DNA from: Cyanobacterium sp. T60_A2020_053
GTDB taxonomy: Bacteria; Cyanobacteriota; Cyanobacteriia; Cyanobacteriales; Cyanobacteriaceae
Direction: 5' to 3'
Assembly: GCA_015272165.1 (NCBI GenBank)
Contig: JACYMF010000049.1
Span: forward strand, 1-33,410
Length of the DNA: 33,410 nt
A program made the translations under genes and the position numbers. A model generated the notes under the pieces. That model searched no databases. It had not been told where the DNA came from and was given only the letters and a program-made list of their open reading frames with translations. Within the stretch, counting starts at the first letter, position 1, and every line of letters begins with the position of its first letter. Shown one piece after another: positions 1 to 33,410 of this stretch.

Positions 1-54
1 CATGTACGGTTTTGTATGGGAGGGGAGTGAAGCGATTCACTTCTCGACCCCTAA
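1..54 (+). mobile_element. 3' end of a group II intron (domain V remainder and domain VI)
   Basis: The first bases read like the 3' strand of domain V (GTACGGTTTT). They are followed by a domain VI-like hairpin in which GGGGAGTGAA pairs with TTCACT...CCCC around a GCGA loop. A bulged A near position 47, about seven bases before the probable 3' end (near 54), fits the branch point. The rest of the intron, including any reverse transcriptase, lies outside the window. The boundary falls inside a palindromic repeat known from two other copies here. The identification rests on recalled group II intron consensus, not on a covariance search. Confidence 0.6.
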
Positions 55-55
55 T

Positions 56-110
56 AATTTATTGAACGAGATACTATTGGTTCCGTGTAATTCATTACAC
101 GGTGGGGAAG
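56..110 (-). repeat. Double-palindrome interspersed repeat, copy A (interrupted)
   Basis: Read on the minus strand, this contains the palindrome CCGTGTAATTCATTACACGG followed by GAACCAATAGTAT and the first part of GTTCAATAAATTGAAC. The same arrangement occurs at 16690-16749 and, more diverged, at 15002-15060. Here the second palindrome is cut short exactly where the group II intron end begins, which suggests the intron inserted into this repeat. Confidence 0.75.
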
Positions 111-162
111 TAGCGAAGATACAATCTTTTAATAACTAATTATATGAACCTAATATAAGCCA

Positions 163-807
163 TTACTCATTATCCATTGTCAATTGATAATTTCCCTCAC
201 TCAGCCACGCTAAATCGATTAAAGCCTGAAAAATAGCCACAGCAACATCATTACCACCTTTGGCGCTATCAATGCGAATATGGGGTAAAAAAGACTGACT
301 GAGACGGGAATTAATAATTTCTTTGCGCACCAAACCGCTATGGGTGGCAATGACTAAACTAGGTTGAAAAATGGCAGATTTTTCCGTTAACTCAAGGATA
401 GAAACCAGCGCCCGTTGACTCTGCCCGATGATATAAATAGCTTGAGGATAACCTTTGATTAAATTAACTAAAAGATTATTTTTTTGAGAAGCAAGAGGAG
501 AGACGATTTCCTCAAAAGCATAAACTAAATTACCAAAAGTATGATGTAATAAGGGTGTAAGAGCTGATTGAATAATTGGACTATCTACGACAATGGGGGT
601 GCGCGCTAAAAGCGCCCCCAACCCAGCCAGTAGCGGTTGACGAGAAAAAGCAATGATATGGCGATAATCCAAATCTCCGGTAGCATAAATAACTCGACGA
701 ATTACCTCATACTGAGCTGGAGAATAATCATTTCGACTAATTTTACGATCAATCGCTCTGAAATTTTGCGCCGTCAACCAATTCCAATCCATGGGGATAC
801 CTAACAC
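163..807 (-). CDS. cobH: Precorrin-8X methylmutase (precorrin isomerase) family protein
   Basis: The family moves the C-11 methyl group to C-12 of precorrin-8X to give hydrogenobyrinate, or does the cobalt equivalent in the anaerobic B12 route. The 214-residue length fits. Family-like segments are VIRRVIYATGDLDY (36-48), ARTPIVVDSP near 68-77, the IIGQSQRAL stretch near 126-134, and the C-terminal HIRIDSAKGGNDVAVAIFQALIDL region. The residue aligned with the catalytic His of characterised CobH (His43 of Pseudomonas denitrificans) appears to be Tyr41 here; I believe cyanobacterial homologues share this, but could not check. A second Met at residue 6 (start 792) is an equally plausible start. 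The gene lies just downstream of petN and the 46-residue membrane protein on the same strand, so co-transcription is possible. Confidence 0.82.
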   Translation of the reverse strand: MLGIPMDWNWLTAQNFRAIDRKISRNDYSPAQYEVIRRVIYATGDLDYRHIIAFSRQPLLAGLGALLARTPIVVDSPIIQSALTPLLHHTFGNLVYAFEEIVSPLASQKNNLLVNLIKGYPQAIYIIGQSQRALVSILELTEKSAIFQPSLVIATHSGLVRKEIINSRLSQSFLPHIRIDSAKGGNDVAVAIFQALIDLAWLSEGNYQLTMDNE

Positions 808-817
808 TTAAACAGAA

Positions 818-958
818 TTATAAACGCTTATCACGGTCACGGCGACGACGATCTCGCCATTCAAGGGTAGTTAAATAAAGAATACCACCACTGACGAGGA
901 CGAGGAGCGCTAAGGCTACCAAGAATAAAATATTAACAACTGGTGTAGATTCCACCAT
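818..958 (-). CDS. 46-residue single-span membrane protein next to petN
   Basis: This small reading frame encodes an N-terminal hydrophobic helix (residues about 8-30, VNILFLVALALLVLVSGGI) followed by a very basic tail with the run WRDRRRRDRDKRL. Its ATG follows the petN stop codon with no spacer (TAG-ATG), a tight arrangement that implies translational coupling. I do not recognise the family with certainty. The topology, a short helix with an arginine-rich end, resembles small accessory subunits of thylakoid complexes. That role is inference from shape and from petN next door. Confidence 0.7.
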   Translation of the reverse strand: MVESTPVVNILFLVALALLVLVSGGILYLTTLEWRDRRRRDRDKRL

Positions 959-1048
959 CTAAAAACCTTTGCGCCCCCATACTACCATAGCGATAGACCA
1001 TGTAAATAACGAAAGTACGCCCACCCAACCTAAAGTAAGAATATCCAT
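959..1048 (-). CDS. petN: Cytochrome b6-f complex subunit VIII (PetN)
   Basis: The 29-residue product [19 protein letters not shown]... ending MVVWGRKGF matches the highly conserved PetN sequence almost residue for residue. PetN is a single transmembrane helix needed for assembly and stability of the thylakoid cytochrome b6-f complex, which carries electrons from plastoquinol to plastocyanin or cytochrome c6. A purine-rich AAAGG lies about 10 bases upstream of the ATG, a weak Shine-Dalgarno. The gene lies 58 bp downstream of the ArsR-type regulator on the same strand and directly abuts the next small membrane protein gene. Confidence 0.95.
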
Positions 1049-1106
1049 TTTAATAAACCTTTGACAAATTATTTTTAATTAACTGCAAATACTATATTAT
1101 CTCAAA

Positions 1107-1469
1107 TTAGCCCTCGATTATTTTTTGTGCGAGGGTAATATTACGAAATTTTGAGGCTTGTTTTTCCATTTTTTCCGCTAAATGATTACAAACCAGATGA
1201 GACAACTCAAAAATTAAATTCTCTTCAATATAATAATAGGCTGATGTTCCCTCCGGGCGCCGATTAATAATTCCAGCTTGTAGCATAATTTTTAGATGCT
1301 TAGAAACATTGGCTTGACTGGTTTTAGTCAACTCAACTAACTCCTGCACACACTTTTCTCCCTCCCCCAAGAGATTAAGAATCTGTAAACGCATGGGATT
1401 ACTTAAAATATTAAAGTATTCTGCTACCTGTTCTAACACCTCAGGAGGCACGGAATTTAAGACCATCAT
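1107..1469 (-). CDS. ArsR/SmtB-family winged-helix transcriptional regulator
   Basis: This 120-residue protein has the ArsR fold: dimer helix at the N-terminus, helix-turn-helix SQANVSKHLKIMLQAGIINRR (51-71) and wing EGTSAYYYI (73-81). Family members repress operons and release DNA on binding metal or on thiol oxidation. Two cysteines are visible, Cys40 (in GEKCVQEL, the place of the classical alpha-3 metal site) and Cys94 (in HLVCNHL). The full CxC arsenic or zinc site of ArsR/SmtB is not present, so a two-thiol redox or persulfide switch is possible; that is inference. The ORF start chosen has two Mets; the second may be the real one. Its own targets are unknown, and petN lies directly downstream. 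Confidence 0.85.
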   Translation of the reverse strand: MMVLNSVPPEVLEQVAEYFNILSNPMRLQILNLLGEGEKCVQELVELTKTSQANVSKHLKIMLQAGIINRRPEGTSAYYYIEENLIFELSHLVCNHLAEKMEKQASKFRNITLAQKIIEG

Positions 1470-1603
1470 TAATTTTTCTCAAGACTATTATTTAACGTAT
1501 CTTATCGTTAGTTGGTTATTTATCAGAAAAATTATTAGCATTGCTTAACTTAAATATTGTGTTTCATTAGTTTTTTGGTTGGGGTGGAGGGCGCTTTTAA
1601 CAG

Positions 1604-2968
1604 TTAGTAATATTTGTCAATGGTTTGAGTAATCTTTCTTTCCATAACTTTAGCCATTTTTTGCCAAGAAAAAAATTTAGCTTGTTTTACTCCAGCTTTT
1701 ATTAAGTTATCTCTAATTTCACTATTTTCTAATTTTAGTAATGCTTCTATCATGTCGTTAATATCATTATCCTCAACATAAATTACCGCTTCTCCTCCCA
1801 CTTCAGAAAGAGAAGCATTACGAGTAGTAATAACTGGGCAACCACAAGCCATCGCCTCTAAAACAGGCATTCCAAAACCTTCATATTTAGAGGGATAAAC
1901 CAGCGCCCTTGCCCCACCATAAGCGAGTCGTAATTCATTATCACTGAGGTTTAAAGAGTGAAAAGTACAACCATAAGTATATTGTCGCCATTCATTAGGT
2001 AAATTATTTCCAGCGCCCGTTGACACTATATCAAAATCAGTTTTATTAAGCAATTTTGCAAAGGCTTTGAGAAAAAGCAGAGAATTTTTATAACCAAATA
2101 AACTACCTAATAAAAAATAAGGTTTTTGAATCCCATATTTAGCTTTAAAATCACTTATTTCTGATTCAGAGCTAGGATAAAATGAAGAACTAACACCACA
2201 ATAAGCTATCTTAATTGAGTCTAAAGATATTTGTGGAAAAAATTTATTTAAATCTTTTGCAGTATGTTGAGAAATAGCAATAAATCCAGAGGCATGATTA
2301 ATTGCTCGATGTTTTTCCTGCCACATTTGTTCTTTTAAATCATAGCCTAAAACTTCTGGAATCAGATCATAAGCAATAAAAAGAGAGGGAGTATTTAAAG
2401 GAGTTGTATAGTAACTAGAAATAAATAAATCCGCTTTTTCTTCATCACAAATCCTCTGTAATAATTGTCGATCTTTTTCTACATTATCATAACTATAGGG
2501 AGGAATATTTCGATAAGAAATACCTTTAATTTTTGGTGCAGTATTATCACGATCTAATACTAGAATATATTGAGCAAAATCAGTTTTAGCCCACTCTTTT
2601 AATAAACTACTCCATACTCTAGCAATACCTGTTTGATATAATTGAAAAAATACTGCATCAATAATTACTTTATAAGATTTTTTTGTTAAATTTTTACTAA
2701 CATAATCATTCCAGATTTGCTGATAAGCATTTTCGAGGGAATTAGTAATTAATTTACCATCAGTAAGAGGAGAAATTAACATTTTCTGCCGTAAATTTGC
2801 CCTAGCATTACTCAATAAATTAATATTTTTTGTTAAATTAATTGCCGTATTAACATACTCCTCTGGTGTCTTAGCAATCAATTTTGATAAACCAACGGCA
2901 GATAACAAACTCACCCCTACCCTTGACACATGATGTTTTCCAGAAAGCGTCACTACCGGCGCCCCCAT
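1604..2968 (-). CDS. Broken glycosyltransferase gene, 3' part: OGT C-terminal end plus GT4 domain
   Basis: Residues 1-90 (MGAPVVTLSGKHHVSRVGVS...) are not a natural N-terminus. They are the C-terminal end of the SPINDLY/OGT (GT41) catalytic region whose first part is encoded at 3108-5114. Residues from about 100 to 454 form a GT4-type (GT-B) glycosyltransferase, with the acceptor-domain start KKSYKVIIDAVFFQLYQTGI and the nucleotide-sugar site EGFGMPVLEAMACGCPV near residue 365-381. Removing the MITE and one target duplication joins Leu-Trp-Met of the upstream part to Met-Gly-Ala of this part in frame, giving an ancestral protein of about 1108 residues. The present ATG lies in the target duplication, and no ribosome binding site is obvious. 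The GT4 domain could still be made as a separate protein if transcription continues through the MITE. Confidence 0.85.
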   Translation of the reverse strand: MGAPVVTLSGKHHVSRVGVSLLSAVGLSKLIAKTPEEYVNTAINLTKNINLLSNARANLRQKMLISPLTDGKLITNSLENAYQQIWNDYVSKNLTKKSYKVIIDAVFFQLYQTGIARVWSSLLKEWAKTDFAQYILVLDRDNTAPKIKGISYRNIPPYSYDNVEKDRQLLQRICDEEKADLFISSYYTTPLNTPSLFIAYDLIPEVLGYDLKEQMWQEKHRAINHASGFIAISQHTAKDLNKFFPQISLDSIKIAYCGVSSSFYPSSESEISDFKAKYGIQKPYFLLGSLFGYKNSLLFLKAFAKLLNKTDFDIVSTGAGNNLPNEWRQYTYGCTFHSLNLSDNELRLAYGGARALVYPSKYEGFGMPVLEAMACGCPVITTRNASLSEVGGEAVIYVEDNDINDMIEALLKLENSEIRDNLIKAGVKQAKFFSWQKMAKVMERKITQTIDKYY

Positions 2969-2974
2969 CCATAG

Positions 2975-3149
2975 CAGGGCGTTTTCAAAGTCGGCATCAA
3001 AATTGATTTGTTTTTGACAAGAAGACAGGTTGACAGGGAGACAGGAGGATTTTTTACTATTAATTGATTTATTGGTAGTTAAAAACCTCTGAATTTCAGA
3101 TTATTGGCTAGTTTGAGAAACTAACATTTTTGAGAATGAAAACGCCCTG
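2975..3149. mobile_element. 175-bp MITE, copy 1, inserted in a glycosyltransferase gene
   Basis: The element starts CAGGGCGTTTTCA and ends with the inverted form TGAAAACGCCCTG, a 13-bp perfect terminal inverted repeat. It is flanked by a perfect 9-bp direct repeat, CATCCATAG (2966-2974 and 3150-3158), the target-site duplication. A second copy in opposite orientation at 9648-9822 differs at about three positions. It carries no transposase, so it must be mobilised by a related full-length element. The insertion adds 184 bp including one duplication, which shifts the reading frame of the host gene. Confidence 0.93.
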
Positions 3150-5114
3150 CATCCATAGCGCCTCACAGGTTGTTGTGGTACCATGATAAGGGTAAGTATC
3201 AAGGGCAATATCGATATTTTCGTAATAGGCAAGGTGGTTTTGATTGTCGGGAATTTTACTAACTAATCTGACTCTTTCGGCATTGATACCGTTTTCCTTG
3301 AATATTTCTAACCAATATTGGTGAGTTTCTTTATCGATATGATAATTAGTTTTGAGGATTAAGCGAGAATTTTCGACATTATTTAAAATTTTGCTCCAAT
3401 ATTGAATTAGGGGCGGATTTATTTTGGCAAAATTGTTAAATGAACCAAAAGTAATATATTTGTTCTGTAATGCTGGTAACTCTGAAACGGGGGGAGAGTT
3501 GTCAGGGGGATGATAACAGAGAAAGTGAGGTAATCTGATTAAATTTTCGCTGTGTAAGTGTTCGGTTTTGCCTTTTGGATCGGTATAATTATCAACAATG
3601 CGATAATCTATACTTTTTAATCCTGTGGTGTTAGGATAACCGATGTAATTTACTTGTATTGGGGCAGGTTTTCTACTAAATAATAACAGGCGGTGGGCGC
3701 TGGTGTGTCCTGATAAGTCAATTAATATATCGATTTCGTCTTTTTGTATCTGTTGATAAACTTCCTCATCTTCTAACTCATGTATGTCTCGCCATCCATC
3801 CACTAAGCTACGGAGACGAATTGTCGTGTCGTCTTCTTTTTCGTTATTGTAGTAGCAAAATACCTCAAATTGTTCTCGATTGTAGTTAATAAAAATTTCT
3901 TCGATGAAAAAGGCTACAGAGTGATGACGAAAATCTCCTGAGACATAACCGAGACGAATTTTTTTATCTGCTTGAGGATGGTTAGTATAAGTACTATTTT
4001 TGTTATATAAGGGTATTTCGTATAATTCTGACCATTTTTGATGCTGTTGATAAATATATTCTGGGGTGTATTCTGGGCTATAATTAAGACTGAAAATGTA
4101 ATTACTGCGCGCGTAGAGAAATTCTGGATCGATGGTGAAGGCTTGTTGATATGATTGTAATACTTCCTCCGTTTTACCTTGAGATAGTAAGATGTTACCT
4201 AGGGCAAAATGGGTTTCTTTTCTCGTTGGTTCAAAATCCAGCGCCCTCCGATAGTATTCTATAGCTTGGTTAAACTTGCCTTGTTTACTGAGAATATTAC
4301 CTAAATTGTTTAAGGCTTCGGGATAATTAGCTTTAATGTTGATGGCTTGGTGGTAGGCGCTGACGGCTTCGGTGAGTTTGTCTTGTTTTTGTAAGGCTAA
4401 ACCGAGATGATAATAGGCATCGGCAGAATGGGGATTTAATTCCAGCGCCCTTCCACTGGTTTCTTCTGCTAAAATAAAGTTTTCAATTTCTAGGTAAGCA
4501 TTGGCTAAATTAATTAAGGTTAAAGGTTGTTGAGAATTAATTGTTAAAGATTTTTGGAAACATTCAATAGCTTTTTGATGGTGTTTTTGTTTGCCATATA
4601 CTACCCCTAAATCATTATATCCTGTGGGATTTTTGCTGTTATTTTGAGTAAAAATTTCTAAGTATTTAATACTTAAATCTAACTCATTTTGTAAACCTAA
4701 TAATACTCCTAAATTTTGATAAACTTCCCACCATTGTGGTGCTAATTCAATGGTTTTTTGATAAAATTCTATGGCTTTCGATAAGTTATTTTGATCTTGA
4801 TAAACATTAGCTAAATTTTTGTAAAAAATAGCTTGATTTGGTTGACATTCAATGGCTTTTGTGACATGCAATTCTGCTGATTTAAAGTCTTTTTGTTGAG
4901 CGTAAATAATACCTAATAAGTGTAAAACATCAGGATGTTTTGAATTTATTTTTAGTAGTTGTTCAAAAATACATTTAGACTCCGCTAACTGTCCATTTTG
5001 TAGTGCATCAATGGCAGTTTGTAATTGTTGATTAAAAGTATCGCTAACTTGAGATGAATTATTAATGGAAGTGGAGTTACTAAAACCTTTTTTTTGTTTC
5101 CCTTTTTTTTTCAT
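3108..5114 (-). CDS. Broken glycosyltransferase gene, 5' part: TPR repeats plus OGT-like domain
   Basis: The 668-residue ORF begins with a basic, low-complexity stretch, then about nine tetratricopeptide repeats (roughly residues 31-335, units such as YKNLANVYQDQNNLSKAIEFYQKTIELAP). The N- and middle parts of a SPINDLY/O-GlcNAc-transferase-like GT41 domain follow (DKKIRLGYVSGDFRHHSV near 382, DILIDLSGHTSAHR, YIGYPNTTGL, HGTTTTCEALWM at 644-655). Such proteins transfer sugars to proteins; in bacteria they are often N- or O-glycosyltransferases for surface proteins. The last 13 residues are read from the MITE and end at its TAG. The catalytic C-terminus continues out of frame at 2968. Activity of the truncated protein is doubtful because the GT41 domain lacks its final 90 residues. 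Confidence 0.88.
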   Translation of the reverse strand: MKKKGKQKKGFSNSTSINNSSQVSDTFNQQLQTAIDALQNGQLAESKCIFEQLLKINSKHPDVLHLLGIIYAQQKDFKSAELHVTKAIECQPNQAIFYKNLANVYQDQNNLSKAIEFYQKTIELAPQWWEVYQNLGVLLGLQNELDLSIKYLEIFTQNNSKNPTGYNDLGVVYGKQKHHQKAIECFQKSLTINSQQPLTLINLANAYLEIENFILAEETSGRALELNPHSADAYYHLGLALQKQDKLTEAVSAYHQAINIKANYPEALNNLGNILSKQGKFNQAIEYYRRALDFEPTRKETHFALGNILLSQGKTEEVLQSYQQAFTIDPEFLYARSNYIFSLNYSPEYTPEYIYQQHQKWSELYEIPLYNKNSTYTNHPQADKKIRLGYVSGDFRHHSVAFFIEEIFINYNREQFEVFCYYNNEKEDDTTIRLRSLVDGWRDIHELEDEEVYQQIQKDEIDILIDLSGHTSAHRLLLFSRKPAPIQVNYIGYPNTTGLKSIDYRIVDNYTDPKGKTEHLHSENLIRLPHFLCYHPPDNSPPVSELPALQNKYITFGSFNNFAKINPPLIQYWSKILNNVENSRLILKTNYHIDKETHQYWLEIFKENGINAERVRLVSKIPDNQNHLAYYENIDIALDTYPYHGTTTTCEALWMQGVFILKNVSFSN

Positions 5115-5229
5115 TGAACCTCAATTTTTATGTTTTAAATTATAGATATTTTATCTTTTCAGATCAATATATAAGATTTTTATTTTCATACCTTGATTTA
5201 GCAACGCCAGAAATTTTATAGTTCATTAT

Positions 5230-5811
5230 TTAAGCATTCCAAATTGTACTTAAATCTAAAGTAAAATCTGGTAAAACATCTTCCCCACTGAGACTAAGAG
5301 GTGACATTAAAACTTCTTTTTTTTGTCCTTGACGATAAATTTCTACTTCTTTTTTATCAGGGTTAATTAACCAGCCTAATTTAACTCCATTATCTTCATA
5401 TTCTGCCATTTTTTCTTGCAAATTAAGCAATTTGTCAGAAATTGATTTTAATTCAATCACGAAATCGGGCGCTAAAGGAACAAATTTTTCTTGTTCTTTT
5501 AAACTTAATTGATTCCACCTTTTTATCGTGACAAAAGAAGCATCAGGAGAGCGATTAGCACCGTTAGGCAACTTAAATCCGCCTGAAGAATCAAATATTT
5601 TGCCTAATTTTTTAACTCGATTCCACGCAGTTAACTGATAGATTAAATCAGCATTACGATTACTTGTTATTCCTCCTGTGGGTGGCATAATAATTAGGTC
5701 TCCTTGAAAATTTCTTTCAAATCTTAAATCTTTGTGTTTTTGGCACAATTCAAAAAATTGCTCATCACTTAAAGGTATTTCTAAGGCGAGGGGCGCTGAT
5801 AAATAAACCAT
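5230..5811 (-). CDS. Uma2-family (DUF820) putative restriction endonuclease-like protein
   Basis: This 193-residue protein belongs to the Uma2 family of PD-(D/E)XK nuclease folds, which is greatly expanded in cyanobacteria and whose function is mostly unknown. Family landmarks are the substrate-side Asp in NRSPDASF (about 91-98) and PDFVIELKS (about 134-142), which supplies the E-x-K catalytic pair. GWLINPDKKEVEIYRQG near 151-167 is the typical C-terminal strand region. The length is normal. No partner gene is adjacent. A second, unrelated Uma2 gene is at 19726-20286 with a weaker catalytic motif. Confidence 0.88.
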   Translation of the reverse strand: MVYLSAPLALEIPLSDEQFFELCQKHKDLRFERNFQGDLIIMPPTGGITSNRNADLIYQLTAWNRVKKLGKIFDSSGGFKLPNGANRSPDASFVTIKRWNQLSLKEQEKFVPLAPDFVIELKSISDKLLNLQEKMAEYEDNGVKLGWLINPDKKEVEIYRQGQKKEVLMSPLSLSGEDVLPDFTLDLSTIWNA

Positions 5812-5862
5812 CTTTTTGCCACGATTAAAGTATTTTTTGGTTGCTTTTTATCATAACATGGA

Positions 5863-5896
5863 CAAAAAAAAGGGCGGATTAAATCCACCCTTTTTC
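5863..5896 (-). terminator. Rho-independent terminator, leftward
   Basis: On the minus strand GGGTGGATT-TA-AATCCGCCC forms a nine-pair stem (one G-T pair) followed by eight T residues. It lies downstream of fba, beyond the TA-flanked MITE, and before the Uma2 gene, so it probably ends the fba transcript. The MITE may have pushed it away from the fba stop codon. Confidence 0.75.
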
Positions 5897-5910
5897 TTAT
5901 TTATTGACTA

Positions 5911-6118
5911 ACTGACGTTACGCACTGATTCAAATGTTAAGTTAAGTGAGGTTTCAGGTAGCAGGTAGCAGGTTTCAGGTTTAAAACCCTCAATAGACTC
6001 TTGTACAAGAAAAAGAAATAGATCAATAAACATAAGTTTCTTGTCAATTCTTTAACCTAACACCGCGACACCCGACACCTGACACCAACAACTAATTCTA
6101 TTTTGGCGTAACATCAGT
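5911..6118. mobile_element. 208-bp MITE with TA target site (IS630/mariner-like ends)
   Basis: The left end ACTGACGTTACGC and the reverse complement of the right end, ACTGATGTTACGC, match at 12 of 13 bases. Both ends abut a TA dinucleotide (5909-5910 and 6119-6120), the target duplication made by IS630/Tc1-mariner transposases. The interior is non-coding and contains internal short repeats (AGGTTTCAGGTAGCAGG and CGACACCCGACACC). It lies between the fba stop codon and its probable terminator. Only one copy is in the window. Confidence 0.65.
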
Positions 6119-6132
6119 TACTGAGATGTGAC

Positions 6133-7206
6133 TTATACAGCAACGGCTTTTTTCGCAGATAATTCACCTTTAGCATATTTAGCAGCAAAATCATCTAAGC
6201 TAATTTGTTTAATTTTACTAGCATTGCCAGCAGTCCAGAACTGTTGATAACGATCCAAACATACTTGTTTCATATACTTCATGGAAGGCTTGAGGAAGTG
6301 ACGAGGATCGAAGTTAGAAGGGTCTTTGGCGGCTGCTTCACGGATAGCGGCGGTAATGGCTAAACGGTTATCAGTGTCAATGTTAACTTTGCGCACACCA
6401 CTCTTAATACCTTTTTGGATTTCTTCTACTGGTACACCGTAGGTTTCAGGGATGTTACCACCATATTGGTTAATCATATCTAACCATTCTTGAGGTACGG
6501 AAGAAGAACCGTGCATTACTAAGTGGGTGTTAGGTAATTTAGCGTGAATTTCTTCGATACGGCTAATGGCAAGGATTTCACCAGTGGGCTTACGAGTAAA
6601 CTTGTATGCACCGTGGCTAGTACCGATGGCAACTGCTAAAGCATCAACTTGAGTACGTTCCACAAATTCTACTGCTTCATCAGGATCGGTTAAGAGTTGA
6701 GAGTGGTCGAGTTTACCGTCAAAACCATGACCGTCTTCTGCTTCTCCCATACCAGTTTCTAAAGAGCCTAAACAGCCTAATTCACCTTCAACACTAGCTC
6801 CGACGGAGTGCGCTACTTTGACCACTTCGGCGGTAACGTTAACGTTATATTCGAAAGTTGCAGGGGTTTTGGCATCTTCCCCTAAAGAACCATCCATCAT
6901 AACGCTGGTAAAACCGTTACGAATAGCAGAGTAGCAGGTAGCAGGGCTATTACCATGATCTTGGTGCATAGCGATGGGAATATGAGGGTAGGTTTCTGCG
7001 GCAGCGAGGATTAAGTGACGTAAGAAGTTTTCCCCGGCGTAGGTACGGGCGCCCCTGGATGCTTGTAAGATAACTGGACTATCGGCTTCATTGGCCGCAT
7101 CCATGATGGAGAGAATTTGCTCAAGGTTGTTGACGTTGAAAGCTGGAATCCCGTAACCGTTTTCGGCTGCGTGATCTAATAGAAGTCTCATAGGTACTAA
7201 AGCCAT
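6133..7206 (-). CDS. fba: Class II fructose-bisphosphate aldolase (Calvin cycle and glycolysis)
   Basis: The 357-residue enzyme condenses dihydroxyacetone phosphate with glyceraldehyde-3-phosphate, or with erythrose-4-phosphate in the Calvin cycle. Zinc-site and catalytic motifs are clear: MHQDHGNS (80-87, with Asp83 and His84), [29 protein letters not shown] and [12 protein letters not shown]. The length and the extended form (Calvin-type, CbbA/FbaA) agree with cyanobacterial enzymes. A strong Shine-Dalgarno GGAGG sits 6 bases before the ATG. The GGGCGC word occurs once, in the codons for GAR. The gene seems monocistronic, with the MITE and the terminator following. Confidence 0.97.
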
Positions 7207-7367
7207 AAAATGCCTCCGTTAACGTTTTTTTAATAGTATTTTATTTTTTTCTATGTTAAGCATCTTAACTCATTATGGTTTTATCTTTAGATATTTTTTT
7301 ACATTTTCTATTTTTTCTTAATCACTTGACGAAATATATTCGAGTTGCTGAATCAAAAAATATTGAA

Positions 7368-8000
7368 TTACCAATGAACTTGACTGAGAACGTATTTAAG
7401 ACAGTCATAGTCATTTTTTAGTAAAATACTGAGGGTGCGTCCGGCTTTGATTAACCAAGCTCGATCTCCCCCTCTAATGCGATAAACTTCCCTTAAAGTG
7501 GCGGCTGTTAGGGATTCGATGGGAATATTACTGACTTGTAAAAGGATTCTTAGAAAATCGGGGTTTTCAGCAAAATGGCTAATTTCTTCGTTAGTACAAC
7601 TGAATACCCCTTGATGTATTTGTGGAGGGCGCGGTGGTAAGTATTGAAATATGCGCCCCAATGGGGGATTTTGACCGTTTTGCCCTTGATTAGCTGTTTC
7701 AAAGCCTACGATGGTGGCTCGAAATTCAGTTTTAAGCATGGCAAAAATTTGCGGTTGTTGTTGTTTTAATTCCGTAAGGGATAATCCCAGCGCCCTTGCC
7801 CGATGTATAGAGTCGATGGGCGCTGTCGTAACATTGGTGACAATAGCGAAAATTTTGTTTCCTGATTCTTCGTCAATAGATTTCACCCAACTACCGAAGG
7901 GAGGCATGACGGGAAAACTTAATTCTTCTGGTTCTAAACATTGTGCTAAAAATTCTGTAGTGGCTGTTTCAATTACTTCGCCGATGTGATTTGTTGTCAT
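7368..8000 (-). CDS. HAS-barrel domain protein conserved in cyanobacteria
   Basis: The 210-residue protein has an N-terminal segment GSWVKSIDEESGNKIFAIVTNV (about 36-57). This resembles the HAS barrel, the small beta-barrel found at the N-terminus of HerA helicases and F1-ATPase subunits. It continues with conserved-looking IDSIHRARALGLS and LPPRPPQIHQ stretches. No ATPase motif follows. Members are common in cyanobacteria with unknown function; a link to HerA/NurA-type DNA processing is only suggested by the domain name. The gene is alone, with fba 161 bp downstream on the same strand. No signal peptide or membrane segment is seen. Confidence 0.7.
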   Translation of the reverse strand: MTTNHIGEVIETATTEFLAQCLEPEELSFPVMPPFGSWVKSIDEESGNKIFAIVTNVTTAPIDSIHRARALGLSLTELKQQQPQIFAMLKTEFRATIVGFETANQGQNGQNPPLGRIFQYLPPRPPQIHQGVFSCTNEEISHFAENPDFLRILLQVSNIPIESLTAATLREVYRIRGGDRAWLIKAGRTLSILLKNDYDCLKYVLSQVHW

Positions 8001-8047
8001 TTATTTTCTTTGAATGTTGATATGTTTCCCCTTCGGAATAATCGACT

Positions 8048-8069
8048 AATATCAAGTTCGGATAATCAC
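8048..8069 (-). repeat. Short repeat shared with 16800-16820
   Basis: Read on the minus strand this gives GTGATTATCCGAACTTGATAT. Nearly the same word, GATCATCCGAACTTGATAT, appears on the plus strand at 16800-16818. It may be the end of an insertion sequence or a small interspersed repeat. The surrounding 8001-8109 stretch otherwise shows nothing recognisable. Confidence 0.45.
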
Positions 8070-8109
8070 TTATAAAACAAAGTCTGTCTTTTGAGTTTTC
8101 AGCAGATAT

Positions 8110-8283
8110 TTAATTGTAACTGTTTAAGCGAACCTGATATAATTGCACTTTTTCAAACCACTCATCAGTTAATTCGGGAATATCAGAATAGTCAATGTCT
8201 TCATCAGGCATCGCCATAATTTCTTTCATTCTCTCTTCTGTCATTGGTGGAATTTCACTTATGTTAACTGTAATAATCGTCAT
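8110..8283 (-). CDS. Small antitoxin-like acidic protein (57 residues)
   Basis: This gene encodes MTIITVNISEIPPMTEERMK... with an acidic middle MPDEDIDYSDIPELTDEWFEKV. Short proteins with DEDIDYSDIPELTDEWF-like cores are typical of BrnA/CopG-type antitoxin families in cyanobacteria, whose partner is a small RNase toxin such as BrnT. No toxin ORF lies directly beside it, so this is either an orphan antitoxin or the remains of a module damaged by the transposon insertions just upstream. Base composition matches neighbours. The family assignment is from recall of the motif. Confidence 0.65.
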   Translation of the reverse strand: MTIITVNISEIPPMTEERMKEIMAMPDEDIDYSDIPELTDEWFEKVQLYQVRLNSYN

Positions 8284-8397
8284 ATTTTAACGTCTCTTTC
8301 TTGTTTGATTTACAAGCAGAGACGATTTAGATATTTTTCACCTCATTTTCTCCGCATAAATTATAATAAAATGCACTGCTAAATTGTTTTTTCCTAT

Positions 8398-8636
8398 TTC
8401 AATATATAATTTTTAATCCTTTTTCAAATTTTTCAAACAGGTTCTTAGTTGCATACCAACTATCCATCAATACTGTTTTTAAAAGGATTTGCTTATTATA
8501 AACAGCATTATTTAACATTTCTTCTACATAATCTAACTTACTTTTGCCATCGCCATCTTTATCATAAATACGATAATCTATTAGCCCAAATTGTCCTGTG
8601 TTTATATTGACGTTGATGATATTTTCTAAAACTAAT
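8398..8636 (-). pseudogene. Remnant of a DDE transposase (IS701/IS4-like)
   Basis: Translation of the minus strand gives an open stretch that includes GLIDYRIYDKDGDGKSKLDY followed by VLMDSWYATKNLFEKF. This matches the middle of cyanobacterial IS701/IS4-like transposases (DYRIY...DGK...VLMDxWYAT). The rest of the enzyme on both sides is missing. It abuts the IS630-type fragment at a 13-bp direct repeat (CTAAAACTAATAA near 8626 and 8640), so this is a scar from two different elements. Confidence 0.65.
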
Positions 8637-8651
8637 AATCTAAAACTAATA

Positions 8652-8868
8652 AGTTGTTATCTTGAATTTTACATTGACTTGCCCCTCTCCACTTAAGAGG
8701 AGAAATCTCACCAGTATTTTGATATTGTTTTAATAATCTTTTGAACAAAACTGTTTGCCACGGCGAATCTTTGTCCTAATGTTCTGATCAAGACTTTATT
8801 TTGTAAATAAACATCAATTATTTTTTGTCTAAAATCAATAGAGTATGATTTTACCCTTTTTTCATCCT
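8652..8868 (-). pseudogene. Remnant of the N-terminal part of an IS630-family transposase
   Basis: The minus strand encodes KSYSIDFRQKIIDVYLQNK followed by the helix-turn-helix LIRTLGQRFAVANSFVQKI, characteristic of the IS630 orfA half. A frameshift then follows (the expected QYQNTGEISPLKWRGAS continues in another frame), and the start codon appears mutated. The catalytic half is absent. An insertion-sequence-like end (TTATTCAGCAAACCCTA, 8918-8934) lies on its upstream side and recurs with one difference at 14976-14991. Confidence 0.65.
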
Positions 8869-8930
8869 TCTCGCTCGGACAGTGAAAAAAAAGGGTTATT
8901 TGATAAAAGTTTTGATTTATTCAGCAAACC

Positions 8931-9515
8931 CTAATTAATAATTTCAGGAAAACAAGCGCCCGTCACCGTAGCCAGAGAAAGTAATTGGGTATCAAAAACA
9001 GCACAAAGTAAATTAGCATTAGTAAAATCAGCGCCCATCACCACGGCACCGAGTAAATTAGCCTCTTCTAAATCACTGTCAGAAAAATCAGCGCCCCTCA
9101 AATTAGTATTAGTCAAATCAGCAAAAGAAAGAAAAGCACCCTTCAAACTAGCGCCCCTCAAATCAGCGCCCCTCAAATCCCCCGAAGACAAATCCAACTT
9201 AGTCAAAATTGCCCCTCCCAAAAAAGCGCCCGCAAAACTAGCATTTTTTACATCGCAATCGAGAAGAATTGCCCCACGCAAATCAGCACCATGTAAATCA
9301 GCATTAGTTAAATCAGCGCCCGTCAAATCAGCACCACGCAAATTACAACGTAAAATAGCATTATGTAAACTAGCCCCACTGAGATTAACACCCATCAAAT
9401 TACTCCCTGAAAAATCAACATTATCCAGTGTTGCGCCACCTAAATCTTGACCACAGAGATTAATATTAGTTAAATCTAAGTGTTTTCCAGCCCTAATTTC
9501 CGAAATATTTAACAT
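8931..9515 (-). CDS. Pentapeptide-repeat protein
   Basis: The 194-residue protein is almost wholly tandem A(D/N)LXX pentapeptides (for example GADLTGADLTNADLHGADLRGA), which fold into a right-handed quadrilateral beta-helix. About 30 repeats would make roughly seven to eight coils. Cyanobacteria carry many such proteins of unknown function; a few elsewhere mimic DNA and protect gyrase. No signal peptide is present, so a cytoplasmic location is likely. The coding sequence carries seven copies of GGGCGCT used as Gly-Ala codons, the densest cluster in the window. The stop codon lies inside the insertion-sequence-like end, so the transposon wreckage starts exactly at the gene's 3' end. Confidence 0.92.
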   Translation of the reverse strand: MLNISEIRAGKHLDLTNINLCGQDLGGATLDNVDFSGSNLMGVNLSGASLHNAILRCNLRGADLTGADLTNADLHGADLRGAILLDCDVKNASFAGAFLGGAILTKLDLSSGDLRGADLRGASLKGAFLSFADLTNTNLRGADFSDSDLEEANLLGAVVMGADFTNANLLCAVFDTQLLSLATVTGACFPEIIN

Positions 9516-9525
9516 TATTTATAAT

Positions 9526-9580
9526 GAATAATTGATAATGGACAACGGATAATTGATAATGGATAATGGACAATTAATTA
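9526..9580. repeat. Tandem-like repeats of GATAATGGATAATTGATAATGG
   Basis: Overlapping copies of GATAATGGACAA and GATAATTGATAATGG fill this stretch. The same words occur at 165-192 (inverted), 12199-12230 and 16843-16868 (inverted), always at gene ends. These are short interspersed intergenic repeats typical of cyanobacterial genomes. Confidence 0.6.
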
Positions 9581-9631
9581 CCTTCCAGTGTCATTTGTCT
9601 TTACCATTAATTAATCAATTAGAAAATATTA

Positions 9632-9855
9632 CCCCCCTCTCCTGTGGCAGGGCGTTTTCATTCTCAAAAATGTTAGTTTCTCAAACTAGCCAATAATCTG
9701 AAATTCAGAGGTTTTTAACTACCAATAAATCAATTAATAGTAAAAAATCCTCCTGTCTCCCTGTCAACCTGTCTTCTTGTCAAAAACAAATCAATTTTGA
9801 TCTTGACTTTGAAAACGCCCTGCTCCTGTGGGAGAGGGGTTGGGGGTGAGGGTAA
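9632..9855. repeat. Hairpin repeat CCCCTCTCC...GGAGAGGGG interrupted by MITE copy 2
   Basis: Without the MITE and one target duplication the sequence reads CCCCTCTCCTGTGGGAGAGGGG then TTGGGGGTGAGGGT. The same repeat is intact and inverted at 23254-23290. The stem-loop occurs between genes in both places. The MITE at 9648-9822 inserted just past the loop. Confidence 0.75.
9648..9822. mobile_element. 175-bp MITE, copy 2
   Basis: This is the same element as 2975-3149 in the opposite orientation, about 172 of 175 bases identical by eye, with the differences clustered at GTCAAGATC versus GTCGGCATC. It has the same CAGGGCGTTTTCA ends. The 9-bp target duplication CTCCTGTGG flanks it at 9639-9647 and 9823-9831. 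The target is the stem-loop repeat described at 9632-9855. Near-identity of copies suggests recent movement. Confidence 0.92.
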
Positions 9856-9903
9856 AGTATGTTGATACCGACTTTGTAAATCTCCCTCTGATTCCCCGTG
9901 CCA

Positions 9904-10359
9904 TTAAGCAATAGTTCTAATCTTTTGAAAATAGTTACTTAATTGTAAATCATGATCATGAGCTAAATTACCTCGAGGTAAATCATCCACCAAAAAAGCC
10001 CTAGCCTCAAAAATTTCTAAACTATCAGTAACATCAATCATGCCCACCGCCTCCACCTCCAGAGTAACCGAAATAGAATGTAAACGAGGATCACGGCGAT
10101 AACCAGAGTAAACCCCCGATAAATCCCGGAAATTGACTAAATCTAGCCCTGTTTCCTCTTTTAGCTCACGTTTTGCCGTTTCCGGCACCGTATTGCCCCA
10201 ATCCACCATTCCTCCCGGTAAACTCCATTTACCGCTATCTCGGCGCTTTACCAAAACAATCCTACCATCAGGTAACACAGGAATTAGAGTAACCCCCAAC
10301 ACAGGATGACGAAAAATCACCTTTAAAACCGTCGAAATAAAGCGCCCAGTACGTTTCAT
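9904..10359 (-). CDS. Nudix hydrolase
   Basis: This 151-residue protein carries the Nudix box at residues 50-72 (GGMVDWGNTVPETAKRELKEETGL) with the metal-binding REL-KEE core. Nudix enzymes hydrolyse nucleoside diphosphates linked to another group, for example ADP-ribose, dinucleotides or oxidised dNTPs. The glutamate expected eight residues before the REL arginine is Asn56 here, which may alter activity or specificity. The N-terminal VLGVTLIPVLPDGRIVLVKRRDSGKWSLP is typical of the family. It starts 9 bp after the argH stop codon on the same strand, so the two probably share a transcript. The substrate cannot be inferred. Confidence 0.9.
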   Translation of the reverse strand: MKRTGRFISTVLKVIFRHPVLGVTLIPVLPDGRIVLVKRRDSGKWSLPGGMVDWGNTVPETAKRELKEETGLDLVNFRDLSGVYSGYRRDPRLHSISVTLEVEAVGMIDVTDSLEIFEARAFLVDDLPRGNLAHDHDLQLSNYFQKIRTIA

Positions 10360-10368
10360 GATAACTTG

Positions 10369-11748
10369 CTAAAATTTAGCTTTAAGATTAGCAATAGCCT
10401 GTTTTACCTGCTCAAAACCAGTACCACCATAGCTATTACGGGCTTTTACCACCTGTTGAGGGGCAATAGCGTCATAAATATCCGCTTCAAAAGCAGGATG
10501 TAACTGTTGCCACTCCTCTAGGGTTAAATCCTTCAATAGTTTACCAGCGCCCAAGCTCGTTTTCACCACCTTACCTACCAAATTATAAGCCTCTCGGAAA
10601 GGCACACCTTTAGAAGCAAGATAATCAGCCACATCGGTAGCATTGGAAAAGTCTTCTTGCACCGCTTCAGCGAGGCGAGTGGTACGAAATTCTAATCCTT
10701 CAGCTAATAAAATAGTCAGCGCTTGTAAGCTACCCTTGACGGTTTTCACCGCATCAAAAATGCCCTCTTTATCTTCCTGTAAGTCTTTATTATAAGCAAG
10801 GGGCAAACCTTTCATGATGGTTAAAAGTGCTTGTAAATGTCCAAACACTCGCCCGGTTTTACCCCTGACTAACTCAGGAATATCAGGATTTTTCTTTTGG
10901 GGCATAATACTTGATCCAGTAGAGCAGTTATCCTTGAGGATAATAAAGCTAAATTCTTGAGATGCCCATAGAATTAATTCTTCACTCATACGGCTTAAAT
11001 GTACCATAATCAAGCTACAAGCACAAAGAAATTCAATGGCAAAATCCCGATCACTTACCCCGTCTAAACTATTTTCGTACACTGACTCAAAACCCAATAA
11101 TTCTGCCGTATAATGACGATCAATAGGGAAAGTAGTCCCTGCTAAAGCACCACACCCTAATGGTGAGGTATTCGTGCGCTGGTAAATTTGTCCTAATCTT
11201 TCCCAATCCCTTTGCGCCATTTGACCATAAGCCATAAGATGATGGGCTAAACTCAGGGGTTGAGCGCGCTGTAAATGGGTATAACCAGGAATTAAAGTTT
11301 CTACATGATTTTCAGCGTGGTTAAGCAAAGTCAACTGCCACTGACGAAGTAAAGAGCGAATTTCCTCGATTTCTGCCCTTAAATACAGACGAACATCTGT
11401 ACCAACTTGATCATTACGAGACCTTCCCGTGTGTAGTTTTTTGCCCACAGCGCCCACCAACTCAGTTAAGCGCTTTTCTACTGCGAAATGGACATCCTCA
11501 TCTGCTATGCCCGGATTAAAATTGCCAGCGCGATACTCTGCCCTAATTTGTTCTAAGCCATTAACGAGAGTTTCCCCTTCTTCCAAGGGAATAATCCCAG
11601 TTTTTGCCAACATCTTAGCATGGGCAACGGAGCCAGTGAGGTCATATTCAATTAATTGAATATCAAAGCCAATACTCGCATTAAAAATCGCAATGGTTGG
11701 ATTTAATGCTGTCTCAAAACGATCACTCCAAGTTTTTTTTTCAGTCAC
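10369..11748 (-). CDS. argH: Argininosuccinate lyase
   Basis: ArgH catalyses the last step of arginine synthesis, splitting argininosuccinate into arginine and fumarate; it acts as a cytosolic homotetramer. The 459-residue length is normal. The fumarase/aspartase superfamily signature [12 protein letters not shown] lies near residues 278-289. [14 protein letters not shown] (about 158-171) holds the conserved His of the active site, and [15 protein letters not shown] is the second conserved block. No Shine-Dalgarno stands out. The Nudix gene follows 9 bp downstream. Antisense ORFs within it are shadows. Confidence 0.97.
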
Positions 11749-11953
11749 AATAACCAGAAATTAAAGATACAATTTTAGTATAAAACCCTATCCTCATATA
11801 TCAGAATAATCCCTGTTTAAGTTAGCATTCCTTGATAAAAGGGCAAGGGGCAAAGGTAAATTTCAAGATAACTTGAACTACCATTAAAGTTATTTACGTT
11901 CAAAAAGATGAAGTTTTAAACAATCAGTTAAGTTAGCAAAGCTACAACAACTC

Positions 11954-12124
11954 TTAAAACTTCGTAAACCCCGCAAATAGATAGCCTAAAAATAAACCAA
12001 TTAATAAAGCCCAAACTTGCCCACTCTCAATAAAATTATTCCAAGCTGTGGTCATTTGACCAAGAATATCAGGGTCTTCAATTTGAGCTAATAAATCAAG
12101 AGGTAAAAAAAACCATAAATCCAT
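11954..12124 (-). CDS. Small membrane protein (56 residues)
   Basis: The product MDLWFFLPLDLLAQIEDPDILGQMTT... ends in a hydrophobic helix VWALLIGLFLGYLFAGFTKF. It has a short hydrophobic N-terminus, a polar stretch with DPDILGQMTTAWNNFIESGQ, and one clear membrane helix. Cyanobacteria encode a family of such small proteins with a C-terminal LIGLxLGYLFxxFT; their function is unknown to me. It stands alone between argH and the DUF4079 gene. The rest of the 11749-12274 interval shows only short repeats. Confidence 0.65.
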   Translation of the reverse strand: MDLWFFLPLDLLAQIEDPDILGQMTTAWNNFIESGQVWALLIGLFLGYLFAGFTKF

Positions 12125-12227
12125 AACTAATAACTCTAATAAATTCAGATATAGATTAATTTAACCTAAAAATTCATTTCTGGAACAAATTAAATTAATT
12201 GATAATGAACCATGGATAATTGATAAT

Positions 12228-12248
12228 GGGTTGAACATTGTTCAACCC
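12228..12248. repeat. Palindromic repeat GGGTTGAAC-ATT-GTTCAACCC
   Basis: A perfect nine-base inverted repeat with a three-base spacer, preceded by GATAATTGATAATGG words. It lies just downstream of the DUF4079 gene, where it might help to end transcription, but no T run follows. It resembles the GTTCAATAAATTGAAC half of the double-palindrome repeats. Confidence 0.6.
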
Positions 12249-12274
12249 CTACGAATTTTTGCCTCTTTCTACCC

Positions 12275-12931
12275 TTACGGAGTAATATAAAAAGCAATCT
12301 CGAATAAATCCCTAGCGCCCGTCATCCCTTGTCCTAAAAATAAAAGTAAAGCCAGACAATTAAGTATAATGTGAACATTACGCCATTTCAAAGACTTATC
12401 TTTGTGAATGTCATCGATAATTGCTATGGAAAATATCATTAATAAAGCTACCAAAACACCATAATAATAATGTGACCAGTACCACTCATTAGTACGGCGA
12501 AAAACCCCATCTTGACAACCCAAAAGCACTATCCCCATGCCACTTAAAGTAGCAAAAATCCCTCGCCATAATGACTTTTTAGCTAGAAATAAAAAAATAA
12601 AGGCAGTAATAGTAAAGATAAAAATTAAGGCAATAAATATTAACTGAAATAAATTCGTTGACCAAAGCTGATTGGGAACAATATTTTTAGCAATAATTGG
12701 TCTAATTAAACCTACTAAAGTAACAATAACTACGGCAGTAGAAAGTTTTTTGCCAATTTCTACATGGTTTTTACCCACTAAAGGAGGAATCTTACTTTTA
12801 TCTCCTGCTTTAATAGTTAATCTTCTTTGTCTGGTTTCCCATGCAAAATAACTAACAATTCCAATCAAAGGAAATACACCGATGATAACTAAAATCGGAT
12901 GAATTAGAGTAGTAAAATGTTCAAAAGTCAT
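12275..12931 (-). CDS. DUF4079 family membrane protein
   Basis: The protein has six hydrophobic segments and resembles the DUF4079 family of cyanobacteria and plastid-bearing plants. Its N-terminal MTFEHFTTLIHPILVIIGVFPLIGIVSYFAWETRQRR is family-like, as is the C-terminal HIILNCLALLLFLGQGMTGARDL. The open frame extends 34 codons upstream to 13033, but that extension is AT-rich with no family resemblance. The Met at 12931, preceded by AAGGAT, is the better start and gives 218 residues. The family is thought to be related to cytochrome b561-type membrane proteins. His residues such as in IHPIL and NVHIILN could bind haem, but that is inference. It is divergently oriented from the iron permease. 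Confidence 0.8.
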   Translation of the reverse strand: MTFEHFTTLIHPILVIIGVFPLIGIVSYFAWETRQRRLTIKAGDKSKIPPLVGKNHVEIGKKLSTAVVIVTLVGLIRPIIAKNIVPNQLWSTNLFQLIFIALIFIFTITAFIFLFLAKKSLWRGIFATLSGMGIVLLGCQDGVFRRTNEWYWSHYYYGVLVALLMIFSIAIIDDIHKDKSLKWRNVHIILNCLALLLFLGQGMTGARDLFEIAFYITP

Positions 12932-13150
12932 GTTTAGTTTAATCCTTGCTTTTTTTAATAAAAAAAATATTATTGTTTGATGAATAGAATTTAGAATATT
13001 ATCTTTATTTCTGAAAATAATAGATTTATACAAATACTTAAAAATCAGATTACTATTTGATTCTGAAAAACTGATGAAAATTAACTTAATCTTAGGCTAT
13101 ACTTTAGCAAATTTCTGCATCTTCAAATAATTTTCGATAAAATATGAGAT

Positions 13151-13165
13151 TGAGAATTATTAGCA
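13151..13165 (+). promoter_or_regulatory. Fur-box-like operator upstream of the iron permease
   Basis: TGAGAATTATTAGCA matches the 7-1-7 Fur core TGATAATNATTATCA at 12 of 14 positions, with symmetric mismatches. It ends ten bases before the ATG of the permease, where a bound repressor would block transcription or translation. A possible -10 TATACT is at 13098-13103. Confidence 0.5.
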
Positions 13166-13175
13166 ATTATTAACC

Positions 13176-14861
13176 ATGTTAAATCAGGAGAAAAAGGATA
13201 GTTTAACCATAACATTAGCTAGATGGTGGCAAAAAATGCCTATTTACTCATGGTATACGGTTTTAATCATCGTTGCTTTGCTGATTAGTTTACCAATTCT
13301 AGCCATTGTCGGCAGTATTTTTAGCGATAGTGGCGAAATTTGGCAACATTTAGTAGAAACTGTTTTAACTGACTATATTGTCAATTCCTTAATTCTGATG
13401 GCGGGGGTATCCATCGGGGTGTTAATTATTGGGGTGGGGTGCGCTTGGTTGGTGACGATGTGCGAGTTTCAAGGGGCTTTGTGGCTAGAATGTTTATCCC
13501 TCATGCCTTTAGCAGCGCCCTCCTACCTTTTAGCATACACCTATACTAATATGCTCAGTTATTTTGGTCCGGTGCAAATATGGCTACGGAATATTTTTGG
13601 ATGGCAGAGTGTTGATGATTATTGGTTTCCTGATATTCGCAATATTGGGGGCGCTATTGTCATGTTAGTTTTAGTGTTGTATCCCTACGTTTATTTGTTG
13701 GCAAGGGTAGCGTTTTTAGAGCAGTCAGTATGCACCCTCGAAGCTAGTCGCTCTCTAGGTTATAATCCTTGGCAGAGTTTTTTTAAGGTGGCGCTTCCCC
13801 TCGCGCGCCCCGGTATTATCGCTGGTTTAGCCTTGGCGTTGATGGAAACTTTGAATGATTTTGGCACGGTGCAGTTTTTTGGGGTTAATACCTTCACCAC
13901 GGGAATTTATCGCACTTGGATTGGTATGGGAGAAAGGGAGGCTTCCGCACAGTTGGCTTGTTTATTGATGTTGTTTATTCTCTCATTGATTTTACTAGAA
14001 AGATGGTCACGGGCGCTGGCAAAATACTATGAAACCAGTAGTCAACAAAAATTACCCCGTTATCAGTTAAATTGGTGGCGCGGTAGTTTGGCGTTTTTGT
14101 TTTGTGCCGTGCCTCTTTTTGCTGGTTTTGTCATACCCACTATTTATCTTCTCAGTTTAACCATCCGTAATTATCAGGTGACATTAAACGATCAATTTTG
14201 GGACTTAACTAAAAACAGTTTGATTTTAGCGGTGATTTCTGCTTTAATTGCCGTTATCATCGCCCTAGTGATGGCTTATGGCGAAAGATTATTACCCCGT
14301 TTTGCCATCAAAACCAGTATTAGGATAGCATCTCTTGGTTATGCTATTCCCGGTTCTGTCATTGCGGTGGGAGTATTGATTCCCCTCGGTAGGTTTGATA
14401 ATGGGGTGGATGGTTTTATGAGGACAAATTTTGATATATCAACAGGATTAATTTTAAGTGGTACGACGGGCGCCCTTATCTATGCTTATATCGTCAGGTT
14501 TTTGGCAGTTTCTTTCAATACTCTTGAATCTAGTTTGGGTAAAATTAAGCCTAGTTTAGATGATGCTTCCCGCAGTCTCGGTTATGGCACTGTGCAAACC
14601 TTACTCAAGATTCATTTGCCCTTGATGGGGGGCGCTATTTTCACCGCCACGATGTTGGTATTTGTAGATGTGATGAAAGAATTACCCGCTACTTTGGTGA
14701 TGCGCCCTTTCAACTTTGACACCCTAGCGGTGAGGGTATATCAATATGCTTCCGATGAAAGATTAATCGAGGCTTCAGCGCCCTCCCTCGCCATCATTAT
14801 CGCTGGAATTATCCCCGTTATCTTCTTGAGTTATCGCATTGCTAAATCTCGTCATCGCTGA
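13176..14861 (+). CDS. futB: Ferric-iron ABC transporter permease (FutB/FbpB type)
   Basis: This 561-residue integral membrane protein is a fusion of two binding-protein-dependent transport permease domains, each with about six helices, as in FutB/FbpB/SfuB Fe3+ transporters. Both EAA loops that contact the ATPase are visible: EASRSLGYNPWQSFFKVALPLARPG (near 188-212) and DASRSLGYGTVQTLLKIHLPL (near 463-483). Iron-permease-like segments include NDFGTVQFFGVNTFTTGIYRTW. The ATPase and periplasmic binding protein genes are not adjacent, which is common in cyanobacteria. The Fur-like site upstream supports ferric iron as substrate. A thiamine or sulfate permease is less likely. Confidence 0.88.
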   Translation: MLNQEKKDSLTITLARWWQKMPIYSWYTVLIIVALLISLPILAIVGSIFSDSGEIWQHLVETVLTDYIVNSLILMAGVSIGVLIIGVGCAWLVTMCEFQGALWLECLSLMPLAAPSYLLAYTYTNMLSYFGPVQIWLRNIFGWQSVDDYWFPDIRNIGGAIVMLVLVLYPYVYLLARVAFLEQSVCTLEASRSLGYNPWQSFFKVALPLARPGIIAGLALALMETLNDFGTVQFFGVNTFTTGIYRTWIGMGEREASAQLACLLMLFILSLILLERWSRALAKYYETSSQQKLPRYQLNWWRGSLAFLFCAVPLFAGFVIPTIYLLSLTIRNYQVTLNDQFWDLTKNSLILAVISALIAVIIALVMAYGERLLPRFAIKTSIRIASLGYAIPGSVIAVGVLIPLGRFDNGVDGFMRTNFDISTGLILSGTTGALIYAYIVRFLAVSFNTLESSLGKIKPSLDDASRSLGYGTVQTLLKIHLPLMGGAIFTATMLVFVDVMKELPATLVMRPFNFDTLAVRVYQYASDERLIEASAPSLAIIIAGIIPVIFLSYRIAKSRHR

Positions 14862-14944
14862 GTTTGTTTGTTTAGTGGAGCAGAAATACAGATTTTTTGG
14901 CGGAAAAAGATTATTTTTAGCACTTTTTTAGAGTTTGATTATGC

Positions 14945-14973
14945 TTAAAACCTTTGTTTTAAAAGGGTTTTAA
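14945..14973 (+). terminator. Possible terminator hairpin after the permease
   Basis: TTAAAACC and GGTTTTAA form an inverted repeat around a T/A-rich loop, 84 bp past the permease stop codon. There is no clean T run. It continues into an insertion-sequence-like end (TTATTCAGCAAAACCTA, 14976-14992) shared with 8918-8934, so it could equally be part of a transposon relic. Confidence 0.4.
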
Positions 14974-15001
14974 TTTATTCAGCAAAACCTATCCATTACG
15001 A

Positions 15002-15060
15002 ATTTACTCACCATGTAATTCATCACATGGCTAATAAGATTACGTTCAATAAATTGAACT
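15002..15060 (+). repeat. Double-palindrome interspersed repeat, copy C (diverged)
   Basis: CCATGTAATTCATCACATGG followed by CTAATAAGATTAC and GTTCAATAAATTGAAC. The arrangement and spacing match copies A (56-110) and B (16690-16749). The two palindromes could form adjacent hairpins in RNA. The rest of 14862-15130 holds only the hairpins listed. Confidence 0.7.
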
Positions 15061-15090
15061 GGCATGATTTACCTTTGCCCTTTTGACAAA

Positions 15091-15111
15091 ATTTTGATTT
15101 TCAATCAAAAT
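15091..15111 (-). terminator. Possible leftward terminator hairpin
   Basis: ATTTTGATT-TTC-AATCAAAAT is a perfect nine-pair inverted repeat, followed on the minus strand by TTTG. It lies 20 bases past the stop codon of the oxidoreductase fragment, and so could end the DedA transcript. Confidence 0.45.
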
Positions 15112-15130
15112 GGTAATCCTCCATTATTTT

Positions 15131-15233
15131 TTCAACCGAAGAATCTTTTGGCTAACATCTAATCCCGTCAGATAAGCTCCATGTACTGTAGCTGGATAAT
15201 CTATGGGTTGAGGAATAGAGAAACAAGCGACGA
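15131..15233 (-). pseudogene. C-terminal fragment of an FAD-dependent oxidoreductase (amine-oxidase-like)
   Basis: The minus strand encodes LIVACFSIPQPIDYPATVHGAYLTGLDVSQKILRLKK and a stop. This resembles the last 35 residues of flavin-dependent amine-oxidase/phytoene-desaturase-like enzymes, where the VHGAYLSG motif contacts the FAD. An in-frame stop lies just before it, inside the end of the DedA gene. Only this tail remains, so a deletion apparently joined it to the DedA 3' end. The assignment is from motif recall. Confidence 0.5.
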
Positions 15234-16010
15234 TTAATCATTTTGATTCGTGTGTGACTGTGAATATGGCATATTTTCCAGCGCCCTCCGCGCAATTTTA
15301 GTAACGTAAACGGTGACGGCAACAGTGGCGATAAAACCCATAATGCGAATCGCCCATTGTAATGTGGGATTACTGGGGGTTTCACTGCCGAGAGTGGCGA
15401 GACTACCTGCCAATGAGCCGATATAAACATACATAATAGTACCCGGAATCATGCCCACTGAGCCGAGAAAGTAATCTTTGAGAGAAACTCCTGTAACTCC
15501 ATAGGCGTAGTTGAGAAGATTAAAGGGAAAAACGGGGGATAAACGAGTTAACAAAACGATTTTGAATCCTTCACGCCCTACCCCTTCATCGATAGCTTTA
15601 AACTTTTGATTGCCGTCAATTTTTTTGGCAATCCAATCCCTTGCTACATAGCGCCCGATTAAAAATGCTAAAGTGGCGCCCATGGTGGCACCGATAAAGA
15701 CGTAAATTGAACCCAACACAACGCCGAATACCACACCTCCTCCCAGTGTCACCACGGAACCGGGCAAAAAAGCCACGGTGGCAATGATGTAGAGTAGGAT
15801 AAATACTAGCGCTCCCAGCGCCCCTAATCCTTCAATCCATTGTAAGGCATCAATTAACCATTGTTGGGGATTAAAGCCCTCTGTTTGAGCTAAACTCGGT
15901 GATATAGTCACGAAAAAAGAGACAACTGTTAAAAACATAATTTGTGGTAGGCGGGGAAATTTTTGCCAAGATTTGAATATTGAGAATGGGGTGGAGGGCG
16001 CTGGTTTCAT
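15234..16010 (-). CDS. DedA/TVP38 (VTT-domain) membrane protein
   Basis: The 258-residue protein begins with a basic stretch and a signal-like hydrophobic segment ending SPSLAQ (about residues 24-42). The VTT/SNARE-associated domain (about 75-215) follows, with the characteristic FLPGSVVTLGGGVVFGVVLG, ATMGATLAFLIGRYVARDWI and RLSPVFPFNLLNYAYGVTGV motifs. Family members (TMEM64, YdjX) are now linked to lipid scrambling or undecaprenyl-phosphate handling and membrane homeostasis. Four to six membrane segments are predicted by eye. The GGGCGCT word lies within the first codons. It is transcribed leftward, alone except for the oxidoreductase fragment immediately downstream. Confidence 0.88.
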   Translation of the reverse strand: MKPAPSTPFSIFKSWQKFPRLPQIMFLTVVSFFVTISPSLAQTEGFNPQQWLIDALQWIEGLGALGALVFILLYIIATVAFLPGSVVTLGGGVVFGVVLGSIYVFIGATMGATLAFLIGRYVARDWIAKKIDGNQKFKAIDEGVGREGFKIVLLTRLSPVFPFNLLNYAYGVTGVSLKDYFLGSVGMIPGTIMYVYIGSLAGSLATLGSETPSNPTLQWAIRIMGFIATVAVTVYVTKIARRALENMPYSQSHTNQND

Positions 16011-16143
16011 TATTTAATTACAATAGTTTTATCTTTACCCTTTGATATTAATTAATTCATAAAAATTTAACGTTAAAAATAAGTAAATTTTTCCTGAGAA
16101 AAAATTTAAAAGGCAAGAGAAAACTGGTAAAGGTTGAAGGGCG

Positions 16144-16593
16144 CTAGGGTAAATAATCTATGTCCAATAATTGTGCGAGGGTATAAGGGCAATTTGTCGG
16201 AAAAATATTAATAGATAAACAGGTTTTTCTGATAACATATCCCAGCGCCCGATCATAAATATTATCTAATTTACTAATTAAATGATTATGCAAGTTAGTG
16301 GTTAGTTTGTGATTAAGCTGATCTCGAAAACTGTAGATTTCCCCTTCCCAATGATTAGCATTTCTTTCTCTCTCATCATGCCAATATTGATACATTAATA
16401 AATGTCGGATAATTTGTTGTAATAAACTTTCTACCGCATTTTTTCTTTCTTTACCCAAATCTTCTAATTCCTCAATTAAATTTTCTAAATCAATTTCATG
16501 AAACATTTTGGCTTTGAGCAATTTAATGTTTTCTTCTAACCATTGATAGTCGTCAAGTTCATATAATTGGCTTAGTTTATCGGCAACTGTCAT
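16144..16593 (-). CDS. DUF29 family protein
   Basis: This 149-residue protein matches DUF29, a helical family greatly expanded in cyanobacteria. Its blocks are YELDDYQWLEENIKLLKAKMFHEIDLENLIEELEDLG, then LQQIIRHLLMYQYW, and the C-terminal FPTNCPYTLAQLLDIDYLP. No catalytic residues are known to me; some authors place DUF29 genes near defence or toxin loci. A paralogue with the same blocks is at 32148-32603. The gene stands alone, and its 3' end coincides with a GAAGGGCGCTAGGG copy of the iterated word. Confidence 0.9.
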   Translation of the reverse strand: MTVADKLSQLYELDDYQWLEENIKLLKAKMFHEIDLENLIEELEDLGKERKNAVESLLQQIIRHLLMYQYWHDERERNANHWEGEIYSFRDQLNHKLTTNLHNHLISKLDNIYDRALGYVIRKTCLSINIFPTNCPYTLAQLLDIDYLP

Positions 16594-16689
16594 AAATTTT
16601 TTCTTTAATAAGTTGGGTAACTTAATTATAGATTTTATTTTCGTTCAAGCTATGACAACAAAGCAAGGCAAGAGGTAATATGAAGTAAT

Positions 16690-16749
16690 TTACCCACCGT
16701 GTAATTCATTACACGGAACCAATAGTATTCCGTTCAATAAATTGAACTA
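16690..16749 (+). repeat. Double-palindrome interspersed repeat, copy B (complete)
   Basis: CCGTGTAATTCATTACACGG followed by AACCAATAGTATTCC and GTTCAATAAATTGAAC. It matches the reverse complement of copy A base for base over about 40 positions, and shows what copy A looked like before interruption. It lies between the DUF29 gene and topA. Confidence 0.8.
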
Positions 16750-16772
16750 AGATATTGATTACTAATTTGTAA

Positions 16773-16820
16773 GTGATCGCGCAGCGGCAGCCTTCGGCTG
16801 ATCATCCGAACTTGATATAA
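16773..16820. repeat. Hairpin repeat with CAGCC-TTC-GGCTG stem
   Basis: GATCGCGCAGCGGCAGCCTT precedes CGGCTGATCATCCGAACTTGATAT. The stem CAGCC/GGCTG and the outer GATC bases give a compact hairpin without a T run. The right part shares a word with 8048-8069. It lies downstream of topA. Confidence 0.5.
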
Positions 16821-16872
16821 CAAGAGAATGGTAAAACCTCATCATTATCCATCATCCATTGTCAATTTGCCT

Positions 16873-19503
16873 TTATTTCTTAGGCGTAGTTTTCTTGCGA
16901 GTAGTGGTTTTTTTTGCCGTAGTTTTTCTCGTGGTAGCTTTCTTTTTAGTAGCAGGTTTTTTGTCAGTTAAAAGTAACAAAGCCTTATCTAAACTCATGC
17001 TTTCCACTGTCTCCCCTTCTGGTAATTTTACATTGGTTTTACCATGCTTGAAATAAACCCCATAAGGACCTTCATAAATATTGATCGGTTCGTTATCTTC
17101 AGGGTGATTACCTAACTCTCGAAGGGGTTTTTTGGTGCTTCCAGCGCCCCTCCCCCGACCTCGTTTCGGTTGTGCTAAAAGTTCCAGCGCTCGTGCTAAG
17201 GTTATAGTAAGTAAATCATCTTCTTTTTTGAGAGAGCGATAATCTTTACCTTCTGTGCCTTGATCATGGACCACATAAGCACCAAAGCGCCCTAAACTAG
17301 CTTTGATGGGTTTCCCCGTGTCGGGATGCTCTCCTAAAGTGCGCGGTAAAGCGAGGTAAGCTAAAGCAAGATCAAGATCAATGTCTTCTAATTCTGTGCC
17401 TTTGGGGAAAGAAGCGGTTTTCGGTTTTTTCGCCTTACCTTCGGGGGTATCTCCTAACTGCACATAAGGACCATAAGTACCAATTAAAAGGTAAATAGGC
17501 TTTTCTGATTCGGGATGATGACCCAATACCTTTGGACCTTCTACCTTTTGTTTTAATAATAATTCTACTTGATCCGCATCGAGATCGGCAGGGGTTAACT
17601 CCAGAGGAATGGAAGATTTGACCACTTCATCTCCTCTCGTATCTTCTAAATATGCCCCAAAGCGCCCGATTTTTACTTGCACGTCAAGGTTTTCCAACTC
17701 AATGGCTTTGGCGGAGGATGAATCGATTTCTGTCTCTCTGGTTAAAACTTGCTGTTGTAATCCAGTTGCTCCCAAATAAAATTTTTGCAGATAAGGCAAC
17801 CATTGTTGTTCGCCTGTGGCAATGTCGTCCAAACTTTGTTCCATTTTCGAGGTAAATTTGGTATCAACTAACTCTTCAAAATTTTTCTCCAATAGACTCA
17901 CCACAGCAAAAGCAGTAAAAGTGGGAATTAAAGCCTTAGCGCGTAACTGCGCATAACCTCGATCAATAATCGTGCTGATAATACTGGCGTAGGTTGACGG
18001 GCGCCCGACGCCTTCACTCTCCAACATTTTGACTAGCGATGCCTCGGTGAAGCGCGCTGGAGGTTGAGTTTCGTGGCTTACTTCTTCTAATTTTTTACAA
18101 TCTGGGTGATCGCCTTTTTTTAACGAAGGTAAAATCACCTCTTGATTTTCCAAAGCGGCTTCTGGATCGTCTGAGCCTTCCACATAAGCCCGGAAAAACC
18201 CTGCAAAATCAATCCTTTTGCCACTGGAGCGGAAAATAGCATCTTCTACCCCCATACTAACCATGATTTGAGTGAGGCGCGCTTCTGCCATCTGAGAGGC
18301 TACCGTGCGCTTCCAAATGAGATCATATAAAGCTAATTCCCGATCTCTTAACCCTGTTTCTTTTGGTAAACGGAAACTACTACCGGCTGGGCGAATGGCT
18401 TCGTGCGCTTCTTGAGCGCCCTTACTCTTGGTTTTATACTGTCGAGGTTGAGGGCTTAAATATTCTTTACCGTACATTTGTTCTACACAGCTACGCGCTG
18501 CTGCAATGGCTTGGGCGCTGAGATGCACTGAGTCGGTTCTCATGTAGGTGATATAGCCGTTTTCGTACAAACTTTGGGCGATGCGCATGGTGTCTTTTGC
18601 CCCGAAGCCTAACTTTCGGTTTGCTTCCTGTTGTAACGTAGAAGTGGTAAAGGGAGGGGAAGGTTTGCGAGTAGTGGGTTTTTCCTCCGTTTCCGTCACA
18701 GTCCACATTTTACCTTCTAAACGTTGGCGCAATGTCACCGCTTCTTCTTCATTTAAAACTAAGACTTTTTTCCCTTTACTTAGTTTTCCTGTGGTGGGAT
18801 CAAAATCGCTTCCTGTTGCCAGTTTTTGACCGTTTAAGCTGTATATTTTTGCCTCGAAGTTACTTTTTTCAAAATTTAGTAACGCTTTCAAATCCCAGTA
18901 TCGGGCGCTGTTAAACGCTCTTCGTTCTCTTTCCCTTTGCACCAAAAGCCTTACTGCCACGGATTGCACTCTACCGGCAGATAATCCCCTTGCAATTTTT
19001 TTCCACAACAAAGGGGAGAGGGTATAACCCACCAAGCGATCCAAAATACGGCGCGTTTCCTGTGCATGAACTAAATTTTCGTCAATATCACGACAATTAT
19101 TTAAAGCGCTTTGGATAGCTTCTTTGGTAATTTCATGAAAAACCATCCTTTTAATAGGTACTTTTGGTTTAAGTAGCTGTAGTAAATGCCAACTAATGCT
19201 TTCTCCTTCTCTGTCTTCGTCTGTTGCCAAGATTAACTCATCAGCATCTTTAAGGAGTGTTTTTAATTGTTTAACGGTTTTATTTTTAGTTTTCGGCACG
19301 ACATATATGGGTTCAAAATTTTGATCCACGTTCACCCCCAACCTTGCCCAGTCAAACTGTTTATATTGTGCCGGGATTTCTTCTGCTGAGGAGGGTAAAT
19401 CTCGGATATGACCCATAGACGCTTCCACAATATAATCTTTGGGTAGATAATTGCGGATGGTTTTGGCTTTGGTGGGGGATTCGACAATGACAAGAGTTGA
19501 CAT
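16873..19503 (-). CDS. topA: DNA topoisomerase I (type IA)
   Basis: TopA relaxes negative supercoils by single-strand passage and is essential. In the 876-residue protein starting at ATG 19503 (the longer frame uses a TTG two codons earlier) the Toprim domain has [12 protein letters not shown] at 5-16 and DEDREGE at 95-101. The active-site tyrosine is Tyr320 in [11 protein letters not shown]. The C-terminus has four Toprim-C repeats ([47 protein letters not shown]) instead of Cys4 zinc fingers. It ends in a Lys/Thr-rich tail of about 30 residues ([14 protein letters not shown]...), as in other cyanobacterial and actinobacterial enzymes, which likely binds DNA. Several antisense ORFs within it are shadows. 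Confidence 0.97.
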
Positions 19504-19725
19504 AGACAATATCGTGATAAAATCTTTAGGTGGCTACTATACCGTTATTCATATTATTACCACAGTCAGCAAAAAAAATCTTTTTTTATTGAAGAATAAA
19601 GGGTTTAAAATACCGTTTGTTTTAACTTGGGCAGATTTAATGGTAATCCAAGCTATCTTTAAATTTACAGACAATTGCTAGGATATAACTACGACAAGCT
19701 AAATATTTATTGGGGAAAAAACTAG

Positions 19726-20286
19726 ATGATTACAATTACACCATCTAAAAGAAAATTTGACCTAGAAGAATATCATAGTTTAATTAATGTTGGTATTTTT
19801 CATGAAGATAGCAACATAGAATTAATTAATGGAGAATTGTTTGAAATGTCACCAGTGGGATTTAGACACGCTTCCTGTGTTAAAAAACTTAATTATTTGT
19901 TTGCCCAAAAATTACCAAAAGAAGTTATTATTGGCGTTCAAGACCCGATAAAACTCAATGATAAATCTGAGCCTCAACCAGATGTTATTTTACTAAAACC
20001 TCGTGATGATTTTTATGTAACTCAGCATCCTACTCCTGAAGATATTTATTTGTTGATAGAAGTAGCTGATAGTAGTATTGATTATGATCGTAATATTAAA
20101 TTACCTGCTTATGCTGAAAATAAAATCATGGAAGTGTGGCTCATAGACCTTAATAATAGTTTACTAGAAAAATACACTTCTCCTAAATATAATTATTATC
20201 AAAAAATGGAAAAATTGTCTGTGGAAGATACTATTTTTGTTGATAATTTTCCTAGTTTAAAGATTGCTATTAATGAAGTTTTGTAG
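19726..20286 (+). CDS. Uma2-family (DUF820) nuclease-like protein
   Basis: The 186-residue protein begins MITITPSKRKFDLEEYHSLINVGIF, followed by IELINGELFEMSPVGFRHA, QPDVILLKPR (the catalytic-Asp region, about 85-94) and YLLIEVADSS (about 108-117), where the E-x-K motif reads E-V-A. Other members of the family also show this degenerate form. Its exact role is unknown. The gene has no copy of the GGGCGCT word and is AT-rich. A short damaged copy of its first 50 bases lies 40 bp downstream of its 3' end, hinting that a second Uma2 gene was once tandem to it. Confidence 0.88.
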   Translation: MITITPSKRKFDLEEYHSLINVGIFHEDSNIELINGELFEMSPVGFRHASCVKKLNYLFAQKLPKEVIIGVQDPIKLNDKSEPQPDVILLKPRDDFYVTQHPTPEDIYLLIEVADSSIDYDRNIKLPAYAENKIMEVWLIDLNNSLLEKYTSPKYNYYQKMEKLSVEDTIFVDNFPSLKIAINEVL

Positions 20287-20327
20287 GTTAGCGCGCGCCA
20301 AAACCTAACCCACATTGAACCTCCCCT

Positions 20328-20378
20328 AAAGATTTATTGGTAAAAAAATGAGATGATTACAACTACACCAATAAAATA
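20328..20378 (+). pseudogene. Remnant of a second Uma2 gene start
   Basis: ATTTATTGG...AAAAA..AGATGATTACAA-TACACCA matches 19702-19752, the ribosome-binding region and first codons of the Uma2 gene, at about 80 percent identity by eye, then diverges into a stop. It suggests a tandem duplicate lost by deletion, or a recombination scar. Just before it, TAGGTT...AACCTA (20284-20309) forms a small hairpin. Confidence 0.55.
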
Positions 20379-20414
20379 ATATAAGTGAGTACGAGATTAG
20401 TAAGGTAAATATTT

Positions 20415-21071
20415 ATGACAACTACCGCTGATGACGTTTGGAGACTATTAGCAGAATTAACAGAAGCTCAAAAAGAAACAGAGCGCCGTTTTCAAGAAAC
20501 AAAGGATATTCTTAAAGAGCAATCTTTAGAAACAGATCGCCGTTTTCAGGAAACAGATCGTCGTTTTCAGGAAACAGATAGACGTTTTCAGGAAACAGAT
20601 AGACGTTTTCAGGAGACAGACCGTCAAATCACTCGATTAAGTAAAGAAATTGGTAATCTGGGGGGCAAATGGGGGCGCTTTGTGGAAAATATGGTAGCGC
20701 CCTCCTGCGAAACTTTATTCCTTAGTCGTGGTATTCCTGTGCATCAAGTTAGCCAACGGGTTAAAAAACGTCTTGATGGTGACATTCTCGAAATTGATGT
20801 GTTAGTGACTAATGAAAATCATGTTTTGGTGGTGGAAGTCAAAAGCAGTTTAGGTGTCAATGATGTGAAAGATTTAATCAAAGATTTACAGAGATTTAAA
20901 CGGTTTTTTCCTGAATATAGCCAAAAAAATTTATATGGTGCAGTGGCAGGAATTGAAATTGAGGAGGGCGCTGATAAATACGCTTATCGTCAAGGTATAT
21001 TTGTCTTAGGTCAAAGTGGCGAAAGTGTAGTTATTTTTAATGGTGATGAGTTTCAACCAAAAGCATGGTAA
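20415..21071 (+). CDS. DUF3782-like coiled coil plus PD-(D/E)XK nuclease-fold protein
   Basis: This 218-residue protein has two parts. Residues 1-85 form a coiled coil dominated by identical heptads (DRRFQET). Residues about 90-218 are a PD-(D/E)XK-like domain: VENMVAPSCETLFLSRGIPVHQV, GDILEIDVLVTNENHVLVVEVKSS (the D...E-x-K motif) and KNLYGAVAGIEI. Such DUF3782-type proteins are common in cyanobacteria and are predicted nucleases without proven function. The nuclease core looks intact. The coiled coil probably drives oligomerisation. GGGCGCT occurs three times in the gene, so unlike its DUF262 neighbours it has resident sequence character. Confidence 0.8.
   Translation: MTTTADDVWRLLAELTEAQKETERRFQETKDILKEQSLETDRRFQETDRRFQETDRRFQETDRRFQETDRQITRLSKEIGNLGGKWGRFVENMVAPSCETLFLSRGIPVHQVSQRVKKRLDGDILEIDVLVTNENHVLVVEVKSSLGVNDVKDLIKDLQRFKRFFPEYSQKNLYGAVAGIEIEEGADKYAYRQGIFVLGQSGESVVIFNGDEFQPKAW
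20535..20618 (+). repeat. 21-bp coding minisatellite (4 perfect-register units)
   Basis: Four consecutive 21-bp units, GAT-CGN/AGA-CGT-TTT-CAG-GAR-ACA, start at 20535, 20556, 20577 and 20598. A partial fifth follows and a diverged unit precedes them at 20481. Each unit encodes one heptad DRRFQET, so gain or loss of a unit lengthens or shortens the coiled coil by exactly one heptad without a frameshift. Confidence 0.9.
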
Positions 21072-21096
21072 ATGGTGGTAAGTTTTTGATGAGGTG

Positions 21097-21155
21097 ACAG
21101 CGCCCTCCACCAAACCCAGCGCCCTCCACCCCAAAACCGTGCGCCCTCCACCACA
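21097..21155. repeat. Cluster of three GCGCCCTCCACC words upstream of the WD40 gene
   Basis: Three units, CAGCGCCCTCCACC, CAGCGCCCTCCACC and GTGCGCCCTCCACC, are spaced 19 and 23 bp apart with intervening AAACC/AAAACC. They lie in the 166-bp gap before the WD40 gene. Inverted single copies (GGTGGAGGGCGCTGG or close variants) occur near other gene ends. Confidence 0.75.
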
Positions 21156-21237
21156 ACCCAGAAAAATAAAAGGTCAAATCATACTGATAAACTACTATGA
21201 TTTATAGTGAATTAACTCTGTTTTAGAGGCATAATCA

Positions 21238-23166
21238 ATGGTTAATAGACGAATTTTTTTAGAAAAACTGTTTTTCACCACAACAATAGCTACTTTTGCT
21301 GATTTTATTGAACTTAATAATATCGCTTTGGCAGATACTAAGAATATTTTTAATTTTGTGCCTTCTTTAATATATGAAATAGTAGGTCCTATGGTTAATG
21401 GAATTGGAGAAGGTGTTGGAGATTTACTAAAAGATTGGATCGATAGTCATAACCCCTATAAAATACAACAAAGATAAGAAATTATTGATTTATTTAAACA
21501 AACTTTAAAAGAATATCAAAACCATCAAATTGACCTTAAATTACTAGAAATTCAAGGAAATTGGGAGCAAGAAAATTGGTCGGGTATATTAAGTCGTAAT
21601 GAAACAAAAACAATTTTACAAACAAAAGAAACCTTATTACTTTTAGTTGCACCACCTAAAATGACCCTTGATGTGCCTTCTTTAATTCGTAATAATTTGG
21701 CATCCGATTTTGGTGGAATACCAACAGACTTACGAAAATTTTATTCAGAATCAACTAATGATTACAAAGTAAAAATTTATACAGATTATTTTAAGAAAAC
21801 TATAGGAGATATTACCGTTACACAATTACATGGCATTCTTTCTCCTATTCCTACAGCTATATTTTATACTGATATAAATGATTATACCTGTCAATTTAAT
21901 GTGGGGTTTTGGGATTTGAAAAGTATCGAGCCAAAAATAATTTCTAGTGATTTATGGAATTGGAAAAACACTTTTAATGTGTTACAACAATCAGAAGTTA
22001 ATCAAGAAGATTGTTTAATAAAAATAAGAGAGTTAATTATTACTTTAAATCAATTATTAGCATCTTATTTTATTGATATTTCTTTTCTCAAAATCAATCC
22101 TTTATATGAGTTAAAATTTCCTGAATTTAGTCAAAAATTATTAGCAAAACACTTTGAGCAAAAAGCAGTTAATGCAGTTTATATTGACACTTTAAAGCAA
22201 AGACAAGCAGAACAAATAACTATTTTAGATAATTTTAAATCACAAATACAACAAGTTAATAATGCCATCGTGGAGGGCGCTGGTAAATGGAAAATGTATA
22301 AAGCATGGTTTACTTATTCACCAGTCTATTCCCTTGCGATAAATTCAGCAGAAAGTATGATTGTTAGTGAGAAAAAGGGTGATCTTGTTTTTTCTAAATT
22401 TGATGGTAATTCCATCCAACCGACAAAATTTACATATAATGGTCATAGTTTGATTAATGGATTAAAGTTTTTTAATCGTGGAAAAAATGTTATTTATGGT
22501 CATTCTTTTGGTCACATTACAGCATTTGATCGAGATCGAAATAAAGACATTCTTCTATACCGTCATTATGGTAAAGTTAACTCTATAGCAATACATCCCC
22601 ATGAAAATATAATAGCCAGTGGTGGTGATGATAGAAAAGTTAACATATTCAACTTTGACAACAGAAAAATAATTGGTAGCCATAAAATGGAAAGTGCCGT
22701 TTTATCAGTAGCATTTAGTCCTGATGGACAGTTAATAGCAATAGCAACGAAAGATGGTTGTATTCATTTAGGCAGTTTGTACAGTCAGGAAATAGTTTTA
22801 AAATTTCAAGAGAATCACTCAGTTTTATGTGTTAGATTTACTCTTGACGGCAAAACTTTAGTCACTGGTGATAGCAATAAAAATATAGTTTTATGGGATG
22901 TTAAAACAGGATCATTAATTAGAAATTTAAAAGGTCATTCATCTTCCATTAATTCATTAGTTTTTAGCAAAGATGGTTCAACATTATTTAGCGCCAGTGC
23001 AGATAAGACAATTAAACTATGGAATTGGAAAACAGGGGACTGTGTGAGAACCTTAGAAGGTCATGTTGATAGTGTTACTTGTCTTGCGTTAAGTTCTGAT
23101 GGTCATACTTTAGTTAGTGGTAGTAAAGATGCTACTATTGCTGTTTGGCGAGATATAATAGCCTAG
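21238..23166 (+). pseudogene. WD40-repeat protein gene interrupted by one in-frame stop codon
   Basis: A 79-codon frame (MVNRRIFLEKLFFTTTIATFADF...) ends at TAA 21475-21477. The same frame then stays open for another 562 codons through the ATG at 21661 to the stop at 23164, so this is one gene of about 641 codons with a single stop. The N-terminus looks like a Tat or Sec signal (NRRIFLEK followed by a hydrophobic run and ALA). The middle, residues about 130-330, is an uncharacterised alpha/beta region (VTQLHGILSPIPTAIFYTDINDYTCQFNVGFWD). The C-terminal part has at least six WD40 blades (LKGHSSSINSLVFSKDGSTLFSASADKTIKLWNW and so on). The stop may be a true mutation, a sequencing error or a read-through site. 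A shorter protein could start at 21661. Confidence 0.8.
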
Positions 23167-23227
23167 TTATTAAAACTTGAATATTGCCAAAAATCAGGAC
23201 AGGAAACTAAAACCGTGAAATTGATTG

Positions 23228-23290
23228 TAGGGCGGTGGGGGGCGCTGGGTTTGACCCTCACCCCCAACCCCTCTCCCACAGGAGAGGGGA
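23228..23290. repeat. Iterated word plus CCCCTCTCC hairpin repeat (intact copy)
   Basis: GGCGGTGGGGGGCGCTGGGT is followed by ACCCTCACCCCCAACCCCTC and TCCCACAGGAGAGGGG. The hairpin is the inverted, uninterrupted version of the repeat split by the MITE at 9632-9855. A weaker word, GGAGGGCTCTGG, follows at 23302-23313. Confidence 0.7.
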
Positions 23291-23317
23291 GTAAAATACG
23301 ATGGAGGGCTCTGGTGT

Positions 23318-23674
23318 TTACTGAGAAAGTTCTTTAAGTTGACGTAATTTTACAATCAGGATCGGAATTTCATCACAAACAATGCTCCAAATAATATCAT
23401 TATCAATACCGAGATAGTTATGAATAACTCTGTTACGAGTAGCAATGATTTTTCGCCAAGGAATATCTGGATAATTATTTCTGATTTGTAGGGGAATTTT
23501 AGTGGCTGCCTCGCCGATAAGTTCTAAATTTCTTAGGGTTGCATCGTAATATAATTCATTAGCAATAAAGTTTATTTGATCGAGGTTGCTAGTATATTTT
23601 TGTACTTTCTCGGCAAAGTTGATCATATCGTCAAGGTAAAATAGCCATTTTCTGCGTGGTGTATCATTAGACAT
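23318..23674 (-). CDS. hepT: HepT-family (DUF86) RNase toxin
   Basis: HepT toxins are HEPN-fold ribonucleases. The catalytic R-x4-H-x-Y motif is present as RNRVIHNY (residues 80-87 from the chosen start). The protein of 118 residues starts MSNDTPRRKWLFYLDDM. The frame can be extended six codons upstream, but the ATG at 23674 overlaps the mntA stop by eight bases (ATGTCTAA), the usual arrangement for this module. The adjacent MntA enzyme normally neutralises HepT by adding AMP to its tyrosine, here Tyr87. All key residues are intact, so the module may be active. Confidence 0.92.
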   Translation of the reverse strand: MSNDTPRRKWLFYLDDMINFAEKVQKYTSNLDQINFIANELYYDATLRNLELIGEAATKIPLQIRNNYPDIPWRKIIATRNRVIHNYLGIDNDIIWSIVCDEIPILIVKLRQLKELSQ

Positions 23675-23957
23675 CAATTTTTTCTGCTTCAATTTGAGCT
23701 TTTAATTCGGGGCGAAGGGCGCTGGTGGTTACTAAATCGATAGGACTTTTTAATAAATCTTCGAGATGAAATAATACGCCAAAATATTTACTTGAATTGG
23801 CTTTTTCTCTAAAGCTAATTAGTATATCAATATCACTGGTTTCTGTGGCGGTATCTCTGGCAGTTGAACCAAATAAGGATAAGCTATCAACTCCATATTT
23901 TTTTTGAAGCAAAGGTTTATTTTCTGTGAGGATTTGGAGAACTTTTTGTTTGTTCAT
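23667..23957 (-). CDS. mntA: MntA-family minimal nucleotidyltransferase antitoxin
   Basis: This 96-residue protein has the GSx10DxD signature of the polymerase-beta superfamily, GSTARDTATETSDIDI (residues 30-45; metal-binding Asp42 and Asp44). MntA antitoxins AMPylate the HepT toxin. It precedes and overlaps hepT, giving an intact two-gene toxin-antitoxin operon. The GGGCGCTGG word occurs once in the coding region, so it has been resident long enough to share the genomic pattern, or acquired from a relative that has it. Confidence 0.92.
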   Translation of the reverse strand: MNKQKVLQILTENKPLLQKKYGVDSLSLFGSTARDTATETSDIDILISFREKANSSKYFGVLFHLEDLLKSPIDLVTTSALRPELKAQIEAEKIDV

Positions 23958-23995
23958 TTCTGTTATTGATTATTAATAATAATTATTATGGCATG

Positions 23996-24045
23996 GGGTG
24001 AAGGGCGCTGGATTTAAGTAATATGGTTGAGGGGGAGGGCGCTGG
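23996..24045. repeat. Two GAGGGCGCTGG-type words upstream of mntA
   Basis: GAAGGGCGCTGGATTT and GGGGAGGGCGCTGGTTTTTT lie 34 bp apart in non-coding DNA. They face the same way, unlike the words in neighbouring genes. The rest of 23958-24184 shows no gene. Confidence 0.6.
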
Positions 24046-24184
24046 TTTTTTAGTAATCATTAACTTAGAATAAGCATTGCCCACCCTACGATCTAATTTA
24101 AAAGACTATAAAGTCGCTCTGTATGACCGCACCTAATTTGAGCTAGAATATAAAAAATGTAACATCGATAAGCAAAATAATATT

Positions 24185-24391
24185 GTGACTTTAATCGAAA
24201 TTAAAACAGAAGCAAATAAAGATGTTAATTATTATCGAAAAAAAATAGGAATTAAGAAAAAGGATACGGAAAAACTCAGAAAATTATTTGACTCGTTAAA
24301 TAATGATTTAGAAGAAATGGCAAAAAGTAGTAATATGACGGTTGATGAATTAGTCAATATTTTGGACCTCAGTAATCCATTTTCTTTTTAA
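24185..24391 (+). CDS. Small hypothetical protein (68 residues)
   Basis: The frame starts at GTG (no upstream ATG) and encodes MTLIEIKTEANKDVNYYRKKIGIKKKDTEKLRKLFDSLNNDLEEMAKSS... with a Lys-rich N-terminus and an acidic, helical C-terminus (NMTVDELVNILDLSNPF). It resembles small antitoxin or regulator proteins in composition, but I recognise no family. Its stop codon overlaps the stop of the truncated PIN toxin on the other strand, and it has no clear ribosome binding site. It may be a real gene on an inserted fragment that removed the PIN C-terminus, or a chance frame. Confidence 0.4.
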   Translation: MTLIEIKTEANKDVNYYRKKIGIKKKDTEKLRKLFDSLNNDLEEMAKSSNMTVDELVNILDLSNPFSF

Positions 24392-24507
24392 CATAGTAAA
24401 ATTTTTTCAGAATTAAATACAAAATTAAAGGCTTTTCTTGGTACAGACTCAGAAAATAATATGGCACTAACCATAACATTAGTATCTAAAACATAAAATT
24501 TACTCAT
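24388..24507 (-). pseudogene. Truncated PIN-domain toxin (N-terminal 39 residues)
   Basis: The 39-residue frame MSKFYVLDTNVMVSAILFSE... has the PIN-domain start with the first catalytic Asp (VLDTN), then SVPRKAFNF as in VapC-like toxins of about 140 residues. It stops after KILLC, so three of the four acidic metal-binding residues are missing. Its ATG overlaps the antitoxin stop by eight bases (ATGAGTAA). The RNase is certainly inactive. Confidence 0.75.
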
Positions 24508-24724
24508 CTTCTAACAAAGATTTCAGTATTTCAGGTGTTAATCCTTTCTCTTTTGCTTCTTCACTAATTTCGTCCATAATTTCCAGTAGAGATTGTTTAG
24601 ATTTTAAAGCAGTTTCTAACTGTAAACTAAGAAAGTTTTGTATTTTATGCTTTTTTTCTAAAGGTAAATTATTAAAAGTATTCGCAGTTTCTAAATTAAC
24701 AGGAACAATAATACTTTTAGTCAT
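24500..24724 (-). CDS. Antitoxin of a PIN-toxin module
   Basis: This 74-residue protein (MTKSIIVPVNLETANTFNNLPLEKKHKIQNFLSLQL... ending KEKGLTPEILKSLLEDE) resembles the small cyanobacterial antitoxin that precedes PIN-domain toxins. It has an N-terminal strand region for DNA binding and a C-terminal acidic helix ending LTPEILxSLLxDE that covers the toxin. The partner is truncated, so it is an orphan antitoxin. It could still bind its operator or neutralise related toxins elsewhere in the genome. The identification is from motif memory. Confidence 0.75.
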   Translation of the reverse strand: MTKSIIVPVNLETANTFNNLPLEKKHKIQNFLSLQLETALKSKQSLLEIMDEISEEAKEKGLTPEILKSLLEDE

Positions 24725-24795
24725 AATTATAGAGTTACCATTTTTCTAAATAATTTAATTATACTAAATCAGAGCCCTCCATCCTAAATAGACTT

Positions 24796-26847
24796 TTAAT
24801 CAGAATATTTAATAATTAACTCTTCTTCCAATCTGAATAGAGATAGAGCATATTTAATTCTTTCAAATTTAGCACTATTGTCCAGATTACCCTCAATAAA
24901 ATAAGTTTCGTTGATCATAAGTTGTTGCCGAACATTATGTTTTTCATTTTTCTTGCTAATTTTAACTTTTTCACCTAAATCTGTTGTAAAAAAAAGTTCA
25001 GGTTGTTTTTCAAACAATCTTTTAAATATTTCTGCGTATAATTTTGATACCTCTTTTATCTCTATTTTTTCATCACAAAAAATAGCATAATCAAGTTTTT
25101 TGTATTTAGGGTCATCTGCTTCAAAAATATTAAACTCTTCTATCTCTTTTATTTCTTCTATTTTAATATCAGGATATTGCCAAATAGATAAAAATCTTTT
25201 GCTAATTAGTTGAAATCTTTTTTCTAATTCTTGTTGATTCCAAATGTCTAGTTGAGATATGTATTTATTAAGCCACAAACGACTGTATTTATAACCTGAG
25301 TCAATCATATCCCTTTTTGCTAAAAAAGATTTATTTTTTAAACTATTATTATGTCCAGATAAAGTTAAATTAGCAATTGTATGTAAGTAATTACTTTTGA
25401 TGTAATTAAACTCTTCAATACCTAAGTCTTTTTTCCACTGAGAATCTGGATTTTGAGGGAAAATATGTTCAATCGTTATTTTCTCATCAATAATAACTAT
25501 TTCTGGATTATTATAATTTTCTAATCTTTCCAAAAAGTAAGTTCGATTTTTTGATTGAATGTTGTACATATCTTTGAACTTCAAAGCATCTAAAACTTCA
25601 TTATTTTGAGGAAATCTTTGACTTCCTGTACGTTGAATTAGTGTTTTTTGAATGGATATTAAGTAATTATTAAGGTCAACTTTATCATATAAACTCATAA
25701 ATATTTTATTCAGGGAGTTTGTTGGTAAACCGATAATAAATCTTCTCCAAATAAAAGACTGTATTAAGTCCAAAATGGCAAGAAAAGTTTTTTTATCAAT
25801 AGTAGAATACTTATAATCATAATAAACCTGCATTAAGAAAGGATGAGTTACATTTGTTTCTAAACGTTTTAAACATTCTAATTGATTACGAATATCCTTA
25901 TCTTCTTCTCTCTGTGGATTGATTAATTTGTTATAAAAGTGGGCTAAAGATTTAATATTTGAGAGTTCTTTTTCTAATGTTTCAAGATTTAAATTAGAAT
26001 ATTTTGATTTAAAACTTATGTAAACTTTATTTTTATTAGGTATATTTTTATCCGTTAATGTTAGGTAATCTCGAATAAAATCAGACACTTTACTAATATT
26101 GTGAATATCATCTCTTGCTAATTTTTCAATAGTTAGCCAGTAATTTTCATAAACTTTTCTTTGCTCTTTTAGTTTTAATCCCATTAAAATATAATTTCTA
26201 ATTAAATCAGCTTGAGATAAGTCTAAGCCAGTCGAATTGAGACTTTCAAATATTCTTTGTGGATCATCCTTTCCTCTTTCTAAAGAAATTTCAACAAATA
26301 TTAATTTATTTAATCCATCAATTACGACTTGATAATTTTCTTCATTAATTCTCTGATTAAAATAGTTAAAATTATCAACAATCCTAGAATATTCGTTAAA
26401 CTTTTTTTGAAAATCACCTTTTAATAAATACTTTAAAGCATTTGAATTTGGCTCAGTTAATTTAAGTTTTAATTTATCTTCTTCACTAACAAATTTATTG
26501 ATTAAATATGTTTCATTAATTTCAGATGCTAATTCCAAATCATTAAAATTTAATGCCAATCGATAAATTACTAAGTAGATTAAAGCTAGTGTGGTTAATC
26601 TTTGTTGTCCATCTATAATACTAAGTTCTTTGGTTCTTGAAGCTGTATAAACATCATCATGTATAAAAACGATGCTACCGATAAAATGAGCATTCATCTC
26701 TGAGTTTTTTCCAACTGATAAAATATCGTCAAGCAGTTGCTTACATTGAGGAATCGACCAATCATAATTTCTTTGATAAACTGGTATGACGAATTGTGTT
26801 TTTGTTAAAGATAAAAAATTTTGTATTTTAGTTTCGTTTGCTTTCAT
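24796..26847 (-). CDS. GmrSD-like DUF262-DUF1524 protein (putative type IV restriction enzyme)
   Basis: The 683-residue protein has an N-terminal DUF262 (ParB/sulfiredoxin-like NTPase) with IPVYQRNYDW (21-30) and the signature IIDGQQRLTTL (77-87). This is followed by a long helical region and a C-terminal DUF1524 His-Me/HNH nuclease with ITIEHIFPQNPDSQW near 457-471 and NLTLSGHNNSLKNK. The last 130 residues form a further domain of DUF4268-like type. GmrSD enzymes use NTP to cut glucosylated or otherwise modified phage DNA, so anti-phage defence is the likely role. The gene is AT-rich and free of the GGGCGCT word in over 2 kb, and it is divergent from chlD. All key motifs look intact. Confidence 0.88.
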   Translation of the reverse strand: MKANETKIQNFLSLTKTQFVIPVYQRNYDWSIPQCKQLLDDILSVGKNSEMNAHFIGSIVFIHDDVYTASRTKELSIIDGQQRLTTLALIYLVIYRLALNFNDLELASEINETYLINKFVSEEDKLKLKLTEPNSNALKYLLKGDFQKKFNEYSRIVDNFNYFNQRINEENYQVVIDGLNKLIFVEISLERGKDDPQRIFESLNSTGLDLSQADLIRNYILMGLKLKEQRKVYENYWLTIEKLARDDIHNISKVSDFIRDYLTLTDKNIPNKNKVYISFKSKYSNLNLETLEKELSNIKSLAHFYNKLINPQREEDKDIRNQLECLKRLETNVTHPFLMQVYYDYKYSTIDKKTFLAILDLIQSFIWRRFIIGLPTNSLNKIFMSLYDKVDLNNYLISIQKTLIQRTGSQRFPQNNEVLDALKFKDMYNIQSKNRTYFLERLENYNNPEIVIIDEKITIEHIFPQNPDSQWKKDLGIEEFNYIKSNYLHTIANLTLSGHNNSLKNKSFLAKRDMIDSGYKYSRLWLNKYISQLDIWNQQELEKRFQLISKRFLSIWQYPDIKIEEIKEIEEFNIFEADDPKYKKLDYAIFCDEKIEIKEVSKLYAEIFKRLFEKQPELFFTTDLGEKVKISKKNEKHNVRQQLMINETYFIEGNLDNSAKFERIKYALSLFRLEEELIIKYSD

Positions 26848-26995
26848 ATATAGCTAATATCACATCAAAAGTTGGGCTAAATTTTCTTACCTAATATTTG
26901 CACAACCGTAACATTTTTTTTGAATCTAATCAAGTCTATATCCCATGTACGGTAAAATATAGCTTTACATTGCATTTATAATCAATTCTATATTA

Positions 26996-29032
26996 ATGCC
27001 AACATTAACTACTAATAATATAAATTTTCCCCTCACTGCCGTTATCGGACAACAAGCCATCAAAACAGCCTTATTATTATCCGCAGTTGATCCCACCTTG
27101 GGAGGGGTTGCCATCGCTGGGAAACGAGGCACGGCTAAATCCGTGATGGCGCGCGGCATCCATACCCTATTACCCCCCATTGAGGTTATTAAAGATAGTC
27201 GTTTTAATTGTAACCCGGATGATCGCAATAGTTGGGATAGCGAAACCCTCGAAAAATACGGTAATACTCCTAGAGAGGAAATTCCTACGGAAGTAATCCC
27301 AGCGCCCTTCGTCCAAATCCCCCTCGGCACAACGGAAGACAGACTCTTGGGATCGGTTGATGTGGAAGAATCAGTGCAAAAAGGCGAACCGATTTTTCAA
27401 CCCGGCTTATTAGCAAAAGCCAATCGAGGAGTATTATATATCGATGAAATCAATTTGTTAGATGACCAAATCGCTAACCAACTGCTGACAGTATTAACCG
27501 ATGGCAAAAACCAAATTGAAAGGGAAGGCATCAGTTTTGCCCATCCTTGCCAACCTTTGCTAATCGCCACTTACAACCCCGAAGAAGGCAATTTGCGAGA
27601 ACATTTATTAGATCGTATTGCCGTTGCCCTCAGTGCTGATGGCGTGTTAGCCTTAGATGAGAGAGTCCAAGCGGTGGATCAAGTGATTGATTATGCTTCT
27701 TCTCCCGTGAAATTTCTTGAGCAATATGACGAAGATTTAGAGGCGCTACGCACGGAAATTATTTTGGCGAGGGAATGGATTAAGGAAGTAAAAATCACTA
27801 CCGAACAGGTTAAATATTTAGTACAGGAAGCAGTTAGGGGCGGAGTAGAAGGACATCGGGCGGAAATTTTTGCGGTTAGGGTAGCCATGGCGGCTGCTGC
27901 GTTGGAAGGGCGTAATAATGTTACGGCGGATGATCTACGCAAAGCGGTAGAATTGGTCATTGTGCCACGTTCGACTATGGTACAACAGCAACCACCAGAG
28001 GATCAGATGCAACCCCCACCGCCACCACCAAAGCCCCAAGATCAAGGGGATGAAGGGGAAGAGGAGGATCAGGAGGAGAAGGAAGATAATAAGGAGGATC
28101 AGGAAAATCAAGAAGAGAAGGAAGAGGAAGCGCCCCAAATTCCAGAGGAGTTCGTTTTTGATGTGGAAGGGGTGATTTTAGACCCCAGCGTATTATATTT
28201 TGCCCAACAGATGCAACGACAGGGCAAGTCGGGCGCTCGTAATATGATTTTCAGCGATGATCGAGGGCGCTATATTAAACCCATGTTACCTAAAGGTAAA
28301 GTCAGAAGAATTGCTGTGGATGCTACTTTGAGGGCTGCTGCACCCTACCAAAAAAGTCGCCGTGAACGCTACCCTAATCGCCGTGTTATCGTGGAAAACG
28401 TGGATTTGAGGTCAAAACGTCTCGTGCGCAAAGCAGGGGCTTTAATCGTTTTTGTGGTGGATGCGTCTGGTTCTATGGCTCTTAATCGGATGCAATCGGC
28501 GAAGGGCGCTGTTATGCGCTTGTTAACGGAAGCCTACGAAAATCGGGATCAGGTGGCGTTAATTCCTTTCCGTGGGGAACAAGCTGATGTTTTATTACCC
28601 CCCACTCGTTCCATTACTCTCGCTCGTTTACGCCTCGAAACTCTGCCTTGTGGCGGTGGTTCACCTCTTTCCCATGCTCTTAGTCAAGCGGTGCAGGTAG
28701 GGGTTAATGCGCAGATGTCTGGAGATATTGGACAAGTGGTAATCGTTGCTATCACTGACGGGCGCGGTAATATTCCTTTGGCTCGATCTTTGGGTGAAAC
28801 TCTTGAGGAAGGGGAAAAGCCTGATATTAAGGCGGAGTTACTAAGTATTGCTGGAAAGATACGGGCGCTGGGTATGAAGTTGTTGGTTATCGATACTGAG
28901 AAGAAGTTTGTTTCGACAGGCTTCGGTAAGGAGTTGGCTACTACTGCCGGTGGTACTTATTATCAGTTACCGAAAGCTACTGACCAAGCTATCGCAAATA
29001 TGGCGAAGGGCGCTATTGCTGAGATGAAGTAA
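26996..29032 (+). CDS. chlD: Magnesium chelatase subunit D
   Basis: ChlD with ChlI and ChlH inserts Mg2+ into protoporphyrin IX, the first committed step of chlorophyll synthesis. The 678-residue protein has an N-terminal AAA+ domain (Walker A-like GKRGTAKS 42-49, then [10 protein letters not shown]). A proline-rich and acidic linker follows (330-385, PPPPPKP then E/D/K/Q-rich), then a von Willebrand A domain with the MIDAS motif DASGS at 489-493. It ends in [18 protein letters not shown]. The gene contains seven GGGCGCT words, in sharp contrast to the flanking DUF262 gene. A diverged copy of its final codons is at 32607-32675, which suggests integration of foreign DNA at its 3' end. No strong ribosome binding site is seen. 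Confidence 0.97.
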
Positions 29033-29051
29033 TATTAATTTGGGGTAAAGT

Positions 29052-29387
29052 ATGATGAAAATTCCTAATTTCTATCGCGCCAATATAGAACAATCTAAAA
29101 TAGTAGATTATTTGTTGAATATCAATCATACAAGGGGAGGTTCAAAGGCAAAAATGTTGCTTAATTATGGTTACTCTCCTGATAATTGGCAACAATTAGA
29201 ATTAGATATTCGCAAGTTCCATCTCAATGGAGAAGTTACTATAATCAAAGAAACACCTTATGGCATAAGATATGAAATAATATCAGAAATACTTACCCCT
29301 ATTAACAAGCCATTATTAATGAAAAGTGTATGGCAAATTGACAAAGGTACAGAAATTCCCCGATTAATTACCATGATTCCTGAATAA
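29052..29387 (+). CDS. DUF6883-like protein, first gene of the chlD-adjacent island
   Basis: The 111-residue protein has the DUF6883 layout: KIVDYLLNINHTRGGSKAKMLLNYGYSPDNWQQLELDIRKF, a middle GIRYEIISEILTPINKP, and the C-terminal VWQIDKGTEIPRLITMIPE. Members usually sit in two-gene units with DUF4926, as here (next gene 21 bp downstream). They are suspected toxin- or defence-associated, but I know of no demonstrated activity. The start codon lies 19 bp after the chlD stop. The gene is AT-rich and lacks the iterated word. Confidence 0.7.
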   Translation: MMKIPNFYRANIEQSKIVDYLLNINHTRGGSKAKMLLNYGYSPDNWQQLELDIRKFHLNGEVTIIKETPYGIRYEIISEILTPINKPLLMKSVWQIDKGTEIPRLITMIPE

Positions 29388-29408
29388 AAATTGGAGGTTT
29401 TAAATATT

Positions 29409-29654
29409 ATGAATTTTTCCCTTTATTCTGATGTAATCTTATTAAAGGATATAGTCGAAGATAGTTTATTTGCTGGTGATATTGGCACTGTAGTAGATAT
29501 ACATAATGTTAGTGATTTGGAAACGGGTTATAGTGTGGAGTTTTTTGATTTATTAGGAAATACCAGAACCGTTGTCACCCTACCAATGAGTTATTTTCGT
29601 CAACCAACTAAATCAGATGTACCCAGCATAAGGCTTTTATCGGAAATTGCTTAA
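29409..29654 (+). CDS. DUF4926 protein, partner of the DUF6883 gene
   Basis: The 81-residue protein (MNFSLYSDVILLKDIVEDSLFAGDIGTVVDIHN...) matches DUF4926. It has the typical strand pattern ending GYSVEFFDLLGNTRTVVTL, a small beta-barrel. The frame can be read from a TTG at 29391, but that overlaps the Shine-Dalgarno GGAGG (29393-29397); the ATG at 29409 is the better start. It is likely co-transcribed with the DUF6883 gene, and the pair may be a toxin-antitoxin-like unit. The assignment is from family memory. Confidence 0.75.
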   Translation: MNFSLYSDVILLKDIVEDSLFAGDIGTVVDIHNVSDLETGYSVEFFDLLGNTRTVVTLPMSYFRQPTKSDVPSIRLLSEIA

Positions 29655-29799
29655 TCGGTGTGTGTAACGTTTCTATCTTTTTGGCTTCGCAGATATAAAC
29701 TTAAGATTAACTCTGGTTGGTATCTCAACATTGATAAACAATTAAATGGCTCTTTATGGTATAGTTTAATAAATATTTCTAAAAAAAAGAGGGATATAT

Positions 29800-30027
29800 A
29801 TGGACGAAGCAAAAACAGTTGGAGCGATTGTAACAGGTGCTGGTTTAGCCGGTACCGGTTCCATTACTGTAGCGACTATTACAGCTCCAGCTTCAGGACT
29901 GTTAGGAGTAATTGGGTTAACAACAACAACAACTGTTGCTCTTCCCATAGCAGGAGTCGTTGGAGTAGCTGGATTGATCGGATATGGAATTTATAAAGGT
30001 GTTAAGTGGGCTAAAAGTGAAGAATAA
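29800..30027 (+). CDS. 75-residue Gly/Ala/Thr-rich hydrophobic peptide
   Basis: The product MDEAKTVGAIVTGAGLAGTG...IYKGVKWAKSEE has two hydrophobic, small-residue-rich stretches (about 7-33 and 45-64), separated by a TTTTT run, and charged ends. It looks like a two-helix membrane peptide, similar in character to bacteriocins, holins or pore-forming effectors of abortive-infection modules. A GAGGG ribosome binding site sits 8 bases before the ATG, supporting real translation. I do not recognise a family. The overlapping frames on both strands are shadows. Confidence 0.6.
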   Translation: MDEAKTVGAIVTGAGLAGTGSITVATITAPASGLLGVIGLTTTTTVALPIAGVVGVAGLIGYGIYKGVKWAKSEE

Positions 30028-30069
30028 AATAATTATTTTACAATCTTTATCTTTAAAAGCTCAACAATC

Positions 30070-30121
30070 AAAAAAAACTTCAAATAATCTCCCTTTTTGG
30101 AGAGAGTTTGAGTTTTTTTTT
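30070..30121. terminator. Bidirectional terminator between convergent genes
   Basis: A hairpin ACTTCAAATAATCTCC / GGAGAGAGTTTGAGT with a CTTTTT loop is flanked by an A run on the left and nine T residues on the right. It therefore can end transcription both of the small peptide gene (rightward) and of the DUF262 gene (leftward). Confidence 0.8.
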
Positions 30122-30148
30122 GCGGATAAATCATCTGGTAATTAGTAG

Positions 30149-30173
30149 GTTGGGTTGAGGCACGAAACCCAAC
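30149..30173. repeat. Hairpin repeat GTTGGGTT...AACCCAAC
   Basis: TAGGTTGGGTTGAGGCACGA followed by AACCCAACAT forms an eight-pair stem. A relative, GTTGGGTTGCACTTCGTTTAACCCAAC, occurs at 31999-32025, and a looser one near 32693-32723. These are common cyanobacterial intergenic repeats, and here they flank the DUF262 gene on both sides. Confidence 0.7.
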
Positions 30174-30241
30174 ATCCCCACCCATGTTTTTCGATTAATC
30201 AATAATTTTGATGAGTTTGAAGTGTAGCCCACTTTTATAGT

Positions 30242-31885
30242 TCAATTCAAAACTTGAAAATCACTCATAAAACTAAATAAAGAAGCTAATTCTATCAATC
30301 TAGTTATATTTTCTGCTCGACGATTGGATAAATAAAAGTAAAGTCGCTCCCCGTCAATGTTATTCAAATTGCCAAAAGGTTGAATGATTTTATTTCCTTC
30401 TCTTGATAATAAATCTTCTTGAGTACCCACATAATCTAACTTATTTAAACGGATAATATCATGAATGTCATCTGTAATTCTTTTGGATATAAAGTCTATT
30501 ACAAACCTTGTAGCTTCACGAATATCATCAAATTGTAGTTCATTTCCATTCAATAGAATGCTAACGGAACTGTTAATAGTAACTTTTTTACTAACATCTA
30601 CCGACATTTCTAACTTAGGAGAAAAGGCTTTATGGTATATTTTATTATCATAAAAATCTACTTCTTCAAAGGTTTCAATTCTTTTTCCAGAAACTGAGCA
30701 AAAAGGAGATGCTTGATAAGCATTTTTTTTATTAGTAAATATTTGTAGATAAGAGTCAAAATTTTCAATTATTTGCTTAAGCTGATTATCCCAAATACCT
30801 ATACGTTCATTTAACCTAGCATTAGTAGAGCGAGAGACAGCATCAATAAAATTGCGGTCAAACGAAGATAAGTCTAAGAACTTATCATAAATTACCTCTG
30901 TTTTATCTCTAATATCTTCTATATTATAAGGAACAAAACCTAACATTTGTATATCATAAATAGCAGCATTTGGTTGAGGAGAAAATTTAGCATTATTATC
31001 TTTTTTTACTGAAAAACTCCGATAATGATTATCTTCAAAAGTAATTTTTACCATATCTAAAACTTTATTAAATAAGATATTTAATTCATCCTGTTTTTGC
31101 TTTTTAAAGTTTTCATCTTCATTTTTAGCTTGTTCCCTCATATAGTCATTTAAAGTCTCAGTTCTAGGTTCAGGATACTTATTAGTTTCTGAATCATAAA
31201 AATCATGAAGTGCGAAAAATCGTAAAACTAATTCAACATCAAGCATCCTATTTTTATCTGGTTTACCTTCTTTTGGAGGTCGAAGTTTAGGGAAAGGATG
31301 TAAGAGTTCTCTATAAATCAAATTTTTAGAACAATCAATTAAAAAATCATTAAAATCACCATGAAACATACAGTTTCTTAATTCTTGGGCATTTAAAGAA
31401 ACAGATCCCATGTTTAATCGTCCAAATACTTCAAACTGTATTTCAGGATGAGTGTCACTCTCAATAACAATAGTATTGATTTGACGCTCAAGAAATAAAG
31501 CACTGATATTAGAAGGTAAATGATTAAATGTAGATTGATTTAATTCTGGTAAATTATCGAGATTAGCAACTTTCAAGCTACCATTAATAAAATTTGCTAA
31601 TGTAGTTAATCTCTGTACACCATCTATTATTTCAAACATAGTGGCATCAGTCTCCTCATCGAATTTTTCCAAAAAAAATAGTGGTGGAATTGGAATATCC
31701 ATGAATATCGACTCAACAAAACGACATTGTTTAGAGAAATCCCAAACAAAAGTTCTTTGATAAGGTGGAATAACAATCTTTGCACTCTGAAAATCTGTCA
31801 TTAAATCACGAATAGAACGAGTAATAGTTTTTTTGTTTACCCGAACTTGTTTTAATTGAGCCAGAAAATTTTGTCCAACAGCCAT
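30242..31885 (-). CDS. DUF262 domain protein (GmrS-like, no HNH partner)
   Basis: The 547-residue protein has a DUF262 domain: IVIPPYQRTFVWDF (37-50), EIIDGVQRLTTL (85-96) and FEVFGRLNMGSVSLNAQELRN near 155-175, which match the NTP-binding ParB-like fold of GmrS. No DUF1524 HIxP motif follows, so it is either a stand-alone single-domain type or acts with an HNH protein encoded elsewhere. The C-terminal half (residues 300-547) is of unknown family, with SVSGKRIETFEEVDFYDNKIYHK. It carries no GGGCGCT word. It lies between two hairpin repeats in the island downstream of chlD. A defence function is inferred from the family. Confidence 0.8.
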   Translation of the reverse strand: MAVGQNFLAQLKQVRVNKKTITRSIRDLMTDFQSAKIVIPPYQRTFVWDFSKQCRFVESIFMDIPIPPLFFLEKFDEETDATMFEIIDGVQRLTTLANFINGSLKVANLDNLPELNQSTFNHLPSNISALFLERQINTIVIESDTHPEIQFEVFGRLNMGSVSLNAQELRNCMFHGDFNDFLIDCSKNLIYRELLHPFPKLRPPKEGKPDKNRMLDVELVLRFFALHDFYDSETNKYPEPRTETLNDYMREQAKNEDENFKKQKQDELNILFNKVLDMVKITFEDNHYRSFSVKKDNNAKFSPQPNAAIYDIQMLGFVPYNIEDIRDKTEVIYDKFLDLSSFDRNFIDAVSRSTNARLNERIGIWDNQLKQIIENFDSYLQIFTNKKNAYQASPFCSVSGKRIETFEEVDFYDNKIYHKAFSPKLEMSVDVSKKVTINSSVSILLNGNELQFDDIREATRFVIDFISKRITDDIHDIIRLNKLDYVGTQEDLLSREGNKIIQPFGNLNNIDGERLYFYLSNRRAENITRLIELASLFSFMSDFQVLN

Positions 31886-31998
31886 ACTAGATAGTTAGTG
31901 AGGAATATCTTATTATGTTACTTTAAAAACAATACCATCATAACATTATCCAATTTTGAATTTAAGAGATTACATCTTATTTAACTCAATTTATTTGT

Positions 31999-32025
31999 GT
32001 TGGGTTGCACTTCGTTTAACCCAAC
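31999..32025. repeat. Hairpin repeat GTTGGGTT...AACCCAAC, second copy
   Basis: Inverted repeat of eight bases around GCACTTCGTTT, upstream of the DUF262 gene and of the DUF29 gene, with the same core as the copy at 30149-30173. Confidence 0.7.
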
Positions 32026-32059
32026 CTACATTTTATGATGGTTTTTTTTGAGTAAGGGT

Positions 32060-32067
32060 GCGATCGC
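32060..32067. other. HIP1 octamer GCGATCGC (only copy seen)
   Basis: A single perfect GCGATCGC palindrome. In many cyanobacteria this occurs about once per 1 kb or less. Its scarcity here is notable, and it sits within the presumed island. Confidence 0.85.
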
Positions 32068-32147
32068 TCTTATGAAGTAACATGAATCAGATATTTTTAA
32101 AACTTGTTGCTTATAATAGGATAAAGTACATTCACATTAATAATTTT

Positions 32148-32603
32148 ATGGTAAATACATTATTAACAACAAACCTAAAAAATATTTATGAAATTGATGA
32201 GCATTTTTGGTTAGAAGAAACAATAAAATTATTGCGAGAGAAACGTTTTAATGAGTTAGATTTAGAAAATTTAATTGAGGAGTTAGAAAGTTTGGCACGT
32301 CGAGATAAATCAAAAGTAGCAAGTTTGACAGAACAAATTATTAGACATCTTTTATTACTGCAATATTGGACAACAGAATTTGAAAATAATTCTAATCACT
32401 GGAAAACAGAAGTAATTGGCTTTCGCTCTCAAATTAAACGTGATTTAACAACTAATTTAAGTAATTATTTAACAGAAAACTTGGAGTCAATTTATCAAGA
32501 TGCTTTAAAATTTGTTCAACAAAAGACTACACACTCTGTAAAATTTCCTGACACTTGCCCTTATACTTTAGAACAAATTTTAGACCAAAATTATCTAATT
32601 TAA
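32148..32603 (+). CDS. DUF29 family protein (paralogue)
   Basis: The 151-residue protein shares DUF29 blocks with the one at 16144: HFWLEETIKLLREKRFNELDLENLIEELESLARRD, EQIIRHLLLLQYW and FPDTCPYTLEQILDQNYLI. The open frame extends upstream to 32082, but the ATG at 32148 matches the other paralogue's start and gives the usual length. It lies in the chlD-downstream island, immediately before the chlD 3' remnant. The function of DUF29 is unknown to me. Confidence 0.88.
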   Translation: MVNTLLTTNLKNIYEIDEHFWLEETIKLLREKRFNELDLENLIEELESLARRDKSKVASLTEQIIRHLLLLQYWTTEFENNSNHWKTEVIGFRSQIKRDLTTNLSNYLTENLESIYQDALKFVQQKTTHSVKFPDTCPYTLEQILDQNYLI

Positions 32604-32606
32604 TCT

Positions 32607-32675
32607 TCGTTACTAAAGGCAACAGATCAACTTATCGCAAAAATGGCGAAGGGCGCTATTGGTGAGATGAAGTAA
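32607..32675 (+). pseudogene. Remnant of the 3' end of chlD (22 codons)
   Basis: The frame reads SLLKATDQLIAKMAKGAIGEMK and a stop, matching the last residues of ChlD ([22 protein letters not shown]). The nucleotide match extends past the stop (TAATATTNATTTGGG). It includes the GGGCGCTATTG word. It marks the right end of the 3.6-kb segment between it and chlD. Confidence 0.85.
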
Positions 32676-32853
32676 TATTGATTTGGGTTGATGTTGGGTT
32701 ATATGATAAATAAAATCCAACCCAATATTAACTATACAATTAATCTTACACGAGAACTGACAGTGAATCTCCTTAAAGAAATGTCGTGGAAGTTTTTACC
32801 ATAAAATTAATTGGGAAAAGCTTTGAATACTCTTATACTCTTTGCTATTAACT

Positions 32854-33027
32854 ATGAGAGAAATAGTTTTCTATCGTACATCTTCGGGGAATCGTCCTAT
32901 AGAAGATTTTTTGGATTCTCTTTCCGCAAAACAAGCTCAAAAAGTTATTTGGGTGTTAAAATTGGTTACAGAATTAGAGGCAATCAGGGATGGAGTATTA
33001 ATATTCGATGATACCAGTAGCTTTTGA
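32854..33027 (+). pseudogene. Truncated HigB/RelE-type (phage Gp49-like) toxin
   Basis: MREIVFYRTSSGNRPIEDFLDSLSAKQAQKVIWVLKLVTELE matches the N-terminal 42 residues of the Gp49-like HigB toxin family (normally about 110 residues). After about residue 46 the frame runs into transposase-related DNA and stops. The catalytic C-terminal half is missing, so it is a dead gene. The usual downstream HTH antitoxin gene is absent. Confidence 0.75.
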
Positions 33028-33410
33028 GGTAATCAAGAAACCAATAGAGTTTTGCGAAATTAAAACAAAAAAGAAAAAACGGAGGGGAAGTGCCACAAAA
33101 AATGAATTATTGAGAAAACAGTTAATAATTTGTCAAAAAAATGAGCTGAAATACAAATATGTATTAACAGATAGTTGGTTTGCGGCAAAGGAAAATATGG
33201 ATTTTATCCGAATAACATTGGGTAAACATTTCATCATGGCATTAAAAAGTAATCGAACCGTAGCGATCAGTGAAGAAAAGAAAAAACAGGGTCATTTTAT
33301 TAGAATTGATGAACTAGAATGGTCAGAAAAGAATGCAAAATTAGTGTGGTTAAAAGGAGTAGAATTTCCGATTTTACTTCATCGACAAATCTTTACAAAC
33401 AAAGATGATA
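33008..33410 (+). pseudogene. Partial DDE transposase (IS4-like), running off the window
   Basis: The frame MIPVAFEVIKKPIEFCEIKT...YKYVLTDSWFAAKENMDFIRI...HFIMALKSNRTVAIS...FPILLHRQIFTNKD matches the middle of a common cyanobacterial IS4-like transposase, including the second catalytic Asp region (LTDSWF). The N-terminal third is missing: the frame just upstream has a stop and joins HigB sequence. The 3' end is cut by the window edge, so I cannot tell whether it is complete there. Confidence 0.8.

Follow-up and report, generated by a model that had tools for sequence, protein, structure and literature searches.

The MITE family described here inserts at CT-N5-AG, mostly in the loops of extragenic palindromes, and one of its copies lies within a gene for a TPR-GT41(OGT)-GT4 fusion protein. 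The insertion in this gene appears to be a rare off-target event, an exception to the preference of the family. Taken alone, a gene split by a MITE is an ordinary, routine event; the added value lies in the target preference of the family, with the OGT insertion as the exception to it. We refer to the whole stretch of DNA that was analysed, a single contig of 33,410 bp from a genome of 3.36 Mb in 118 contigs, as the window; the genes present point to a cyanobacterium. The features of the window used in this analysis are the following.

1604 to 2968, minus strand: 3' fragment of the split gene (454 aa), a GT41 C-terminal piece fused to a GT4-type glycosyltransferase domain
2966 to 2974, no strand: 9-bp direct repeat CATCCATAG to the left of the MITE, one copy of the target duplication
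2975 to 3149, plus strand: 175-bp MITE whose TIRs, CAGGGCGTTTTCA, are perfect over 13 bp (2975-2987 and 3137-3149)
3108 to 5114, minus strand: 5' fragment of the split gene (668 aa), with TPR repeats and the greater part of the GT41 (OGT) domain
3150 to 3158, no strand: 9-bp direct repeat CATCCATAG to the right of the MITE, the other copy of the target duplication
9648 to 9822, minus strand: second MITE copy (98%), with the target-site duplication CTCCTGTGG at 9639-9647 and 9823-9831
23270 to 23287, no strand: unoccupied target palindrome CCTCTCC-CACA-GGAGAGG

The element within the gene and its relatives show the features by which a MITE is recognised: they are short, lack a transposase, carry TIRs, have target-site duplications at their copies, and are present in many copies in the genome. 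A preliminary description of this DNA had placed a 175-bp MITE with terminal repeats and a perfect 9-bp target duplication at 2966-3158, and we found each of these parts as described, with the interval comprising the MITE plus both repeats. Within the 175-bp MITE, no independent ORF reached 80 aa. Folded as RNA, the segment 2976-3150 reached -52.4 kcal/mol (z -5.2), and none of 200 shuffles was equally good. When up to two mismatches were allowed, four ends were found in the window (chance expectation 0.65), all of them exact and belonging to two elements. The second of these elements (9648-9822) interrupts a triplex/REP-like palindrome that lies between two ORFs.

Across the genome, the exact 13-bp end occurred 100 times (53 + 47; reversed control, 0 + 0). 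A genome search with 2976-3150 gave at least 46 pieces, of which at least 19 were full-length at 97% to 100%; the number of pieces is a lower bound, with 40 of 202 first-look candidates scored. We found 60 elements flanked by matching 9-bp direct repeats (one mismatch at most) in 80 fetched stretches and the window, a set that excludes elements whose repeats do not match, isolated ends, and copies at contig ends. These elements fell into sizes of 215 bp (32 elements), 175 bp (16), 176 bp (4), 216 bp (2), and other lengths (6), and copies of the 215-bp class consist of the 175-bp element carrying an inset CCCCCCTTAAAAAGGGGGG palindrome. We also saw CGGTTGGGAG flanks on one side only, and dimers with 10 bp between the units, which may reflect collapse in the short-read assembly. 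Many copies showed zero differences from the consensus of their own class (22 out of 32 in the 215-bp class and 5 out of 16 in the 175-bp class), and we therefore interpret the family as having undergone a recent burst. A looser 18-base pattern of the end had 95 matches in this genome and 0 in four other genomes of the genus; similarity search of the same four genomes gave a weak, partial match in one (G003).

The target duplications of the 60 elements shared the consensus CT-N5-AG, with C in the first position in 55 out of 60, T in the second in 55, A in the eighth in 57, and G in the ninth in 59. The letters of the duplication were identical, CTCCCACAG, in 17 of the 60. Two kinds of site were common, the first being CCCTCACCCCCAACCCCTCTCC-CACA-GGAGAGGGG and the second CCCCCTTnnnAAGGGGG. 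We scored the palindromy of the empty sites with one repeat copy kept, and at 40 out of 60 the score was above the 99th percentile of the control, some 20,000 positions picked at random in the window. A concentration of insertions in extragenic palindromes near the axis, the pattern that defines a REP-targeting mobile element, was found for the family and not for the OGT copy. Palindromes of the first kind are also found unoccupied, including the one at 23270-23287 and a total of 89 in the genome (one mismatch at most; reversed control, 0). The second palindrome had 96 matches and, among the matches listed, many were inside 215-bp elements.

Insertion sites of the family seldom fell within long reading frames. 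A frame of at least 200 aa ran across 5 out of 60 sites, whereas such a frame covered 49% of positions drawn at random from the same loci and 67% of those drawn from the window. In four of those five sites the insertion was 2 to 77 codons from an end of the frame. The palindrome preference seems to spare genes. Only the OGT site lay deep in a frame, with more than 300 codons on either side within the 1-kb flanks, and its target CATCCATAG had a palindromy score of 1, no higher than chance; it is for these two reasons that we read the insertion as off target. The wider pattern, with at least 60 family copies, 40 in strong palindromes and 55 without a long frame across, had gone unseen in the preliminary description.

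The family also showed a preferred orientation within its palindromes. The direction of the loop relative to the MITE was one way at 24 and the other way at 3 of the 27 first-kind sites counted (binomial p 5e-5, assuming independent events); another two sites of the first kind, whose loops are CAGA, were not part of this count. We regard it as an evenly balanced proposition that the transposase reads a plain sequence motif, made up of a C-rich arm, CT-N5-AG, and a G-rich arm, instead of a hairpin or triplex structure. In 13 low-palindrome sites, picked by eye from 20, the duplication had C in the first position in 8, T in the second in 9, A in the eighth in 10, and G in the ninth in 12, and a G came right after it in 7, all of which is consistent with such a motif. 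However, the insertions use two palindromes that differ in their arms and loops, and the orientation is biased even though the inner motif is symmetric, which a plain motif accounts for less readily.

We more tentatively propose that the transposase may recognise structure, in the form of an extruded hairpin or an intrastrand triplex, and not plain sequence, and that it may insert in a preferred orientation to the third-strand tract. If structure is recognised, hairpin repeats would be safe havens for the MITE. The MITE and the repeat, which are mutually nested because one palindrome family also occurs inside the 215-bp class, could then spread together, and recognition of structure would help explain the instability of triplex-motif loci in cyanobacterial genomes. 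Dozens of natural insertions mark the palindromes and the loop base accessible to a transposase, and the family could make hairpin or triplex forms of these repeats testable in living cells. Through this MITE family, an abundant repeat without a known role is linked to a mobile element.

The gene that received the off-target copy is more than an OGT. It had been described as a glycosyltransferase gene of the OGT type, and while a GT41 (OGT) domain is indeed present, the gene is wider and encodes a TPR-GT41-GT4 fusion. The joining of GT41 to GT4 is directly visible within the 3' ORF (1604-2968, minus strand), in which the GT41 part covers profile positions 467-541 of 543 and the GT4-type domain is almost complete. 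Taking out 184 bp restored a single open frame of 1108 aa that reads ...CEALWM-GAPVVTLSGK..., in agreement with the reconstruction proposed earlier. The frame also stayed open when 175 bp alone was taken out (1111 aa), and taking out 176, 183, or 185 bp gave a first stop at aa 661, 686, or 658, respectively. All 11 GT41-region alignments found using the fetched ORFs (10 relatives and one paralogue from the same genome) crossed the joint without a gap, which we interpret as evidence that a continuous GT41 domain was the ancestral state.

Very probably, transposition in trans carried the MITE into the TPR-GT41-GT4 gene and so split that gene. A transposase acting in trans would recognise the end CAGGGCGTTTTCA of the non-autonomous MITE and make 9-bp staggered cuts, and the MITE would enter CATCCATAG inside the gene. 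The insertion would shift the frame by one base (184 = 3 x 61 + 1), and the GT4 half would be made only from a new start. The 5' ORF (3108-5114, minus strand) ends 13 codons into the MITE, these codons and the stop being MITE sequence, and is without the last ~75 of the 543 GT41 profile positions. Judging from this truncation of the predicted protein, OGT activity was most likely lost through the insertion.

An old, stable split, in which the two ORFs work separately as a TPR-partial GT41 protein and a GT4 protein and the MITE gives the stop and perhaps the start, seems unlikely to us. Both ORFs flanking the MITE are open, as had been noted before, little is missing from the GT4-type domain of the 3' ORF, and the first ATG of that ORF sits in the duplicated target. 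Additionally, sequence does not place the OGT copy among the youngest, nor among those nearest to the consensus: it is off the 175-bp consensus at 4 out of 175 positions, ranks 15th of 16 copies, and differs from its closest sister copies at 2 positions. These observations would suit an old split, but the 5' ORF is without the end of GT41, which falls in the 3' ORF, the duplication and the end repeats are perfect, and by eye there is no evident ribosome-binding site ahead of the ATG. The open fragments and the perfect duplication fit a recent insertion. The stronger claim that the event was very recent is not supported, given the four differences and low rank of this copy, the 5 copies of its own class and the 22 of the 215-bp class that have none, and the lack of an orthologous empty allele in the genomes searched.

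We found neither an orthologous fusion gene nor an empty allele in the genomes searched. The named genomes gave 8 loci only, which were distant, with identity of 36% or less. When the joined stretch was compared with 388 genomes, at least 194 matched, mainly in the GT4 part among the matches listed. GT41 similarity ahead of the GT4 domain was present in none of the 19 loci examined (L294-L312), within the stretch fetched. In the fetched relatives, the GT4 domain was in ORFs other than the aligning GT41 or was far away.

For the family as a whole, it is improbable that the MITE makes no choice of palindrome and that palindrome halves and MITE were copied as composites through REP mobilisation or gene conversion: the letters shared by 17 of the 60 duplications and the common orientation to the loop would both fit such copying, but size classes of 175, 176, and 215 all occur at the same kind of site, the loops vary (CACA, CATA, CGCA, and CAGA) with duplications that match on both sides, the same elements are also found in an unrelated palindrome (CTTnnnAAG) and in non-palindromic sites, and the outer flanks are mostly different, with three sites sharing 14 bases, TCAAAATGCTTTGC, that are apparently part of the repeat.

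As for the enzyme that would move the MITE from site to site, a transposase from an ISAs1 subgroup is the likeliest source and, in our judgement, a reasonably probable one. The CAGGG...CAT ends resemble those of such a subgroup. One 1168-bp element (L266) with ends CAGGGCTATTTCATTCT encodes an ISAs1 transposase in two frames (NF033564, 93 + 130 bits), and its end is identical to the MITE end CAGGGCGTTTTCATTCT at 15 out of 17 positions and to the other MITE end at 11 of the first 13. We looked for a matching duplication at this element and found none, and an intact ISAs1 element with exactly the MITE end did not turn up. At another locus (L288), an ISAs1 C-terminus lies ~30 bp inside a similar end, with a score of 39 bits that is below the 70-bit cut-off. 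The end type CAGGGC[GT][AGT]TTTCATTCTC, with one mismatch allowed, was present in 191 out of 291 genomes of the order, this genome included, with no more than 1 match per strand in any genome for the reversed control.

An intact transposase with the ends of the MITE was not found in this genome, which had nine profile matches to DDE_Tnp_1 and nine to ISAs1. The ISAs1 matches were rejected as an autonomous partner, all being fragments, and the longest of them has a different end, CAGGGCGAACGCATAC. The stretches that we inspected around several of the DDE_Tnp_1 matches were without such ends. We set aside a transposase fragment at the end of the window, which is IS701-like with a score of 95.5 bits, under the cut-off of 250 bits.

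Full-size ISAs1 elements differed from the MITE in duplication length. A scan of 31 full-size ISAs1 loci from relatives gave clear duplications at 13; their length was 10 bp at 12 of these and 11 bp at one (L198), versus 9 bp for the MITE, and no duplication of 9 bp was seen. All 13 of the elements with clear duplications have another end type, CAGGG...CGCA. Duplications in the ISAs1 family range from 8 to 10 bp. We rejected palindrome targeting as a general trait of ISAs1, with 0 out of 12 full-size elements scored in a palindrome. Of six MITE-sized elements scored in the order, one (L269) had a strong palindrome; an apparent palindrome at L042/L043 was discarded because a single end had been counted as two. 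Four 174-bp elements with exact 9-bp duplications were present among 26 loci from related genomes, but their flanks were not palindromic by eye.

Several known systems share features with this family, as far as the available portions of the reports describe them. Anabaena sp. 90 has 147 MITEs, 15 of them inside disrupted ORFs, and these are likewise short and non-autonomous, with terminal repeats, and mostly intergenic, a minority having led to pseudogenes (PMC3542288). They are called type II, with no matching IS in that genome (PMC3542288), whereas the ends here resemble an ISAs1 subgroup; the main target here is a defined palindrome, and the available portion of the report makes no mention of one for the Anabaena sp. 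90 MITEs. The insertion sequences ISPsy8, ISRm22, ISPpu9/10, and ISPa11 target REP elements, and they too have many copies in extragenic palindromes, with ISPsy8 and ISRm22 at the symmetry axis (PMC1525189). In contrast to our family, they are autonomous, make duplications of 0–6 bp, and belong to Pseudomonas or Sinorhizobium (PMC1525189); here, a cyanobacterial MITE makes 9-bp duplications in two unrelated palindrome families.

Repeats nested in palindromes are already known, cyanobacteria included, since GTAG repeats of Anabaena variabilis (as dimers) and T. roseum have been reported within palindromes (PMC3733652). The nested unit there is a REP and not a TIR-bearing MITE with target duplications, and the palindrome sequences are different (PMC3733652). 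We found no report of a MITE targeting the motifs described here among titles and abstract openings, in a coverage that lies mostly outside subscription journals. Holder et al. described many G/C-rich intrastrand triplex motifs in cyanobacteria and gave the E. coli motif TM-ECO no. 1 as CCCTCTCCCTGTGGGAGAGGGCCGGGGTGAGGGC (PMC4666352). The commonest target of the MITE, read on the other strand as CCCCTCTCC-TGTG-GGAGAGGGG-TT-GGGGGTGAGGG, is built like TM-ECO no. 1 (CCCTCTCCC-TGT-GGGAGAGGG-CCG-GGGTGAGGG-C). Holder et al. reported that the E. coli motif had no association with transposons (PMC4666352), whereas the motif here is a favoured insertion site.

Three MITE dimers in the source genome of the window (G000) share a 10-bp spacer, CTCCCAACCG or its complement:

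C105:75669-76108 (L145), MITE dimer with a 9-bp duplication around the whole dimer
C8:195605-196004 (L089), MITE dimer with a 9-bp duplication around the whole dimer
C113:3-402 (L150), MITE dimer truncated by the contig end

Given these duplications, L145 and L089 look as though each had transposed as one unit. In other copies of this genome, one flank is a normal target and the opposite flank is the spacer of the dimers, either as CGGTTGGGAG or as the complement:

C18:8794, MITE copy with a one-sided spacer flank
C58:102927, the same arrangement
C77:6861, the same arrangement

These one-sided flanks may stem from either recombination or assembly collapse. Contigs C11, C19 and C113 start or stop within or beside MITE copies; therefore, the draft assembly was probably broken at these repeats, and the MITE copy number in G000 is a lower bound.

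ISAs1 transposases occurred in two frames at three loci, reflecting either decay or programmed frameshifting:

L266 1506-2607, in the ISAs1-bearing element with nearly MITE-like ends, split at about profile position 150
G000 C12:65623-66566, split within profile positions 183-194
G003 C1:1568138-1568873, in another genome of the genus, split within profile positions 183-194

A 186-bp MITE cousin was present in another family of the same order (L046, G020 C123), with a CAGGGTCTTTTCATTC end, a 10-bp duplication (CTCTTGAAAG) and a palindrome-like insertion site.

Two further features of the window scored below the curated cut-off, in the first case for both members:

23318-23957, HepT/MntA-like type VII toxin-antitoxin pair, adjoining an unoccupied target palindrome (23270-23287)
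33008-33410, IS701-like transposase fragment reaching the contig end
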